Part shown: in pieces, positions 1 to 64,000 of the stretch
Layout: each line of letters opens with the position of its first letter
How positions within the stretch are numbered: position 1 is the first letter of the stretch
NCBI RefSeq assembly: GCF_034258515.1
Contig: NZ_CP139438.1
Location: 3,038,001 to 3,102,000, forward strand
Direction of reading: 5' to 3'
From: Pseudarthrobacter oxydans
GTDB lineage: Bacteria > Actinomycetota > Actinomycetes > Actinomycetales > Micrococcaceae
DNA length: 64,000 bases
Position numbers and translations under genes: made by a program
Notes under the pieces: generated by a model
Told to the model about the DNA's origin: nothing
Databases searched by the model: none
What the model saw: only the letters and a program-made list of their open reading frames with translations

Positions 1-867
1 CTCGGGCTTGGTGCCGTCGGCCTGGATCTGGCGAAGCATCTTGAGCACGGCCTCGTTGGCGCCGCCGTGGGCGGGGCCAAAGAGCGCGTTGATGCCTGCG
101 GACACCGAGGCGAAGAGGTTGGCGTTGGAGGAACCCACCAGCCGCACCGTGGAGGTGGAGCAGTTCTGCTCGTGGTCCGCGTGCAGGATGAGCAGCAGGT
201 CCAGTGCCTTCGCGACGACCGGGTCCACCTCGTACTGCTCCGCCGGAAGCCCGAAGCTGAGGCGCAGGAAGTTCTCCACGAGGTTGTGGGAGTTGTCCGG
301 GTACAGCATGGGCTGGCCGATGGACTTCTTGTGCGCGTACGCCGCGATGACCGGGAGCTTGGCCATGAGGCGAATTGTGGAAACTTCCACCTGTTCTGCA
401 TTGAACGGATCCAGCGAGTCCTGGTAGAACGTGGACAGCGCGGATACGGCGGAGGACAGGACGGGCATGGGGTGCGCGTCGCGGGGGAAGCCGCCGAAGA
501 AGCCCTTGAGCTCCTCATGCAGCAGGGTGTGCCGCCGGATCTTCTGGTCGAACGTGTCCAGTTCCGTGGGCGTGGGCAGGTTGCCGTAGATCAGCAGGTA
601 GGACACCTCGAGGAAGCTGGAGTGCTGCGCCAGCTGCTCGATGGGGTATCCGCGGTACCGCAGGATGCCCGCATCGCCATCGATGTAGGTGATGGCCGAG
701 GTGGTGGCTGCAGTGTTCATGAAGCCGGGGTCGAAGGTGACTGCGCCCGTCTGCTTCAGCAGCTTGGAAACGTCGTAGCCTTCGTTCCCTTCAATAACCT
801 GGATGCGCGGGAGCTTAAGCTCGCCTCCTGCGTGGAGCAGGGTCGCTGCGTTGTTGGTCTCAGTCAT
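1..867 (-). CDS. gltA: Citrate synthase (C-terminus cut by window start)
   Basis: Condenses oxaloacetate and acetyl-CoA to citrate, the entry step of the TCA cycle, in the cytosol. 289 residues are visible, starting MTETNNAATLLHAGG. The family active-site block HADHEQNCSTSTVR is near residue 232 and FGPAHGGANEAVLKM near residue 266. The remaining C-terminus, with the catalytic Asp, lies outside the window. The start ATG follows a GGGGACTCC purine stretch. It runs the same way as fdxA-dapC but is separated from dapC by a rho-independent terminator, so it probably has its own promoter in the 241-bp gap. Family assignment is secure. Confidence 0.96.
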   Translation of the reverse strand, partial: MTETNNAATLLHAGGELKLPRIQVIEGNEGYDVSKLLKQTGAVTFDPGFMNTAATTSAITYIDGDAGILRYRGYPIEQLAQHSSFLEVSYLLIYGNLPTPTELDTFDQKIRRHTLLHEELKGFFGGFPRDAHPMPVLSSAVSALSTFYQDSLDPFNAEQVEVSTIRLMAKLPVIAAYAHKKSIGQPMLYPDNSHNLVENFLRLSFGLPAEQYEVDPVVAKALDLLLILHADHEQNCSTSTVRLVGSSNANLFASVSAGINALFGPAHGGANEAVLKMLRQIQADGTKPE

Positions 868-1004
868 GGAGTCCCCTTCATGAGGCATCTGGGCCTCTGT
901 CGAAAGCTTGATCCAACATCAGGTGAGCCGCGCACTGACCCTGAGAACACAGGTTCCAACACCCGGGCTGCCTTCTTGTAGAGGGCCACCATTGATAGTC
1001 ACTT

Positions 1005-1029
1005 AAAAAGTACCCGCTCATTGGCGGGT
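1005..1029 (-). terminator. Rho-independent terminator after dapC
   Basis: On the minus strand a perfect 6-bp stem (ACCCGC/GCGGGT, loop CAATGA) is followed within two bases by TTTTT. It lies 80 nt past the dapC stop and before gltA, so it separates the two transcripts. Confidence 0.75.
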
Positions 1030-1108
1030 GTCACTAATCCAAGACGTGGCTGAAGCCCCTAAAATAGGGCTCTTGTGGCGCGAGTCACACCATTGTTACG
1101 GTGCTGTT

Positions 1109-2260
1109 TTATTGCCGCGCCGCTGCCAGCCGTGACACTGCGGCGTCGATGCGCTCGTCCGAACCCGTCAAAGCCACGCGGATGTAGCCGTTGCCCGCCT
1201 CGCCGTAGAAAACCCCGGGGCCCACAACGATGCCGCGCTCAGCCAGCCGTGCCACTGTGTCCCACGTGCTCTCCCCCGCCGTGGACCAAAGGTACAGTCC
1301 GGCGTCGGAATCCTTGATCTCCAGGCCGAAGTCCAGCAGGGCCGGGACCAGCCGATCGCGGCGTCCGCGGTACAGGTCCTTCTGCGCCTCAACGTGGGCG
1401 TCGTCTCCAAGCGCTACGCGCATGGCCTCCTGGACCGGGTACGGGACAATCATGCCTGCGTGCTTGCGGCTGTTGACCAGGTTGGGCATCAAGTCAGGAT
1501 CTCCGGCCACAAACGCTGCACGGTAGCCTGCCACGTTGGACTGCTTGCTGAGGGAGTAGACGGCCAGGAGCCCCCGATGGGAGCCTCCCGCGACCCGGGG
1601 GTCCAGGATACTGGGAACGGCCTGGCCGCCGCGCTGGACGTCCCAATCGCCCCACCCCAGCTCGGCGTAGCATTCGTCCGAGGCCACCACGGCGCCCAGC
1701 CCACGGGCCTGTTCCACGAGCGCTTTCAGGGATTCGACGCCCCGGACGCTGCCTGTGGGGTTGCCGGGCGAGTTGACCCAGATGAGCCGTACCCGCGCCC
1801 GCGTCTCGTCGTCGAGTTCATCCAGGTTGTCGGTCGCCACGGACGCGGCACCGGCGAGGGTGGCCCCGATGTCATAGGTAGGGTATGCCACCTTCGGGCG
1901 CACGACGACGTCTCCGGGCTTAAGCCCCAGCAGGAGCGGCAGCCATGCCACGAGTTCCTTGGAGCCCACGGTGGGCATGATGTTGCGGGGATCGAGGCCG
2001 GTAACGCCGCGGCGCCGCTCAAACCACCCGGCAATCGCTTCACGGAGGGCCGGGGTGCCGTGGACGGTGGGGTACCCCGGGGCGTCGGCGGCCGCCTTCA
2101 GCGCGTCCTGGATCAGGGCGGGGGTGGGGTCAACCGGGGTGCCAATGGACAGATTGACCGCCCCGTCCGGGTGCTGCCCGGCCTTGGCGACATACGGCGC
2201 CATGGCCTCCCACGGGTAGTCAGGCAGGTCCAGGCCAAAGGTTCTTGCTGCTGCGGTCAC
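1109..2260 (-). CDS. dapC: Succinyldiaminopimelate transaminase DapC (class I/II PLP aminotransferase)
   Basis: Likely converts N-succinyl-2-amino-6-ketopimelate to N-succinyl-LL-diaminopimelate for lysine and peptidoglycan synthesis. 383 residues. Visible fold-type I features are the NPTG loop at residues 167-170, SDECYAE near 194-200 and the PLP-binding SLSKQSN with Lys239. GTG start, preceded by CAGGGA. It begins 14 nt after the fdxA stop; the fdxA-dapC pair is typical of actinobacteria and supports DapC over other aminotransferases. Substrate is inferred from family and context. Confidence 0.88.
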   Translation of the reverse strand: MTAAARTFGLDLPDYPWEAMAPYVAKAGQHPDGAVNLSIGTPVDPTPALIQDALKAAADAPGYPTVHGTPALREAIAGWFERRRGVTGLDPRNIMPTVGSKELVAWLPLLLGLKPGDVVVRPKVAYPTYDIGATLAGAASVATDNLDELDDETRARVRLIWVNSPGNPTGSVRGVESLKALVEQARGLGAVVASDECYAELGWGDWDVQRGGQAVPSILDPRVAGGSHRGLLAVYSLSKQSNVAGYRAAFVAGDPDLMPNLVNSRKHAGMIVPYPVQEAMRVALGDDAHVEAQKDLYRGRRDRLVPALLDFGLEIKDSDAGLYLWSTAGESTWDTVARLAERGIVVGPGVFYGEAGNGYIRVALTGSDERIDAAVSRLAAARQ

Positions 2261-2274
2261 GGTCCCTGCCCGGG

Positions 2275-2601
2275 TCAGTGGTCTTGGTTCTGCGGCGGCA
2301 ACGCGGCGATCATCGGGTGGTCCTTGCCCGTGTTGCCGATTTTCGCGGCACCTCCGGGGGAACCGAGGTCATCAAAGAACTCGACGTTGGCCTTGTAGTA
2401 GTCCGCCCATTCCTCCGGGGTGTCATCCTCGTAGTAAATGGCTTCAACCGGGCAGACCGGTTCACAGGCGCCGCAGTCCACGCACTCGTCCGGATGGATG
2501 TACAGCGAACGCTCACCTTCGTAGATGCAGTCGACGGGGCATTCCTCAATACATGCCTTGTCCTTGACATCTACACACGGCTGCGCGATTACGTACGTCA
2601 C
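2275..2601 (-). CDS. fdxA: Seven-iron ferredoxin FdxA ([3Fe-4S][4Fe-4S])
   Basis: Small cytosolic electron carrier of 108 residues. Cysteines occur as CIEECPVDC (with an upstream Cys in IAQPCVD) and CVDCGACEPVCP, the usual ligand set of bacterial 7Fe ferredoxins, with the long acidic C-terminal tail of the actinobacterial type. I chose the GTG reading MTYVIAQPC because the family begins there and GGAGAGG lies 8 nt upstream; an in-frame ATG 48 nt earlier adds a non-conserved leader. First gene of the fdxA-dapC operon. A possible -10 (TAGGCT) lies at 2681-2686 on the minus strand. Confidence 0.95.
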   Translation of the reverse strand: MTYVIAQPCVDVKDKACIEECPVDCIYEGERSLYIHPDECVDCGACEPVCPVEAIYYEDDTPEEWADYYKANVEFFDDLGSPGGAAKIGNTGKDHPMIAALPPQNQDH

Positions 2602-2725
2602 GTCCCTGGCCTCTCCACGTTGGTTCCGGCAACCCGCCGGTTCTTGCATCCGGCAACTGCGGCCGGACTCTTGACATCTGAGCCTATTATCTCCCAGCCC
2701 GTTCCCGCGAACCTAGCCGGGCACC

Positions 2726-2731
2726 TAGTAT
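2726..2731 (+). promoter_or_regulatory. -10 box for leaderless transcript of 2738 gene
   Basis: TAGTAT lies 6 nt before the GTG at 2738 and no Shine-Dalgarno sequence is present, so transcription should start at the initiation codon. Confidence 0.6.
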
Positions 2732-2737
2732 GAACTG

Positions 2738-2977
2738 GTGAGTCAGCCTATACCCGCTCCTTCCGGGTTCCTCTCCACCGCAACGCCTGGAACGAGGGTT
2801 GTGGTGCGCTACCGCATCGAGGACGGGCTCACGGATGCCCTCGGGCACCTCCTGGCCTGCGACGCCGGTGCGTGCACCATCCGCACCCGGCAGGCCGACG
2901 TCGTCATTCCCTTGGACCTGGTGGTGGCTGCCAAAGAAGTGCCACCGGCGCCGGAGCGGCGCCGGCCGCGCGCCTAG
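2738..2977 (+). CDS. Small SH3-like domain protein (N-terminal domain of Rv0428c-type acetyltransferases)
   Basis: 79 residues. The stretch GTRVVVRYRIEDGLTDALGH followed by LLACD, then VVIPLDLVVAAKEVPP, resembles the beta-rich N-terminal domain found in front of the GNAT domain in Rv0428c/cg3035-like histone acetyltransferase relatives. Here the acetyltransferase part is absent: the frame ends in an Arg-rich tail (PERRRPRA) and a palindromic repeat follows. GTG start with a leaderless -10. Function unknown; a nucleic-acid or protein-binding role is only a guess. It may be a stable stand-alone family or a decayed remnant. Confidence 0.7.
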   Translation: MSQPIPAPSGFLSTATPGTRVVVRYRIEDGLTDALGHLLACDAGACTIRTRQADVVIPLDLVVAAKEVPPAPERRRPRA

Positions 2978-2988
2978 GGCGATCCACG

Positions 2989-3013
2989 CTGCGCAGGGAC
3001 AGTCCCTGCGCAG
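2989..3013. repeat. 25-nt palindrome between converging genes
   Basis: Two perfect 12-nt arms (CTGCGCAGGGAC and GTCCCTGCGCAG) around a single A. It overlaps the start of direct repeat copy A. It lies just after the 2738 gene stop and just beyond the DUF559 stop, so it may also act as a bidirectional terminator. Confidence 0.8.
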
Positions 3014-3045
3014 CGAACCCGGGCTTCACTGCGCAGGGCGGTACG
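2996..3045. repeat. Direct repeat copy A (3' side of the DUF559 gene)
   Basis: 50 nt that match copy B (3931-3980) at 42 positions, same orientation. Internally it has a perfect 10-bp inverted repeat, CCCTGCGCAG (3004-3013) and CTGCGCAGGG (3029-3038), with a 15-nt spacer. The last codons and stop of the DUF559 gene (YRPAQ then TGA) lie inside this copy. Confidence 0.85.
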
Positions 3046-3835
3046 TCGCGAGTGCCTGATGCACCATGTGCACGAACTTCTTGGGTTCGGCGAGCAGCAT
3101 CTCGAACGTCACGCGAAGGGTGGGAACGCCCCGGACAACGGTAACGTTCCAGCGCCGCCTGTCCTCCCGGTACGCTGCGCGGCTGCTGTGGTGGGTGTAG
3201 CCATCCGTCTCGATGCCCAGCAGTCCGTCCACAAGAAGATCCAGGTGGCCCATCCCCGGAATATTGACCTGAAGTTCGACTGTTAGCCCCGCTTCTTCCA
3301 GCAGGTACCGGGCCATCGTTTCAATGATGGAACCCGATTGCGGCCGGATTCTGCCCACAAGTGCAAGAACGCTCTTCTCCCGCGCCGCTGGAAAGCGTTC
3401 CCTCAACGCCGGAAGTTGAACCACCCCCTTCTTCACCGCAGATTCCGCGATGGTCAGCGCCTCAAGCGGCGGCAGGCAGCGGAGGGATTGGCACACAAAA
3501 TCCAAGGGCGTCAACGGAAGGCTGCTTCGATGGACCACGCAGCCCGGAACTGGCCTCCCGTGCCGGGCGGCCAGATGCGGTTTCTCCGGTTCCCTGACTA
3601 CCCACAGCCCCGCTGCCAAGGCGGCCGTGACACAGCCCGGAACCGCGTGATGGCGGCCGGCATGGATGAGCACGGGTTCTGCCTGCGGCAGCGCGTACAT
3701 TCCCCTGGCAACCCTCTGGACGGAGGCGTCAAGCACACCGGCTTCAATGAGGCGGCGGGGAACTCCGGCTTGCCTGAGTGAGCTTGCGCTGGCGACTCCC
3801 CCCAATGCCGCCAATGCATCAATGACAGTTCGCAT
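3026..3835 (-). CDS. AbiEi-like winged-helix plus DUF559 (PD-(D/E)XK, Vsr-like) protein
   Basis: 269 residues. Residues 1-50 (MRTVIDALAALGGVASASSL onward to RGMYALP) look like the winged-helix of AbiEi-family antitoxins. The C-terminal third has a Vsr/DUF559 endonuclease-like core: Glu in SIIETMARYLLEEAG, Asp in GHLDLLVDG and GIETDGYTHHS, then YREDRRRW. A DNA-nicking role is inferred from the fold only. No AbiEii-type toxin gene is adjacent, so it is not a normal toxin-antitoxin pair. ATG at 3835 has a poor ribosome site; no better in-frame start is visible. Direct repeats bracket the gene. Confidence 0.8.
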   Translation of the reverse strand: MRTVIDALAALGGVASASSLRQAGVPRRLIEAGVLDASVQRVARGMYALPQAEPVLIHAGRHHAVPGCVTAALAAGLWVVREPEKPHLAARHGRPVPGCVVHRSSLPLTPLDFVCQSLRCLPPLEALTIAESAVKKGVVQLPALRERFPAAREKSVLALVGRIRPQSGSIIETMARYLLEEAGLTVELQVNIPGMGHLDLLVDGLLGIETDGYTHHSSRAAYREDRRRWNVTVVRGVPTLRVTFEMLLAEPKKFVHMVHQALATYRPAQ

Positions 3836-3930
3836 GGGTGCATGCTGCCCGGTCCGAGGAGTCCGACCCAGGGCCCGTGCCGGCCATGTGGAAAACCTCC
3901 GGGTGCGGTGAAGGCGCCGGTCAGTGTACG

Positions 3931-3980
3931 GGGACTGCCCCTGCGCGCCGAACCCGGACATGACTGCGCAGGGCGGAACG
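3931..3980. repeat. Direct repeat copy B (5' side of the DUF559 gene)
   Basis: Same orientation and length as copy A, 8 mismatches, start-to-start distance 935 bp. Relative to the DUF559 gene it lies upstream of the start codon. A possible minus-strand promoter (TTCGGC, 18 nt, TACACT) spans this copy, so the repeat may drive the gene. Confidence 0.85.
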
Positions 3981-4015
3981 CAGAATGCCACCGGCACGGG
4001 GCCGGTGGCATTCTG
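3981..4015. terminator. Strong hairpin after typA
   Basis: Perfect 15-bp stem (3981-3995 with 4001-4015) and a 5-nt loop, 19 nt past the typA stop. There is no T-tract on the minus strand, so it would be an L-shaped actinobacterial-type terminator. It abuts direct repeat copy B. Confidence 0.7.
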
Positions 4016-4033
4016 TGGAAGAAACTAGAGTTG

Positions 4034-5962
4034 CTAGACCTTGGCGCGGGCGCGGTTGGCCTTGGCACGCTCGTTGGTGTCCAGGATGACCTTGCGGATG
4101 CGGATGGCTTCCGGGGTGACCTCGACACACTCGTCCTCGCGGGCGAATTCCAGGGACTCTTCGAGGGTAAGGTCGCGCGGCGGCGTCAGGTTCTCGAAGG
4201 TGTCGGAGGAGGCTGCACGCATGTTGGTGAGCTTCTTTTCCTTGGTGATGTTGACGTCCATGTCGTCGGCGCGGGAGTTCTCGCCCACGATCATGCCCTC
4301 GTAGACCTCGGACGTGGGCTTCACGAAGAAGGAGCCGCGTTCCTGCAGGTTGATCATGGCGAACGGAGTCACGACGCCGGCGCGGTCAGCGATCATCGAA
4401 CCATTGGTGCGGTACTCGATGGGGCCGGCCCACGGCTCGTAGCCCTCGGAAATGGAGGCTGCGATGCCGGCGCCGCGGGTGTCCGTGAGGAACTTGGTGC
4501 GGAAACCGATCAGGCCGCGGGCCGGAACGATGAACTCCATCCGGCACCAGCCGGTGCCGTGGTTGGCCATGTTGGTCATGCGGCCCTTGCGGGCTGCCAT
4601 GAGCTGCGTGACGGCGCCGAGGTACTCTTCCGGCACGTCGATGGTCATGTGCTCCATCGGCTCGTGGACCTTGCCGTCGATGGTCTTGGTGACCACCTGC
4701 GGCTTGCCTACGGTCAGCTCGAAGCCTTCGCGGCGCATCTGCTCAACAAGGATGGCAAGGGCGAGCTCGCCACGGCCCTGGACTTCCCAGGCGTCGGGAC
4801 GCTCGGTGGGCAGAACCTTAATGGAGACGTTACCGATCAGTTCCTTGTCCAGGCGGTCCTTCACCTGGCGGGCCGTGACCTTGGCGCCCTTGACCTTGCC
4901 GGCCAGCGGCGAGGTGTTGATACCGATGGTCATGGAGATGGCGGGATCGTCCACGGTGATCAGCGGCAGCGGCTGCGGGTTCTCGGCATCGGTCAGCGTC
5001 TCACCGATGGTGATTTCCTCGATGCCGGCGACAGCGACGATCTCGCCCGGTCCGGCGGATTCTGCCGGCACGCGGTCCAGCGCCTTGGTGGCCAGGAGCT
5101 CGGTGATCTTGACGTTCTTGAGTTCACCGTTGGCGCGGGCCCAGGCAACTGTCTGGCCCTTGCGCAGGGTGCCGTTGTAGATGCGCAGCAGCGCCAGGCG
5201 GCCCAGGAACGGGGACGCGTCCAGGTTGGTGACGTGCGCCTGCAGGACACCGTCGGGGTTGTAGGTGGGAGCCGGGATGTGCTCGATGATGGTCTTGAAC
5301 AGCGGCTCAAGGTCCTCGTTGTCCGGGGCTGCACCGTTGGCGGGCTGCTCCAGCGACGCGCGGCCAACCTTGGCGGCAGCGTAGACAACCGGAACTTCCA
5401 GGACCTTGTCCAGGTCCAGGTCCGGCACTTCATCGGCAAGGTCGGAGGCCAGGCCCAGGAGCAGGTCCATGGACTCGTGGACCACTTCGTCGATGCGGGC
5501 ATCGGGACGGTCGGTCTTGTTGACCAGCAGGATCACGGGAAGGTGTGCGGCGAGGGCCTTGCGCAGCACGAAGCGGGTCTGGGGCAGCGGGCCCTCAGAG
5601 GCATCAACGAGGAGGACGACGCCGTCAACCATGGACAGGCCGCGTTCCACCTCGCCGCCGAAGTCGGCGTGGCCCGGGGTGTCGATGACGTTGATGGTGA
5701 TGGTTTCGCCGTGGGAGGACGGACCGTTGTAGGCCACCGTGGTGTTCTTGGCCAGGATGGTGATGCCCTTTTCGCGCTCCAGGTCACCGGAGTCCATGAC
5801 GCGGTCTTCGAGGTGGTTGTGCTCGGCAAAGGAGTTGGTCTGCTTGAGCATGGCGTCGACCAGGGTGGTCTTGCCGTGGTCAACGTGGGCCACAATCGCG
5901 ACGTTGCGCAGGTCACTGCGCGATGCAGTGGCTACCGCAATGTTGGTGGTGGTTTCAGACAT
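4034..5962 (-). CDS. typA: Ribosome-associated GTPase TypA/BipA
   Basis: Translational GTPase that binds 70S ribosomes and helps late 50S assembly and stress growth. 642 residues, normal length. G1 AHVDHGKTT at residues 25-33, G2 near EKGITI, G3 DTPGHADF, G4 NKTD; then domain II, EF-G-like domains III and V and the BipA-specific C-terminus (NMRAASSDTFENLTPPRDLT region). Start ATG (MSETTTNIAV) with a weak CGAG-type ribosome site. Stands alone, ending in a 15-bp hairpin. No odd residues in the GTPase motifs. Confidence 0.98.
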   Translation of the reverse strand: MSETTTNIAVATASRSDLRNVAIVAHVDHGKTTLVDAMLKQTNSFAEHNHLEDRVMDSGDLEREKGITILAKNTTVAYNGPSSHGETITINVIDTPGHADFGGEVERGLSMVDGVVLLVDASEGPLPQTRFVLRKALAAHLPVILLVNKTDRPDARIDEVVHESMDLLLGLASDLADEVPDLDLDKVLEVPVVYAAAKVGRASLEQPANGAAPDNEDLEPLFKTIIEHIPAPTYNPDGVLQAHVTNLDASPFLGRLALLRIYNGTLRKGQTVAWARANGELKNVKITELLATKALDRVPAESAGPGEIVAVAGIEEITIGETLTDAENPQPLPLITVDDPAISMTIGINTSPLAGKVKGAKVTARQVKDRLDKELIGNVSIKVLPTERPDAWEVQGRGELALAILVEQMRREGFELTVGKPQVVTKTIDGKVHEPMEHMTIDVPEEYLGAVTQLMAARKGRMTNMANHGTGWCRMEFIVPARGLIGFRTKFLTDTRGAGIAASISEGYEPWAGPIEYRTNGSMIADRAGVVTPFAMINLQERGSFFVKPTSEVYEGMIVGENSRADDMDVNITKEKKLTNMRAASSDTFENLTPPRDLTLEESLEFAREDECVEVTPEAIRIRKVILDTNERAKANRARAKV

Positions 5963-6230
5963 GCGTTATTGCTCGATTCAGTGGGTCAGCTGTAATGTAT
6001 CGCGACATTTCCAACTGGAACGCACGACGGATCAGGCCCTTAGCACAGGGCACCTTCCCCAAGTCTAGCCGGTGTGCCTTTTATTGGCCTAAATTTTTCC
6101 GCCGACCGCGGATCCGGTGGCCGGCCAACCGCCGCGCCACGATGCTTATTTGTGGGCAAAATCACTGGCGGATCCGGCGGCGATGCCACATGATTGCTCT
6201 GACATACAGCGCAAGCCCGAAAGACACCAG

Positions 6231-7073
6231 ATGCGAAATGCCTTGGCCGCTGCGGCCCGGTACCGCCGCCGTACCGTCGCGGCCGCCGTTGCGGTTATCG
6301 CCGTGGCAGGCGCCCTTGTCCTCTCCGGCTGCGCCCTGCCCGCCACGTCCGGCGAGGGTCCGGCCCTGGTGGACGCGGCGCCTGCCGTTTCGCGTGTCCT
6401 CAACCCCGGCAACGGCCGGCTTGAGGCGGTGGTCCCGGAGATCGGCAGGACCGTCCTCCTGATCGGCGATTCACAATCGGAGCCGGCCGACGGCTGGCCG
6501 CGGCTGGGCCTGGCCGCGGCGGGATACCGGGTGTACTTCTGCGGCAGGGGCGGCACCGGTTTTGTCACGTCGAAGGGTGCCACGGGCAACTACATCGATG
6601 CGCTCCTGCGCGGCGACTGGCTGCTCCCGGCCGGCACGCCCGCGCTGATCGTGGTGCAGGGCGGCGGCAACGATGCCACCAGCGGAGCCAGTGACAGCGA
6701 CATCGTTGCCAACGCTGAGCGGCTGATCGGGGAGCTCCAAAGGCGGTACCCGGGCACGCGCCTGGCGATGATCGGGACTCTGGCCCGCGGCGAAGGCCAT
6801 GGCGGAGGCCGGCGAAGCGAGGTGGACGCCCTGCTGGGATCCGTGGCGGCGGACCACGGCCTGCCCTTTGTAGCCGTGGGTGACTGGCTGACCAAATACG
6901 GCCTGGTCCAGGATCTCGCGGACTCCGTGCACATGAACCCGGGGGGCCGCCGGGCGCTGGGTACGCTCCTTGAGCGCCGCCTCCGCGAACTGGGCCTGGA
7001 GCGAACGCCGACGGCGGACGTTGCCCCGCTCCTGGATGCCCGCACCGGAGGCGCAGGCGCGGGCCAGGACTGA
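6231..7073 (+). CDS. SGNH/GDSL-type hydrolase lipoprotein
   Basis: Predicted lipid-anchored esterase, 280 residues. A signal peptide with RYRRR, a hydrophobic core and lipobox ALVLSGC opens the protein. Block I GDSQS, block II Gly in CGRGGTG, block III GGGND and block V DSVHMNPGG give a complete Ser/Gly/Asn/His set. I start at 6231 because this directly gives the signal peptide; upstream in-frame ATGs add a hydrophilic leader. Substrate unknown; O-acetyl groups on cell-wall sugars are a possibility. The preceding gap 5963-6230 holds both this gene's and typA's promoter regions; I see no other feature there. Confidence 0.85.
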   Translation: MRNALAAAARYRRRTVAAAVAVIAVAGALVLSGCALPATSGEGPALVDAAPAVSRVLNPGNGRLEAVVPEIGRTVLLIGDSQSEPADGWPRLGLAAAGYRVYFCGRGGTGFVTSKGATGNYIDALLRGDWLLPAGTPALIVVQGGGNDATSGASDSDIVANAERLIGELQRRYPGTRLAMIGTLARGEGHGGGRRSEVDALLGSVAADHGLPFVAVGDWLTKYGLVQDLADSVHMNPGGRRALGTLLERRLRELGLERTPTADVAPLLDARTGGAGAGQD

Positions 7074-7081
7074 AAACAGCA

Positions 7082-7120
7082 ACGGCCGGCGCCGGAGTCC
7101 AATACCCCGGCGCCGGCCGT
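7082..7120. terminator. Bidirectional terminator between SGNH gene and peptide ABC operon
   Basis: Perfect 14-bp GC stem (7082-7095 with 7107-7120) with an 11-nt loop, between two converging genes. No T-tract on either side. Confidence 0.7.
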
Positions 7121-7140
7121 CGCGCGTTGGTGCCGCGTCG

Positions 7141-8862
7141 CTAGGCCACTTCCGGCGGCAACATCAGCTTGGCACCGGGAATGGCATTGAGCAGGGCCTT
7201 GGTGTACTCCTGCTGCGGCGATTCGAAGACGTCGTCCGTGGATCCGGTCTCCACCAGCCGCCCCTTTTCCATGACACAGACGTGGTCCGCGATCTGGCGC
7301 ACCACCGCAAGGTCGTGCGTGATGAAGAGGTACGTCAGTCCGAGTTTGGATTGCAGGTCCGCCAGCAGGTTCAGCACCTGCGCCTGGACCAGGACGTCGA
7401 GGGCGGACACCGCTTCGTCACAGATGATCACTTCCGGATCCAGCGCCAGTGCACGGGCGATGGCCACGCGCTGCCGCTGGCCGCCGGACAGCTCGTTGGG
7501 GTAGCGCTGCATGGCCGACTGCGGAAGGGCCACCTGGTCCAGGAGTTCCCGGACCTTTTTCTCACGGCTGGCTTTGTCGCCGATCTTGTGGACGCGCAAC
7601 GGTTCTTCAATAGTGCGGAAGATGTTGTACATGGGGTCCAGGGAACCGTATGGATCCTGGAAAATGGGCTGGACCCGGCGGCGGAACTTGAAGAGTTCCG
7701 CCGGCTTCAGACCTGACGTCTCCACGCCATCGAACAGAATCCTGCCCTCGGTCGGCTTCTCCAGCTGGAGCACCATCTTGGCCACTGTGGACTTGCCGGA
7801 ACCCGATTCCCCCACGATCGCCGTCGTGGTTCCGCGTTTGACGTCGAAGCTCACACCGTCAACGGCGGCGAAGTCCGAAGCTCTCCCGAAACCCTGCCGG
7901 AGCTTGTAGACCTTGCGCAGGTCCTGGATCTGCAGGACATTGTCTGCCGTTGCCGCCTCTGCGGCCGGGGCCAGGAGATCGGCCGTTTCCACGCCCTGTT
8001 CCTTGGCAGCCTGGATCCGCCGGCTGGCGAGGGAAGGTGCGGATTCGACAAGCCTCTTGGTGTAAGGGTGCCGGGGGTTTCGCAGCAGTTCCAGGGAGGG
8101 CCCTGCTTCCACGACCTGTCCCTGGTACATCACCACGACCTTGTCCGCCCGTTCCGCAGCCAGGCCCAGGTCGTGCGTGATCAGCAGTACCGACGTGCCC
8201 AGTTCCGTGGTCATGGTGTCCAGATGGTCGAGGATCTGCCGCTGCACGGTCACATCCAGCGCCGAAGTCGGCTCGTCGGCAATGAGCAGCCGCGGCTGGC
8301 AGGAGAGGCCGATGGCAATGAGGGCGCGCTGCCGCATACCGCCGGAGAACTCATGCGGATACTGGTTGGCACGCCTGTGCGCATCCGGGAGGCCGGCTTC
8401 GGCAAGTACCTTGGCAATGTCCTCCGGCCCGCTCGGCCTGCCGTTGGCGCGCAGGGTCTCCTTGACCTGGTAGCCGATTTTCCAGACGGGGTTGAGGTTG
8501 GACATGGGATCCTGCGGCACCATGCCGATGGTGTTGCCGCGCAGTTCGATCATCCGCTGCTCGGTGGCGTGGGCAATGTCCTCACCGTCCAGCAGGATCT
8601 GGCCACCGGACACACGGCCGTTATTGGGCAGCAGCCCGATGGCCGCCAGCGCCGTCGTGGACTTGCCGGAACCCGACTCCCCCACGATGGCGACGGTCTC
8701 ACCGGGCATGATGCTCAGGTGCGCATTCCGGACTGCCTGGATGTCCCCGCCGCCGGTCTTGAACGTAATGGCCAGGTCGCGGATTTCCAGCAGCGGCTGG
8801 ACGCCGGTGGCGCCGGCCTCGTCGATGCGGATTTGTGGAGTGGTCATCTCGTTATCTCTCAT
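7141..8862 (-). CDS. Oligopeptide ABC transporter, fused double ATPase (DppD-DppF type)
   Basis: Cytoplasmic ATPase of a peptide/nickel-type importer, 573 residues with two complete nucleotide-binding halves. Each half has Walker A GESGSGKST (near residues 61-69 and 353), a signature motif (FSGGMRQRA and LSGGQRQRV) and a Walker B (LLIADEPTSALD and VIICDEAVSALD). One chain thus supplies both ATPases normally encoded by dppD and dppF. The start ATG overlaps the permease stop in ATGA, indicating coupling; an ATG 15 nt further in is an alternative. Last gene of the operon. Confidence 0.95.
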   Translation of the reverse strand: MRDNEMTTPQIRIDEAGATGVQPLLEIRDLAITFKTGGGDIQAVRNAHLSIMPGETVAIVGESGSGKSTTALAAIGLLPNNGRVSGGQILLDGEDIAHATEQRMIELRGNTIGMVPQDPMSNLNPVWKIGYQVKETLRANGRPSGPEDIAKVLAEAGLPDAHRRANQYPHEFSGGMRQRALIAIGLSCQPRLLIADEPTSALDVTVQRQILDHLDTMTTELGTSVLLITHDLGLAAERADKVVVMYQGQVVEAGPSLELLRNPRHPYTKRLVESAPSLASRRIQAAKEQGVETADLLAPAAEAATADNVLQIQDLRKVYKLRQGFGRASDFAAVDGVSFDVKRGTTTAIVGESGSGKSTVAKMVLQLEKPTEGRILFDGVETSGLKPAELFKFRRRVQPIFQDPYGSLDPMYNIFRTIEEPLRVHKIGDKASREKKVRELLDQVALPQSAMQRYPNELSGGQRQRVAIARALALDPEVIICDEAVSALDVLVQAQVLNLLADLQSKLGLTYLFITHDLAVVRQIADHVCVMEKGRLVETGSTDDVFESPQQEYTKALLNAIPGAKLMLPPEVA

Positions 8863-9803
8863 CGCTGACGGCTCTTGGGATCGAGGGCGTCACGTACAGC
8901 ATCGCCCAGCATGATGAAGCTCAGGACCGTGATGGACAGGGCCGCGGCCGGATACAGCATGATTTCCGGCCTGGTTCGAATGGACGCCTGGGCGCCGGCG
9001 ATGTCATTGCCCCAGGACATGATGCTTTGCGGCAGGCCGATACCCAGGAAGGACAGCGTGGCTTCTGCCACGATGAACACGCCGAGTTCCAGCGTGGCAA
9101 GGACGATGATCGGCGCGAGGGCGTTCGGCAGTACGTGCCGCACAAGGGCCCCGAATTTGGAGACGCCCAGGGCCCGCGCCGCAGTGACGAAGTCAGCGTT
9201 GCGTACCTCAATGACGGCACCGCGCGTGATGCGTGCCATCTGCGGCCACGCCAGCAGCGAGATGACAAAGACCACCGTCCAGACGCCCCTGTTCTCGCGG
9301 AACATGGGAAGCTGGGTGATGACCAGCGCGCCAAGGATCAGCGGCAGGGCGAAGAAGATGTCACCCAGGCGTGCGAGCACGGCGTCAATCCAGCCGCCGT
9401 AGTAACCGGCCAGGGCACCGATGGTGACACCGATGACCAGGACGCACAGCACGGAGAGAAGGCCCACTGACAGCGAGGCCTGGGTCCCGTGGATGACGCG
9501 GGAGTACACGTCGCAGCCCTGGAAAGTGAAACCAAAGGGGTGGCCGGCCATGGGTCCGCCCTCGGAATTGGCCAGTTCGCAGCCCTCGTTGGGAGCCACG
9601 GAGGTAAAGAGTCCGGGGAACAGCGCTATCACGGTCAGCATCACGATCAGCAGCGCGGAAATGATGAACAGCGGACGACGGCGGAGCTTGCGCCAGGCGT
9701 CGGACCACAGGCTGAGCGGGGCCTGGTCAGTCTTTACGGCATCCGTTGCCAGCAACGGGGTTTCGTCGATGGGCGCCACAAAGTGGCTGTTATTACTGGT
9801 CAT
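8859..9803 (-). CDS. Peptide ABC transporter permease (DppC type)
   Basis: Inner-membrane permease, 314 residues from the chosen ATG (MTSNNSHFVAPIDE). N-terminal OppC-type segment with TM1 (LFIISALLIVMLTVIALFPG), then the BPD_transp_1 domain with EAA-loop features (AARALGVSKF then HVLPNALAPI). GAGGATC lies 8 nt before this ATG; a longer in-frame start 42 nt upstream lacks this. The start overlaps the end of the dppB-like gene by 11 nt. Forms the channel with the upstream permease. Confidence 0.93.
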   Translation of the reverse strand: MTSNNSHFVAPIDETPLLATDAVKTDQAPLSLWSDAWRKLRRRPLFIISALLIVMLTVIALFPGLFTSVAPNEGCELANSEGGPMAGHPFGFTFQGCDVYSRVIHGTQASLSVGLLSVLCVLVIGVTIGALAGYYGGWIDAVLARLGDIFFALPLILGALVITQLPMFRENRGVWTVVFVISLLAWPQMARITRGAVIEVRNADFVTAARALGVSKFGALVRHVLPNALAPIIVLATLELGVFIVAEATLSFLGIGLPQSIMSWGNDIAGAQASIRTRPEIMLYPAAALSITVLSFIMLGDAVRDALDPKSRQR

Positions 9804-10722
9804 AGCGGATCCTCGGGTCAAGCCAGGCGTAAAGGAGATCGACAAGCAGGTTGGCCACTACGAAGACCAGCACCAGCACGCTGACGATGGAAACGATGGT
9901 GGGACCCTCGCTGCGGAGGACCGCCTGGTAGAGCTTGTTGCCGACGCCGGGCACGTTGAAGATACCCTCCGTCACGATCGCGCCACCCATGAGGCCGCCG
10001 AGGTTGGCACCGAGGTAGGTCACCACGGGAATCAGGGAGTTGCGCAGGATATGGGCCAGGACCACGCGGGGCCGCGACAGGCCCTTGGCAGTTGCAGTGC
10101 GCACGTAGTCGGCATTCATGTTTTCGCTGACCGAGGCGCGGGTGAGGCGGAGGACATAAGCGAAGGACACCAGGCCCAGGACAATGGCGGGCAGCAGCAG
10201 GCTCCCCCAGTCGGCGTTGGCGCCGACGGTGGGTTTCGCCCATCCGAGCTTGACGCCGAAGACGAGCTGGAAGACGAAGCCCAGGACGAATGTGGGCACG
10301 GCGATGACCACGAGCGACGCCACCAGGACGGTGGAGTCGAACCAGCCGCCGCGGCGCAGGCCTGCGAAAACACCGAATGCCACGCCGAAGATCGCCTGGA
10401 TGGCCAAAGCCTCAACGGCCAGCATCGCGGTGACCGGGAAGACGCGGGCCAGGCTTGCCGCAATGGGCTGGCCGGTGAAGTCGTTGCCAAGGTTGAACGT
10501 AAAGAGGTTCTTGAGGAACAGGCCGTACTGGACCCAGAACGGCTCATCAAGGTGGTACTGGCTGCGCAGCGTGTCGATGACGGCCTGCGGAGGCTGACGG
10601 TCCCCGAAAAGCGCAGCGATAGGGTCACCCGGGAGGGCGAACACCATGTAATAGACCAAAAGGGTGGTGCCGATGAAGACGGGGATCACTTGAAGGAGTC
10701 GGCGCAGAATAAAGCGGACCAC
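9793..10722 (-). CDS. Peptide ABC transporter permease (DppB type)
   Basis: Inner-membrane permease, 309 residues, usual DppB length. Begins MVRFILRRLLQVIPVFIGTT, the classic OppB/DppB N-terminus with TM1; contains the ALPGDP motif, and RTATAKGLSRPRVVLAHILR in the cytoplasmic loop that contacts the ATPase. GTG start with GGAAGG about 12 nt upstream. Follows the binding-protein gene after a hairpin and precedes the second permease with overlap. Confidence 0.94.
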   Translation of the reverse strand: MVRFILRRLLQVIPVFIGTTLLVYYMVFALPGDPIAALFGDRQPPQAVIDTLRSQYHLDEPFWVQYGLFLKNLFTFNLGNDFTGQPIAASLARVFPVTAMLAVEALAIQAIFGVAFGVFAGLRRGGWFDSTVLVASLVVIAVPTFVLGFVFQLVFGVKLGWAKPTVGANADWGSLLLPAIVLGLVSFAYVLRLTRASVSENMNADYVRTATAKGLSRPRVVLAHILRNSLIPVVTYLGANLGGLMGGAIVTEGIFNVPGVGNKLYQAVLRSEGPTIVSIVSVLVLVFVVANLLVDLLYAWLDPRIRYDQ

Positions 10723-10788
10723 CGGATCACCAGCCTTCCGGTTGGGAAGAAAACAGGTTCATTGGTGCCTTCCTGCCGTGCAAGCCAA

Positions 10789-10816
10789 TGGGGGCCCGGC
10801 GGTAGCCGGACCCCCA
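10789..10816 (-). terminator. Intercistronic hairpin after the binding-protein gene
   Basis: Twelve-base arms (10789-10800 and 10805-10816) with one mismatch and a GGTA loop, between the solute-binding gene and dppB. Probably lets more binding protein than permease be made. Confidence 0.6.
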
Positions 10817-10844
10817 TGTGCTTACCGACAAGTTAGTTCTGGGA

Positions 10845-12530
10845 CTACTTTGCGGTGATGCCGTAGTAAAGGATGCTGCCGTTCCAGCCGGTTTCAGCCT
10901 TGGCGACGTTGTTGCTCCACACGATCGGCCGTGCCTGGTCCCAGAGCGGCAGGCCGGGAAGGTCCTCGAAGAGGATCTCCTGTGCCGCGTTGAACTTGGC
11001 GTTGGCCTCATCCGTGGTCTTGGCTGCCAGGCCCTCCTTGAGCAGCTTGTCGAACTCGGGGTTCGAGTACTTCTCGTAGTTGGAGGATGCGCCCGTGGCC
11101 CAGACCGGCCCCAGGAAGTTGTAGAGCGACGGGTAGTCGCCCTGCCAGCCGGCGCGGCTCAGGCCCGGGAGGGACTGGGACTTGCGCAGGTTCAGGACCT
11201 CAGCAAACTTGGCGAAGGGCTGGATTTCAGCCTGGATTCCCAGGTTGTTCTTGAAGCCGTTAGCTACGGCGTCGATCCATTCCTTGTTGCCGCCATCGGT
11301 GTTGGATGCAATCTGCAGCGGCTTGGAATTGTCGTACGGCTGGATCTTGTCAGCCTGTGCCCAGAGGTCCTTGGCCTTTGCGGCGTCGAACTTCAGGACT
11401 TCGCTGCCCTTGAGGCCTTCCTTGAATCCGTCAATGACCGGCGGGGCGAATGCCTTGGCCGGGGTGCGGGTGCCGTTGAAGACAACCTTGGCGATCTCCT
11501 CGCGGTTGATGGCGTAGGAGAGTGCCTGGCGGCGGAGCTTGCCGGCTTCACCCTGGAAGTTCGGGTTGTAACCCGGGATGTTCAGGGTGGAGTTGGTGGC
11601 AACGGGCTTGGTGGCATTGCGGTCCGGGAAGTCCGAAACGTACGTCTTAAGCGCATTCGACGGGAGGACGTCGGTTACGTCCAGGTTGTCCGACTGCAGG
11701 TCGGTGTACGCGGGGCCCGGATCCGTGTAGAACTTGAACGTCACGCCACCGTTCTTCGACTCGCGGGGACCGCTGTAGTCCGGGTTCTTCACGAGGGAGA
11801 TGGACTGGTCGTGAACCCAGGCGCCTTCTTTCTCCATCTTGTACGGGCCGTTGCCTACCGGGTTCTCGCCGAATGCCTTCGGGTCTGCCAGCGCAGCGGA
11901 GGGAAGCGGGAAGAAGGCGGAGTAGCCGAGTCGCAAGGACCAGTCAGCTTCGGGCTGGGCCAGCTTGACGGTAAGGGTGGAGTCGTCCTTGGCTTCGAGG
12001 CCGGACATGGTTTCCGCGGTGGGTGCGGGAGTGGTGGTGGTCTTGCCGTCCGCAGACTTCTCTTTGGTAACCGCCGAGACTTCCTCATAGCCGGCGATGG
12101 ATTCAAAGAAGAACCCGTTGTTCTGCAGGTTCTTCGAGTTCGCCGCGAAGTTCCAGGAATCCACGAACGTCTTGGCCGTGATCTCTTCACCGTTCGTGAA
12201 CTTCTGGCCCTGCTTGATCTTGATGGTCCAGTTCTGGGCATCAGGCGACTCGATGGATTCTGCCAGCGCGTTCACCGGCTTGCCATCAGCGTCGTAGGTC
12301 CGCAGGCCTTCGAACAGAAGCTCGACGACGCGGCCGCCGTAGACTTCGTTCGTGTTCGCCGGCAGCAACGGATTTTGTGGTTCGTTGCTGTAGGCAGTGA
12401 TGACCTTGTTCGGGTCGCCGGCGGCGTTGCTGGCTCCGTCAGTGCTGCCGCCTCCAGCGCCGCAGCCGGTCAGGGCAAGCGCGGCTATTGCCACTATGCC
12501 CAGTGCTTTGGAAGTGCGCGTAAAACGCAT
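10845..12530 (-). CDS. Peptide ABC transporter substrate-binding lipoprotein (family 5)
   Basis: Extracytoplasmic peptide-binding lipoprotein, 561 residues. Lipid signal with TSKALGIVAIAALALTGC; the SBP_bac_5 region begins near VITAYSNEPQNPLLP and includes NPVGNGPYKME and YNPNFQGEAGKLRRQALSYA. AGGAGGCGGA precedes the ATG. It lies directly upstream of the permease and ATPase genes, so it is their primary receptor. Peptide specificity cannot be read from sequence. Confidence 0.94.
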   Translation of the reverse strand: MRFTRTSKALGIVAIAALALTGCGAGGGSTDGASNAAGDPNKVITAYSNEPQNPLLPANTNEVYGGRVVELLFEGLRTYDADGKPVNALAESIESPDAQNWTIKIKQGQKFTNGEEITAKTFVDSWNFAANSKNLQNNGFFFESIAGYEEVSAVTKEKSADGKTTTTPAPTAETMSGLEAKDDSTLTVKLAQPEADWSLRLGYSAFFPLPSAALADPKAFGENPVGNGPYKMEKEGAWVHDQSISLVKNPDYSGPRESKNGGVTFKFYTDPGPAYTDLQSDNLDVTDVLPSNALKTYVSDFPDRNATKPVATNSTLNIPGYNPNFQGEAGKLRRQALSYAINREEIAKVVFNGTRTPAKAFAPPVIDGFKEGLKGSEVLKFDAAKAKDLWAQADKIQPYDNSKPLQIASNTDGGNKEWIDAVANGFKNNLGIQAEIQPFAKFAEVLNLRKSQSLPGLSRAGWQGDYPSLYNFLGPVWATGASSNYEKYSNPEFDKLLKEGLAAKTTDEANAKFNAAQEILFEDLPGLPLWDQARPIVWSNNVAKAETGWNGSILYYGITAK

Positions 12531-12769
12531 TCCGCCTCCTATGAGTTGTGGGAGATAACGAGGGGGAATCTTGTGCTCCCCCGCAGGCGAGACCCAGCTG
12601 TCCGCTGTGACGCAGCCTACATATACGAGTAGCCTAACTGCACGAAGTCCAGATACTGGTACTCCGTTGCCAAACCGTGACCGGCCAGCCCTGAACGCTT
12701 AGTCGGTCAACAGAAGTTGTGCACGTCACATGCTACTCGCCGGTAGCCGCGGCGGCGAATCGGGACAAC

Positions 12770-12787
12770 CGGGAGCTGCCTCTCCCG
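12770..12787 (-). terminator. Weak hairpin after second binding-protein gene
   Basis: 6-bp stem (CGGGAG/CTCCCG) with a 6-nt loop, 10 nt past the stop of the 12798-14570 gene; no T-tract. The rest of 12531-12797 should hold the promoter of the following binding-protein gene, but I cannot place its boxes with confidence. Confidence 0.3.
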
Positions 12788-12797
12788 CGCTCCGGCG

Positions 12798-14570
12798 TCA
12801 TGACGGGTTGGCCAGCCGCCAATCCCACACGTTCCACCAGATGCCCAACGGACCTGAACTGGTCTTGACGCCGGCAACCCGGGCGTTGAAGGCAGTGGTA
12901 CCAATCGTCTGGTACAGCGGGAGACCATAGGCGCTCTCCCAGATCTGCCTGTCGATCTCCGCCAGGAGTTCATCCTGCTTGCCCAGATCGGTTGTTCCGG
13001 CAAGCTGCTCCATCGCCTTGTCCGCGTCGCCGTCGGAGAAACCGTTGAAGTTGCTGCCCGCGCCGGTGCGGAAGATTTGGGGGACACGGCTGACGCCTGC
13101 ACCCGTGCCGATCCATCCGAGCAGCGCGGCATCGTAACCCCCGCCCCCGAGTGACCGTGCCCAGTCCGCACTTGCCTGCCCGCCGTCAACCACCTGGAAC
13201 CCTGCCCGCGCTGCCGAGTCGCGGATCAGGGCAAACGCTTTCGCGCGGTTGGGGTTGTCGCGGTTGTACAGGATCCGGACGGTGGGGGTTTCGCCCTCCA
13301 GGAGCGCCTTCGCCCCTTCGATGTCGACTTCGGCGTAATCGGCCGAGCCGTTGTTCTTCACGGTGTCGTTGTACTTGGGCTGGGCAGGCAGGAAAACGTG
13401 GGAATCCAAGGGCTTCGCGTCCGGCAGCAGGTCCCCCACCACGGCGTCGACGATGGCCTGCCGGGGAACCGCTTTGAGAAACGCGCGGCGGACGTTGTCG
13501 TCCAGGAAAGGCCCGGAGAAGTTGAGGTCCAGGTGGTCGTAGCCGGACTGGTTGTACCGTTCAATGGTGATGCCCTGGCCAGCCAGTCCTGCAAGGAGCT
13601 CCTCGGTGTCGGCGGAAGGCTGCGGGGAAATGATGTCGGCCTGGCTGTTCCGGAGCGCATCGACTGCCGTAGGAACGGAGCCGGTGAAGCGCACGTTGAT
13701 TTCATCCAGCCATGGTTCCTGCCCCCAGACGTAGTCACGGTTCCGGACGAGTTTCATGGAGACTTCCGGGATGATCTCACGCACGATGTACGGGCCGCTG
13801 GAAAGGAACACGGCAGGATCCCCGGGAAGGCCCTTGGAGTCGAATCCGGAGTTCCAGAAGTCGCTGACCTGCTTCAGCGGTGCGTTCAGGGCCGGCTTTT
13901 CCTCGTCCCCGCGCGGTGAGTTCCTGATCAGGTCGATCAGGTCTTCTTCGTCGTTGAGGCCACCTTTGGCTGCAACCACGTGCGCCGGCAGTCCGACGTC
14001 GAACGCCACTTCCCAGTCGGCGAAGGGCACGGTGTACTCCAGGGTGATGGACCGGCCGTCCGCCCCGATTTCGGGGAGCACGGTGCCGGCGAGGCCGCTG
14101 GTGTCGGAGGCAGTGGAAAAGTATTTGGTGCCCGTCCCCGCCAGGGGGTCGGCATCGTCAAAATACCCCGAACCCGCGGCCCAGCTGAGAAGGAGGTCGC
14201 CGGCGTCGATCGCTTCGCCGTCGGACCACGTGACGCCCTCGTTGACGGTATACCGCACCTTGAGCGGCTGGTCCGAAACCTTCTCGAAGCGCCCAAACTT
14301 TTCGTTCCGCACCACCTTGGCGGCATCATCGAGGTAGTAGAAGCCCGAATGGGTGATGTGGCCGATTTTGGAGTTGATATCGGTGTTCCCGTCCGCACTG
14401 TACGGGTTGAAGGACGAGAAGGCGTTGACCTCAGCGACGGTGACGCTGCCGCCGCGTTTGGCCTCCCCCACCACCACGGGTGCGCTGCCTTGACTGCCGG
14501 AGCAGCCCGACAGGACCATGGCAGCCGCGACCGCCGCGGTGATGTACTGCATCAGACGCCTGACCGGCAT
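12798..14570 (-). CDS. Second family 5 substrate-binding lipoprotein
   Basis: 590 residues, lipoprotein signal YITAAVAAAMVLSGCSGS. Family 5 features: RYTVNEGVTWSDGEAIDAGD near residue 105, SSGPYIVREI, and DHLDLNFSGPFLDDNVRRAF. AGGAGG lies 4 nt before the ATG. It sits upstream of, and in line with, the complete peptide transporter but has its own strong ribosome site and a 267-bp gap after it. It may feed the same permeases with other ligands. It is clearly diverged from the 10845-12530 protein, so not a recent duplication. Confidence 0.92.
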   Translation of the reverse strand: MPVRRLMQYITAAVAAAMVLSGCSGSQGSAPVVVGEAKRGGSVTVAEVNAFSSFNPYSADGNTDINSKIGHITHSGFYYLDDAAKVVRNEKFGRFEKVSDQPLKVRYTVNEGVTWSDGEAIDAGDLLLSWAAGSGYFDDADPLAGTGTKYFSTASDTSGLAGTVLPEIGADGRSITLEYTVPFADWEVAFDVGLPAHVVAAKGGLNDEEDLIDLIRNSPRGDEEKPALNAPLKQVSDFWNSGFDSKGLPGDPAVFLSSGPYIVREIIPEVSMKLVRNRDYVWGQEPWLDEINVRFTGSVPTAVDALRNSQADIISPQPSADTEELLAGLAGQGITIERYNQSGYDHLDLNFSGPFLDDNVRRAFLKAVPRQAIVDAVVGDLLPDAKPLDSHVFLPAQPKYNDTVKNNGSADYAEVDIEGAKALLEGETPTVRILYNRDNPNRAKAFALIRDSAARAGFQVVDGGQASADWARSLGGGGYDAALLGWIGTGAGVSRVPQIFRTGAGSNFNGFSDGDADKAMEQLAGTTDLGKQDELLAEIDRQIWESAYGLPLYQTIGTTAFNARVAGVKTSSGPLGIWWNVWDWRLANPS

Positions 14571-14654
14571 GCCGCCTCCTTGTTTGCTTCTGCGGGAGGG
14601 GCTCCTGGAATCGCCAGGATCACGCCCTTTATTCAGGATAAGGCGTCCGCCGGA

Positions 14655-15740
14655 TCAGACGTTGAAGCGGAACTCCACAACGTCGCCGTCGGCCATGACG
14701 TATTCCTTGCCCTCAATCCTGACCTTACCGCGGGCCTTGGCCTCAGCCATGGATCCGGCCTCGATGAGGTCGTTGAAGGACACCACCTCGGCCTTGATGA
14801 ATCCGCGCTGGAAGTCGGAGTGGATTACCCCTGCTGCCTGCGGTGCAGTATCCCCCTGGCGGATGGTCCAGGCACGGGTTTCCTTGGGGCCTGCCGTGAG
14901 GTAGGTCTGCAATCCCAGGGTGTGGAACCCGACGCGCGCCAACTGGTCCAGGCCGGATTCGTCCTGGCCGTTCATTTCCAGCATTTCGCGGGCCTCTTCC
15001 TCATCGAGCTCCACGAGGTCGGCTTCGAGCTTGGCGTCAAGGAAAACGGCGTCGGCCGGGGCAACCATGGCCCGCAGTTCTTCCTGCTTTTCCGGGCTGC
15101 CCAGGATGGCTTCGTCGGCGTTGAAGACGTAAATGAACGGCTTGGCCGTCAGGAGGCCGAGCTCCTTGAGGTGTTCCATTTCCAGCTTGTCGCTCTTAAT
15201 CGAAGAGAAAATGGTGTCGCCGCGCTCCAGGACCACCTGGGCCGCCTTGATGGCGGCAAGCTCGGCAGCCTCCCGCTTCTTGATCTTGACTTCCTTTTCG
15301 ATCCGCGGAATGGCGTTCTCGATGGTCTGCAGATCGGCGAGGATCAGTTCGGTGTTGATGGTTTCCATGTCGGAACGGGGGTCCACCTTGCCGTCCACGT
15401 GGATGACATCCGGGTCATCGAACACGCGCACCACCTGGGCGATAGCTTCGGCCTCGCGGATGTTGGCCAGGAACTTGTTACCGAGGCCCTCACCCTCGGA
15501 CGCGCCCTTGACGATGCCGGCAATGTCCACGAAGGACACCGGCGCGGGCAGCAGACGCTGCGAGCCGAAGATATCGGCCAGCTTCTGAAGGCGGGGGTCG
15601 GGCAGGTTCACGACGCCGACGTTGGGTTCGATGGTGGCGAACGGGTAGTTCGCGGCCAGGACCTGGTTGCGGGTGAGTGCGTTGAAGAGAGTTGATTTGC
15701 CGACGTTGGGCAGTCCGACGATGCCAATAGTAAGAGCCAC
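14655..15740 (-). CDS. ychF: Redox-regulated ATPase YchF (Obg-related)
   Basis: Cytosolic P-loop ATPase linked to ribosomes and stress response. 361 residues, exactly the family length, from the GTG giving MALTIGIVGLPNVGKSTLFN. G1 GLPNVGKST; G3 region FVDIAGIVKGASEGEGLGN; NADE replaces the GTPase NKXD motif, explaining ATP preference in this family; C-terminal TGS-like domain ends YVMADGDVVEFRFNV. A TAGAAT box 8 nt upstream suggests a nearly leaderless message. The longer frame to 15953 is not conserved in character. Confidence 0.97.
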   Translation of the reverse strand: MALTIGIVGLPNVGKSTLFNALTRNQVLAANYPFATIEPNVGVVNLPDPRLQKLADIFGSQRLLPAPVSFVDIAGIVKGASEGEGLGNKFLANIREAEAIAQVVRVFDDPDVIHVDGKVDPRSDMETINTELILADLQTIENAIPRIEKEVKIKKREAAELAAIKAAQVVLERGDTIFSSIKSDKLEMEHLKELGLLTAKPFIYVFNADEAILGSPEKQEELRAMVAPADAVFLDAKLEADLVELDEEEAREMLEMNGQDESGLDQLARVGFHTLGLQTYLTAGPKETRAWTIRQGDTAPQAAGVIHSDFQRGFIKAEVVSFNDLIEAGSMAEAKARGKVRIEGKEYVMADGDVVEFRFNV

Positions 15741-15748
15741 GAGTATTG

Positions 15749-15754
15749 ATTCTA
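15749..15754 (-). promoter_or_regulatory. -10 box for ychF
   Basis: TAGAAT on the minus strand ends 8 nt before the GTG at 15740; message with 0-2 nt leader expected. Confidence 0.5.
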
Positions 15755-15855
15755 CCCGCAGGGCGTCCACGCACAGTAACGGCCGGGGAGCCCTGTGCAC
15801 GCCAGGCGAAATGTCGCTTCGGCAAAATGTCACAGCCCCGTGCGACAGTGAGGGC

Positions 15856-17097
15856 ATGGATGCTTTCGCCTTAATTCTTGCTTTGTTTATGCTGCTGCTG
15901 GGCGCCTTCGCGGGTGCGGCGGCTGCGTTCTTTGTGCTTCGGAGAAGCGCCAAGGGCCTGGAGGAGGATTTCGACGCCGTATCGTCCCGGCTTTCAGAGG
16001 TCAGTGCGCAGTTCGCCGCGGCCGACGCCGAGCGGCGCCTTTTGGCGGCACAGAACAGGGAGTTGGGTGAAGCCAGGTCCCAGGACGGCAGCGTGCTGCG
16101 GGCGCTTGCCCCGGTGGCGGAGAAACTGACGGCCGTGCAGCAGCAGGTTGCGCTGCTTGAGCGTGACCGGGTGGAACAGTACGGCCAGCTTGCCCAGCAG
16201 CTTCAGGAAGCCCGGCTCTCGGATGAACAGCTGATCCGTTCCACCCATGCGCTGGAGTCCGCACTCCGGTCCAACAGCGCGCGGGGGCAGTGGGGCGAAG
16301 TCCAGCTGCGGCGCGTGGTGGAAGTGTCCGGGATGCTCCGGCACGTGGACTTCGTGGAACAGGTCCACAGTCCCGGGGGCGATTCCAGCGTGCGGCCGGA
16401 CCTGGTGGTGCAGCTGCCCGGTGAAAAGCAGCTGGTGGTCGACGCCAAGGTTCCGCTGTCCTCCTACCTGGAAGCCCAGGAACTGGGCCCGGACGTCCGC
16501 ACCGCGGGTGGTTCCAGCGCCTTCCCCGCCGGTCCGGCCCCAAGCAACGGCCACCGCAGCCAGCAGGCGCTGCTGCAGGCCCATGCCAAAGCGCTGCGGG
16601 CACACGTGGATTCCCTGGGCAATAAGAAGTACTGGGACATTCCCGGCAACTCCCCGGAGCTGGTGATCTGCTTCATCCCGGCTGAGTCAATTCTCGCCAC
16701 GGCCCTCATGGCCGATGCCGGCCTCCTTGACCACGCACTCTCGAAGAACGTTGTCCTGGCCTCGCCCAGCACGCTCCTGGCCGTCTTGAAGTCGGTGGCA
16801 TTCACGTGGCGTCAGGATGTCCTGACAGACAGTGCGCGGGAGCTGTTCGAACTGGCGCGGCAGCTGTACGACCGGATGGGAACCCTGGGCGAGAACGTCA
16901 CCAAACTCGGGTCGTCGCTGAAGTCATCCGTGGACCGCTACAACGCCATGGTGGGGACGCTGGAAGCGCGTGTCCTTCCTACCGCCCGGAAACTGAACTC
17001 ACTGGAAGAGTCCGGACTTGCCGCGCCGCCGGTGGTGGAAGCCACCCCGCGCGCCCTTGCTGCACCGGAACTCCAAAGCGATGACGAAGCCGCGTGA
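15856..17097 (+). CDS. rmuC: DNA recombination protein RmuC
   Basis: 413 residues. N-terminal membrane helix (MDAFALILALFMLLLGAFAG) and a coiled coil (residues about 35-130: FDAVSSRLSEVSAQFAAADA and on) precede the RmuC nuclease-like domain with SARGQWGEVQLRRVVEVSGM and RPDLVVQLPGEKQLVVDAKV, which hold the PD-(D/E)XK-like acidic residues. Limits certain rearrangements in E. coli; exact role unclear. Chosen ATG gives the membrane helix at the N-terminus; GACAGT 6 nt upstream is an imperfect leaderless-type -10. Diverges from ychF; converges with ispH. Confidence 0.93.
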   Translation: MDAFALILALFMLLLGAFAGAAAAFFVLRRSAKGLEEDFDAVSSRLSEVSAQFAAADAERRLLAAQNRELGEARSQDGSVLRALAPVAEKLTAVQQQVALLERDRVEQYGQLAQQLQEARLSDEQLIRSTHALESALRSNSARGQWGEVQLRRVVEVSGMLRHVDFVEQVHSPGGDSSVRPDLVVQLPGEKQLVVDAKVPLSSYLEAQELGPDVRTAGGSSAFPAGPAPSNGHRSQQALLQAHAKALRAHVDSLGNKKYWDIPGNSPELVICFIPAESILATALMADAGLLDHALSKNVVLASPSTLLAVLKSVAFTWRQDVLTDSARELFELARQLYDRMGTLGENVTKLGSSLKSSVDRYNAMVGTLEARVLPTARKLNSLEESGLAAPPVVEATPRALAAPELQSDDEAA

Positions 17098-17116
17098 GCA
17101 GCGGGCTTCCCGGTGA

Positions 17117-18196
17117 TCAGCTGCGCGCCCGGCGCCCGCCGAGCGCGCGGCTGACGTCGCCGGCCTGCTTGAGGGTGGCACGGAGTTCCTTGGGCAGCGA
17201 GAAGAGCAGGTCTTCCTCCGCCGTGACGACTTCCTCCACGGTTCCGTAGCCGTAGTCGGCCAGCAGGCGCAGCACCTCCTGCACCAGCACTTCCGGGACG
17301 GACGCTCCAGACGTCACGCCGACGGTGGCAACCCCTTCAAACCAGGTTTCGTCGACCTCGTTGGCGAAATCGACCCGGTACGACGCCTTCGCCCCGTACT
17401 CGAGGGCCACCTCCACCAGACGGACGGAGTTTGAGGAGTTGGCCGAGCCCACCACGATGACCAGGTCTGCCTGCGGCGAGATCTTCTTGATGGCCACCTG
17501 CCGGTTGGTGGTGGCATAGCAGATGTCGTCGCTGGGCGGATCCTGCAGGGTGGGAAACCGCTGCTTGAGCAACCGGACCGTCTCCATGGTTTCGTCAACG
17601 CTCAGGGTGGTCTGCGAGAGCCAGATGACCTTTTCCGGGTCCCGGACCGTCACCTTGTCCACCTCGTGGGGACCATTGATGATCTGGATGTGTTCCGGTG
17701 CTTCGCCGGCCGTGCCTTCCACTTCCTCATGGCCGTCATGGCCGATCAGCAGGATGTCGAAATCGTCCTTGGCAAACCGGACGGCCTCCTTATGCACCTT
17801 GGTAACGAGGGGGCAGGTGGCGTCGATCGTGCGCAGGCCGCGGTCCTCGGCAGACTGGACCACAGCCGGGGAGACGCCGTGTGCGGAGAAAATGACCAGG
17901 GCACCCTCGGGCACTTCGTCTGTCTCGTCGACGAAGATGGCTCCCTGTTCCTCCAAAGAGCTGACCACGTGCACGTTGTGGACGATCTGCTTCCGCACAT
18001 AGACCGGCGGTCCGTAGTGCTCCAGGGCCTTCTCCACGGCGATGACGGCGCGGTCAACGCCGGCGCAGTAACCGCGGGGAGCAGCGAGCAGCACCTTCTT
18101 GGTTCCCGGCACCGGGGCTGCGGCAGCTACTTCCTCAGGTGACCGGCGCCGACGCGGGATGGTGGGCATCGAAAGGGAAACAGCTGAGGGGGTCAT
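17117..18196 (-). CDS. ispH: 4-hydroxy-3-methylbut-2-enyl diphosphate reductase IspH
   Basis: Last enzyme of the MEP isoprenoid pathway, making IPP and DMAPP. 359 residues. The three cysteine ligands of the 4Fe-4S cluster are seen: Cys44 in PRGYCAGV, Cys128 in ATCPLV and Cys226 in [16 protein letters not shown] and SSNS substrate-binding motifs are intact. A 30-residue N-terminal extension ([18 protein letters not shown]) is poorly conserved, so the second Met (residue 10) is also possible. Starts 9 nt after the upstream membrane gene's stop: likely one operon. Confidence 0.97.
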
Positions 18197-18205
18197 TCCT
18201 CCATG

Positions 18206-19054
18206 CTACCGGTTTGCCCGCTGCGGCTTCCGCGAGGTGAACCCGGCCACGACGCCCAGCACCAGCAGCACGCCGCCGGTGACCGCCGCTGCCAGGGTCC
18301 AGGCCTGGAAATCCGCCGCGGAGGCGGCCACAAATTCGTCCCGGAACATGTTGGCAACTTCATTTCCGCTGTCCGCGGACACGACGGCGGCGGACGCCGC
18401 CTGTGAGCCCGCCGCCCAGGCAGCCGCGAGGAGCAGCGCGCCGGCGCCCGCCCCGGCCAGCACTGTCCAGCGGCGGCGTGCAGCCACCAGGGCAAGGAGC
18501 AGCGCTACGGCGGATCCACCAGCCAGCAGGTAGCCCGCAGGCGCATAGGTGGTGAGCCGTTCAGTCCACTCCTTGTACATAGGCTGGCCCACGTTGATCA
18601 GGGTTTGTTCAGGTGGGTCCAGGGGCAGCCTGGTAGTGCGCGAAATCTCCTCCGCGCCCAGCGCCACCAAGGGGGCGACGTCCAAAGTGAGGGACGAAGC
18701 CGAGGCCGCCCCGCCGTCGTCCGTCGCCGGGGCGAAGCTGAGCCGGTGGCTCCTGCGCAGCGTTTCCTCCCACGCGGCTGGATAGCCCGGCAGGCCTGTC
18801 AGTGACGAAGCCGCGTCTTCCAGCACCGGCTGGACGAGGTCGGAGAGGAAACCGGGAACGGCGCTGGTGTCGATGGTGCCCACCGCCGCTACGGCCAGCT
18901 CCTGCTGGAACGCTGAATTTGTTGCGAGCGGGGCCGCCAACTCCACGAAGCCCTGTTCCTGGACGATGTTGCGGTCCAGCCAGATGGCCGGAACTGCCAC
19001 GGCTGCCAGCAGGACTGCCAGCACGGTGGCGGCAGCAGAAACAAAAGTTCGCAC
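18206..19054 (-). CDS. Conserved hypothetical membrane protein
   Basis: 282 residues, unknown function. N-terminal hydrophobic helix (VLAVLLAAVAVPAIWL), a long extracytoplasmic domain of about 145 residues (LDRNIVQEQGFVELAAPLAT onward), then helices near YLLAGGSAVALLLALVA and TVLAGAGAGALLLAAAW and a final helix before SRKPQRANR. GTG start with GAAGGAACCGCC upstream. A TAGGAT box at 19087-19092 (minus) may be its promoter. In line with ispH, 9 nt apart; the order xseA/xseB (opposite strand), this gene, ispH suggests a cell-envelope role, unproven. Confidence 0.75.
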   Translation of the reverse strand: MRTFVSAAATVLAVLLAAVAVPAIWLDRNIVQEQGFVELAAPLATNSAFQQELAVAAVGTIDTSAVPGFLSDLVQPVLEDAASSLTGLPGYPAAWEETLRRSHRLSFAPATDDGGAASASSLTLDVAPLVALGAEEISRTTRLPLDPPEQTLINVGQPMYKEWTERLTTYAPAGYLLAGGSAVALLLALVAARRRWTVLAGAGAGALLLAAAWAAGSQAASAAVVSADSGNEVANMFRDEFVAASAADFQAWTLAAAVTGGVLLVLGVVAGFTSRKPQRANR

Positions 19055-19248
19055 GGCGGTTCCTTCGTCGTTGGTGGGGTTATCCCATCCTAGGCAGGCT
19101 TGGCGGGGGTTCTTTGTCAGCCCCGGGTGGTACAGCTTATGGATAAGGTTGAATGACCGCCGACCTCAGCCCACAGCCCGACACCAGGCAGCCAAACACC
19201 GGACGAAGGACCCCATGCCCGCAGCTCCAGCCCCGCGAGGGAGTTCGC

Positions 19249-20589
19249 ATGTCTGAACAGGCGTCACTCCCGGGCACCGGCCAGCAATCCACCGCGCCCA
19301 CCACGCTGCCTGCCACGGCCGCCGAAACCACCCCTGACAATCCGTGGCCGCTCCAGTTGCTGTCGCAGAAGCTCAAGGCCCACATCGACCGCACGCCGTC
19401 TGCTTGGGTTGAGGGCCAGGTCATCGAGCTGAACCGCCGGGGCACCAATGCCTACCTCACGTTGCGGGACGTGGACGCCGAAGTTTCCCTGCCCGCCTCC
19501 GTTTGGACCAAGGTACTGGAACGCCAGGACCTGCCGCTGGAGCGCGGATCCCGTGTGGTTGCCCTGCTGAAGCCGGAGTTCTGGATCAAGACCGGACGGC
19601 TGAACATGCTGGTCCGTGACATCAGGCCGGTGGGCCTGGGCGATCTCCTTGCCCGGATTGAACGGCTGCGCCAGGCGCTCTCCGCCGAGGGCCTTTTCGC
19701 TGACTCCCGCAAGAAACCCCTTCCCCTGCTGCCGCACCGCATCGGGCTCATCACGGGGCGCGATTCGGATGCCAAAAAGGACATCCTGCGCAACGCCGCC
19801 CTGCGCTGGCCCGCGGTTGAGTTTGAAATCAGGGAGGTGGCCGTGCAGGGGAACACCGCCGTCGCCCAGGTGGTCCGTGCCCTGCGCGACCTGGACGCCC
19901 TGCCGGAGGTGGACGTCATTGTGATCGCCCGCGGCGGCGGCGCCCTGGAGGACCTCCTGCCGTTCAACAGTGAAGAACTGATCCGCGCCGTCGCAGCAGC
20001 CGTTACCCCGGTGGTGAGTGCCATCGGCCACGAGGCGGACAGGCCACTGCTCGACGACGTCGCAGACCTGCGTGCATCTACCCCCACGGATGCCGCCAAG
20101 CGGATTGTCCCGGAAGTTTCCGAGGAACTTGCGGGCGTCCGCCAGGCCCGGGAGCAGCTGCGCCGCTGCATTGAGCGGCTGGTGGACCGGGAATCGGACC
20201 GGCTGGCCTCCCTGCATTCACGGCCCGTGCTGGCTGCGCCGGAAGGACTGGTAACCGTCCGTTCAGAAGAAATCGAGCGGCTGCTGAGGAGGTCTTCGGC
20301 CGCAGTCAGTTCCACCGTGGTCCGCGCGGCTGACCAACTGGACCACCTGAAGGCGCAGGTGCGGGCGCTGTCGCCGCAGAAAACCCTGGACCGGGGGTAC
20401 GCCGTCGTCGAACTCGCCGCGAAGCGCGCTGCGCAGTCAGGCGCCGCGGGCCACGCTGTGGTCCGCCGCCCGGCTGAGGCTCCCGCCGGCGCCCCGCTGT
20501 CCATCCGCGTGGCGGAGGGCCGCTTCGGCGCAACCTCCACCGGAACACCTGAAGAGACCACTACCGAAACCGGAGAACTACATGACTGA
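19249..20589 (+). CDS. xseA: Exodeoxyribonuclease VII large subunit
   Basis: Catalytic subunit of the single-strand exonuclease VII. 446 residues. OB-fold N-terminus (AWVEGQVIELNRRGTNAYLT), central domain with ITGRDSDAKKDILRN and DVIVIARGGGALEDLLPFN, IGHEADRPLLDDVADLRAST, then a coiled-coil and a C-terminal SPQKTLDRGYAVV motif. I start at 19249 (MSEQASLPG) because GAGGGAG is 5-6 nt upstream; an earlier in-frame ATG at 19153 has no good site. Overlaps xseB by 8 nt. Confidence 0.96.
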   Translation: MSEQASLPGTGQQSTAPTTLPATAAETTPDNPWPLQLLSQKLKAHIDRTPSAWVEGQVIELNRRGTNAYLTLRDVDAEVSLPASVWTKVLERQDLPLERGSRVVALLKPEFWIKTGRLNMLVRDIRPVGLGDLLARIERLRQALSAEGLFADSRKKPLPLLPHRIGLITGRDSDAKKDILRNAALRWPAVEFEIREVAVQGNTAVAQVVRALRDLDALPEVDVIVIARGGGALEDLLPFNSEELIRAVAAAVTPVVSAIGHEADRPLLDDVADLRASTPTDAAKRIVPEVSEELAGVRQAREQLRRCIERLVDRESDRLASLHSRPVLAAPEGLVTVRSEEIERLLRRSSAAVSSTVVRAADQLDHLKAQVRALSPQKTLDRGYAVVELAAKRAAQSGAAGHAVVRRPAEAPAGAPLSIRVAEGRFGATSTGTPEETTTETGELHD

Positions 20590-20800
20590 GCAGACGGCAG
20601 GGGCCGGAATCGCGGCCCTGAGCTACGAAGAGGCCCGCGAGCAGCTCATCGCGGTGGTGGGGAAGCTCGAGGCCGGCGGGGCAAGCCTTGAGGAATCCCT
20701 GGCGCTCTGGGAACGGGGCGAAGCCCTGGCCGCCCGGTGCGAGGAATGGCTGGAAGGTGCCCGGAAGCGGCTGGCAGCCGCCCGCGACCAGCCGCTCTGA
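20582..20800 (+). CDS. xseB: Exodeoxyribonuclease VII small subunit
   Basis: 72 residues, usual XseB size. SYEEAREQLIAVVGKLEAGG followed by SLEESLALWERGEAL is the family signature; largely helical and assembles with XseA. Starts inside the last codons of xseA, so it is translationally coupled. Ends 10 nt before the converging PPK2 gene, with no clear hairpin between. Confidence 0.96.
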   Translation: MTEQTAGAGIAALSYEEAREQLIAVVGKLEAGGASLEESLALWERGEALAARCEEWLEGARKRLAAARDQPL

Positions 20801-20810
20801 CAGCAAGGGC

Positions 20811-21665
20811 TCAGGAGCGCGCGGCCAGTTCCCGTTCCATCGCTACATCAAACTCCGCTTTGGGCCACTCAAGGTTAAGGTCAGTGAGCGCGCCCAAGAG
20901 CAGCTGCTGGACGGCAATCCTGGCAAACCATTTCTTGTTCGCCGGGACAACATGCCAGGGAGCTGCAGCGGTGCTGGTCTCCTCGATTGCCGCCTGGTAG
21001 GCGCTCATGTAGTCGTCCCAGAAGGCGCGCTCCTCCAGGTCTCCCCGGCTGTACTTCCAGTGTTTGGCCGGGTTGTCCAGGCGGGCCAGCAGCCGCTGCT
21101 TCTGCTCCTCGCCGCTGATGTGCAGCATGACTTTGACCACCTTCGTCCCGGAGTCGGTCAGCCGCGTCTCGAACTCGTTGATGGCCACGTACCGCCGCTT
21201 GATTTCCGCGGGAGTCGCCCAGGCACGCACCCGGTGGATCAGAACGTCCTCGTAGTGTGAGCGGTCAAAAACACCCACCATCCCGGCGGCCGGCACCTCC
21301 TTTTCGATGCGCCACAGGAAGTCGTAGGACTTTTCCTCCTCCGTGGGCGCCTTGAAGGCTTTGAACTGGACGCCCTGGGGGTTCATGGCGGCCATGACGT
21401 GGTTGACGATCCCGCCCTTGCCGGCGGTGTCCATGGCCTGGAGGATCAGCAGGATCCGCTTCCGTCCGCCGAACCGCGACTCGGCGAACAGCTTTTCCTG
21501 CAGTTCCGTCAGTCCGTTGTCCATTTCGGCGAGCAGGGCCTGGCCGTCCTCCTTGGTGCCGCTGTAGCCGGGGGTGGCGTCAGGATCGACTTTGCTCAAC
21601 AGGAACCCCTTCCTCGCCCGCAGGGTTTCAGAGGGGTGCTGGTCGAAGCCGACGGCGTCGGGCAT
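20811..21665 (-). CDS. Polyphosphate kinase 2 family (polyphosphate:nucleotide phosphotransferase)
   Basis: Transfers phosphate between polyphosphate and nucleoside mono- or diphosphates. 284 residues from the ATG at 21665. Walker A-like LQAMDTAGKGGIVNHVM, Walker B-like FDRSHYEDVLIHRVR and lid RYVAINEFETRL match one-domain PPK2. GAAAGGA lies 6 nt before this ATG; the GTG at 21713, almost on the alaA stop, lacks a ribosome site. Same direction as alaA, 51 nt after its stop, so may be co-transcribed. Nucleotide preference (class I, II or III) is not decidable here. Confidence 0.92.
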   Translation of the reverse strand: MPDAVGFDQHPSETLRARKGFLLSKVDPDATPGYSGTKEDGQALLAEMDNGLTELQEKLFAESRFGGRKRILLILQAMDTAGKGGIVNHVMAAMNPQGVQFKAFKAPTEEEKSYDFLWRIEKEVPAAGMVGVFDRSHYEDVLIHRVRAWATPAEIKRRYVAINEFETRLTDSGTKVVKVMLHISGEEQKQRLLARLDNPAKHWKYSRGDLEERAFWDDYMSAYQAAIEETSTAAAPWHVVPANKKWFARIAVQQLLLGALTDLNLEWPKAEFDVAMERELAARS

Positions 21666-21716
21666 GGGAATCCTTTCAGCGAAGTTCCACGGGTCCGGGG
21701 TGCCCGTGGACACAGG

Positions 21717-22937
21717 CTAGTTCCCCTGGTACCTGCTTAGGAAGTCCCCCATCCGGCCCACGGCTTCCTCGATGTCCTTGACGTTGGGCAAGGTCACCAT
21801 GCGGAAGTGGTCCGGGCGCACCCAGTTGAACGCCCGGCCGTGGGAGACCAGGATTTTTTGCTCCCTGAGGAGGTCCAGGACGAACTTCTCGTCGTCACGG
21901 ATGTGGTACACCTCGGGGTCGAGCTTCGGGAAGAGGTACAGGGCGCCCCGGGCCTGCTGGGTACTCACGCCCGGAATGGCGTTGAGCATGTCGTACGCCT
22001 TGTTGCGCTGCTCCAGCAGCCGCCCGCCCGGCAGGATCAGGTCGTTGATGCTCTGGTAGCCGCCCAGCGCTGTCTGGATCGCGTGCTGGGCCGGCACGTT
22101 GGCGCAGAGGCGCATGTTGGCAAGAAGGCTGATGCCTTCCAGGTAGTCGGCTGCATCCTTCTTCGGACCGGAAATGGCCATCCAGCCGGCCCGGTACCCG
22201 CACACCCGGTAGGCCTTGGACAGGCCGCTGAAGGTGAGGCACAGGACGTCGTCGCCGGTAAGCCCCGCAAGGTTTACGTGGACGGCGTCCTCGTAGAGGA
22301 TCTTCTCGTAGATTTCGTCGGCAAAGAGGACCAGGCCGTGCTTCTCGGCGAGGGCCACGATCTTCTTCAGCGTCTCTTCCGGGTAGACGGCTCCGGTGGG
22401 GTTGTTCGGGTTGATCACCACAATGCCCTTGGTGCGGGGCGTGATCTTGGCTTCCATGTCCTCCAGGTCGGGCTGCCACCCGGACTCCTCGTCGCAGAGG
22501 TAGTGGACTGGCTTGCCGCTGGCCAGCGCCACCGAGGCCGTCCAGAGGGGGTAGTCCGGCGTGGGGATCAGGACCTCGTCGCCATCGTCAAGGAGGGCCA
22601 TCAGGGACATGGTGATGAGCTCGCTGACGCCGTTGCCCAGGTAGATGTCGTCCACATGGATGTTCTGGATGCCGCGGGTCTGGTAGTACTGCGACACTGC
22701 GGTCCGGGCGGAAAAGATGCCGCGGGAGTCACTGTAGCCCTGGGCATGCGGCAGGTGGCGGATCATGTCCACCAGGATGGCGTCCGGCGCTTCAAATCCG
22801 AACGGCGCCGGGTTTCCGATGTTCAGCTTGAGGATCCGGTGACCCTCCGCTTCCATCTGCTGGGCGGCCTGGAGGATCGGTCCACGGATGTCGTAAAGCA
22901 CGTTGTTGAGTTTCGTGGACTGCCTGAATTCTGCCAT
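21717..22937 (-). CDS. alaA: Alanine-synthesising aminotransferase AlaA
   Basis: PLP enzyme, pyruvate plus glutamate to alanine. 406 residues. Very close in wording to E. coli AlaA: LNIGNPAPFGFEAPDAILVD, GNGVSELITMSL, INPNNPTGAVYP, ADEIYEKILYED, catalytic Lys in SGLSKAYRVCGYRAGWM, and ANVPAQHAIQTALGGYQSI. GAGGG directly before ATG. CATATT 6 nt before the ATG is an imperfect leaderless-type box. Preceded by the strong terminator at 23019-23064, so transcribed separately from the osmoprotectant operon. Confidence 0.93.
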   Translation of the reverse strand: MAEFRQSTKLNNVLYDIRGPILQAAQQMEAEGHRILKLNIGNPAPFGFEAPDAILVDMIRHLPHAQGYSDSRGIFSARTAVSQYYQTRGIQNIHVDDIYLGNGVSELITMSLMALLDDGDEVLIPTPDYPLWTASVALASGKPVHYLCDEESGWQPDLEDMEAKITPRTKGIVVINPNNPTGAVYPEETLKKIVALAEKHGLVLFADEIYEKILYEDAVHVNLAGLTGDDVLCLTFSGLSKAYRVCGYRAGWMAISGPKKDAADYLEGISLLANMRLCANVPAQHAIQTALGGYQSINDLILPGGRLLEQRNKAYDMLNAIPGVSTQQARGALYLFPKLDPEVYHIRDDEKFVLDLLREQKILVSHGRAFNWVRPDHFRMVTLPNVKDIEEAVGRMGDFLSRYQGN

Positions 22938-23018
22938 CCCTCAAATATGCCACAGGAAGGATGGGCGGCAGCTGAGACGTCAGCCACACGGTGCGGCGGG
23001 TTCCGGCAGGCAGGACGG

Positions 23019-23064
23019 ACGACGGCGGCTGCCGGACCTCCGAAGGTCCGGCAGCCGCCGTCGT
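23019..23064 (-). terminator. 21-bp perfect hairpin ending the osmoprotectant operon
   Basis: Two perfectly complementary 21-nt arms (23019-23039 and 23044-23064) around CCGA, 40 nt past the stop of the binding-protein gene. No T-tract follows on the minus strand, so it fits an L-shaped terminator. Confidence 0.75.
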
Positions 23065-23104
23065 ACTGCTGAGCCATCGCACCGATGGCGGCGCGATGCA
23101 GTTG

Positions 23105-24067
23105 CTACTTCACGATGCCCTTTTCCTTCAGCCACGCCTGCGCGGCTTCCTTGGCACCCTGCTTCTGGCTGCCGCTGACGGCCCTGTTCAGGTTGATCAG
23201 GTCCTCGGTGGTCAGCACGCGGGACACCGAGTTGAGGGCTTCCTTCGCCTTGTCCGTCATCTTCGCCTCGTTGTACAGCGGAACCACCTGCTGGGCAATG
23301 AAGTTGTTCTTGGGGTCCTCGAGCACCACAAGATCGTTGTCCGCGATGGACGGGGTAGTGGTGTAGATGTCCGCCACCTGCACCTGGTCCTCCAGGAGTG
23401 CCTTCAGGGTCACGGGACCGCCGCCGTCACTGAACGGCTCCAGCTTCTTGGGCTCGCAGTTGTAGTTCTTCTTCAGGCCCGGCAGGCCGTAGGCGCGCTC
23501 AGCGAAGGTGGCCGGAGCTCCAACCACGATCTCGCTGCAGACCTTGGCCAGGTCCTCAATGGACTTCAGCTGGTACTTTTCGGCGGTTGCCTTGGTGACC
23601 ACCATGGCGTCCTTGTCTTCTGCCTTGGCCGGTTCCAGGATGGCCAGCCCGCCGGGCAGCTTGTCCGGCAGCGCCTTGGCGATGTCTTCCGCTGACACCT
23701 CGGAGGCTTCCTTGTCCACGTGCAGCAGCAGGTTGCCGGTGTAATCCGGAATGACGTCCACGGAACCGTCCTGGACTGCCTTGAAGTACACCTCGCGGGA
23801 GCCGATGTTGGGCTTGGTGGTGGCCGTGACGCCGGCCGCGTTCAGCGCCCCGGCGTACAGTTCGCCGATGATCTGGCTTTCGGTGAAGTCGGCTGAGCCA
23901 ATCACCAGGGATGTTGCTCCCCCGGAGGCCGCTCCGCTGCTGGCCGGCGCCTTGCTCAGTGGATCCGAGGATCCGCCGCAGGCAGACAGCGCCATGGCCA
24001 GGCCGAGTCCTGCGGCGAGGCCGCCGAATGCCCGCCTGCCGGGATGGTATGGACGGCTTTCTTTCAT
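23105..24067 (-). CDS. Glycine betaine/choline-type ABC transporter binding lipoprotein (OpuC/ProX class)
   Basis: 320 residues. Lipoprotein signal RRAFGGLAAGLGLAMALSAC. OpuAC domain begins LVIGSADFTESQIIGELYAG and includes the DVIPDYTGNLLLH motif typical of OsmF/OpuC proteins, and YTTTPSIADNDLVVLEDPKN. AGGAGGTAAATC precedes the ATG, the strongest ribosome site in the operon. The ATG overlaps the upstream permease stop (ATGA). Last gene of ATPase, permease, permease, receptor. Likely takes up quaternary amines under osmotic stress. Confidence 0.92.
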   Translation of the reverse strand: MKESRPYHPGRRAFGGLAAGLGLAMALSACGGSSDPLSKAPASSGAASGGATSLVIGSADFTESQIIGELYAGALNAAGVTATTKPNIGSREVYFKAVQDGSVDVIPDYTGNLLLHVDKEASEVSAEDIAKALPDKLPGGLAILEPAKAEDKDAMVVTKATAEKYQLKSIEDLAKVCSEIVVGAPATFAERAYGLPGLKKNYNCEPKKLEPFSDGGGPVTLKALLEDQVQVADIYTTTPSIADNDLVVLEDPKNNFIAQQVVPLYNEAKMTDKAKEALNSVSRVLTTEDLINLNRAVSGSQKQGAKEAAQAWLKEKGIVK

Positions 24068-24810
24068 GATTTACCTCCTGGTACCACAGCCTCCGTGAGG
24101 ACGGGGTCTGTGAGATCGGCCGTAGCCTGCTGGCTGCGGCGGGACTGCCCCGAGGCGCCTGTTGCCAGGAACAGCCTCTGGAAAAGGGAGAGGACAAGGT
24201 CGACGGCGATCGCCAGCGCCGCGATGAGCAGGGAACCGCCGAGCATCTGGGGGAAGTCGCTGAGGACCAGTCCGTCGAAAAGGTACCGGCCCAGGCCGCC
24301 CAGGTTGATGTACGCCACCACGGAAACCGTGGCGATCACCTGCAGCACGCCGGTGCGGAAGCCGCCGAACATTACGGTGAGCGCGTTGGGCAGCTCCGCC
24401 CGGAAGAGGACCTGCAGTTCGGTCATGCCCATGGCACGCGCGGCGTCCACCACGTTGCGGTCCACGCTGGAGATGCCGGCATAGGTGCCCGCGAGCAGGG
24501 GCGGGACAGTGAGGATGACCAGCGCCCAGATGGGGGGCATCAGCCCGATCCCGGCAAGCAGCACAAAGAGCGTCAGCAGGCCCAGTGTGGGCAGCGCACG
24601 CAGCGCGCCGGCGAGCGCAACCACCGCAACCCGTCCCCTGCCGGTGTGGCCTACATACATGCCTACGGGGACGGCGATGGCGGCCGCGATCAGCATCACC
24701 AGGCCGGTGTACTGGAGGTGTTCGCCCAGCCGGGCGGGGATCCCGGCGCTTCCTGTCCAGTGCAGGGGGTCGGCCAGCCAGGCGAAGGTATCGGCGAAAA
24801 CGTTGCTCAT
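24064..24810 (-). CDS. Osmoprotectant ABC transporter permease (second)
   Basis: 248 residues, BPD_transp_1 permease with about six helices. RALPTLGLLTLFVLLAGIGL and AARAMGMTELQVLFRAELPN (EAA loop) match ProW/OpuB permeases. Overlaps its neighbours by 4 nt at both ends, so translation is tightly coupled. Works with the 24807-25538 permease as a heterodimer. Confidence 0.92.
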   Translation of the reverse strand: MSNVFADTFAWLADPLHWTGSAGIPARLGEHLQYTGLVMLIAAAIAVPVGMYVGHTGRGRVAVVALAGALRALPTLGLLTLFVLLAGIGLMPPIWALVILTVPPLLAGTYAGISSVDRNVVDAARAMGMTELQVLFRAELPNALTVMFGGFRTGVLQVIATVSVVAYINLGGLGRYLFDGLVLSDFPQMLGGSLLIAALAIAVDLVLSLFQRLFLATGASGQSRRSQQATADLTDPVLTEAVVPGGKS

Positions 24811-25538
24811 GCGTTTCCGCCTCCCGTCTTGGGCCGGGCCAGCCCGAGGGCCGGGTCAAGTGCCTCGCCAACGGTCCCCGCTTCCGGCTGCCGGTCCGGC
24901 CGCTTCCCCGCCCGCTCCCATGGAGTGAGGATGCGTTCCAGCAGGACCAGGACCGCATCCATCAGCAGCGCAAGGATGAGGATGGCGATGATGCCCACCA
25001 CGATTTCGGTCACGAAGCCCCGCTGCAGTCCTGATGTGAACAGCATCCCCAGGTTTCCGATGCCCAGCAGGGCTGCCACGCTGACAAGGGAGATGTTGCT
25101 GACCGACACCACCCGGAGCCCTGCGAACAGGACCGGCAGGGACAGCGGAAGGTCCACGCGGAGGAACCGGGCCAACGGCTTGAACCCCATGGCGACGGCG
25201 GCCTGGCTCACGTCCTGGCTGACCGAATCGAAGGCGTCCAGGGCGGCCCGGACCAGCAGGGCAACGGCATAGATGGTCAGGGCCACCACCACGTTGACCG
25301 GATCCAGGATCCTGGTGCCCAGGACGGTGGGCAGGATGATGAACAGCGCCAGCGAAGGAATGGTGTACAGGAGCGAGGAGGCTGTGAGCAGCACCGAGCG
25401 GAGCGCCCGGTTCTGCCGCGCCAGCTGCGCGAGGGGGATGGAGATGACCAGCCCCAGGACCATGGGGACGAGGGCCAGCACCAGATGCTGGCCGGCGCGC
25501 TCCAGGACCATGCCGCTGTTGGCGAGGAACCACTCCAT
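24807..25538 (-). CDS. Osmoprotectant ABC transporter permease (first)
   Basis: 243 residues. SSLLYTIPSLALFIILPTVL and the EAA-type loop AAVAMGFKPLARFLRVDLPL are typical of OpuBB/OpuBD permeases; the last 35 residues are a hydrophilic tail (ERAGKRPDRQPEAGTVGE onward) not needed for the fold. The ATG shares a base with the end of the ATPase gene. Confidence 0.92.
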   Translation of the reverse strand: MEWFLANSGMVLERAGQHLVLALVPMVLGLVISIPLAQLARQNRALRSVLLTASSLLYTIPSLALFIILPTVLGTRILDPVNVVVALTIYAVALLVRAALDAFDSVSQDVSQAAVAMGFKPLARFLRVDLPLSLPVLFAGLRVVSVSNISLVSVAALLGIGNLGMLFTSGLQRGFVTEIVVGIIAILILALLMDAVLVLLERILTPWERAGKRPDRQPEAGTVGEALDPALGLARPKTGGGNA

Positions 25539-26635
25539 CAGAGTGCAGCCTGCCGGAGCTGGCGTGCCTCTTCAATGAGGGCCAGCACTTCTCCGCCGCG
25601 GATCACGCCCATCACCTTGCCCTCTCCATCCACTGCCACGCCCAGGCCCGACGGCGAGGAAAGCGCGGCATCAAGCGCGCGGCGCAGGCTTTCCCCCGGG
25701 CGGAACAGGGAACCGCCGGGGATGAGGCCTTCGTCAGTGCCGGGAGTGGACCAGCCGAGCGGGCGCATCTCCTCGTCCACCACCAGCTGCCAGCCGTCGG
25801 CGGCGCCCGGATCCGTGTTGACGCTGCGGCCGCGGACGAGCGTTGGCACCGGATGGATGGTGACGCCGTCGGACGGGGTGAAGCCCAGGTGCCGGAAGCC
25901 ACGGTCCCGTCCCACGAATGAGGCCACGAAGTCATTTGCCGGCGCGCGGAGGATTTCCTCAGGGGTGGCGTATTGGGCGAGCTTCCCGCCCACCGCGAAG
26001 ACCGCCACTTTGTCCCCCAGGACGGTGGCCTCGTCGATGTCGTGGGTGACGAACACGATGGTCTTGGCCAGGTCCTTCTGGAGCCGCAGCAGTTCCTGCT
26101 GGAGTTCATCGCGGACCACCGGGTCCACGGCGCTGAAAGGTTCGTCCATAAGCAGGACGGGAGGATCGGCGGCGAGCGCACGCGCTACCCCCACGCGCTG
26201 CTGCTGGCCGCCGGAGAGCTGCGACGGGTAGCGCCTGCCGAGCGGGCGGGCCAGGCCCACAACGTCCAGGAGTTCCTCGGCGCGCCGCCGGGCTTCGGAC
26301 TTGGACACGCCGTTCAGCCGGGGAACGGTGGCGATGTTGTCCAGCACCGAGCGGTGCGGCAACAGCCCCGCTGACTGCATCACGTAGCCCATCGAGCGGC
26401 GCAGTTCAGCTGCCGGGACGGCGGTCACGTCCCTGCCGCCCACCGTGATGGTCCCGGAAGTGGGCTCCACCATCCTGTTGATCATGCGCAGCGTGGTCGT
26501 CTTGCCGCAGCCGGACGGACCAACCAGAACGGTGATGGAGCCTTTGCTGATGGACATGGAGAGGTTGTCCACGGCCGGCTGTCCGCCCTGGTACTGCTTG
26601 GTAACGCTCTCAAACTCGATCATCGCCTGGTCCAT
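25538..26635 (-). CDS. Osmoprotectant ABC transporter ATPase with C-terminal CBS region
   Basis: 365 residues. Walker A GPSGCGKTTT near residue 38, signature LSGGQQQRVGVARAL, Walker B VLLMDEPFSAVD and the ProV-type switch FVTHDIDEATVLGDKV. The C-terminal 100 residues hold a CBS-like tandem (LRRALDAALSSPSGLGVAVD, VMGVIRGGEVLALIEEARQ) that senses ionic strength or nucleotides in homologs. First gene of the operon. Start ATG at 26635; a second ATG four codons in is possible. TAAGTC 6 nt before the first ATG is a weak leaderless-type box. Confidence 0.93.
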   Translation of the reverse strand: MDQAMIEFESVTKQYQGGQPAVDNLSMSISKGSITVLVGPSGCGKTTTLRMINRMVEPTSGTITVGGRDVTAVPAAELRRSMGYVMQSAGLLPHRSVLDNIATVPRLNGVSKSEARRRAEELLDVVGLARPLGRRYPSQLSGGQQQRVGVARALAADPPVLLMDEPFSAVDPVVRDELQQELLRLQKDLAKTIVFVTHDIDEATVLGDKVAVFAVGGKLAQYATPEEILRAPANDFVASFVGRDRGFRHLGFTPSDGVTIHPVPTLVRGRSVNTDPGAADGWQLVVDEEMRPLGWSTPGTDEGLIPGGSLFRPGESLRRALDAALSSPSGLGVAVDGEGKVMGVIRGGEVLALIEEARQLRQAAL

Positions 26636-26872
26636 GGTGCGGACTTACCTGTTCTCTGGGACGGGCTCCTGGAAGCACCGCGACATTGTCATCAGGACGC
26701 TGATAGTTACGGTAACCCAATCCGGGGCCGGCAACACCCTGCAGCGTCCCGAATCCGGGCAAAGGAATCCCTACTGTAACCATTCGGAGCCGGGAGCGGC
26801 CCGGATGGGAGCCCATTTTCGGCCGGAACAACTGGAGGGCCTGGAACCGTGCCCGACGTGCTTCGTCCGGCC

Positions 26873-26878
26873 TAGAGT
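26873..26878 (+). promoter_or_regulatory. -10 box for leaderless pirin transcript
   Basis: TAGAGT ends 6 nt before the GTG at 26885; no ribosome site in the 6-nt gap. The rest of 26636-26872 shows no other feature. Confidence 0.6.
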
Positions 26879-26884
26879 GGATTC

Positions 26885-27907
26885 GTGACCAACTTGGAAA
26901 TAGCACCCCAGCAGGAAGTGTGCCCGCCGGCAGGCGCGGACGGTACATCCGGGCCTTGCCTGCAGCTGTGGCCGCAACGCGAAGTGCCGCTCGGCGGCGT
27001 CCGGGCCATGAACGTCCAGCGGACCCTGCCGCAGCGCGGCCTCCCCACCATCGGGGCGTGGTGTTTCCTGGACAGCTTCGGCCCTGACCGGACGGCGATG
27101 TCCGTGCTCCCGCATCCCCATATCGGCCTCCAGACCGTGACCTGGCCCCTCGCCGGCCATATCCGGCACCGCGACAGCGTGGGCAGCGACGTGGTAGTCC
27201 GGCCTGGCGAGCTGAACATCATGACGGCCGGCCACGGCGTCTCCCACTCGGAGTTCGCCGTGCTGCCGCCTGCCGGGGAGGCCCTGCCGGTTCAGCGTGG
27301 CCTGCAGCTCTGGGTGGCCCTGCCTGAGGGTGAACGGCACCGACAGCCGGCCTTCGAGCAGCACCGAGAACTTCCCCGGGCCGGCGGCCAGGGGTTCACG
27401 GCCACCGTCATGGTGGGCGAACTCGCCGGCGTCACCTCGCCGGCAACGATGTACTCACCGATCGTGGGCGCGGACGTTTCGTGCAGCGGCGCAGCGGTGT
27501 TGCCGCTCAACGCCGGCTTCGAGCACGGAATCCTGGTGCTCGACGGCGGCCTGGCGGTGGACGGCCAGGAGGTTCCGCCCGGCCCGCTGGGCTACCTGGG
27601 CACCGGGCGTACGGAACTCCAGGTGCAGGCGCTCCCGGGGACGCGCTTCCTCCTCATTGGAGGCGAGCCGTTCCAGGAGGAACTGCTGATGTGGTGGAAC
27701 TTCGTTGGCCGTACCCACGACGAAGTGGAGCAGGCACGGAGTGACTGGGAAGCCCAGGCCGGACTGCCCGAAACGGAGGAGGCAGCAGCCCGGTACGGCG
27801 TGGTTCACGGCCACGGTCCTGACGCTGGACCGGAGGCGGGCCGCATTCCTGCTCCGCCCCTGCCGGGCGTGCGGCTCACGCCCCGGAAACGGCTCCGGGG
27901 CGACTGA
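26885..27907 (+). CDS. Pirin family protein
   Basis: Cupin-fold protein, 340 residues, of the pirin/YhhW family (possible quercetinase-like or redox roles). The N-terminal cupin holds the metal motif: LPHPHIGLQTVTWPLAGHI supplies two His, and HGVSHSEF a third with the Glu. C-terminal cupin with FLLIGGEPFQEELLMWWNFV. The last 50 residues are a Pro/Arg-rich tail. GTG start decided by the leaderless -10. Converges with the kinase gene 5 nt away. Confidence 0.92.
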   Translation: MTNLEIAPQQEVCPPAGADGTSGPCLQLWPQREVPLGGVRAMNVQRTLPQRGLPTIGAWCFLDSFGPDRTAMSVLPHPHIGLQTVTWPLAGHIRHRDSVGSDVVVRPGELNIMTAGHGVSHSEFAVLPPAGEALPVQRGLQLWVALPEGERHRQPAFEQHRELPRAGGQGFTATVMVGELAGVTSPATMYSPIVGADVSCSGAAVLPLNAGFEHGILVLDGGLAVDGQEVPPGPLGYLGTGRTELQVQALPGTRFLLIGGEPFQEELLMWWNFVGRTHDEVEQARSDWEAQAGLPETEEAAARYGVVHGHGPDAGPEAGRIPAPPLPGVRLTPRKRLRGD

Positions 27908-27912
27908 TCCAC

Positions 27913-28842
27913 TCAGGTCTGCTCGGCCACCAACTGCAGCACACCGAACACCGGTTCCTGGTCCAGCACCCGGATGTCGGTCACGCCCGCGTCCTTGAGG
28001 TGGCGGCGGAAGGAGTGCTGCAGCGGGGCAACATTCATGCCCAGTCCGCCGCCCAGGATCACCGGCCCGGTGATGCCAAGCAGGCCCAGCACCTGCAGGG
28101 CCAGCGCTGAAAGGTCTTCACCTGCCTGGTCCAGCAGGGCCTGGCTCTCCGGGTGGCCGCCGGCCGCCGCCTCCACTACCAGCCGGGCCTGCTGCGCCCA
28201 GAAGCGCCGGCCGGTTTTCGGTGAATGGAACAGCGCAATCAGCCGGTTGGGATCGTCCACCCCGCAAGACTGCAAAAGGGACGCAGTCAGGACGTCCACC
28301 GGCAGGCCCTGGTTCATCCGCCGGAGGCTGTGCCGCACCGCTTCGCGGCCCAGCCAGTATCCGCTGCCTTCATCGCCCAGAAGGTAGCCCCAGCCGCCAG
28401 CCCGCGCTTCGCCGCCGTCCGCATTCCTGCCCCAGGCTGCAGAGCCGGTGCCCGCAATCACCGCAACACCGGTGCTCGCGTAGCCTGCCGCGAGCAGCAG
28501 GCGCGAATCGTGGACCACGGTGACCCGGGCGCCGGGGACATGCGGCTGGATCAGGGACGCCAGGGCGGCGGCGTCGTCGTCGGTATCAATGCCGCCGGAA
28601 CCGGCGTACACCTGCGACACCTGGCCCCCGCCGATGCGTGCAAACAGGTCGGCAAGGTTGGCGGCCGCCTCGTCGCGGCTGACGTTCTGCACATTGGAAC
28701 TGCCGGCCGACTCATCCGCAACCGGAGCCCCGTCCTCAAAACGGACACCGTGGGTCTTCGTCCCGCCGATATCCAGCCCGATGATGGCGCCGCGGAGTGG
28801 ACTGGGGGCCGGGAGTGCGGAGGAGTTTTCAGCGTTGGTCAC
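27913..28842 (-). CDS. BadF/BadG-family sugar kinase (N-acetylglucosamine kinase type)
   Basis: 309 residues, ASKHA-fold ATPase. Phosphate-1 motif DIGGTKT at residues 24-30, VIAGTGSAAWGRNADG, GWGYLLGDEGSGYWLGREAV and ILGGGLGMNVAPLQ are hallmark segments of eukaryotic-like N-acetylglucosamine kinases. Probably phosphorylates recycled or imported amino sugar. GTG start with TACCCT 6 nt upstream (leaderless). No transporter or deacetylase gene is adjacent. Confidence 0.88.
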   Translation of the reverse strand: MTNAENSSALPAPSPLRGAIIGLDIGGTKTHGVRFEDGAPVADESAGSSNVQNVSRDEAAANLADLFARIGGGQVSQVYAGSGGIDTDDDAAALASLIQPHVPGARVTVVHDSRLLLAAGYASTGVAVIAGTGSAAWGRNADGGEARAGGWGYLLGDEGSGYWLGREAVRHSLRRMNQGLPVDVLTASLLQSCGVDDPNRLIALFHSPKTGRRFWAQQARLVVEAAAGGHPESQALLDQAGEDLSALALQVLGLLGITGPVILGGGLGMNVAPLQHSFRRHLKDAGVTDIRVLDQEPVFGVLQLVAEQT

Positions 28843-28848
28843 GTCACA

Positions 28849-28854
28849 AGGGTA
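28849..28854 (-). promoter_or_regulatory. -10 box for leaderless kinase transcript
   Basis: TACCCT on the minus strand lies 6 nt before the GTG at 28842. Confidence 0.5.
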
Positions 28855-28908
28855 ATGGTGCCGGAGCGGCGGGACACCCCGGCCGCCTCACTTTCGGGCG
28901 CTCGCGCT

Positions 28909-29883
28909 TCAGCGGGACCGCTGCCTGACCAGCCCGGCCAGGAGCCTGGGCCCTTCGGTCACCACCATGTCCCGGAACAACCGTACCGGCACGGGTTCGG
29001 ACCCGGGCTTGCGCCGCCGCCAGGACAGGCCCACTTCGCGGAAAGCCAGGCCGGACTCCAGCGGGACCTCAACCCAGCCGAGGTTCCCGGTTTCGGGGCT
29101 GACCGTCCGTCCGGGGGCATCCCCGCCTGGCGGCAGGATGCTGACTCCGAGGCCCGCCGAGACCAGGCCGCGGACCGTGTGTGAATCCTGGCTTTCGAAG
29201 GCGATGCGGGGCCGGTAGCCGGCCTCGCGGAACATGGCATCGGTGAGCGACCGCATCCCGTATCCGGGCCCGAGCGCCACAAAAGGCTCTCCCCTGATGT
29301 CGGCAAGCCGGGCTGCCGGCCGCGTGGCAAGGGGATGGCTGTGGTGCACAACCAGGCGGAGCGGCTCCCGGTACAGCGGCGCCGAGGACACGTTCCGGCC
29401 CGGCGGCGCCACCGGTGCGGTCAGGGCGAGATCGGACTCGCCCGACGCCAGTTCGTCAAGGCACGCGTAGCGGGCGCCCTGGCTCAGGGTGAAAACTGCG
29501 CCCGGGTGCCTGCTCCGGAAAGCACTGATCAGGAGCGGCAACGTCGCCTCACCGAAAGTGTGCTGGAACGACAGGGAGACCCTCCCCCGGGCCACGTCCG
29601 ACTCGTCCCGCACAACGTCCAACCCTGCCTGGAACGCCGTCAGCGCCTGCTCAATGTAGGGCAGCAGGGTCCGTGCCGCGGGCGTCAGCCGGACTCCCCT
29701 GCCGTCCCTGACCAGGAGTTCGGTACCGACGACGGCGCTCGCCCGGGCCAGCGCCCGGCTCACCGTGGACTGGGGTACTCCAAGGAGTTCCGCGGTTTCC
29801 GTGACGTGCTCCGTCCGCCCCAGCTCGGCCAGCACGGGCAGCAGCGGAAGCAACTGCACCAGCTGTTTCTGGTCCGGTTCCAC
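28909..29883 (-). CDS. LysR-family transcriptional regulator
   Basis: 324 residues. N-terminal winged HTH (VLAELGRTEHVTETAELLGV then PQSTVSRALARA), linker helix, and a periplasmic-binding-like effector domain with GRVSLSFQHTFGEATLPLLI, VALGPGYGMRSLTDAMF and GLGVSILPPGG. GTG at 29883 is chosen: AGGAGG lies 7 nt upstream. A longer frame runs on through a large hairpin and cannot be right. Divergent from the MFS exporter at 30057, its likely target. Confidence 0.92.
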   Translation of the reverse strand: MEPDQKQLVQLLPLLPVLAELGRTEHVTETAELLGVPQSTVSRALARASAVVGTELLVRDGRGVRLTPAARTLLPYIEQALTAFQAGLDVVRDESDVARGRVSLSFQHTFGEATLPLLISAFRSRHPGAVFTLSQGARYACLDELASGESDLALTAPVAPPGRNVSSAPLYREPLRLVVHHSHPLATRPAARLADIRGEPFVALGPGYGMRSLTDAMFREAGYRPRIAFESQDSHTVRGLVSAGLGVSILPPGGDAPGRTVSPETGNLGWVEVPLESGLAFREVGLSWRRRKPGSEPVPVRLFRDMVVTEGPRLLAGLVRQRSR

Positions 29884-29912
29884 GGGCCGGCCTCCTTCCT
29901 GCTCCGCGCGAG

Positions 29913-29978
29913 CCCAAGTAGGTAGCGCTAAGTGTCGTTTTCGGCGTTCAAAACGACACTTAGCGCTACCCAGTTGGG
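29913..29978. repeat. 66-nt hairpin-forming inverted repeat
   Basis: Core arms of 21 nt (29921-29941 and 29950-29970) are perfectly complementary around the 8-nt loop CGGCGTTC. Beyond a 3-nt mismatch the arms pair again (CCCAA with TTGGG), giving 29-nt arms. It sits between the LysR start and the MFS promoter, well upstream of both genes rather than after one, so it is not a normal terminator. Possible REP-type element or very strong regulatory stem. Confidence 0.9.
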
Positions 29979-30044
29979 AAAGCATGCAAATCGGCTATCA
30001 GTTTTACACGAAGCATGCATTGGAGGCATCTATTGGGTGAAAGC

Positions 30045-30050
30045 TAGGCT
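30045..30050 (+). promoter_or_regulatory. -10 box for leaderless MFS transcript
   Basis: TAGGCT ends 6 nt before the ATG at 30057. Confidence 0.6.
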
Positions 30051-30056
30051 GGCCGG

Positions 30057-31298
30057 ATGGCACACATCGTCCGTTCCGCCGGCAGCAGCCCTTCCCCTCG
30101 TTGGGAAGGTCATGCCAAGGGGTCGACGGCGTACGCCAGGATCCTCGCGGGCCTTTCCTTTGCGGGTGTTGCCACCTTCGCGCAGCTCTATTCCACCCAG
30201 GCCGTCCTGCCGATCCTGGCCTCGGACCTGCAGGTCACGGCGGCCGAGGCGGCCCTGACCATCTCGCTGGCCACCGTGGGCCTTGCGGTGACGGTGATCC
30301 CGTGGTCCTTCCTGGCGGACCGCATAGGCCGGGTCCGGGCGATGACGTGGGGTATCTCATTGGCCACCGTCCTGGGACTGCTGGTTCCCTTGTCCACCAG
30401 CTTTGGCATGCTGCTCACCCTCCGCCTTATAGAAGGCATGGCACTGGGCGGCATCCCGGCCATTGCCATCGCCTACCTCAACGAGGAGGTCACCAAAGCG
30501 CATACGGCCCTGGCAGCGGGAAGCTATGTTGCCGGCACCACGCTGGGCGGGCTTGCCGGCAGGCTGGTGGCCGGGCCGGCCGGTGAACTGTGGGGCTGGC
30601 GGGCCGCCGCACTGGCTGTTTCATTCCTTGCCACGCTGGCCGCGGTCGCCTTCCTGGTCCTGGTGCCGCGGGCCCGGGGCTTCGTCTCCGCCCCTGCATC
30701 CGGGCTGCGCGGCGCCATCCGGACCTTGGGCGGCCACCTGCGGAATGTCCGCTTGCTGGTCCTCTACGGCCAGGCCTTCCTGATGATGGGCGGGTTCGTG
30801 GCGGTCTACAACTACCTGGGGTTCCGGCTTTCGGGCGAACCGTTCGGCCTGCCGGCAACGTTGATCAGCCTGATCTTCCTGGCCTACCTGTCCGGGACCG
30901 TCACCTCACGCTGGTCCGCAGGGCTGACCCTGCGCTTCGGGCGTCGCAATGTCCTGCTCGCCGGCCTGGCACTTTCGACGGCGGGCCTTGCCCTGACGCT
31001 GACGCAGGCCCTCCCCCTGATACTCGCCGGCCTTGTGCTGTTTACCGGCGGCTTCTTTGCCGCCCACAGCATCGGGGCAGGCTGGACCGGCGCCCTCGCC
31101 AGCACCGGCCGGGCGCAGGCCGCCTCGCTGTACAACCTCGCCTACTACCTGGGGTCCAGCATCATCGGCTGGGCGGGCGGACTGGCCTTCCAGTCCCTCG
31201 GCTGGAACGCGCTGGCCGCGGCAGTCATGGTCCTGGCCTGCCTCACCGCGGCTGCTGTCGCCGTCGTCCATCCCCGGGCAGAAGGACCTCGCGCGTAA
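30057..31298 (+). CDS. MFS exporter (YnfM/arabinose-efflux type)
   Basis: 413 residues, about 12 helices. MFS loop motif PWSFLADRIGRVRAM after TM2-TM3 and RLIEGMALGGIPAIAIAYLN in TM4-5 match DHA1-family drug or metabolite exporters such as YnfM. N-terminal 30 residues hydrophilic. Start set by the leaderless -10. Divergent LysR gene upstream and Lrp-type regulator 131 nt downstream on the same strand; either may control it. Substrate unknown. Confidence 0.9.
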   Translation: MAHIVRSAGSSPSPRWEGHAKGSTAYARILAGLSFAGVATFAQLYSTQAVLPILASDLQVTAAEAALTISLATVGLAVTVIPWSFLADRIGRVRAMTWGISLATVLGLLVPLSTSFGMLLTLRLIEGMALGGIPAIAIAYLNEEVTKAHTALAAGSYVAGTTLGGLAGRLVAGPAGELWGWRAAALAVSFLATLAAVAFLVLVPRARGFVSAPASGLRGAIRTLGGHLRNVRLLVLYGQAFLMMGGFVAVYNYLGFRLSGEPFGLPATLISLIFLAYLSGTVTSRWSAGLTLRFGRRNVLLAGLALSTAGLALTLTQALPLILAGLVLFTGGFFAAHSIGAGWTGALASTGRAQAASLYNLAYYLGSSIIGWAGGLAFQSLGWNALAAAVMVLACLTAAAVAVVHPRAEGPRA

Positions 31299-31380
31299 CA
31301 GGCAGCGCCACGAATTATCTGCCCCTGCCAATCACGCGGCGGCGCAAAAATTCGGCTGCGCGGCCCGTACAAGCGCGAAA

Positions 31381-31392
31381 GCGCATATTCGC
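31381..31392 (+). promoter_or_regulatory. Possible autoregulatory site of the Lrp gene
   Basis: GCGCATATTCGC, a near-palindrome with one mismatch pair, lies 5 nt before the TAGGAT box. Position fits an Lrp/AsnC operator; no second copy was found to support it. Confidence 0.3.
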
Positions 31393-31397
31393 AGGTC

Positions 31398-31403
31398 TAG
31401 GAT
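31398..31403 (+). promoter_or_regulatory. -10 box for Lrp gene 31430
   Basis: TAGGAT, leaving a leader of about 20 nt that contains the ribosome site GAGGAG. Confidence 0.45.
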
Positions 31404-31429
31404 GAACAGAGGACCATTGAGGAGTTGCA

Positions 31430-31933
31430 GTGAGCACGAACGCCAGGAATCCCAGGCCGGGAGCGCACCTTGAGCCGCTGGATGCGATTGACGAACGGCT
31501 CCTGGCCGCGCTGGTGGCTGATGCCCGGATCTCCAACAAGCAGCTTGCGGAACTCGTCGGGATTGCCCCTTCCACTGCCCTGATGCGGACACGCGCCCTG
31601 TCCGAACGCGGGATCGTGCAGGGCTACGAGGCCAAGCTCAGCCTTTCTGCCATCGGGCGGTCCGTGCAGGCATTGGTTGCCGTGCGCCTCCGCGCCCACG
31701 ACCGCGACCAGATTGACCGCTTCACTGCCCGGGTGCCGCACCTGCCCGCGGTGCTGTCCACGTTCCACACCTCAGGCTCCGTGGACTATCTGCTGCACAT
31801 CGCCGTCGCCACTACCGAGGACCTGCGGGACTGGGTGCTGGACAACCTGGCAACTGATCCGGTGGTGGGGCACACGGAAACCACCCTGGTGTTCGAACAC
31901 ATCCAGGGCAATCACGGGCCGCTGCCTGAGTAA
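31430..31933 (+). CDS. Lrp/AsnC-family regulator
   Basis: 167 residues. AsnC-type HTH (DERLLAALVADARISNKQLA then ELVGIAPSTALMRTRAL) and a RAM effector domain (VQALVAVRLRAHDRDQIDRF, STFHTSGSVDYLLHIAVATT). GTG with GAGGAG 5 nt upstream. It follows the MFS gene on the same strand and converges with a second MFS gene 17 nt away. Ligand, probably an amino acid, unknown. Confidence 0.92.
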   Translation: MSTNARNPRPGAHLEPLDAIDERLLAALVADARISNKQLAELVGIAPSTALMRTRALSERGIVQGYEAKLSLSAIGRSVQALVAVRLRAHDRDQIDRFTARVPHLPAVLSTFHTSGSVDYLLHIAVATTEDLRDWVLDNLATDPVVGHTETTLVFEHIQGNHGPLPE

Positions 31934-31950
31934 GTGCCCTGCGGAACGGA

Positions 31951-33204
31951 CTAAGCTGCACCCCCGCGGCCGATGACCGCGAGGCGGAAAGTCACGGCGG
32001 AGAGGATTAGCGCCGCCGCGCCGCACAACAGAACGAAACCCGCTATGGCGGCCGGCACACCGACCACGCCGGAGGCCCAGCCCAGGCCAAGGACCGGCAC
32101 AGCGCTTCCCAGGTACGTGATGACATAGACGGTGCTGACGATCTGGGCGTGCCGTGATGCCTCCACCTTGGCCGCCACCTCGTTGAAGACAGTGCGGAAG
32201 GCGATGCCCTGCCCTACCCCGGCCGCAAGGGCGGCTGCCACGAGCAGCAGCGGATTCCCCCAGGCTCCCGCGGCCCCCAGGAGAAGCACGGAAACCCCCA
32301 GGACGCCAAGCCCCGCCGGAACCACGTAGCGGCCCCGAAGGGTCAGCAGCTGGCTCAGCGCCGAGGACCCCAGGGCCAGGCCGGCCAGCACGCCGACCAG
32401 GGGGCGGGAGTCTGTGGCCAGGACCTGGGCAAAGTAGCCGGGTGCAAGCGATAGGCAGAAGCCGAAGACAGCGAAGCTGAGGAAGCCGACGCCGGCAGCG
32501 AGCCAGAAGGCGCCCCTCGCCTCCCGCGATACGGAAGGGCGGCGGGGTGCCAGTGCCTGCAGCGGCCTGGCGGAGGCCGGAGGATTGATCGCCGGGCGGG
32601 CATGAAGCAGGTACAGCGGCACCAGGAGGCCGGCCAGGACCAGCGAATGGACGTAGTAGGGTGCGCTGGTCGGGCCAGGGAGGAGGGACAGCAGTCCGCC
32701 AATCACCGGTCCGGCCGCCACTCCCCCGGACGACGCCAGCAAGGTGAATCGGGATGCCCACTCGGGACGGGTCGGGAGGAGCTCGCGCAGGGCTGCGGCA
32801 CTGGCCCCGGTTGCCAGCGCAACGGCTGCGCCCTGCAGCGCCCGCCCGGCGCACAGGGCAGCGAGCGTCTGTGCCTCGGCAAAGAGCCAGCCGCCTGCCA
32901 GCCCGATGACGACCGCGAGGATGAGCGCGGCCCGGCGCCCGATGTGGTCCGACCAGTGCCCGGCCAGCATGAGCGTGGCCACCAGGGACAGGACATAGCT
33001 GGCAAACGCGGCGGTCACGCCCAGCGTGGACAGCCCGAGTTCCGCCTGCAGGAGCGGATACAGCGGCGTCGCGAGGTTGGCGCCCACCAGCAGGACGAAA
33101 ATGACAGCGCCGGCCATCACCAGGCGCGCCGTGGTGGACGCATCCCAACCCGCCCTGGCAGCAGCCGGGGCAGGACGCATCCGGAGTTCGCTGAAGACCG
33201 TCAT
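31951..33204 (-). CDS. MFS transporter
   Basis: 417 residues from MTVFSELRM, about 12 helices. Motif LAGHWSDHIGRRAALIL after TM2 and GRALQGAAVALATGASAAAL in TM4-5 are MFS features; the second half is loosely conserved. The longer frame from 33282 starts with a basic, non-membrane leader and was not used. Its start faces the Lrp/AsnC gene at 33377 across 172 bp, the standard arrangement for an exporter and its amino-acid-sensing regulator. Confidence 0.88.
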   Translation of the reverse strand: MTVFSELRMRPAPAAARAGWDASTTARLVMAGAVIFVLLVGANLATPLYPLLQAELGLSTLGVTAAFASYVLSLVATLMLAGHWSDHIGRRAALILAVVIGLAGGWLFAEAQTLAALCAGRALQGAAVALATGASAAALRELLPTRPEWASRFTLLASSGGVAAGPVIGGLLSLLPGPTSAPYYVHSLVLAGLLVPLYLLHARPAINPPASARPLQALAPRRPSVSREARGAFWLAAGVGFLSFAVFGFCLSLAPGYFAQVLATDSRPLVGVLAGLALGSSALSQLLTLRGRYVVPAGLGVLGVSVLLLGAAGAWGNPLLLVAAALAAGVGQGIAFRTVFNEVAAKVEASRHAQIVSTVYVITYLGSAVPVLGLGWASGVVGVPAAIAGFVLLCGAAALILSAVTFRLAVIGRGGAA

Positions 33205-33376
33205 GTGGCGCCGCCTTTTGGTTCTACCGCGGCAGGTGGACCTTGTGGGAGCCCGGCGCGGGATGGATATCCGATGGCACAAGAATGCGGTACTTCTGCT
33301 CCATTGCTCGGAGATCTACGGACCTATTGCGCAAGAACGTCAAAATCTTCCCGGCCATGTGATGCAGAATGACAAT

Positions 33377-33856
33377 ATGAACAATCTGGATGCCACCGAC
33401 CTGAAGATCCTGCTGGCCCTCATCCGGGACCCTCGGATCCAGGTCGGTGAACTCAGCGAGTCCCTGGGCATCGCCCGCAACACGGCCCAGACGCGGCTGC
33501 GCCGCCTCATCCGGGCAGGAGTACTGAGGCCGGGCGGCCGCGAGGTGGACCTGGAGGCTGTGGGCTATGACGTTGTGGCCTTCGTGACGATCGAGGTCTC
33601 GCACCGGGAGCTGGACGGCGTGGTGGCCGCACTCCGACTGATCCCGCAGGTACTGGAAGTTCATGAAATCTCCGGACGCGGCGACGTCTGGTGCCGGGTG
33701 GCAGCCACGGACACCCACAACCTCCAGTCCTCCCTGAGGCAGGTCCTGAGGATCAAGGGCGTGATCCGGACCGAAACCGTACTGGCCCTGCATACCCATA
33801 TCCCCTACCGCACCGAGCCGCTGATCAGCGGCCTGGCCAAGGCGTCGAACACCTGA
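33377..33856 (+). CDS. Lrp/AsnC-family regulator, divergent from MFS gene
   Basis: 159 residues. HTH DLKILLALIRDPRIQVGELS then ESLGIARNTAQTRLRRLIRA; RAM domain VGYDVVAFVTIEVSHREL and VLEVHEISGRGDVWCRVAAT. CAGAAT 6 nt before this ATG is one base off the leaderless -10 pattern; an ATG at 33362 in the same frame adds MQNDN. An 8-bp palindrome TTGCGCAA (33327-33334) lies in the shared promoter region. Likely controls the MFS gene. Confidence 0.9.
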   Translation: MNNLDATDLKILLALIRDPRIQVGELSESLGIARNTAQTRLRRLIRAGVLRPGGREVDLEAVGYDVVAFVTIEVSHRELDGVVAALRLIPQVLEVHEISGRGDVWCRVAATDTHNLQSSLRQVLRIKGVIRTETVLALHTHIPYRTEPLISGLAKASNT

Positions 33857-33874
33857 CGTCCGCGCCCGGGCGGC

Positions 33875-33880
33875 TAGGAT
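33875..33880 (+). promoter_or_regulatory. -10 box for leaderless DUF1761 transcript
   Basis: TAGGAT ends 7 nt before the ATG at 33888. Confidence 0.55.
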
Positions 33881-33887
33881 TTCCAGA

Positions 33888-34313
33888 ATGGACTGGCTCT
33901 CGTACGTTTCACAGATCAACTGGCTCGCCGTGCTGCTGGCCTTCGTCGCAACCATGGCCATCGGCTTTGTCTGGTACATGCCCTCGGTCCTGGGCAACCG
34001 GTGGATGGCCGCCATCGGCAAGACGGAGGACGATCTCAAGAACATCAGCGGCGGGGCAGGCATCTGGGTCCCGATGATGGCGGCCGCGGCCCTGACGGCG
34101 GTCCTGCTCGCTGTCCTGATCACCAGGCTCGGACTGGACAGTGCCGTGGCGGGCGGCTTTTTCGCCTTGGTTGCGGGACTCGTCTTCAGGGCAGGCGGCC
34201 ACGTCATCCACAACGGCTTCGCCGGGCGCCCGGCAGCCGTCACGCTGATCGACTCCGGCCATGACATCGTGGCCATGACGGTGGCCGGCGCCATCATCGG
34301 AGGAATGTCGTGA
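33888..34313 (+). CDS. DUF1761 membrane protein
   Basis: 141 residues, four predicted helices. INWLAVLLAFVATMAIGFVW then YMPSVLGNRWMAAIGK is the DUF1761 opening; GGHVIHNGFAGRPAAVTLID and GHDIVAMTVAGAIIGGMS close it. Function unknown. Precedes corA by 37 nt on the same strand. Confidence 0.85.
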   Translation: MDWLSYVSQINWLAVLLAFVATMAIGFVWYMPSVLGNRWMAAIGKTEDDLKNISGGAGIWVPMMAAAALTAVLLAVLITRLGLDSAVAGGFFALVAGLVFRAGGHVIHNGFAGRPAAVTLIDSGHDIVAMTVAGAIIGGMS

Positions 34314-34350
34314 TGGTGGCCGCTGCCCTCGCGGCGGAAGACCGGCGCCC

Positions 34351-35346
34351 ATGACCATCATTGACAACGCCGTCTACGTCAACGGGGTCCGCCACGTGGA
34401 GCCCGAAAACCTGGAACAGACCTTCGAGACACTGGCCCGGCATGGAGGAATGGCCTGGATCGGCCTCTACCGGCCCACCGAGCAGGAAATGGCTGCCGTT
34501 GCCGCTGAATTCGGCCTGCACGCACTTGCGGTGGAGGACGCCATCTCGGCCCACCAGCGCCCGAAAATCGAGCGCTACGAAGACAACCTGTTCACTGTCC
34601 TCCGGCCTGCACGGTACCTGGACGCGACTGAAACGGTTGAATTCGGCGAGCTGCACATCTTCACGGGGAAGAACTTCGTGGTCACGGTCCGTCACGCCGA
34701 GACGGCCGGCGTGGCACAGGTGAGGCAGCGCCTCGAAGGCCGGCCCGACCTGCTCCGGCACGGCCCCGAGGCCGTGCTTTACGCCCTGCTCGACCGGGTT
34801 GTGGATGACTACGGGCCCGTGGTTGCCGGACTTGAAAACGACATCGACGAAATTGAAGACCAACTTTTCAGCGGTGACACCGCCGTATCCCGGCGCATTT
34901 ACGAGCTTGCCCGTGAAGTCATCCAGTTCCAGCGGGCCATCCATCCCCTGCCGGACATCATGCGCCAGCTCAAGCAGGGCTTTGAAAAGTACGACGTGGA
35001 GACCGATCTCCGGCACAGCCTGCGTGACGTGGAGGACCACGTGGAACGGGTCATCTCCCGGGCCGATTCCTTCCGCGACCTGCTGCAGAACGCCCTGACC
35101 CTGGACGGCACCCTCACCGCCAACCGGCAGAACGAGGCCAGCGCCGAGCAGAACGAACAGGTGAAGAAGATATCCTCCTGGGCTGCGATCCTCTTCGCAC
35201 CGTCCTTCGTGGCCGGGATCTATGGCATGAATTTCGACCACATGCCCGAGCTCCACTGGGAGCTGGGATACCCGATGGCGATCGGACTGATGATCGGGAC
35301 GGCGGCCCTTATGTACGGCATCTTCAAGAAGAAGGGCTGGCTGTAA
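34351..35346 (+). CDS. corA: CorA-family magnesium/divalent cation channel
   Basis: 331 residues. Large acidic cytoplasmic domain, then two C-terminal helices with the selectivity motif YGMNF near residue 290 and a basic end (FKKKGWL). VVAGLENDIDEIEDQLFSG and SAEQNEQVKKISSWAAILFA are typical of the family. ATG preceded by GGAAGACC. Probably in one transcript with DUF1761 and the following ZapE-like gene, whose ATG is 3 nt past this stop. Confidence 0.93.
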   Translation: MTIIDNAVYVNGVRHVEPENLEQTFETLARHGGMAWIGLYRPTEQEMAAVAAEFGLHALAVEDAISAHQRPKIERYEDNLFTVLRPARYLDATETVEFGELHIFTGKNFVVTVRHAETAGVAQVRQRLEGRPDLLRHGPEAVLYALLDRVVDDYGPVVAGLENDIDEIEDQLFSGDTAVSRRIYELAREVIQFQRAIHPLPDIMRQLKQGFEKYDVETDLRHSLRDVEDHVERVISRADSFRDLLQNALTLDGTLTANRQNEASAEQNEQVKKISSWAAILFAPSFVAGIYGMNFDHMPELHWELGYPMAIGLMIGTAALMYGIFKKKGWL

Positions 35347-35349
35347 GGC

Positions 35350-35874
35350 ATGGAATCGCGGTCACAGCCTCCAGCCCTCCGGGAAGGCCGCATTATTGTT
35401 CCCGGCAGCAGCCGCCAGTTGGCTGCCTACGGCCTGTTCCGTCCGCAGCCCGACCGGCACCGGGCTCTCCCATCCGGTTCCCGTACGTTCGATGCCAAGG
35501 CCCTGGAGCCTGACCTGCTGTGGATCAGCTTTGACGAACTCTGCGCGCCGGGCACGTCGGCGGAGGACTACTCCGTCCTGGCGGCCGGTCCGGAGCTGTG
35601 CGTTATTGACGGCGTGCCAGCACCGGAACCTGCGGACGCAGGGTCCCGGGCTGAGGCCTGGGAGCAGTTCGCCGCCGTTCTTGCCGTCCTCGCGGCCAGG
35701 AATGCGACGCTTTTTGTTGTCGGCACCGGGCCCATGGACTGGGCGGCCGCCGCCTCTGGCGCCGCGGACGCCCGGCTGCGTGCCTCCCTTGCCGGCATCG
35801 ACCGGCTCCTGGCGGGCCTTGGGAGGGTTGAATCGGACGAGGCCATCGCCGTTGAGGGCGTTTCAGGGAGTTAG
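35350..35874 (+). CDS. ZapE/AFG1 C-terminal-like protein lacking the ATPase domain
   Basis: 174 residues. RIIVPGSSRQLAAYGLFRPQ, LLWISFDELCAPGTSAEDYS then VLAAGPELCVIDGVPAPEPA, and AVLAVLAARNATLFVVGTGP follow, in order, the C-terminal part of AFG1/ZapE ATPases (equivalent of the SFTTLC, DYIALSR and FIALVDEFY segments in E. coli ZapE). There is no P-loop, no Walker B and no room for them upstream, since corA ends 3 nt before. The arginine-rich signature is also lost. Similarity is by eye. Role unknown; could be an adaptor or a degenerate paralog. Confidence 0.6.
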   Translation: MESRSQPPALREGRIIVPGSSRQLAAYGLFRPQPDRHRALPSGSRTFDAKALEPDLLWISFDELCAPGTSAEDYSVLAAGPELCVIDGVPAPEPADAGSRAEAWEQFAAVLAVLAARNATLFVVGTGPMDWAAAASGAADARLRASLAGIDRLLAGLGRVESDEAIAVEGVSGS

Positions 35875-35892
35875 GCAGGGGAACTCCCTGCC
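35864..35892. terminator. Bidirectional hairpin between converging genes
   Basis: CAGGGAGTT (35864-35872) pairs perfectly with AACTCCCTG (35882-35890); an alternative stem GGCAGGG (35874-35880) with CCCTGCC (35886-35892) is also possible. Overlaps the stop of the ZapE-like gene. Confidence 0.55.
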
Positions 35893-35900
35893 GGAGCCTG

Positions 35901-36665
35901 CTACTTTGCCGCCGGCAGCGTGGTGCCAGCGCGCCGCCCGACCTCCATGCCCGCGGTCAGGCCGAAGATTTCGACGCTCACGTCCTCGTCCCTTTGGATG
36001 TCTGTAACCGTGACGGAGCGTGCCGTCTTTTCGATCCGGCCGACCGGCATGCCGTTGATCGCGACAGCCCAAGAGTCTGCGGCCGGGTCATCGGACTCCC
36101 AGGTGACCTTGATTGTGCTGATTCCATTCACCGTGGTCAGGGCCTCGGCCTGGACATTTCCCGGCGGGGCCAGTTGCTGATGGAACGGCTTCGTGCTGAC
36201 GTGAACGGGGACCCGGAGGACGTGGGTGCTGCCGATCGGGTTCGAGACCCGCAGCGCCAGTTCTCCCTCGAATTCATCCTCATAGGTGTGCTTGTAGGCC
36301 GGCCCGGTGGTCGTCGCATCGTAAGTGCCGTCGCCGTCGAAGTCCCACTCGTACTTGCTGATCGCACCGACGGACCCGGAGGCGTCGAAGGTGATCTCCA
36401 TGCCTGGTGCGGCGTAGTAGCCGTTGATAGGAAACCTGGCCTCGACGCCGTTGTTCTTGCCCAGCGGGATGACGGTGACCTGCAGCGGAGAGTCCCCGCC
36501 CTGGCCGGTCGGCGGGCTGGCCTGGGGGGAGGCGGTGGCTGCAGGGGCCGGAGGAGGGGCTGCCGGGGTTACCTCCGGCCCGTACAGGGCACCGGGGCCT
36601 TCGGCACAGGCGCTGAGCATGAGCGCAAGCCCACTGGCCGCCAGAACTGCTGCGTTCCTGTTCAT
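35901..36665 (-). CDS. PKD-domain lipoprotein
   Basis: 254 residues, surface lipoprotein. Signal LAASGLALMLSAC, then a Pro/Ala-rich linker (APPPAPAATASPQASPPTGQ), a PKD domain with ITFDASGSVGAISKYEWDFD and GDGTYDATTTGP, and a C-terminal fibronectin-III-like segment (PPGNVQAEALTTVNGISTIK, SWAVAINGMPVGRIEKTA). The ATG at 36665 has GGGGAG 4 nt upstream; the ATG 12 nt earlier lies in that ribosome site. Probably binds protein or polysaccharide; no enzyme domain. The 36666-36896 gap before the tRNA holds no further feature I can support. Confidence 0.85.
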   Translation of the reverse strand: MNRNAAVLAASGLALMLSACAEGPGALYGPEVTPAAPPPAPAATASPQASPPTGQGGDSPLQVTVIPLGKNNGVEARFPINGYYAAPGMEITFDASGSVGAISKYEWDFDGDGTYDATTTGPAYKHTYEDEFEGELALRVSNPIGSTHVLRVPVHVSTKPFHQQLAPPGNVQAEALTTVNGISTIKVTWESDDPAADSWAVAINGMPVGRIEKTARSVTVTDIQRDEDVSVEIFGLTAGMEVGRRAGTTLPAAK

Positions 36666-36896
36666 CGATCTCCCCATTGATCTTTTCCTTCAGGAAGAAG
36701 CATGCCCAGATAATGGCCGGTTGCGCTACGGGGGCGGCAACAAGATTGCCGCAATAAAGTCTGTGCCTACAGCCAGGCGCCCAAGGCGTGGCGTGCTCCA
36801 GCCTTGACCAGGCGTTCGGCGTCGTGTCCCAGGTCCAGGTTGAGCAAGAAAGTGCCTATCGAAACAGCACGATGGCCAGGAAACTCCTTCAAACGG

Positions 36897-36969
36897 TGGA
36901 GCTAAGGGGATTCGAACCCCTGACCTCTTCGATGCGAACGAAGCGCTCTACCAACTGAGCTATAGCCCC
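36897..36969 (-). tRNA. tRNA-Ala (anticodon CGC)
   Basis: 73 nt. Acceptor GGGGCTA pairs with TAGCTCC (one G-U); D arm GCTCAGTTGGTAGAGC; anticodon stem CTTCG/CGAAG with loop TTCGCAT giving CGC, which reads GCG alanine; T arm AGGGGTTCGAATCCCCT. Discriminator A; CCA is not encoded. No repeat of its 3' end was found nearby, so no sign of integration here. Confidence 0.97.
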
Positions 36970-37098
36970 GGAACCATCCGCCCCTGCAGGTGCGGCACCG
37001 GTGACCCTAGGCTACAAATTTTCCGGGGAGAATGCCAAACCGCCATGCCGACCCCGGTTTACGGGAACCGCGCGGGTGGCCTGTCCGTACTGCCCGGG

Positions 37099-38043
37099 TC
37101 AGGCGCGGCGGCGCTGCAGGACGTCGTCGAGATTGCTGAGGGCGCTCTGCGCCTTGGAAAGCTGGGGCCCGTCCGCGGCAGCAGTACCCGCCGGCGGCTC
37201 GGCGGCAGCACCTTGCTTCAGGGACGGCTTGCCAACAGCCTTGGGCGATTCGGGGAGCTCCAGGGGCTCGGGGTCAGGGCGCTCGGCCTTGGCTGCCTCA
37301 ACATAAACGGGCTTGGGGACCTCTACGGGCTCCCACGTGGCGGACGCCGGTGCAGCGCCCGCGGCACCGGCTGCTGCGGCGCTCGGATCCCCCGCGGCGA
37401 CCGCGACCGCAAGTGCAGCCTCGCGCAGTTCCACTGCGGTCAGCGGCTTTACCTTTGGCTGGTGCGCCTCGGCGTCGAAAAGCGGGTTGTCCGGCCTGGC
37501 CGGCGCTGCTTCAGGCCTCGGCGGGACATTCCCGGCAGCCTTGGACTGCCGGGGCGGTGCGGTCATCGCGGACCGGAAGGCTGCGTTGACCTTGGCTCTC
37601 CTGTCCCGGACAGCCAGCCAACGCAGGAGGACCACGGATCCGGCGGTAAGTCCGAGGCACGCCAACGGAAGGACCGGAGCGCCCAGCCCGAAGAGGAGGA
37701 GCACTCCGGAAACGAATGCGGTGGCCAACGACAGCAGCCCGATGAGGGCGAGTGCCGTCCGGCCATAGCGTATGCGGAACTTGGCCCCGGCCGGCGTGCC
37801 GGCAGCAGCGGTCCCGGGTCCGGCGCTCTTCCTGGTGTCCATGGCTTTCTCCTGCTGGGCGGCAACGTTCATAACCAAAACGGCTGGCGATTCCGGTGTT
37901 TCATCGGCTGCGGCGTCTGCCAGGAAATCGCCGGCGGGCTGGAACTGGTGCCTGCGGTTCCGGAGGACGTAGGGCGCAACCCACACAATCCAGAGCACAA
38001 CGGCAACCACAAGGATCACTGAGCTGCTAAGGGGGAAGTCCAC
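37099..38043 (-). CDS. sepX: Divisome membrane protein SepX/GlpR
   Basis: Actinobacterial cell-division membrane protein (SepX in Streptomyces, GlpR in corynebacteria). 314 residues. N-terminal helix SSVILVVAVVLWIVWVAPYV followed by LRNRRHQ is the family signature; two central helices near FVSGVLLLFGLGAPVLPLAC; a long disordered Ala/Pro tail ending LSNLDDVLQRRR. I start at GTG 38043 because TACGGT is 7 nt upstream; the longest frame begins at a TTG two codons earlier. Lies after rimJ and galU as in M. tuberculosis Rv0993-Rv0996. Confidence 0.85.
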   Translation of the reverse strand: MDFPLSSSVILVVAVVLWIVWVAPYVLRNRRHQFQPAGDFLADAAADETPESPAVLVMNVAAQQEKAMDTRKSAGPGTAAAGTPAGAKFRIRYGRTALALIGLLSLATAFVSGVLLLFGLGAPVLPLACLGLTAGSVVLLRWLAVRDRRAKVNAAFRSAMTAPPRQSKAAGNVPPRPEAAPARPDNPLFDAEAHQPKVKPLTAVELREAALAVAVAAGDPSAAAAGAAGAAPASATWEPVEVPKPVYVEAAKAERPDPEPLELPESPKAVGKPSLKQGAAAEPPAGTAAADGPQLSKAQSALSNLDDVLQRRRA

Positions 38044-38050
38044 ACTCAAA

Positions 38051-38056
38051 ACCGTA
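38051..38056 (-). promoter_or_regulatory. -10 box for leaderless sepX transcript
   Basis: TACGGT on the minus strand lies 7 nt before the GTG at 38043; the same hexamer precedes the SURF1 gene. Confidence 0.5.
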
Positions 38057-38124
38057 TGAGCATCCGGCCCGCTGCGGCAGCATTAGCTGCGGTGTGTCGT
38101 GGCGCAGACGGCAATTCACTGGAT

Positions 38125-38745
38125 TTATGACCGGTGTGAGGCAAGCCACGGCCTAAGTAGTCCCTCCGGGACCTCTTCAGACGTCAAGGCAAACGAGCGG
38201 TGGTCGGCCCATTCACCGTTGATGTGGAGGTAGCGCGGCCGGTAGCCTTCGTCCCGGAACCCGAGTTTCTCCACCACCCGGAGGCTGGGTCCGTTCTCTG
38301 GCCTGATGTTGATTTCCATCCGGTGCAGGCCCAAGGTCTTGAAGCAATGGTCCGTCACCATGGCGACGGCGGTGGGCGCGATGCCGCGGCCCGCACAGGC
38401 CTGGTCCACCCAGTAGCCGAGGGTTGCCATCATGGCCGAGCCCCAAACGATCGACGATACGGTCAGCTGGCCAACAATGGGCGGCTTGACGCTGCCGGGC
38501 CGCCTCTCGGTGATGAGGAAGGGCAAAGCCGTTGCCTGGGCCGCCTGCGCCTTCAATGACCGGACCATCTGCCGGTAGTCCGGCAGGCCGCCGGATGGAT
38601 CCGGGTTGGATGCTTCCCACGGCGCCAGCCACTGGCTGTTGCGGGACCTGACTTCCGTCCATTCCTTCTTGTCCCGGTACCGGATGGGCCGCAGGACCAG
38701 ATCCCCGCATTCCAGGGTCACGGGCCAGATGGGACCAGGGCGCAT
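38125..38745 (-). CDS. RimJ-type GNAT acetyltransferase
   Basis: 206 residues. GNAT fold of the RimJ/RimL (ribosomal-protein N-terminal acetyltransferase) branch: LVLRPIRYRDKKEWTEVRSR, acetyl-CoA loop VDQACAGRGIAPTAVAMVTD, LGLHRMEINIRPENGPSLRV then VEKLGFRDEGYRPRYLHING. ATG at 38745, 4 nt after the galU stop, with its ribosome site inside galU. Homologous position to Rv0995 (rimJ). Target protein unknown. Confidence 0.9.
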   Translation of the reverse strand: MRPGPIWPVTLECGDLVLRPIRYRDKKEWTEVRSRNSQWLAPWEASNPDPSGGLPDYRQMVRSLKAQAAQATALPFLITERRPGSVKPPIVGQLTVSSIVWGSAMMATLGYWVDQACAGRGIAPTAVAMVTDHCFKTLGLHRMEINIRPENGPSLRVVEKLGFRDEGYRPRYLHINGEWADHRSFALTSEEVPEGLLRPWLASHRS

Positions 38746-38749
38746 GGCG

Positions 38750-39655
38750 CTACTTGGACAGGCCGGCGGTGAAGCCGGGCAGCCATTCCCGCAGGCCGGG
38801 GCCGAGGTCCTCGCTGTCAATGGCCAGCTGGACGCAGGCCTTGAGGTAGCTGAGCTTGTCCCCGGTGTCGTAACGCCGCCCCCGGAACACGACGCCGTAG
38901 ACACCGTGCCCTTCGCCGTCACCGGTGGCCAGTTCCTGGAGGGCGTCTGTCAGCTGGATTTCGCCGCCCCGTCCCGGCCCGGTGCGCTCAAGGACGTCGA
39001 AGACGGCCGGATGGAGTACGTAACGGCCAATCAGCGCCAGGTTGGAGGGCGCTTCCTCCGGGCTCGGCTTCTCCACGAGCCGGTTGACCCGCACGTATGA
39101 TTCGCCGTCGATCGGTTCGATGTCAGCGCAGCCGTAGGCGCTGATCTGCGAGGCTTCCACTTCGATCAGCGCGACGACGGAACCACCGGTTTTGGCCTGG
39201 ACATCAATCATGGTGCTGAGCAGTTCGTCCCGGGCATCGATCAGGTCATCGCCCAGCAGCACGGCGAAGGCTTCGTCGCCAACGTGCTGCTTCGCGCGGA
39301 GTACGGCATGGCCCAGTCCGTGCGGGTCCCCCTGCCGGACGTAGTGGATGTCACCCAGGTTGCTCGCAGCCTGGATGGACGCCAGCTTCTCGGTATCCCC
39401 CTTGCCTTCAAGGGCGGACTCCAGGGACGGCACACGATCGAAGTGGTCTTCCAGCGCCCGCTTGTTCCGCCCGGTGATCATCAGGACATCGTTGAGGCCG
39501 ACGTTCACGGCTTCCTCAACCACGTACTGGATGGCAGGCTTGTCCACAACGGGAAGCATTTCCTTGGGCATCGCCTTGGTTGCCGGCAGGAACCTGGTGC
39601 CAAGTCCGGCGGCAGGAATGACAGCTTTGCGTACTCTCGGATTACTGGTAGTCAC
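38750..39655 (-). CDS. galU: UTP-glucose-1-phosphate uridylyltransferase GalU
   Basis: Makes UDP-glucose for cell-wall polymers and trehalose. 301 residues, normal length. KAVIPAAGLGTRFLPATKAM then PKEMLPVVDKP is the nucleotidyltransferase signature; LGDDLIDA the metal site; EKPSPEEAPSNLALIGRYVL and RRYDTGDKLSYLKACVQLAI complete the family pattern. GTG start with TAGATT 6 nt upstream (leaderless). First gene of galU-rimJ; in M. tuberculosis a moeA gene lies between these two and is missing here. Confidence 0.97.
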   Translation of the reverse strand: MTTSNPRVRKAVIPAAGLGTRFLPATKAMPKEMLPVVDKPAIQYVVEEAVNVGLNDVLMITGRNKRALEDHFDRVPSLESALEGKGDTEKLASIQAASNLGDIHYVRQGDPHGLGHAVLRAKQHVGDEAFAVLLGDDLIDARDELLSTMIDVQAKTGGSVVALIEVEASQISAYGCADIEPIDGESYVRVNRLVEKPSPEEAPSNLALIGRYVLHPAVFDVLERTGPGRGGEIQLTDALQELATGDGEGHGVYGVVFRGRRYDTGDKLSYLKACVQLAIDSEDLGPGLREWLPGFTAGLSK

Positions 39656-39661
39656 CGGACT

Positions 39662-39667
39662 AATCTA
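39662..39667 (-). promoter_or_regulatory. -10 box for leaderless galU transcript
   Basis: TAGATT on the minus strand lies 6 nt before the GTG at 39655. Confidence 0.6.
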
Positions 39668-39734
39668 ACGTCAGCGTCAAGCATTCAGTAATCAGGGGAT
39701 GGCCGACGCCATGCGGCAGCTACGGAGGAAACAC

Positions 39735-40358
39735 ATGACGCTTGAGGATTCAAAGGCGGCCAAGGACGAGATACGTGCTGCCCATCGCCGCCGTCGTGCT
39801 TTACTTACGCTCCAGGAGCGGCAGGATGCCGGGGAAGCCTTGGCGAAGCACGGGGCAGCGTGGGCAGATTCGGTAACCCGGGGGAAGGCAGCGACGGTCT
39901 GCGCCTACCTCGGAGTCGGGGCGGAACCGCCCACGCTGCCGCTGATCGCGGCCCTCCACGACGCCGGCCACAAAGTCCTGCTTCCCGTCTGCGAGCCGGG
40001 GCGGGAGCTGAAGTGGGTCTTCTGGGCGCCGGGCGTCGATCTGGTCAAGAGCAGGTATGCCCCCATCCTGGAGCCCGTGGGGACACGGCACGAAATTGAG
40101 GTGGCCGGGGAAGCTGCCGCCCTCTTTATCCCTGCCACCGCGATTGACCTCGCGGGCAGCAGGGTAGGCCAGGGCGGAGGCTACTACGACAAGTTCCTGG
40201 GCCACCTCGAATCAGCCGGGAAGCACATTCCGCTGGCCGCGGTGATCTACGACGGGGAACTGCTGCCTGCCGGCAGGATTCCGGTGGAGGCATTCGACCG
40301 GCCGGTGCCTGGCGTCGTGCTTCCCTCCGGGTTCCGGAGCCTGGCGGACGCCGCCTGA
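39735..40358 (+). CDS. 5-formyltetrahydrofolate cyclo-ligase
   Basis: Converts 5-formyl-THF to 5,10-methenyl-THF using ATP. 207 residues. KAAKDEIRAAHRRRRALLTL at the N-terminus, then IDLAGSRVGQGGGYYDKFLG, the conserved ATP/folate loop of the family. ATG at 39735 has GGAGGAAACAC upstream, an excellent site; the ATG at 39699 does not. Divergent from galU, as Rv0992c is from Rv0993. Confidence 0.95.
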   Translation: MTLEDSKAAKDEIRAAHRRRRALLTLQERQDAGEALAKHGAAWADSVTRGKAATVCAYLGVGAEPPTLPLIAALHDAGHKVLLPVCEPGRELKWVFWAPGVDLVKSRYAPILEPVGTRHEIEVAGEAAALFIPATAIDLAGSRVGQGGGYYDKFLGHLESAGKHIPLAAVIYDGELLPAGRIPVEAFDRPVPGVVLPSGFRSLADAA

Positions 40359-40359
40359 C

Positions 40360-40373
40360 CGGGGAAGTCCCCG
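40360..40373 (+). terminator. Possible terminator after the cyclo-ligase gene
   Basis: 5-bp stem CGGGG/CCCCG with AAGT loop, directly after the stop; no T-tract. Confidence 0.3.
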
Positions 40374-40386
40374 CGTACGAGGATGG

Positions 40387-40392
40387 TAGAAT
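40387..40392 (+). promoter_or_regulatory. -10 box of the FmdB-type gene
   Basis: TAGAAT whose last base begins the CIRCE operator, so repressor binding would block this promoter. Confidence 0.55.
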
Positions 40393-40418
40393 TAGCACTC
40401 AGGCCCTGCGACTGCTAA
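40392..40418 (+). promoter_or_regulatory. CIRCE operator (HrcA binding site)
   Basis: TTAGCACTC, 9 nt, GACTGCTAA: matches the CIRCE consensus (TTAGCACTC-N9-GAGTGCTAA) with a single mismatch. It lies at the -10 and just downstream, 62 nt before the GTG of the FmdB-type gene, so heat-shock control by HrcA is expected. Confidence 0.88.
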
Positions 40419-40479
40419 TGGACATCCATAATCCAGAGGCAGTCCGGGACCTCTCGTTTGCCCAAGAGGAGGAGCACCA

Positions 40480-40752
40480 GTGCCAACGTATGCGTACGCC
40501 TGCAAGGATTGCGGCCATGCCTTTGACATCGTCCAGTCGTTCTCGGACAGCTCTCTGTCGTCGTGCCCTGAGTGCCAGGGTACCCTGCGCAAGAAGTTCA
40601 ACAGCGTGGGCGTTGTCTTCAAGGGTTCCGGCTTCTACCGCACAGACTCCCGGGATGCCAAGGGCAGCACGGCTTCTGCCGCTCCCGCTGCCTCGGCGGC
40701 AACGCCTGCGGCTGCACCAGCTGCTCCGGCTCCGGCTGCTGCCGCCAGCTGA
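40480..40752 (+). CDS. FmdB-type zinc-ribbon protein, likely redox chaperone (Rv0991c/Ruc-like)
   Basis: 90 residues. Zinc ribbon with CKDC near residue 8 and CPEC near residue 29, then a disordered tail of Ala/Pro (AAPAASAATPAAAPAAPAPA). M. tuberculosis Rv0991c (Ruc) has the same plan, zinc cysteines plus an unstructured tail, is under HrcA control and acts as an oxidation-activated chaperone; that function is inferred here. GTG start, GAGGAGGA 6-7 nt upstream. CIRCE in its promoter supports the match. Confidence 0.88.
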   Translation: MPTYAYACKDCGHAFDIVQSFSDSSLSSCPECQGTLRKKFNSVGVVFKGSGFYRTDSRDAKGSTASAAPAASAATPAAAPAAPAPAAAAS

Positions 40753-40767
40753 TCCGCGTTCCGCGGT

Positions 40768-40783
40768 CCAGGCTGCTGCCTGG
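40768..40783 (+). terminator. Hairpin after the FmdB-type gene
   Basis: CCAGGC/GCCTGG 6-bp perfect stem with TGCT loop, 16 nt past the stop; no T-tract. Confidence 0.4.
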
Positions 40784-40844
40784 CAGCTGACTGCGTTGTC
40801 CACATAGCTGCCGGCGCCCCTGCCGCGGCCGCCATGCGCGGCTT

Positions 40845-40850
40845 TAGCGT
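40845..40850 (+). promoter_or_regulatory. -10 box for leaderless SAF-domain transcript
   Basis: TAGCGT ends 6 nt before the ATG at 40857. Confidence 0.5.
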
Positions 40851-40856
40851 GGGCAC

Positions 40857-41624
40857 ATGCCTGCACACGGACAGCAACACCGGGTTGTATCAAGCGCGTC
40901 GCACGGACCTGGGCTCCCCGGGGCTTTACGGCGCAGTGGCGCCCACGGCGGGAGCCGCGCCGCCGGCCACAACGCACGCCGCCGCCCGCCGGCCCGCTTT
41001 GCCTCCTGGCTGGGCCGCAACAGGCGGCTGGCCGCCGCGCTTCTCCTTTGCGCCGCAGCCGCCATCACCGTCCAGCAACTTACGCCTGCACCGGTCTACA
41101 CGGTGCCTGCGCTCGCCGCAGCCCGCGACCTTCCCGCCGGCACAGCCATGGCGGCTGCGGACCTCGCCTCTGTCCAGGTACCGCCGGGCATGCTGGCCGA
41201 CGGATTCCTCAACGGACCGGGCGAGGCGGCCGGGAAACAACTCGCGGCGCCGCTGCGCAAGGGACAGCTGCTCACGGATGCCCAACTGCTTGGTCCGGGG
41301 CTGCTCGCCGGCACTCCCCCAGGGTCAGCGGCTGTTCCCCTTCGCATGGCGGATCCATCGTCCATCCAGCTCGTCTCCCCAGGCCAGCTCGTGAACGTGG
41401 TGCTAACGGCAGCCGGCGGCTACGACCAGCAAGAGCCACCGGAGGTCCTGGCTTCAGGGGTTCCGGTGTTGTGGACTTCCGGTCAGGGCGGGCAAGGCGG
41501 CCAGTGGCTGGGCACGGCGGAGACGGACGGACTCATAGTGGTGGCCGCCAACCCGGAACAGGCGGTTCGGCTCGCCGGCGCCTCCACCCAGGGAAAGCTG
41601 TTTTTCGTCCTGGTGGGGCCGTAG
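40857..41624 (+). CDS. SAF-domain (CpaB/RcpC-like) membrane-anchored protein
   Basis: 255 residues. Arg-rich cytoplasmic N-terminus, one helix (NRRLAAALLLCAAAAITVQQ), then a SAF domain: VPALAAARDLPAGTAMAAAD, VPPGMLADGF, AAPLRKGQLLTDAQLL, followed by a second beta region VSPGQLVNVVLTAAGG. This is the plan of CpaB/RcpC Flp pilus assembly proteins, but no other Flp/Tad gene lies in the window. ATG placed by the leaderless -10. Function is therefore uncertain. Confidence 0.8.
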   Translation: MPAHGQQHRVVSSASHGPGLPGALRRSGAHGGSRAAGHNARRRPPARFASWLGRNRRLAAALLLCAAAAITVQQLTPAPVYTVPALAAARDLPAGTAMAAADLASVQVPPGMLADGFLNGPGEAAGKQLAAPLRKGQLLTDAQLLGPGLLAGTPPGSAAVPLRMADPSSIQLVSPGQLVNVVLTAAGGYDQQEPPEVLASGVPVLWTSGQGGQGGQWLGTAETDGLIVVAANPEQAVRLAGASTQGKLFFVLVGP

Positions 41625-41645
41625 CCCTGCGAGCGATGGTCCGGG

Positions 41646-41668
41646 CCGGCGCGGAGCCACAGCGCCGG
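41646..41668. terminator. Bidirectional hairpin between SAF gene and helicase gene
   Basis: Perfect 7-bp stem CCGGCGC/GCGCCGG with a 9-nt loop between converging genes. Confidence 0.45.
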
Positions 41669-41709
41669 ACTCCACGGACGCAGGCTCCTGCCCCGGCTGC
41701 GATCCTGCC

Positions 41710-44700
41710 TCAGCCCCAGTGCGGGGGTTTCTGTTCCTTCAGCCACGCATCGTGGTCGTCGTCTTCGCGGTCGCCCCAGCCCCGGGCTTCGTCTTCGGCC
41801 GCCTTGTTCGGCAAGGCGGACGTGCCAGGCAGGGCGGCCGTGCCCGGGGTGGATGCGCTGCCGGGAACGGGGCCGCCCTCCTGGTCCTGCCCGGCTGCAG
41901 CTTCTGCGGCGACGGACGGCTCGGTGTCCGAAGAGTCGTTCTTCTCGTGGTCCGGGGCCATGGCACCCGCCTCCTTGCTGTCCAGGCGTTCGGCCTGTGC
42001 TGGTTCATGGTCCGATGCCGCGCGCCGGGACACGGCATCGATTCCGTTGAGCGCCTGGTCCACGTCATCGTCCAGGAAGGCGATGGATGTGGACGTCCGC
42101 CCGGAGAGCGCGTTCTTTTCGAGGCCGAGGTATCCTGCGATGCGGTCGGCGCAGGCGGACGGATCCGTGAACACCTCGATGGTCCACAGCGGCATGTAGC
42201 GCCAGCCGAGGCGCTCCAGCAGCTGGGGGCGCAGCCGGCTCCGCTCCCGGACGCTCAGGGCGCGGTACTGTTCGGTGCCATCCGATTCAATCGCCACAGG
42301 CCAGGGGAGGTCGGCATCCTCCTGACCCATGGTGCTCAGCGGATCTGCGGCAGCCACCACGTCGATGGCGCCGTCATACTGGTGCCACACCCGGGCGCCC
42401 CGGGCGCGCAGGCGGTCTCCAAGGTCAGCCACCAGAGGATCGGCCCCAAGGGCCTGCTCGCTGGCCGCGGCCCGCGAGGCCGGAGTTCCGAGGTCCGTGT
42501 TTCCCGCAATTTCACGGTCAAGGAGCGAGTAGAGGTCCACGGCGCCGTGCGTCAGCCTGGTGTGGTCCAGGTCCTCGGGCCGGAAGCAGGTGAGAACGTG
42601 CATCGACCTGCGGGCGCGGGTCATGGCCAGTGCGAACTTCTCCCGGCCGCCCTCGGCGGAGAGGGGCCCGAAGTTGTGCAGGGCCCGCCCGTGCGGTGTG
42701 CGGCCAAAGCCGGGCGAGAAGATGACATGGTCGCGTACCAGCCCTTGGGCCCGTTCAAGATCGACAACGCGGAACGACTCGGGGCCGGCTCCGAAGAAGC
42801 CCGCCAGGGCCGGGTAGTTGGGCAGCTGGAGCCGGATGGATTCCCCGATCCTGGCCGCATGGCGGAGGCTTGCCGTGACCACGGCCAGCGACGTACGCGG
42901 GCGCAGCCGGGCGTGCTCGAAGACCAGCTGGACCACGCGGTTGACTTCCGCCACCACGGATTCCACGCCCTCATGGTCTGCACTGGGCAAGCCGGTGCCG
43001 TCCGGCAGGTACTCCACCAGCAGCGACCGGTCCAGTCCCGTGGCGGACTGACCCTCCGGGAGCCGGCGGAGGCCGCCGTCGTAAAAGTTCTTGCTCAGCT
43101 GCAGCACGAGGTCCTCGTCCACAGCCCGGTAGACGAAGTTGAGCCGCCACACCGGAAGTACCCTGGACAAGGCACCAAAGGCGCTCTCCACGCGCTGGTG
43201 CGCCGATTCGCCAGGCGCCAGGCGCTCGACGCCGACAGTAAACGTGCGGGGGCTGGCGATGCGGGAGTCGCCGAAGGCAATGACCTGCCTGGCGCGGGCG
43301 ATGGACGGCAGCACCGCCTGGAGCGACGTCGCCTCGGCGTCCAGGATGACCACCGCGTCAAAGCGCTGCTCCGCCGGCAGCAGGCCGGTCATGAGATAGG
43401 GGCTCACGGACCAGACCGGCACCAGGGTTCCGATCAGTTCAGGCGCCTGCGCCGTCAGCGACGGCAGCGACACCCTGCCATCCTTGAGCAGGCTCCGGAG
43501 GAGATCCGCTTGGCGGGGGTGCGCGGCGATGGCGCTGCGCCACCGCTCGGCGAGGTCCCAGCGGAGGCGGGCGGCGCCGCTTGCAATGTGGGCGTTGTCC
43601 GCAAGGCGGTACTCGGCCTCCAGCTTCCGCAGCGCGTCGCCGTCGGACATGGCCAGATAGTCGTCGCCGCTGATCATCGCTTCAAGGGCGGACTGCCACC
43701 ATGCCAGCTCAAGTTCGGCCCCCACGGAGCCTGCGGGAACCTCGCGCTCGGCGAGGTCGGCGAGGAGCTCACCGAGCCCGTGCTCGCGCATGTTCTCAAC
43801 CAGCAGGGTGCGCTCGGGCAGTGTCTTCAGTGTGTCGGTATCCGCCACCAGCCGTCCAAGGCGCTCCATGAGCTCTTCGTAGCGCACGGCAGCCAAGGAA
43901 CCGCCGGCCTCCGTGTGCCGCAGGGCCTCACCCAGGCGGGCCAGGTCGCCGTCCAGCGAACGGTACATCGCGTTCATCTCGGCGAGCCCGGACGGCACGG
44001 CGGGATGCCGCTGCGTGGTCGCATAGCCTGCCCACAGCGCCCGCTGCTCCTGCACCAGCAGCAGGGAGGTGTGAAGGTCGGCAATGTGGACCCCGGGCCG
44101 TACGTACTCCTTCGCGACCCTGCGCAGCCTTGAACGCTGCATCGAGGTCATCTCAATGCCGCGCTCCTTGCGCCAGGCCGAGGGCGCGGTGGCGGAAATG
44201 AGGTCCGTGACCGGGCGGTCGAAGATGTCCGGCGTGAACTTGTCCAGGCTGCCCCGCACCGCCACCAGGAGCTCAAGCTGCTCGCCCCACTCCGCAAAGG
44301 AGGCACCCAGCCGGATTTCCGCGTGCTCGGCAACCGCCTCCATGCGGTCGCGCAGCGCAGGCAGGCTCTTCTCCACGGAGCGGACCAGTTCCTGCGCTTC
44401 CTCGGTCTCTTTGCGCGTCAGCAGCCGGGCGCCATGCCACGGGCTGGTGGTGGAGGCCTTGCTGAAGCTGCCCAGCTCAGCTGCCCGGCGGAGCCTGCCT
44501 GCAAGCTCGTCACGGTCCCGGATGCTGTCCAGGACGCTCCGCTTCAGCCGGACGGTGGTGGCCGGGGCAGGGTGGATGGAGGTGAGCTCCGCCAGCGACT
44601 GCATGGCCTGGTACGGGGAGCAGCCCCACCGCTGCCTGACGTTGTGGAGCGAGGCCACGTGGTCCATCAGGGCGTGGCGGTGCTCCGTGAGGGTGTTGTG

Positions 44701-45867
44701 GAGATTTCCCAGCTGGGGTTCAAGCGACTTTTCGTTGCGGACGATGGCCCGGACCAGCTGGGCTTTCAGCTGCTGGGCGGTGACGTTTCCGGACAGCTGG
44801 AAGAGGATGGACTCCAGGCCCAGTCCCTCCAGCTGGCCGGATACTTCGTTGAGGCTGGCGCGGCGGTCCCCCACCACCAGGACGGTTTTTCCGGCATCCA
44901 CCAACGCACCGATGGTGTTGATGGCGGTCTGGGTCTGGCCGGTGCCCGGCGGGGTCCTGACCACCAGGGAATCCCCGGCACGGGCAGCATCTATGACGTA
45001 CTGCTGGTCCGTGTCCGCGTCCAGCAGGAGCAGTTCGTCCTGGGGGTGCCTGCTGTCCAGGGGAGGGAAGCGTGAGGGATCCGGCTCCTCGACGTCCACC
45101 ATTTCGCCTCCGCCCGCGGTGGCCAGCGCGGAGATGAGCGGGTTGGAGTCGTTGATCCACGGGTCATCCAGGTTGCCCGAGAGGTCCGCGAAGGTTGAAA
45201 CCAGCAGGTTGTGCTGGGCTTCTGCGCCGTGGATGGGCCTGATAAGCGTGCCCAGCCGGTCCAGGACGGGCTGCGGATCGAAGCGGGCCGTGCTGTACGC
45301 AAGCCGGGTGACGGCGTTGACGTCAAAGACAATGCCGTGGATGTTCTTCAGGTGCCGCACCAGGGCGGGGTTGATGTGCGCCTGCTCGGTCAGCTGGAGT
45401 TCGTAGTCGTCCTCCCCCGGCCGGACGGTCAGGGAAATGGCCGTGAGCATGACCGGCGCCGAGACGCGCTGGGGCTTGCCGCCGACGGCGGACGTCCACA
45501 CCACGGTGCCTGCGGAGAGGTAGCCGGCGTCAATGCCGCGCTCATTGGAAAGCTCGAAGATCTTAGACCTGATGTTCCGGGATGCCCTGGCTGCGACGAC
45601 GTACTGCTGGCGGTCCCGGATCAGGGTGGACAGCCGCGTCTTGCGTCCGGCCATGAGCTGGGCCAGCCCGGACGGGTGGGCGTGTGTCAGATCGATGGAA
45701 CCTTCGGGAGTCTTGGTGAAGCGCAGCATTGTGTCCGCCCCGGTGACGGGTTTAAGCCCGGACAGCCATTTGCGGAGCTCCTCGGAGCCCTCCGGGTGGC
45801 CTTGACCAACTGACACTACTGCCTTCTTTTCTGCGCTTGCACGTGACGTCCTGGACCATACGGGCAT
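41710..45867 (-). CDS. Large SF1-helicase-like AAA protein with C-terminal Vsr/DUF559-type nuclease fold
   Basis: 1385 residues. N-terminal 290 residues are a DUF4011-like region. The helicase core follows SF1 order but with altered motifs: Walker A PPGTGQTQT (about 304-312) has Gln for Lys; Walker B reads VVILDAEATS (about 842) instead of DE; motif III is FGDSRIASP without Gln; motif VI TRARRSMHVL (about 1084) is kept. Residues about 1150-1260 resemble a PD-(D/E)XK domain (GAIDVVAAADP, VAIESDGTEQYRALSVRERS, LERLGWRYMPLWTIEVF). An acidic disordered tail ends the chain. ATG with TACTCT 7 nt upstream. Possibly DNA repair or defence; ATPase activity doubtful. Confidence 0.82.
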   Translation of the reverse strand: MPVWSRTSRASAEKKAVVSVGQGHPEGSEELRKWLSGLKPVTGADTMLRFTKTPEGSIDLTHAHPSGLAQLMAGRKTRLSTLIRDRQQYVVAARASRNIRSKIFELSNERGIDAGYLSAGTVVWTSAVGGKPQRVSAPVMLTAISLTVRPGEDDYELQLTEQAHINPALVRHLKNIHGIVFDVNAVTRLAYSTARFDPQPVLDRLGTLIRPIHGAEAQHNLLVSTFADLSGNLDDPWINDSNPLISALATAGGGEMVDVEEPDPSRFPPLDSRHPQDELLLLDADTDQQYVIDAARAGDSLVVRTPPGTGQTQTAINTIGALVDAGKTVLVVGDRRASLNEVSGQLEGLGLESILFQLSGNVTAQQLKAQLVRAIVRNEKSLEPQLGNLHNTLTEHRHALMDHVASLHNVRQRWGCSPYQAMQSLAELTSIHPAPATTVRLKRSVLDSIRDRDELAGRLRRAAELGSFSKASTTSPWHGARLLTRKETEEAQELVRSVEKSLPALRDRMEAVAEHAEIRLGASFAEWGEQLELLVAVRGSLDKFTPDIFDRPVTDLISATAPSAWRKERGIEMTSMQRSRLRRVAKEYVRPGVHIADLHTSLLLVQEQRALWAGYATTQRHPAVPSGLAEMNAMYRSLDGDLARLGEALRHTEAGGSLAAVRYEELMERLGRLVADTDTLKTLPERTLLVENMREHGLGELLADLAEREVPAGSVGAELELAWWQSALEAMISGDDYLAMSDGDALRKLEAEYRLADNAHIASGAARLRWDLAERWRSAIAAHPRQADLLRSLLKDGRVSLPSLTAQAPELIGTLVPVWSVSPYLMTGLLPAEQRFDAVVILDAEATSLQAVLPSIARARQVIAFGDSRIASPRTFTVGVERLAPGESAHQRVESAFGALSRVLPVWRLNFVYRAVDEDLVLQLSKNFYDGGLRRLPEGQSATGLDRSLLVEYLPDGTGLPSADHEGVESVVAEVNRVVQLVFEHARLRPRTSLAVVTASLRHAARIGESIRLQLPNYPALAGFFGAGPESFRVVDLERAQGLVRDHVIFSPGFGRTPHGRALHNFGPLSAEGGREKFALAMTRARRSMHVLTCFRPEDLDHTRLTHGAVDLYSLLDREIAGNTDLGTPASRAAASEQALGADPLVADLGDRLRARGARVWHQYDGAIDVVAAADPLSTMGQEDADLPWPVAIESDGTEQYRALSVRERSRLRPQLLERLGWRYMPLWTIEVFTDPSACADRIAGYLGLEKNALSGRTSTSIAFLDDDVDQALNGIDAVSRRAASDHEPAQAERLDSKEAGAMAPDHEKNDSSDTEPSVAAEAAAGQDQEGGPVPGSASTPGTAALPGTSALPNKAAEDEARGWGDREDDDHDAWLKEQKPPHWG

Positions 45868-45874
45868 AGGTTCG

Positions 45875-45880
45875 AGAGTA
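45875..45880 (-). promoter_or_regulatory. -10 box for helicase-like gene
   Basis: TACTCT on the minus strand lies 7 nt before the ATG at 45867; leaderless message expected. Confidence 0.45.
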
Positions 45881-45956
45881 GCCGCTTAGGCGGCGGGACT
45901 GAGAGACCGCAACACTGCGCGCCCCGAAATTCCGGAGGATTTCACCCCGGAACACC

Positions 45957-45990
45957 AGTGGCCGGCCTCCCTTGACGGAGGCCGGCCACT
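45957..45990 (-). terminator. Terminator after guaA
   Basis: Perfect 14-bp stem (45957-45970 with 45977-45990), 6-nt loop, 7 nt past the guaA stop. No T-tract. Confidence 0.7.
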
Positions 45991-45997
45991 CAGGATG

Positions 45998-47587
45998 CTA
46001 CTCCCACTCGATGGTTCCCGGCGGCTTGCTGGTGACGTCGAGCACCACGCGGTTGACGCCTTCCACCTCGTTGGTGATGCGGTTGGAGATCCTGGCCAGC
46101 AGTTCGTACGGAAGCCGGGACCAGTCCGCCGTCATGGCGTCCTCGGAGGAGACGGGGCGGAGCACGATGGGGTGGCCGTAGGTGCGGCCGTCACCCATGA
46201 CTCCGACGCTGCGCACGTCAGCCAGCAGCACCACGGGCATCTGCCAGACCTCGTTGTCCAGGCCCGCGGCGGTCAGCTCGGCGCGCGCGATGGCGTCGGC
46301 CTTGCGCAGCAGGTCAAGGCGCTCCTTGGTGACCTCGCCGACGATCCGGATCCCGAGGCCGGGGCCGGGGAAGGGCTGGCGACCCACGATTTCCTGGGGC
46401 AGGCCCAGCTGTGCACCCACGGCGCGGACTTCGTCCTTGAAGAGTGCCCGAAGCGGTTCGACGAGCTCGAACTGCAGGTCCTCGGGCAGGCCGCCCACGT
46501 TGTGGTGGCTCTTGATGTTCGCTGCGCCCTCGCCACCGCCGCTTTCGACGACGTCCGGGTAGAGGGTTCCCTGGACCAGGAACTTGATCTTCTCGCCATG
46601 GGCGGCGGCCTCGGCGATGATGGCCAGTTCGGCTTCCTCGAACGCGCGGATGAACTCGCGGCCAATGATCTTGCGCTTGGTTTCGGGATCGCTGACGCCG
46701 GCAAGCGCGGACAGGAAGCGCTCCTGCTCGTTCGCGACATACAGCTTCACGCCGGTGGCGGCCACGAAGTCGCGCTCCACCTGCTCGGCTTCGCCTTCGC
46801 GCAGCAGTCCGTGGTCCACGAACACACAGGTCAGCTGGTCACCGACGGCGCGCTGCACCAGGGCTGCGGCGACGGCGGAATCCACGCCGCCGGAGAGGCC
46901 GCAGATGACCCTCGCATCACCGATCTGCTTCCGGATCCGCTCCACCTGCTCCTCGAGGATGTTCCCGGTGGTCCAGTTGGGCTCGATCCGGGCACCCTTG
47001 AAGAGGAAGTTTTCCAGGACCTGCTGGCCGTAGGCGGAGTGCTTTACCTCGGGGTGCCACTGCACGCCGAACAGGCCCTTCTCCTCGTTGGCGAAGGCAG
47101 CCACTTCGGCGCCCGCCGTCGTCGCCAGCACTTCAAAGCCTTCCGGGGCCTCGTGGACGGAGTCGCCGTGGCTCATCCAGGTGTTCTGGTGCTGGGGCAT
47201 GCCTTCCAGGACCGAGCGGCCTTCACCGATGATGGTGGTCTGGGTTGAGCCGTACTCGCGCAGCCCGGTCTTGTCCACCTTGCCGCCGAGGGCGTTCGCC
47301 ATGGCCTGGAAGCCGTAGCAGATGCCGAAGACCGGGACCCCGGCCTCGAAGAGGTCGGCACCGACGCTCGGGGCCCCGTCAGCGTAAACGCTGGAGGGGC
47401 CGCCGGACAGGATGATGGCGGCGGGGTTCTTGGCCAGGAGCTGCTCGGTGGTGTAAGTATGCGGAACCACTTCCGAATACACGTTTGCTTCCCGGACGCG
47501 GCGGGCAATCAGCTGCGCGTACTGGGCACCGTAGTCAACAACCAGCACCGGCTTCTGGGAAGTCTGGGATGCAGTGGGAGTAGTCAC
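45998..47587 (-). CDS. guaA: GMP synthase (glutamine-hydrolysing)
   Basis: XMP to GMP with glutamine as nitrogen donor. 529 residues. Class I amidotransferase: catalytic Cys in [10 protein letters not shown], His/Glu in [11 protein letters not shown] pyrophosphatase: P-loop [14 protein letters not shown], then the dimerisation domain ending [13 protein letters not shown]. The longest frame starts at ATG 47593, but TAGGCT lies immediately against that ATG and exactly 6 nt before the GTG at 47587, so a leaderless GTG start is preferred. Single-gene unit. Confidence 0.97.
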
Positions 47588-47593
47588 CGTCAT

Positions 47594-47599
47594 AGCCTA
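47594..47599 (-). promoter_or_regulatory. -10 box that fixes the guaA start
   Basis: TAGGCT on the minus strand, 6 nt before GTG 47587. An ATG inside the 6-nt gap would lie upstream of the predicted transcription start. Confidence 0.6.
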
Positions 47600-47683
47600 C
47601 TTTGCGCCGTTGCGCCGGCGCACCTTGAGAAGCGGTGCTGTGACGGAGCAGACTCCCCGGCGGGCAGCCCCGGCCATTGCCGG

Positions 47684-48214
47684 TCAGTAGCGCCGGGGTG
47701 CCTGGGGGTTGGCGGCCAGCTCCGCGTCAACCTCGGCGTGGACCTTCTTTTCCACGATGAAGGAGAGGAAGGGAACCACGCCGCCCAGTGCCAGCAGGAC
47801 CAGCTTGAGGAACGGCCAGCGCATCAGGGACCAGAGCCGGAAGTTGGAGATCAGGTACACCACGTACATCCAGCCGTGCACAATCAGGACGGCCACGGAC
47901 AGGTTGACGCCTCCCAGCACACCCGGAGGCTCCGCATCGGCAAAACCGAAGCCGAAAGGCTGCCCGGTGACGGCGTTGGTGCCACCGGCAAACAGGTACT
48001 GCCCGAAGCCGTACCGGGCGGCCAGTTCGGCGCAGAGCAGCAGCAGCATGGTGCCGGTCAGGTAGGCGAGCACCTTGTAGAACTTCAGGGCAGAGCGGAC
48101 CTGGGCCTCAGTCCCGCCGAAGCGCCGCTTCCTGCCGGCGGACTTTCCTGCCGGGCTGGTGCCGGTGTTGGTGCCTGTGGCAGAGGCGGGGTTGGCCGGT
48201 TTCGGGTCGATCAT
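47684..48214 (-). CDS. DUF3817 membrane protein
   Basis: 176 residues. Hydrophilic basic N-terminus (residues 1-40), then FYKVLAYLTGTMLLLLCAEL, VAVLIVHGWMYVVYLISNFR and MRWPFLKLVLLALGGVVPFL then SFIVEKKV, the DUF3817 three-helix pattern with conserved HGW. ATG overlaps the SURF1 stop (ATGA). Often near SURF1 and respiratory genes, suggesting an assembly role, unproven. Confidence 0.88.
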   Translation of the reverse strand: MIDPKPANPASATGTNTGTSPAGKSAGRKRRFGGTEAQVRSALKFYKVLAYLTGTMLLLLCAELAARYGFGQYLFAGGTNAVTGQPFGFGFADAEPPGVLGGVNLSVAVLIVHGWMYVVYLISNFRLWSLMRWPFLKLVLLALGGVVPFLSFIVEKKVHAEVDAELAANPQAPRRY

Positions 48215-49047
48215 GGCTGTACCTTTTGCTGGTTGTGTTCGGGATGCAGGGTGTCTTCGTCTTCTTCCTCAAGGCTGTCCTCGAGGTCGCGGTGGTAGTC
48301 GTCCTTGACGAGCCGCCACCAGATGAAGAGGGCAAAGCCGGCGAAGACCACCCATTCGAGGGAATAGAAGAGGTTGAGCCAGTTGATCTGCTGGGCCGGC
48401 GGCTGCGGGCCGATGTTCAGGGGAAGGAGCTCGCCGGGCACGGCAGCCGGGCTGACGTCCTCGCCGCCCGTTATTTCCGCGGTGGCGGCGACGAAACCGG
48501 GGTAGCTGCTGACCTCCCAGTAGTTGATCAGCTCAGCCACGGAAACCGCGGTGGCTTCTCCCGGCCGGGGTGCCGTTCCCGGCACGGGCGCCTCGGACGG
48601 CAGGAGCCGCCCCGTCAGTTGGAGGATGCCCGACGGCGGCGCTGGAGCAGCCGCGCGGTCCGCCACCCAGCCGCGGGCCACCGGGATCCACGTCTGGGGT
48701 GAGGCGGCAACGCCGCTCAGCGTGGGTGCGCCGGAGACGGCAAAGGCGGTAACTACCCAGTAGCCTGGCCTGCCGTCGTGAAGCCGGCCGGGAACCAGCA
48801 GCTGCTTTGCGGGGTCATAGGATCCCTCTGCCGAAACCATCTGGTCGGCATCCGTTCCGTGGAAAAACTCGCCGGGCTGCAGGGTTTCAGTGAGGGGCCG
48901 GACCTGTTCGGTGGCGGGGTTGGCGGGGATTTCGGGCCTGGTGGACCGCCCGAACTGCCACTGGCTCAGCAGCACGAAGACCCCGGAGATGGCGATCGCG
49001 AAGACAAAACCGGCGATCCATCGGGGCTTAAGGGCTGTTTTCCACAC
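48211..49047 (-). CDS. SURF1-family cytochrome oxidase assembly protein
   Basis: 278 residues, two helices flanking an extracytoplasmic domain: WIAGFVFAIAISGVFVLLSQ then WQFGR (the WQ-R motif of SURF1) at the N-terminus and LFYSLEWVVFAGFALFIWWR at the C-terminus. YWVVTAFAVSG and WIPVARGWV lie between. A long acidic cytoplasmic tail (DLEDSLEEEDEDTLHPEHNQ) follows. GTG start with TACGGT 6 nt upstream. Assists heme a insertion into aa3-type oxidase in homologs. Confidence 0.92.
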   Translation of the reverse strand: MWKTALKPRWIAGFVFAIAISGVFVLLSQWQFGRSTRPEIPANPATEQVRPLTETLQPGEFFHGTDADQMVSAEGSYDPAKQLLVPGRLHDGRPGYWVVTAFAVSGAPTLSGVAASPQTWIPVARGWVADRAAAPAPPSGILQLTGRLLPSEAPVPGTAPRPGEATAVSVAELINYWEVSSYPGFVAATAEITGGEDVSPAAVPGELLPLNIGPQPPAQQINWLNLFYSLEWVVFAGFALFIWWRLVKDDYHRDLEDSLEEEDEDTLHPEHNQQKVQP

Positions 49048-49053
49048 GTCTTA

Positions 49054-49059
49054 ACCGTA
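49054..49059 (-). promoter_or_regulatory. -10 box for leaderless SURF1 transcript
   Basis: TACGGT on the minus strand lies 6 nt before the GTG at 49047. Confidence 0.55.
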
Positions 49060-49108
49060 CTTCGTGCCGCTGTAGAACAACTAAACGCCGGGACGGCGGC
49101 AGGAACCG

Positions 49109-49130
49109 CACCGGACGCTCGGTCCCGGTG
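49109..49130 (-). terminator. Hairpin after the EIIA gene
   Basis: CACCGG/CCGGTG 6-bp stem, 10-nt loop, 24 nt past the stop; no T-tract. Confidence 0.35.
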
Positions 49131-49154
49131 GCCCGGGTGGTTGGCTGGGGCTGC

Positions 49155-49643
49155 CTAGTGATCGAAGAACACCAGGCTCGAGTTGATGAGCTCCGCAATC
49201 ACCTCAGGATCGTAAGCCCGGCGCAGCGACTCCCGGAACGACTCCTTGGACAGCGACCGGGCCAAGGTTGCCAGGACTTCGAGGTGGTCCGAGAAGGAAC
49301 TCGCGGGGGTGGCGATGAGCAGGATCACGGTAGCGGGACCGTCCGCCGCGCCAAAGTCCAGGGCATGTCCGTACTTGGCGATGCCGACGGCAATGGACGT
49401 GCGGGAAACAAACTCGCTGCGGGCGTGCGGAAGGCCAATCCCGCCGGGAAGCCCTGTGGCCAGCTGGTGTTCCCGGGCATTCACATGCTTGAGGAATCCG
49501 TCCAGGTCCGAAATCCGCCCGGCGGCATACAGCCGCTTGGCGAGTTGCGTGGCGGCATCAGCCTTGTCCGTTGCCTCCAGCTCCAGGATCACCATTTCGG
49601 GCGTGGTGAGCCCGGCATCGTACCGGTCAAGTGGTTCCGCCAA
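49155..49643 (-). CDS. PTS EIIA-like protein (fructose/PtsN type)
   Basis: 162 residues, single EIIA-2 domain. The phosphorylated His is His73 in GGIGLPHARSEFVSRTSIAV; ATVILLIATPASSFSDHLEV follows as in PtsN/FruA-A. No EIIB or EIIC gene is adjacent, so it may be regulatory. The reading frame starts at TTG with GAAGGGA 6 nt upstream; the next ATG (49595) would cut into the conserved fold. 41 nt after glpD on the same strand, so it is probably co-expressed with glycerol metabolism. Confidence 0.87.
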   Translation of the reverse strand: MAEPLDRYDAGLTTPEMVILELEATDKADAATQLAKRLYAAGRISDLDGFLKHVNAREHQLATGLPGGIGLPHARSEFVSRTSIAVGIAKYGHALDFGAADGPATVILLIATPASSFSDHLEVLATLARSLSKESFRESLRRAYDPEVIAELINSSLVFFDH

Positions 49644-49684
49644 GGCGTGTCCCTTCGGTCAGGAGTGCTGTTGCCGTGGACCCC

Positions 49685-51424
49685 TCAGCGCAAGGGCACG
49701 ATGTCTTCCACGCCCAGGCGGGCGGCGTCTGCGGATTCGTCGTCCGGCTGTTGCTGGCTGAGGCGTTCGGCCTCCACCCGTGCGATGTAGTGCCGGACCT
49801 CGTTTTCGCGCTGTTCGTCACTCCAGCCAAGAACGTCACCCATTAGTTTAGCGACAACCGGCACGGCGGACACGCCGCGGTCCCACGCCTCGATGGAAAT
49901 CCGGGTCCTTCGGGTCAGGACGTCGTGCACGTGCCGGGCACCCTCGTGGGTGGCGGCGTACACGGCCTCGGCCTGGAGGTAGTCGTCAGCGCCGGGAATC
50001 GGCTCAGCCATTGCCGGATTCTCCTCGATGATGGCCAGCACTTCATCGGTCATGGAGCCATAGCGGTTCAGCAGGTGCTCGATGCGGGCCACATGCACGC
50101 CGGATTCCTCCGCGGTGCGGTTGCGCCGGTTCCAGGCCGCCCTGAAGCCGCTTGCGCCCAGCAGCGGGATGGTCTCCGTGCAGCTGGGCGGAACCCGCTC
50201 GTCCATGGTGCGGGTGGCCTCATCGACCGCGTCCTTGGCCATCACGCGGTAGGTGGTCCACTTCCCGCCGGCCACCACCACAAGGCCCGGAACGGGATGG
50301 GCCACCACGTGTTCGCGGGACAGCTTGGCGGTGGAGTCGTTTTCCCCGGCGAGGAGCGGACGCAGGCCGGCGTAGACCCCCTCCACATCCTCCCGGGTCA
50401 GCGGCCGCTTGAGGACCTTGTTGACGTGTTCCAGGATGTAGTCGATGTCCTTGCTGGAGGCGGCCGGGTGGGCCTTGTCCAGGTTCCAGTCGGTGTCCGT
50501 GGTGCCGATGATCCAGTGCCGGCCCCAGGGAATCACGAACAGCACCGACTTTTCGGTGCGCAGGATCAGCCCCACCGTTGACTGGAAGCGGTCCCGCGGA
50601 ACCACCAGGTGGATGCCCTTGGAGGCCCTGACCTTCAGCTGGCCGCGGTCGGTCACCATGGCCTGGGTTTCGTCCGTCCAGACGCCCGTGGCATTGATGA
50701 CCTGCTTGGCGCGGATGTTGAACTGCGTCCCGTCCTCATGGTTGACCACCTTGGCCCCCACTACCCGTTCACCCTCGCGGAGGAAATCCACCACCTTCAT
50801 CTGGTTGACGGCGTGGGCGCCATAGTAGGCGGCGGTCCGCACCAGGTTGGCGCAGTATTTGGCGTCGTCCACCTGGCCGTCGTAATACCGGATGGAGCCA
50901 ACGAAGGCATCGTTCTTGAGGCTGGGGGCGGCACGCAGGGTGCCCCGGCGGGTGAGGTGTTTATGGAACGGCACTCCCCTGCTGTGCCCGCTGGAGATGG
51001 ACATGACGTCATACAGCGCGATGCCGGCACCCACGTAGGGCCGCTCGATGAAGGGCTTGGTCAGCGGATACAGGAAAGGCACCGGCCGCGCGAGGTGGGG
51101 CGCCAGTTCCGAGAGCAGCAGCCCCCGCTCCTGCAAGGCCTCCTTCACCAGGCCGAAATCCAGCATTTCGAGGTAGCGGAGGCCGCCATGGATAAGCTTC
51201 GAGGACCTGGAGGACGTGCCTGCCGCCCAGTCGTTCGCCTCAACGATGCCCACCGTCAGGCCCCGCGTGACGGCGTCCAGCGCGGCTCCGGTGCCCACGA
51301 TCCCGCCGCCAACAATGAGGATGTCCAGCTCCTGGCCGGGCTCCGAGGTCGCACGCAGCCGTTGGATGGATGCTTCCCTGGCTTCCGGGCCGAGTGCCCC
51401 GCCGTTAACAGGAAATTTCTTCAT
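49685..51424 (-). CDS. glpD: Glycerol-3-phosphate dehydrogenase (aerobic, FAD)
   Basis: Oxidises glycerol-3-phosphate to DHAP at the membrane, feeding quinone. 579 residues. FAD dinucleotide motif IVGGGIVGTGAALDAVTRGL, SSRSSKLIHGGLRYLEMLDF (family signature), WRHWIIGTTDTDWN-like segment GRHWIIGTTDTDWNLD, and the C-terminal DAO domain with EVRHYIARVEAERLS. GGAGGCGTTCA precedes ATG. Heads the glpD-EIIA unit. Confidence 0.97.
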   Translation of the reverse strand: MKKFPVNGGALGPEAREASIQRLRATSEPGQELDILIVGGGIVGTGAALDAVTRGLTVGIVEANDWAAGTSSRSSKLIHGGLRYLEMLDFGLVKEALQERGLLLSELAPHLARPVPFLYPLTKPFIERPYVGAGIALYDVMSISSGHSRGVPFHKHLTRRGTLRAAPSLKNDAFVGSIRYYDGQVDDAKYCANLVRTAAYYGAHAVNQMKVVDFLREGERVVGAKVVNHEDGTQFNIRAKQVINATGVWTDETQAMVTDRGQLKVRASKGIHLVVPRDRFQSTVGLILRTEKSVLFVIPWGRHWIIGTTDTDWNLDKAHPAASSKDIDYILEHVNKVLKRPLTREDVEGVYAGLRPLLAGENDSTAKLSREHVVAHPVPGLVVVAGGKWTTYRVMAKDAVDEATRTMDERVPPSCTETIPLLGASGFRAAWNRRNRTAEESGVHVARIEHLLNRYGSMTDEVLAIIEENPAMAEPIPGADDYLQAEAVYAATHEGARHVHDVLTRRTRISIEAWDRGVSAVPVVAKLMGDVLGWSDEQRENEVRHYIARVEAERLSQQQPDDESADAARLGVEDIVPLR

Positions 51425-51499
51425 TGAACGCCTCCAGTGCCTCTCGTGCCGGTAGTAAAACCACCCTACTTGCTTGCGGCACGCTTGGGCAGGAGTCTG

Positions 51500-52636
51500 T
51501 CAGTTTCCGGCGTAAGGGGAAACCACGACGTCGACCCGCTGGAATTCCTTCAGGTCCGAGTAGCCGGTGGTCGCCATGGAGCGGCGCAGTGCGCCGATGA
51601 GGTTGGAGGTTCCGTTGGTGTGGTGGCCCGGCCCGAACAGCACTTCCTCCAGCGGGCCTACAGTGCCCACGTTGGCGCGGTCGCCGCGGGGAAGTTCGAG
51701 GTGGTGGGCTTCCTGGCCCCAGTGCCATCCCTTGCCTGGCGCCTCCTCGGCCCGGGCCAGGGCGCTGCCGAGCATCACGGCGTCGGCTCCCATTGCGATC
51801 GCCTTGACGATGTCGCCCGAGGTGCCCATGCCGCCGTCGGCAATCACGTGGACATAGCGGCCGCCGGATTCGTCCATGTAGTCCCGGCGTGCGGCGGCGA
51901 CGTCGGAAATGGCGGAGGCCATGGGCGAGTGGATGCCCAGGGCGCGGCGGGTGGTGGTGGTGGCACCGCCGCCAAAGCCCACCAGGACACCGGCCGCGCC
52001 GGTGCGCATGAGGTGCAGGGCGGGCGTGTAGCCGGCCGCGCCGCCCACGATGACGGGGACGTCGAGTTCGTAGATGAACTGCTTGAGGTTCAGCGGCTCG
52101 TGGTCCTTGGAGACGTGCTCGGCGGATACGGTGGTGCCGCGGATGACGAAGATGTCGACGCCGGCGGCCACGACGGTCTTGTAGTGCTCCTGGGTGCGCT
52201 GCGGGGTGAGCGACCCCGCAACGGTCACTCCGGCCTCGCGGATCTCCGCCAGGCGGGACGTAATCAGCTCAGGCTGGATGGGTGCCTTGTACAGCTCCTG
52301 CATCCGCCCCGTCACGGCGGGGCTGTTGGTTTCATCCTCCAGCGCGCCGATCTCGTCCAGGATGGGCTGCGGGTCCTCGTAGCGGGTCCACAGGCCTTCG
52401 AGGTCAAGCACGCCGAGGCCGCCGAGCCGGCCCAGGGCAATGGCGGTCTGGGGCGACATGGCTGAATCCATCGGCGCCGCGATCACCGGCATGCTGAACT
52501 GGTAGGCGTCGATCTGCCAGGAGACGGAGACGTCCTTGGGGTCGCGGGTACGACGGTTAGGGACGATTGCAATGTCATCCAGGGAGTAGGCTCGACGCCC
52601 ACGCTTGCCACGGCCGATCTCGATCTCGTAAGTCAC
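51500..52636 (-). CDS. guaB3: GuaB3-family IMP dehydrogenase-related protein
   Basis: 378 residues, TIM barrel without CBS domains. [20 protein letters not shown] then [12 protein letters not shown] opens the GuaB3 family; [20 protein letters not shown] and [20 protein letters not shown] match IMPDH strands. At the IMPDH catalytic loop, where guaB has GSICTT, it has [14 protein letters not shown] with no cysteine, so classical IMPDH chemistry is unlikely. GTG start with TAACCT 6 nt upstream (leaderless). Confidence 0.93.
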
Positions 52637-52642
52637 TGCTCT

Positions 52643-52648
52643 AGGTTA
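52643..52648 (-). promoter_or_regulatory. -10 box for leaderless guaB3 transcript
   Basis: TAACCT on the minus strand lies 6 nt before the GTG at 52636. Confidence 0.5.
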
Positions 52649-52689
52649 TCCCAGCCGGGGTGCTGGCCACGGCTGCGGCTGTCCGTGGC

Positions 52690-52695
52690 TACAGT
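52690..52695 (+). promoter_or_regulatory. -10 box for leaderless 52702 transcript
   Basis: TACAGT ends 6 nt before the ATG at 52702; only 41 nt separate it from the opposing guaB3 -10. Confidence 0.6.
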
Positions 52696-52701
52696 GGCCT
52701 G

Positions 52702-53385
52702 ATGGGTTCACAGTGGGTATTCGACGGCCATATTGCCGGCATTGGCACGGGCTCCGGACTGCGGGCGGTGGTGGGTATCTGGCAGGAGTCCCCGTTCGGA
52801 CGGTTTGCGGACGTGATGGTCCAGCACCCCTCCGGGCACCGGCAACTGCTGGCCCCCACCGGGGCGGCGGCGGACTTCATTTCCGCCACCTACACCTTCG
52901 ACGACGTTGCAGTGGTCGGCGTGTCCGCGCGGCTGGAGCAGGGGATCCTGACGGTCGACGCCGGTCCCTTGGGGATCAGCGCCAGCCTGGGCAGCCGGAC
53001 CCTCCTTGGCAGCGCGCTGCGGGCCGTCCCCCGGCGGCTGGCAGTCCACCCCGGCTGGCTGCGCGCCGTCAGTCCCGTGGCCGGCATTGTCAGCGGCGGC
53101 TCCCGGACGTCCGGCACCGCGGGCAGCGGCCGGCGGGAGTACTACGGGGTGAGCGACCTGCACACCATCAGTGCCGCCGTCGTCAGCTGGGACGGCGCTG
53201 ACGCCGGCGCACTGGCGCCTGTCCACCCGCCGGTGACCTTCGGTTTCAGCAGCGTTCCGCCACAGCCAAGCCTCGCCCGCGTGCGCACCACCGTGGTTGA
53301 GGCCGCGCCCCGCCGGCCGCCTGTGGCCGGCGCCCGCCGGTTCCCTGGCAGGCGAAGCGGGGTCAGGGGCTGGTGGGGACGCTGA
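52702..53385 (+). CDS. Conserved actinobacterial protein of unknown function
   Basis: 227 residues, soluble, no signal peptide. First 100 residues are beta-rich and well formed: WVFDGHIAGIGTGSGLRAVV, GIWQESPFGRFADVMVQHPS, FISATYTFDDVAVVGV. The last 40 are Pro/Arg-rich and disordered. I recognise no catalytic motif. ATG set by the leaderless -10; the frame's earlier start at 52660 lies upstream of that promoter. Its 3' end overlaps the converging ABC gene by 23 nt. Confidence 0.8.
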   Translation: MGSQWVFDGHIAGIGTGSGLRAVVGIWQESPFGRFADVMVQHPSGHRQLLAPTGAAADFISATYTFDDVAVVGVSARLEQGILTVDAGPLGISASLGSRTLLGSALRAVPRRLAVHPGWLRAVSPVAGIVSGGSRTSGTAGSGRREYYGVSDLHTISAAVVSWDGADAGALAPVHPPVTFGFSSVPPQPSLARVRTTVVEAAPRRPPVAGARRFPGRRSGVRGWWGR

Positions 53386-55216
53386 GCTGGGACTCGAACA
53401 TCCGGAAGTACCGCCCGCGCAGCGCCACCAGTTCCTTGTGCGTGCCCTGCTCCACGATCCTGCCGTCCTCCAGCATGTACACGATGTCCGCCTTCTCGAT
53501 GGTGGCCAGGCGGTGGCTGATGGCGATGATCGTGCTGCCGCGGTCGGCGAAGAGGCGGGTGAAGATCCGGTGCTCGGCGAGGGCGTCTATGGCTGACGTC
53601 GGCTCGTCCATCACCATGAATGAAGCGTTCCGGTAGAAGTTGCGGGCCATCGCGAGCCGCTGCCACTGGCCGCCCGAGAGGCCGCTGCCCTTCCGGCCGC
53701 GCGGGTCCTCCATCCAGTTACTGACGTGGTTTTCCAGGCCGTTGGGCAGTTTGTTGATGAACTCCAGCGCCTCCGCGTCTCCAGCAGCCTTGCGGATGCG
53801 CGCATCGTCCCGCGGCGAGTCGACGTCGCCGAAGTAGATGTTTTCCGCAGCCGTGGCGAACTCGTATTTGAGGAACTCCTGGCTCAGCACCGCCAGGTGC
53901 CGGTGCCAGGAGGTGACGTCGACGGCGGCGAGGTCAACGCCGTCGAGCATCACCTGCCCGGAGTCGGGGCGGTAGAGTCCGGCGAGTATACGTATCAGGG
54001 TGGACTTTCCGGCGCCGTTCTCCCCCACGACGGCGATGTGCTGGCCCTCGCGGATGGTCATGCTGATGCCGCGGATCACCTCGATGTCGCTGCCCGTGTA
54101 GGTGAAGCGGATGTCTTTCAGCTCAACGGTTTTCGGGGATGCCAGCAGGGGCGGCGCGTGTTCCGAGTGCACCGGCAACGCCATGAACAGCTCGTAGTCC
54201 TTGAGGTTGGCCAGGTCCTCATCGATGGAACTGAGGGAGGATACGAGGCTGTTCGCGGTGGACAGTGCCCTGCTGACAATCTGCTGTACGTAGAGGAACT
54301 GGCCCACGGGCTGGGCCCGGGCGATGATCTGCCCCACCACCCAGATCAGGGACACCACTTCCGCGCCGTACTGCAGGGCATCAGCGGCGAGCTGCTTCGG
54401 GATATACCGGCGCTGGAAATCAAGGCGGCGGCGCTCGTCCGCGTCCCGGAGGCGGGAACGGAGGCCCATCAGGAATCCCACGATGCCGTAGAGGCGCATC
54501 TCCGCGATGTGCTGCGGCCGGAGGAGGTTCGTTTCGATCATCCTGCGCTGCCGGCGCGAGTCCACCTGGGTGTTCCAGTGGGCAATCTGCTCACGGGACA
54601 GCTTGAACTGAAGGTAGACGCTGGGCACGATGGCCACCAGGACAATCACCGCGATCCACCAGCTGACCAGGAGCAGCGCCCCGACGGCCAGGATCACCGA
54701 TACGAGCTGGGTGAAGATGGCTGCGATCCGGTCCAGCACCCGGGCGTAGGAATCGGAGAAACGCTTGGCACGGTCGTACAGGTCAACGGTTTCTTTGTCG
54801 TCGTATCGCCAGAACTCCAGCGCCAGGAACCGCTCGTACATCTGGTCGCCCACGATGGCGCCAACCCTGAAGCTCATCAGTTGCTGGATGTAGCGGTCCA
54901 CGCTGCTGAAGGCGCCCCAGAACAGCCCGAGGGCAGCGGTGATGATGACGTAGACGATGGCCAGCTGCCCTGCGCCGGAGTCACCGGCGTAGGCCGCCGC
55001 CAGCGCCGTGGTGGTGAGCGCGGCGAAGTAGGTGGTCACCAAGGGAAGCACGGCCGAGATCAGAGAGCCGAGCACCTTCATGATCACAGCGCCAGGCGAG
55101 GCATGGAAGCTGACGCGCAGTACCTGGGCCACCGCGCGGGCGTATGGGCGAAGGGCCAGCCGCCGCGAGGGCTCCCGCTTGGGGGTAAGCTCCGCCGGAT
55201 GTTGCGTTGGGGGCAT
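53363..55216 (-). CDS. ABC exporter half-transporter (membrane plus ATPase domains)
   Basis: 617 residues. Six-helix membrane domain (residues about 40-330) followed by an ATPase: VVGENGAGKSTLIRILAG (Walker A), GLSGGQWQRLAMARNF (signature), FMVMDEPTSAID (Walker B), ISHRLAT (switch). The sequence FWRYDDKETVDLYDRAKRFS in the membrane part is typical of bacteriocin/lipid-exporter-like actinobacterial transporters. Would act as a homodimer. ATG with TAGGCT 6 nt upstream. Substrate unknown. Confidence 0.93.
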   Translation of the reverse strand: MPPTQHPAELTPKREPSRRLALRPYARAVAQVLRVSFHASPGAVIMKVLGSLISAVLPLVTTYFAALTTTALAAAYAGDSGAGQLAIVYVIITAALGLFWGAFSSVDRYIQQLMSFRVGAIVGDQMYERFLALEFWRYDDKETVDLYDRAKRFSDSYARVLDRIAAIFTQLVSVILAVGALLLVSWWIAVIVLVAIVPSVYLQFKLSREQIAHWNTQVDSRRQRRMIETNLLRPQHIAEMRLYGIVGFLMGLRSRLRDADERRRLDFQRRYIPKQLAADALQYGAEVVSLIWVVGQIIARAQPVGQFLYVQQIVSRALSTANSLVSSLSSIDEDLANLKDYELFMALPVHSEHAPPLLASPKTVELKDIRFTYTGSDIEVIRGISMTIREGQHIAVVGENGAGKSTLIRILAGLYRPDSGQVMLDGVDLAAVDVTSWHRHLAVLSQEFLKYEFATAAENIYFGDVDSPRDDARIRKAAGDAEALEFINKLPNGLENHVSNWMEDPRGRKGSGLSGGQWQRLAMARNFYRNASFMVMDEPTSAIDALAEHRIFTRLFADRGSTIIAISHRLATIEKADIVYMLEDGRIVEQGTHKELVALRGRYFRMFESQLSVPTSP

Positions 55217-55222
55217 GGTCCC

Positions 55223-55228
55223 AGCCTA
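55223..55228 (-). promoter_or_regulatory. -10 box for leaderless ABC exporter transcript
   Basis: TAGGCT on the minus strand lies 6 nt before the ATG at 55216. Confidence 0.6.
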
Positions 55229-55254
55229 GTGCCGCGCCCCGGGTCGGGCGGGCG

Positions 55255-55785
55255 TCAGTACTCCTCGCCGTACTCGTACTCGGGGAAGGGGAAGCAGGCG
55301 CTGTAGCCGGACACCCTGAGTGTCTCGGGTGCATCCCGGAAGGACACCAGCAGGTGGGTACCGTCACTGTGCAACAGGTCGACCCTCCGCTTTCCGCCGG
55401 CGGTTTTGCCGTCATCCACTGTCCAGCCGTCCTTGGTGGACATCGACGCCACGACATCGTCCAGGAATGCATCCCGGTCAACTCCCGGCGCAAGCTCCGC
55501 CTCGGCGTCGCCGGTCCACTTTCGTTGTTCCCCGGAACAGGGCATCAGCGGCGAGGTGTCGTGGGCGAACCTGGACAGCACCATGTCCTGGGGCAGGAGG
55601 CCTACGATCTCCTGCTCGGTGGACATGACCTTGTCCTTGGCTGATTCCAGGCTGATGTCCATGTTCTTTCCATTTCCGGCCTGTCCGCACGAGGCCACCA
55701 TTGCTAGCAGTGCTGTTGCTCCTGCAAGTCGCCAGGCAGAAGCGCGCCTGGACTTACCGGCCACTGATTTCCTCTTCGATGTCAT
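55255..55785 (-). CDS. Lipoprotein overlapping the WXG-hydrolase gene (candidate immunity protein)
   Basis: 176 residues. Basic N-region, hydrophobic stretch WRLAGATALLAMVASC with lipobox VASC, then a small extracytoplasmic domain (DISLESAKDKVMSTEQEIVG, APETLRVSGYSACFPFPEYE). No known enzyme motif. ATG 55785 (GAGGAA 7 nt upstream) overlaps the hydrolase gene by 32 nt; a GTG at 55764, with AGAGGAA closer, would also give a full signal peptide. Coupling to the upstream hydrolase suggests a paired role; immunity is inferred. Confidence 0.75.
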   Translation of the reverse strand: MTSKRKSVAGKSRRASAWRLAGATALLAMVASCGQAGNGKNMDISLESAKDKVMSTEQEIVGLLPQDMVLSRFAHDTSPLMPCSGEQRKWTGDAEAELAPGVDRDAFLDDVVASMSTKDGWTVDDGKTAGGKRRVDLLHSDGTHLLVSFRDAPETLRVSGYSACFPFPEYEYGEEY

Positions 55786-57109
55786 CAAGGGCTTCCTCGT
55801 TTTCGGGAACAGTCTCGGCAATCAGCGAATGGTTGTCGATGCTGTACATCTCCGAGGGCCTGAGACCGCCCGGCGGAGCGTAGACGTGCTTGTCAAAGGC
55901 GGGCTCCCGCATGGGGTAGTTCTCGCCCACCAGCCCGTTGGCCTCTGCCGTGAGCAGGATATCGGGGTAGGTGTAGCTGGTGTAGTCGGTCCCAGGGCTG
56001 GGCGTCCAGCCCGGCGGCATCGCGGCACCCGAGAGCGCGATGACCTTGCTGTAGGACGCCCCCTCCATTTCGGAGCCCGTCACGTTCCGCAGGCCCCAGC
56101 TGTGGCCCATGCCCACCGTCTGGGCGTCGCGTGGCAGCTCCAGGTCCACCGCCTCCTGGAAGGCAGCGAGGACCGGTGCCGATGCAGCCACGAATTCATC
56201 GCTTTTGGCCTCCACCAGGAAGGCCTCCACGAGGTCGCCGTCGGGGAACTCGGATCCCTTGTAGACAAATGCCGCCGTGCTCCCGGAGGTATCGGCCTGG
56301 ACCAGGCGGTTGGGCACAGCCTGTGGGCCGCCGTCGTAAAAAGACGCCTCGTTGGTGGTGGTTCCGGGAACGTAGGTGATCACCGTCGTCGTGGCAGCGT
56401 TGTATTCACCCAGCAGCTCCACGATCGAACTTTGGCCGGGATCGTAGGCTGCCAGGTGGATCTTGCCTTCCACGACATTTTGAAGGTATCCGATGCCATC
56501 TTGACGCTTGCGCCACGCCTCATGTTCGGCAGCGAAGCGTGCGGGATAGCCCGAGTCGAGGATCCAGGGATTCAGCCTGGGCTCAGGATCGTTGTTTTGC
56601 AGCCAGTCGATCCGTAACCGGGCGTTGAGCCGGTTGGCCACGATCCGCGCGTCGAAAGGGATCCCGTTGGTGTTTCCCGCCTCGTGGGGGTGGTTGCGGA
56701 TGAATGCCTGCTGCTGGTGGCCGGCCAGCCCGAACCACCAGGTCCTTATCTCCGCCGGGGATCTGCCGTGAAGGTCCTCGGGCCGGGGCTCCGGGGACCG
56801 CTCGAGGCCAGGCGGGGACAGCATCGCTGAAGCACCGCCTGCAGCACTTGCCCGCTGCTGTTCATCCGCCTGCCGCATCAGGTCCTTAGCTGCCTGCTGC
56901 AGGAGTATGGCGGCTGCCCCAAGCGAGCGGCTGTGGACGGTTTTCCAGTCCTGGCGGAATATCTCAGCGTCCGGACCGGGCCAGGGCGTGCCAGCCACCC
57001 GGCCGTTCAGAGCCAGCCGTTGCATCTCCAGCATCCGGCCCGCGCTGCTCATGGTTGTTGCGAGCTGCTGCAACTGCGCGACGTCAGCTCCGTAGAATCC
57101 GCCGTTCAA
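55754..57109 (-). CDS. WXG100-like domain fused to alpha/beta hydrolase
   Basis: 451 residues. Residues 1-100 are helical and WXG100/ESX-like: FYGADVAQLQQLATTMSSAG, WPGPDAEIFRQDWKTVHSRS, ADEQQRASAAGG. The rest is an alpha/beta hydrolase of DUF1023 type with nucleophile elbow GMGHSWGLRN (Ser near residue 337), preceded by strand segments such as TTVITYVPGTTTNEASFYDG, and a late His in YSIDNHSLIAETV. No signal peptide, so type VII-type export through the N-terminal domain is possible. TTG start with GGGGGA upstream. Followed, with overlap, by a lipoprotein gene. Confidence 0.8.
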   Translation of the reverse strand: MNGGFYGADVAQLQQLATTMSSAGRMLEMQRLALNGRVAGTPWPGPDAEIFRQDWKTVHSRSLGAAAILLQQAAKDLMRQADEQQRASAAGGASAMLSPPGLERSPEPRPEDLHGRSPAEIRTWWFGLAGHQQQAFIRNHPHEAGNTNGIPFDARIVANRLNARLRIDWLQNNDPEPRLNPWILDSGYPARFAAEHEAWRKRQDGIGYLQNVVEGKIHLAAYDPGQSSIVELLGEYNAATTTVITYVPGTTTNEASFYDGGPQAVPNRLVQADTSGSTAAFVYKGSEFPDGDLVEAFLVEAKSDEFVAASAPVLAAFQEAVDLELPRDAQTVGMGHSWGLRNVTGSEMEGASYSKVIALSGAAMPPGWTPSPGTDYTSYTYPDILLTAEANGLVGENYPMREPAFDKHVYAPPGGLRPSEMYSIDNHSLIAETVPENEEALDDIEEEISGR

Positions 57110-57160
57110 GACCGTCCCCCAATTGCCGGATGTTGATCCATCGAATGTACTTGACGGCGC

Positions 57161-57195
57161 AAAAAGAAGGGATGGGCAGCACTGCCCATCCCTTC
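57161..57195 (-). terminator. Rho-independent terminator of guaB
   Basis: Self-complementary arms 57166-57179 and 57182-57195 (14 bp, effectively a 4-nt loop) followed on the minus strand by TTTTT (57165-57161). Begins 8 nt past the guaB stop. The clearest intrinsic terminator in the window. Confidence 0.92.
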
Positions 57196-57202
57196 CTGGT
57201 GT

Positions 57203-58858
<1,656 letters not shown>

Positions 58859-58944
58859 TTAGAACCTCCGCGCCAATCCCCCTATTCCACGCGTGCAATG
58901 TGAGCAACTGCACGTCCCGGCCGGCCGCTGAGCAGCCCCGGCCC

Positions 58945-61023
58945 TCAGCTCCAGCCCGTGGCTGCCAGCAACCGCTCCTCAAACATGGGGATCATGCTTT
59001 CCACATACGTCCGGGTGAGGTGGTTGTCGTCCTTGTACACATAGACGTTCCCCACCACGCCGGGGCAGATCCCCCGGGCACAGATGAAGTCGCTCAGATC
59101 CATCAGGTGCAGCCGCTCCAGTTTGCCCCGGTAGCCGTCCAGCGGCGACGGGTCCGCCAGGGACTCCGCCAGGGGCACACTGCATTCCGCGGCGTCCGCG
59201 CCGTTCCGCTGCACGCACTCGGGCATGTTGAAGGTGAAGCGGGGGTTGTCCCTGATCCCGATCACATCGATTCCCGCGGCCGCGAACGGGCGGACTCCCT
59301 CAAGGTATCCCGGGACCTCAGTCTCGTAGGGCGCCTCCTCGTGCGTCAGCGAGGCCACCGTGAACACGGCGTCGGGCCGATGCTCCAGGACGTAGGCAGC
59401 GCTGGCCCGGTTGTGGGCGTTGCACTCGGCGCTCCTTTCGGCCGATTCCGCCCCGAAGCGGCAGGCCGGCATCAGCAGCGTCACCAGTTCCCAGCCCCGG
59501 CTGGCCGCGACCGGCGCCAGCGCGCCGAGGTACTGCTGGGAGTGGGAGTCGCCCAGGACCACAATGCGCCTCGCCGCCTCCCCTTCCGGAAGCTCCTGCC
59601 GGCAGCCCTCAAGGATGGGGTCGCTGGTGGCGTTGGCCCCGGTGCAGGGAGCATGGATCCCGGCCCAGTCGTTGTCCAGCGCGGCAGGCCCGGGAATGAT
59701 CCTGGCATCCGGGGCCGGCACCGGCGCGTTTTCCAGGTTCAGTGCCGCGGCACCGGGCGTGAGCTCCCGGGGCTGCGCCGCCGTCGCGCTTTCCTCGGCG
59801 GTGAGCGTGGTCTGCCACACTGCGACGGGCCCCGCCAGGACGGCACCGCAGGCGGCAATGACGACGGCGGTGCGCCGGGCCCGCAGCTGGGGCCAGCGCC
59901 AGTCGCGGAGCGGCTTTTCCACAAAACGCGTGGTGAGGACGGCGAGCACGATGGAGGCGCCGACGATCCCCAGGCCCTGGACGAGATTGGGCGTCTCCAC
60001 GCCGGTGGCGGCGAGCGAGAGGACCAGGACGGGCCAGTGCCACAGGTACAGGGCATACGAATTGTCTCCCAGTGCCACCAGCGGCTTGCTGCCGAGGAGC
60101 CGGTCCACGCCCCACCGGCTGCCGGTCTGCCCGGCCAGGATGATCGCGGCGCCGGCCAGGGTGGGCCAGAGTGCAACGTACCCGGGAAACGAGCGGTCCA
60201 CGGTCAGGAGCAGGCCGCAGGAGACCATGGCAGCCAGCCCTGCCCAGCCCAGCACCACGCGGAGGGCCCGTGCCGGCCTCAGCCAGGGCAGGGCAAGCGC
60301 CAGGAGGGAGCCCAGCGCGAACTCCCAGAGCCGGGTCCTGGTGTCGAAATAGGCGTAGGCCTGGTTGGAGGCTGTCTGCTCCACGGAGTATGCCAGCGAT
60401 GCCGCGAACACCGTGCCGAAGGCCAGCCCCAACAACCCGCGGTAGTTGACCCCGGCCAGTGCCGGGACGCGGTGCAGCAACGCCAGCAGCGCCGCGGTGC
60501 CGGTGAAGATCAGTGGCCACAGGATGAACACCTGGCCCTGGATGGACAGCGACCAGAAATGCTGAAGCGGGCTGGCGCCTGCGTGGTCCTGCGCGTAGTA
60601 GTCCACCGCCGTGTCCGCGAGCAGCCAGTTCTGGCCGTAAAGCAGCGAGGCCCAGGCCTGTTCCAGGACCTGCGGCCAACGGCTCTGCGGGAGGATCAGC
60701 CAGGTGCCGGCGAGGACGCCGAGGATTACCACGACGGCGGCCGGCAGCAGCCGCTTGAACAGGTGCAGCCAGTGGGCCAGGAGTCCAAACGGGCGCCCTG
60801 ATTCGGCTTTCCGGACAAAGGAGAGTGTCAGCAGGAAGGCGGAGACCAACAGGAAGATGTCCACTCCGCCCGATACCCGGCCAAGCCACACATGGTAGGC
60901 GACGACCATCAGGACGGCGAGCGCCCGGAGCCCTTGGACTTCGGGACGGAAGGTCGGTTTCCGCTGGCCGGACCGGGCCTGGCGTCCACGGCGTGGTTCA
61001 ACCAAGGTCCCCGCACTCGACAT
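58945..61023 (-). CDS. OatA-like membrane acyltransferase with C-terminal SGNH domain
   Basis: 692 residues. Acyltransferase-3 domain with about 10 helices: FRPEVQGLRALAVLMVVAYH (catalytic His region), GGVDIFLLVSAFLLT, FWSLSIQGQVFILWPLIF (Gln in the usual Glu position of SIEGQ/E). C-terminal SGNH domain: VVLGDSHSQQYLGAL (Ser) and DDNHLTRTYVESM (Asp/His). Transfers acyl groups to cell-wall glycans or surface sugars in homologs. GGAGGGG precedes ATG at 61023; the longer frame was rejected. Confidence 0.93.
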   Translation of the reverse strand: MSSAGTLVEPRRGRQARSGQRKPTFRPEVQGLRALAVLMVVAYHVWLGRVSGGVDIFLLVSAFLLTLSFVRKAESGRPFGLLAHWLHLFKRLLPAAVVVILGVLAGTWLILPQSRWPQVLEQAWASLLYGQNWLLADTAVDYYAQDHAGASPLQHFWSLSIQGQVFILWPLIFTGTAALLALLHRVPALAGVNYRGLLGLAFGTVFAASLAYSVEQTASNQAYAYFDTRTRLWEFALGSLLALALPWLRPARALRVVLGWAGLAAMVSCGLLLTVDRSFPGYVALWPTLAGAAIILAGQTGSRWGVDRLLGSKPLVALGDNSYALYLWHWPVLVLSLAATGVETPNLVQGLGIVGASIVLAVLTTRFVEKPLRDWRWPQLRARRTAVVIAACGAVLAGPVAVWQTTLTAEESATAAQPRELTPGAAALNLENAPVPAPDARIIPGPAALDNDWAGIHAPCTGANATSDPILEGCRQELPEGEAARRIVVLGDSHSQQYLGALAPVAASRGWELVTLLMPACRFGAESAERSAECNAHNRASAAYVLEHRPDAVFTVASLTHEEAPYETEVPGYLEGVRPFAAAGIDVIGIRDNPRFTFNMPECVQRNGADAAECSVPLAESLADPSPLDGYRGKLERLHLMDLSDFICARGICPGVVGNVYVYKDDNHLTRTYVESMIPMFEERLLAATGWS

Positions 61024-61146
61024 GAAAACCCCTCCAGACCCGCCAGCCAAAACATCAAGCCTACGGATCGGCGTCGGCCAAGGCCAATAAACGGCAGCGC
61101 CCCAGCACACGAACTATGCTTGCCACAACCAGGGAGGGGAGCCGAC

Positions 61147-62115
61147 GTGATTGTCCAGCTGCGGGTCTGTGTGCCGGAAGAGTTGTCGGCAGTGACGCTG
61201 AATACTTGTCAGGACCATCCCGGAACGGCCGAGGCAGCCTTTTTTCCAGGCGCATCCGTGGCGCCCCCGGGCGATGTCATCGAACTCCAGGTTGCCCGGG
61301 AATCGGTCGAGGGGCTGCTTGAGAAACTTGATGTCCTCAAGGCGCAAGAGATGGGATCGATCGTCATTTCGATGCCGGAGCTCGTACTCTCGCGGCGCGC
61401 AGACAGTGCCGAGTCAGCTGCCCCTGGATTCGGCGCGGATGCGGTGATTTGGGACGAGGTCTCGCACCAGACCGGCGAGGACTCAAAATTATCGTGGAGC
61501 TATCTGGCCTTCCTGGTCCTGGCCACCCAGCTTGCTGCGATCGGCATCGTGACCAATTCCACAATCGCCATCGTGGGGGCGATGGCCGTAGGGCCGGAGT
61601 TCGGTCCCCTGGCTGCGCTGGCCGTGGCACTGGCGCGGGGCCAGTGGGGGCTCGGGCGGAAGGCCGCCGTCGCGCTTGGCGTCGGTTTTCCGGTGGCGAT
61701 GCTGCTGGCGGCGCTGACCGCCTGGCTATCCATCCCGCTCGGGCTCTTCCCCGCCGATGCCCTGGACACCGGATCCGCCGTCGAATTCATCTACCATCCA
61801 GGACCCTATTCACTGATCGTCGCCATCCTGGCCGGCGCCGCCGGAATGCTGTCCGTCATCAGTCGCCGGTCAGCGGCGCTCATCGGCGTCTTTATCTCGG
61901 TCACCACCGTCCCGGCGGCGGGATACGTTGCCGTGGCGCTGGTGTTGGGCGAGTTCCAGAAGGCGGCCGGATCCGCCTTCCAGCTGTTGCTGAACCTCGT
62001 CGGCATAGTTGTAGCCGCTGTGGCGATCCTCCTCATCTACCGTGTTGTCTCCAAACGGCTGCCTGAGGCCACAACGCGGCGGCTCAAGTGGGAGCTACGG
62101 CGGACTCGCGGTTGA
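61147..62115 (+). CDS. DUF389 membrane protein
   Basis: 322 residues. N-terminal soluble ACT-like part (residues 1-95, VIVQLRVCVPEELSAV), then DUF389 with about six helices; IVGAMAVGPEFGPLAALAVA is the family signature. GTG start with GGAGGGG about 7 nt upstream. Divergent from the acyltransferase gene (123 bp). Its 3' end overlaps the converging flavoprotein gene by 32 nt. Transport function unproven. Confidence 0.9.
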   Translation: MIVQLRVCVPEELSAVTLNTCQDHPGTAEAAFFPGASVAPPGDVIELQVARESVEGLLEKLDVLKAQEMGSIVISMPELVLSRRADSAESAAPGFGADAVIWDEVSHQTGEDSKLSWSYLAFLVLATQLAAIGIVTNSTIAIVGAMAVGPEFGPLAALAVALARGQWGLGRKAAVALGVGFPVAMLLAALTAWLSIPLGLFPADALDTGSAVEFIYHPGPYSLIVAILAGAAGMLSVISRRSAALIGVFISVTTVPAAGYVAVALVLGEFQKAAGSAFQLLLNLVGIVVAAVAILLIYRVVSKRLPEATTRRLKWELRRTRG

Positions 62116-63190
62116 GCGGAGCAGGAATTCTGGCCGCAAGGTACCGCGCGTCGCGGCCGACTCCGGGAAGGGTTGCGGAGGCCGCCGCGTACAGGAATTC
62201 CTGCCCCAGGAAGAACAGCCCGGGGGTGTCCAGGGCGATACCGCGGTGCTGGCGCGGCAGCGCGCCGCCGTCGAGCAGGTCCGGGTCGATCCAGCTGAAA
62301 TCGTCCCGGAACCCCGTGCACCAGATCACGTTTGCGGCATCCTGCCGGGTGCCGTCCGCCAGGACCGGCTTCCCGTCCTCCACGCCGGCCACCCGCGGTG
62401 CGAGCCGCACGCCGGCCGCCGCCAGGTCCTTGGTCTTGGTCCTGATCAGGGGCGTGGCGTGCGCTTTGAAGACCGGCGCCGCTTTGCGCCCGATGGGCGT
62501 GCCAAGCGTGAGAACATGCAGCCCAAGGAAGCGGACAAGGGGCAGAGCGTAGCGGGCGGCGGCCCGGCCGTGTTTCACCGGAAGCTCGCCGCCGGGCTTG
62601 CCCGCCACGGTAGTGGGGTGGGTCCGGCATACTTCGAGGGCTATCTCCGCCCCCGAGTTGCCCAGCCCCACCACCAGGACCGGCCCGTCCTGCAGCTGGC
62701 CCGGATTCCGGTAGCCGCTGGAGTGGAGTTGGAGTATGGAGGGGGCAAGCTCCGCCGCAAAAGCAGGCACTTTGGGTGCCTGGCTGACCCCGGTAGCCAC
62801 GACGGCGTTGCGCGCCTCCCAGCGGCGGCCGTTGGACGCTGCGACGAAGTGGTCCGCTTCCCGCCACAGGCGTTCCACCCGGGTGCCGTGGACTATGGGC
62901 AGCCCCTTCCCCGCGGCATAGCTTTCCAGATATCCGGCCACCTCGTCCTTCGTGGGGAAGGACAGCGGATCGGCCGGGAACGGTTCTCCGGGAAGTCCGT
63001 CGAACTTCGCGGGCGTGAACAGCCGGAGCGAATCCCACCGCTGGCGCCAGGCGTCGCCGGTGCGCGGATTTGCATCCAGGATGAGGAAGTTCCGGTGCTG
63101 CTCCTTGAGGTGGTGGCCCAGGGCGAGTCCCGCCTGGCCGCCGCCGATGATCATTGTGTCCAGCATGCCGGTCACGTTGCTGCTGTTCAT
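62084..63190 (-). CDS. Flavin-dependent monooxygenase/NAD(P)-binding oxidoreductase
   Basis: 368 residues. FAD motif MIIGGGQAGLALGHHLKEQH at the N-terminus, a second NADPH motif VVGLGNSGAEIALEVCRTHP near residue 172, and WCTGFRDDFSWI near 300: the flavoprotein (CzcO/FMO-like) layout. SGYRNPGQL precedes the second Rossmann fold. AGGAG 7 nt before ATG. ATG overlaps the upstream PQ-loop gene stop (ATGA). Possible Baeyer-Villiger or N-oxidation activity; substrate unknown. Confidence 0.9.
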   Translation of the reverse strand: MNSSNVTGMLDTMIIGGGQAGLALGHHLKEQHRNFLILDANPRTGDAWRQRWDSLRLFTPAKFDGLPGEPFPADPLSFPTKDEVAGYLESYAAGKGLPIVHGTRVERLWREADHFVAASNGRRWEARNAVVATGVSQAPKVPAFAAELAPSILQLHSSGYRNPGQLQDGPVLVVGLGNSGAEIALEVCRTHPTTVAGKPGGELPVKHGRAAARYALPLVRFLGLHVLTLGTPIGRKAAPVFKAHATPLIRTKTKDLAAAGVRLAPRVAGVEDGKPVLADGTRQDAANVIWCTGFRDDFSWIDPDLLDGGALPRQHRGIALDTPGLFFLGQEFLYAAASATLPGVGRDARYLAARIPAPLNRESAVAPT

Positions 63191-63531
63191 GGCTGTGCTC
63201 CTGTTGTGCTGATGGGAATGCCTGATTCTGAGCCTTCCTGTCCTGACGCGTGGGCGCCTCCCTCAGTGCGGCCTGCGCCGCCGTAGCGCAGCCACCACAC
63301 CAGCATCAGGCCGGAAGCCGCGACGTAGGCGAGATGGAGGGCCCAGATGGGCCCGGCCGGGAGGTTGAACACGTACACGGAATGGACCGCATTGGCCACA
63401 TTTGTCAGCAGCAGGTTTCCCAGGCTGTAGGAGGACAGGTTCTTGGTCCGTGCCGCCTTGACCAGCATCGGCAGCATACCGAGGGCGAAGAGCACCGTGG
63501 AAAGGGTGCCGGCAAGGACTGAAAGGTTCAT
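63187..63531 (-). CDS. SemiSWEET/PQ-loop-like small membrane protein
   Basis: 114 residues, three helices: LSVLAGTLSTVLFALGMLPM then LVKAARTKNLSSYSLGNLLL, and IWALHLAYVAASGLMLVWWL. The P-(N)-(5-10)-K-T-K-(N)-S pattern after helix 1 recalls PQ-loop SemiSWEET sugar carriers. The C-terminal 30 residues are hydrophilic. Leaderless ATG with TAGCCT 6 nt upstream. Coupled to the flavoprotein. Sugar transport is family inference only. Confidence 0.75.
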   Translation of the reverse strand: MNLSVLAGTLSTVLFALGMLPMLVKAARTKNLSSYSLGNLLLTNVANAVHSVYVFNLPAGPIWALHLAYVAASGLMLVWWLRYGGAGRTEGGAHASGQEGSESGIPISTTGAQP

Positions 63532-63537
63532 GCTTGA

Positions 63538-63543
63538 AGGCTA
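63538..63543 (-). promoter_or_regulatory. -10 box for leaderless PQ-loop transcript
   Basis: TAGCCT on the minus strand lies 6 nt before the ATG at 63531. Confidence 0.6.
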
Positions 63544-63621
63544 TGGGCCGCGAACGGGCGGGCGCGTCGGGCAAAACATGCAACTGGGCCGCAGGACCTG
63601 CTGGGTAATTTTGTGTACCCC

Positions 63622-64000
63622 CTAGCCGGTGAGCCCGTGCTCGAAGGCGTACCTGGTGGCCGCTGCCCGCGAAGACAGTCCGAGCTTCAGGAAGATGTTG
63701 CTGATGTGCCGGGCCACGGTTTTCTCGCTGAGGAACAGGTGCGCCGCGATGGCGCGGTTACCCTCCCCGGACGCCACGAGCCGCAGCACCTCGACCTCCC
63801 GCTCGGTCAAGGGGCCTTGGTGCCGGCCGGCGTCGTCCGTGCCTGCCTGCATGAGGGAGGCCGCCCACGCGGCGGCCGGAGCGGCGCCAAGTTCGAGGAA
63901 TTCAGCATGGGCGGACTCAAAATCCATCAGCGCAGAGGCTTCATCGCCCAACGCCCGGCAGGCAATTCCGATCAGCACACGGCACTGGGCAGCCTCGTAC
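63622..64000 (-). CDS. LuxR-family regulator with TPR-like domain (5' part outside window)
   Basis: Last 125 residues visible, no start in the window. [20 protein letters not shown] then [19 protein letters not shown] is a TPR-like helical repeat; [20 protein letters not shown] then [19 protein letters not shown] is a classic LuxR HTH. This pairing is typical of large ATPase-LuxR (MalT/LAL-type) or related regulators. The in-frame GTG at 63978 is internal, as the frame stays open to the window edge. Target unknown. Confidence 0.9.

Follow-up and report, generated by a model that had tools for sequence, protein, structure and literature searches.

A predicted nuclease gene of Pseudarthrobacter oxydans between palindromic repeats, and gene-specific repeat brackets in its actinobacterial family

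In REP/RAYT systems, as described in PMC8266576 and PMC3733652, a gene is flanked by cognate palindromes, the palindromes are dispersed in carrier genomes, and palindrome and protein co-evolve; TnpA-REP acts on folded single strands (PMC8266576). Inverted repeats are also bound by AbiEi of S. agalactiae and by Rv2827c, in both cases in their own promoters (PMC7319586). Two further descriptions touch on the present locus: REase_MTES_1575 (PF18741), a Vsr-like REase that takes its name from a large multidomain protein (PMC3710099), and the predicted REP elements that RepRanger lists genome-wide for an Arthrobacter (PMC12306157). We analysed a stretch of 64,000 nucleotides from Pseudarthrobacter oxydans (contig NZ_CP139438.1, hereafter the window), in which a predicted nuclease gene lies between two palindromic repeats (Table 1), together with the relatives of this gene in other genomes.

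Table 1. Features at and around the nuclease gene, in window coordinates
Feature	Position	Strand	Remarks
Ferredoxin gene FdxA	2275..2649	-	Fer4 match; other conserved neighbour
79-aa ORF, SH3_Rv0428c domain	2738..2977	+	Pfam
Perfect dyad, 14-bp arms, 1-nt centre	2987..3015 (2987-3000 / 3002-3015)		overlaps copy A
Repeat copy A, downstream bracket	2996..3045	.	overlaps the gene's stop and last codons
Second dyad in copy A, 17-nt arms, 88% complementary	3004..3038 (3004-3020 / 3022-3038)
AbiEi-type winged-helix plus Vsr/EDxHD-type (MTES_1575) nuclease gene, 269 aa	3026..3835	-	stop 3026-3028
DnaA-box-like TTTTCCACA	3887..3895	-	between copy B and start codon
Repeat copy B, upstream bracket	3931..3980	.	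~96-145 bp 5' of ATG
Separate 15-bp perfect inverted repeat	3981..4015	.	directly after typA, outside bracket
typA	4034..5962	-	BipA_C match; conserved neighbour marking the slot

The initial annotation had described two 50-nt repeats in the same orientation on either side of the nuclease gene, the first of them holding its last codons and stop, and both statements held: the copies are identical at 42 of 50 positions (84%) and lie 935 bp apart, start to start. The palindromes it reported in copy A are present, but the sizes given (10-bp and 25-nt) were too short; the arms measure 14 bp and 17 nt, in two overlapping and mutually exclusive dyads. Relatives of the gene form two groups, clade 1 (L005-L009 plus L028, which is decayed) and clade 2 (L010-L027, ~47-52% identical). 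Because 16 of the 18 clade-2 matches leave out the first part of the long frame and set in at residues 44-55, the true start is likely the ATG at 3835 (residue 55) rather than the GTG at 3997, and copy B therefore lies upstream of the gene at the distance given in Table 1. A sigma-70 consensus scan of 2600-4100 gave no promoter match.

Pfam searches of the window protein gave an AbiEi-like match at the N terminus and an MTES_1575 match at the C terminus, both under the gathering score (AbiEi_4: 17 bits vs gathering 25). Across the family, at E <= 0.01, MTES_1575 matched 12 of 12 members and AbiEi_4 matched 11 of 12; no transposase domain was matched by Pfam in the window protein or in these 12 members. 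The AlphaFold model has a mean pLDDT of 70, with residues 53-107 below 50. Foldseek ranked the AbiEi antitoxin 6y8q first (prob 0.91, E 0.0075) and the I-Bth0305I catalytic domain 3r3p second and third (prob 1.00 and 0.99, E 0.044 and 0.06), the latter over the C-terminal domain; 3r3p is the highest-probability match and is weak, like all others (none at E <= 0.001). No solved structure was matched in a sequence-based profile search, and a phage-family scan gave a single weak, unrelated match (E 0.044). Acid and histidine positions are strongly conserved among 59 aligned members (E172 in 58, D199 in 59, E209 in 58, D211 in 55, H216 in 58 and D225 in 59). These may be the residues of EDxHD, which we take to be the name applied to the nuclease type of the C-terminal domain. 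The product is likely a DNA-cutting protein with a toxin-antitoxin-like DNA-binding head. Between clades 1 and 2, identity is 41% in the winged helix and 58% in the nuclease part, and pN/pS in clade 1 (10 pairs of 5 genes) is 0.18-0.25, indicating purifying selection. The window's genome holds two further paralogs, both distant.

Profile searches (E <= 1e-20) found family members in 68 of 149 Micrococcaceae genomes and in 29 of 246 genomes of the class, and the best matches of two profile searches, with no random draw, made up a case set of 59 loci. We scored the similarity of the 400 bp before each gene to the 400 bp that span and follow its stop, with the start of the profile match as the start of case genes and the outermost ATG/GTG as the start of control genes, many of whose flanks extend into neighbouring coding sequence. 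Two loci with short flanks (L073 and L108) were omitted. The remaining 57 cover the window's gene (L050) and its paralog (L124) as well as some close pairs. Compared with 461 controls from five genomes, which do not cover all case genomes, 45 of the 57 scored above the 95th percentile and 39 above the 99th (Mann-Whitney p ~2e-22). Controls exceeded their own thresholds in 16/461 and 5/461 cases, and an earlier run with 265 controls returned the identical 45 and 39. The 12 family members that lack a bracket above the control 95th percentile include the window genome's own paralog L003 (L124). The window's gene scored 60 against a 99th percentile of 32.4, and a single control scored higher (65). 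This control is itself an AbiEi-family gene: AbiEi_4 matches its protein above the gathering score, and a palindromic element of its own lies on both sides, which suggests that bracketing may reach AbiEi proteins outside the searched family. It lies at L142:4249-5415 (genome G282), with a bracket element of ~65 bp and a C-terminal part that is nuclease-like by eye.

Elements were shared between loci (score >= 40) more often as protein identity rose: in 0/864 pairs below 35% identity, 7/409 at 35-40%, 22/216 at 40-50%, 10/36 at 50-60%, 6/13 at 60-80% and 2/2 above 80%. Sharing also follows shared ancestry, and this co-divergence is therefore no proof of recognition. Significant self-complementarity against mononucleotide shuffles was found in 22 of 39 shared elements, and the remainder are repeats in which dyads are short or went undetected. 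Elsewhere in five other genomes, of which ~9-12% each was sampled, the bracket elements had almost no extra copies. Bracketing by a gene-specific repeat is common in this actinobacterial family, and the repeats differ between lineages. Repeats are far from missing around all homologues, and the earlier proposal that nuclease and repeats belong together is borne out by the frequency of brackets and by the growth of sharing with protein similarity.

The gene occupies a stable position. We found typA within 3 kb in all 24 relatives located in genome contigs, and the ferredoxin gene in 21 of these loci, with contig ends cutting two of the remaining three; the 24 were found through protein matches, a route by which slots without the gene could not appear. 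This single neighbourhood in all 24 relatives indicates that the gene has been vertically kept. The nuclease locus shows no sign of mobility. The view that gene and repeats form a mobile unit finds no support in view of this synteny, the purifying selection in clade 1 and the lack of dispersal of the palindrome, at the exact-word level, in its own genome; on the single neighbourhood we rejected present-day mobility of the unit as a whole. Judged as an insertion sequence or MITE, the unit has no transposase match and only one genomic neighbourhood. A decayed transposon of the insertion-sequence kind, with the repeats as its former ends, could be suspected because two further controls scored 40-41 and one of them, among the three top-scoring of 461, is, judged by eye, an ORF for an integrase-type transposase, a kind of gene around which repeat brackets are to be expected. 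Such a relic is very unlikely given the constant position next to typA, where the repeats differ between clades, the missing transposase domain and the presence of only two distant paralogs in the genome.

Several neighbouring features were observed in passing. Genes around the nuclease gene in the window matched TypA/BipA, SH3_Rv0428c, ferredoxin, aminotransferase, GDSL and ABC transporter ATPase models. The ABC transporter ATPase also matches AAA_21, a generic model with AbiEii in its title; no AbiEii (DUF1814) nucleotidyltransferase was matched among the window's neighbouring genes. The 79-aa ORF has SH3_Rv0428c as its sole domain, is convergent with the nuclease gene and ends just before copy A. 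Five clade-2 loci (L010, L012, L015, L020 and L025) carry an extra ORF of ~120-130 aa between typA and the nuclease gene, membrane-protein-like by eye, which the window does not have. In L028 (2960-3732, Arthrobacter sp. 9AX), the nuclease gene is decayed by a large internal deletion and both repeat copies are retained.

All six clade-1 loci (L005-L009 and L028) carry TGCGCAGGG-type repeats on both flanks. Folded as single-stranded DNA, copy A of the window beats 199 of 200 shuffles (z -2.84) and copy B beats 185 of 200. In 12 aligned copies from clade 1, 84.5% of the cells of the inner dyad are paired, compared with 27-47% when the dyad is slid by 1-3 columns; compensatory changes in the same copies were no commoner than in shuffles, and the dyad is therefore without covariation support. 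Evidence that copies A and B evolve in concert within clade 1 was borderline, with 31 of 720 permutations scoring as high or higher. The inverted repeat directly after typA is probably its terminator, and a terminator scan of 2600-4100 gave a single terminator-like match (2941-2960), no more than expected by chance. No Rfam RNA reached its gathering threshold in 1-12000, and a search for plasmid carriage of copy A matched 14 records, every one at E 0.6 or worse. The strong hairpin of copy A between convergent genes is what one would expect if the repeats were generic terminators or mRNA-stability hairpins between genes. We consider this reading most unlikely, since bracket strength of this order is rare elsewhere (5/461 controls above the 99th percentile vs 39/57 family members), copy B follows a separate hairpin after typA, and the only terminator-like match is at chance level.

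In the window's genome, the exact word CTGCGCAGGG occurs at 32 sites vs 24 for the reversed control and is not dispersed; the exact paired clade-1 motif occurs at the nuclease gene only. The genome also holds another family of elements, similar in shape to the 79-bp elements of clade 2 described below. Two 88-bp elements of the form AAATGCGTNACTT...AAGTNACGCATTT are present, at L004:1357-1444 and at G000:C1 3324197-3324284 (L079:1698-1785), the former adjoining a paralog of the nuclease gene. Both fold strongly as DNA (z -3.8 and -3.5). Partial AAATGCGTNACTT elements lie at 3568978 and 1246479, and the reversed word has 0 matches. Dispersal of the AACYGGSCCRGTT motif of paralog L003 was considered and rejected, with 65 matches per strand (<= 1 mismatch) vs 52 for the reversed word.

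Upstream of family genes, we found a motif resembling a DnaA box. TCCACA occurs within 150 bp 5' of the start in 47/59 family members vs 12/606 control flanks, and the longer TT[AG]TCCACA in 15/59 vs 1/606; control flanks are often coding, and intergenic motifs may be understated in this comparison. As a second control, T.TCCACA was counted in the flanks of the same genes, with 29/59 upstream and 0/59 downstream. A CACATA box is present in 17 of 18 clade-2 loci, 16 of these at 56-59 bp upstream of the start used. High-affinity DnaA boxes are TTGTCCACA in M. tuberculosis and S. coelicolor and TTATCCACA in E. coli (PMC4285127, Table 1). The motif suggests that expression of the nuclease gene may be tied to replication initiation.

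Clade-2 loci carry GGACATGYCC-type dyads, that is, another palindrome in the same slot as that of clade 1, and protein and palindrome have diverged in parallel between the clades. Full dyads were found on both sides of the gene in 16 of 18 clade-2 loci (400 bp up, 300 bp down) and inside the gene in none of the 18; in L016 and L027 the upstream full dyads are absent. Counting palindromic sites on both strands, GGACATGYCC has 130-249 sites in each of 6 clade-2 genomes vs 6-21 for the reversed word. Many copies are arranged as a 79-bp element of three dyads (GGRCAT/ATGYCC at fixed spacing) with variable spacers. In regions picked for closely paired sites, 19 of 21 elements are exactly 79 long, and 18 of the 21 entered the alignment. 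As a check on this choice of regions, a hand count was made in G004: 13 of 17 neighbouring plus/minus GGACATGCCC pairs within 100 bp, among the matches listed, are exactly 69 apart. A search of 149 genomes for the full 79-bp pattern found 18 copies in G092, a clade-2 gene carrier, one of them being its bracket; the other matches were single ones in G025, G053 and G145, all without the central dyad. The exact element has no match in a second clade-2 gene carrier, G112, whose flanks show the variant motif GGACATGCTCA. Among genomes searched for both, clade-2 dispersal is found only in gene carriers. The analogy to REP sequences that had been drawn for this locus thus applies to the sister clade, where the elements are dispersed as the REP palindromes of E. 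coli are, but not to the window's own genome.

Most dispersed copies lie between genes. In ten G092 stretches with 13 elements, 10 lie clear of any ORF call, and the other 3 run into ORF calls that seem to have been extended too far at the start. At the site upstream of purD, full dyads are present in 11 of 30 loci (30 fetched of 61 matched), several as tandem arrays, and absent in 19. G092 has two exact elements at this site and a third with a one-base change in the first dyad, and a relative whose purD is 97% identical holds just one element, of 78 bp. Nine of the dyad-free loci were read by eye and have an unchanged neighbouring gene start and a short gap; one of the 19, L187, is not comparable. 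This pattern of presence and absence looks insertion-like. Locus L200 (genome G402) has, upstream of purD, a palindromic element of a variant type (core CCGGACATATCACTCATATGTCCGG), which may represent another gene-specific family. One clade-2 element was folded, and its hairpin was no better than shuffles (z -0.67); together with the fixed spacing, this weak fold points to double-stranded dyads, rather than folded single strands, as the likely form of the clade-2 sites.

What the protein does with these repeats can be read in two main ways. In the first, the palindromes are operators only. The AbiEi-like protein would bind them to repress its own gene, its nuclease domain would have some other task, such as defence, and the copies dispersed in the genome would make up a regulon. 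The promoter repeats bound by AbiEi of S. agalactiae and by Rv2827c (PMC7319586) are a precedent, and the clade-2 elements, one of which folds poorly, resemble spaced double-stranded dyads. Autorepression by itself, however, would need no downstream copy, although the genes are usually flanked on both sides; and tandem amplification with presence and absence at an orthologous purD site resembles element turnover, not a regulon. We therefore regard operators alone as an unlikely, if serious, account.

We lean towards the second reading, in which the protein recognises its flanking palindromes and the locus is a REPtron-like module built on an unrelated enzyme. The gene product would be a nuclease that binds DNA sequence-specifically and has the elements flanking its own gene as cognate sites. 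Its AbiEi-like N-terminal winged helix, the fastest-diverging part between the clades, would read the palindrome, a role supported by the promoter binding described for AbiEi in PMC7319586, and cutting or nicking at or close to the palindrome would fall to the C-terminal Vsr/EDxHD-type domain. In the five other sampled genomes, as in that of the window, little beyond the bracketing copies was seen, and the sites there would probably serve autoregulation; the protein perhaps bridges both ends of its own gene. In clade 2 the sites have multiplied in tandem arrays and are dispersed between genes, which repair copying provoked by the nuclease would explain most simply. Since a copy downstream and turnover among the dispersed copies go further than plain autoregulation, nicking-driven copying is our preferred extension; nicking that spreads palindromes is plausible, if unproven. 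Cut sites on both flanks of the gene would be dangerous to it if cutting were unregulated. More tentatively, and with more doubt than conviction, we propose a second, independent REP-like system, in which actinobacterial AbiEi-Vsr-type nucleases each recognise a palindromic element of their own and keep it on both flanks, protein and element re-evolve quickly as a pair, the nuclease in some lineages drives the element to spread and multiply between genes, and expression is tied to replication through DnaA.

If the protein does act on the palindromes, dispersed bacterial palindromes would not be the business of RAYTs alone, and the family would offer a candidate enzyme type for REP-like repeats reported to lack a dedicated transposase, such as the CGTC family (PMC3733652). 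The many diverged protein-palindrome pairs among the 59 genes examined would make the DNA specificity of AbiEi-type winged helices directly decodable, and the DnaA-box-like motif would link the module to the replication cycle.

The locus belongs to a widespread arrangement of a nuclease with its own repeat, which was not found in the literature searched; genome-wide REP predictions for one Arthrobacter exist (PMC12306157). No link of AbiEi, DUF559 or MTES_1575 genes with flanking or dispersed palindromes was found in the literature searched, which was largely openly available articles. The REP elements listed by RepRanger are palindromic like those described here, but the text of PMC12306157 names no endonuclease or DUF559 gene, and no link to a gene was found in it. 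REase_MTES_1575 matches the C-terminal domain in all members searched, but the present protein is small, has two domains and comes with bracketing palindromes, a word absent from the text of PMC3710099.

The likeness to I-Bth0305I and Vsr, the latter a nickase, lies in the Foldseek match over the C-terminal domain and in the near-invariant acid and His residues. Unlike homing endonucleases, the gene has no intron or interrupted target in view; whole elements lie on both sides, with no split site, and the slot is stable. With the AbiE type IV toxin-antitoxin systems the family shares a probable AbiEi-like winged helix at the N terminus and inverted repeats upstream. It differs from them in that the window has no AbiEii (DUF1814) neighbour, the nuclease replaces the antitoxin's C-terminal domain, and the repeat lies also downstream and, in one clade, is dispersed. 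The comparison with the REPtron of REP/RAYT systems has two sides. The enzyme here is an AbiEi-Vsr-type nuclease and theirs an HUH/Y1 transposase, whose model PF01797 was absent in 33 of 36 genomes, including the window's, and present in G004, G119 and G150 (1/7 and 2/29 genomes by set; positive in 5/14 control genomes). High-copy dispersal is seen here in one clade only, with low copy for one paralog family, and the clade-2 element that we folded is a poor hairpin, whereas RAYT substrates fold. Like the REPtron, however, most family genes are flanked on both sides by repeats that are putatively their own cognate sites.
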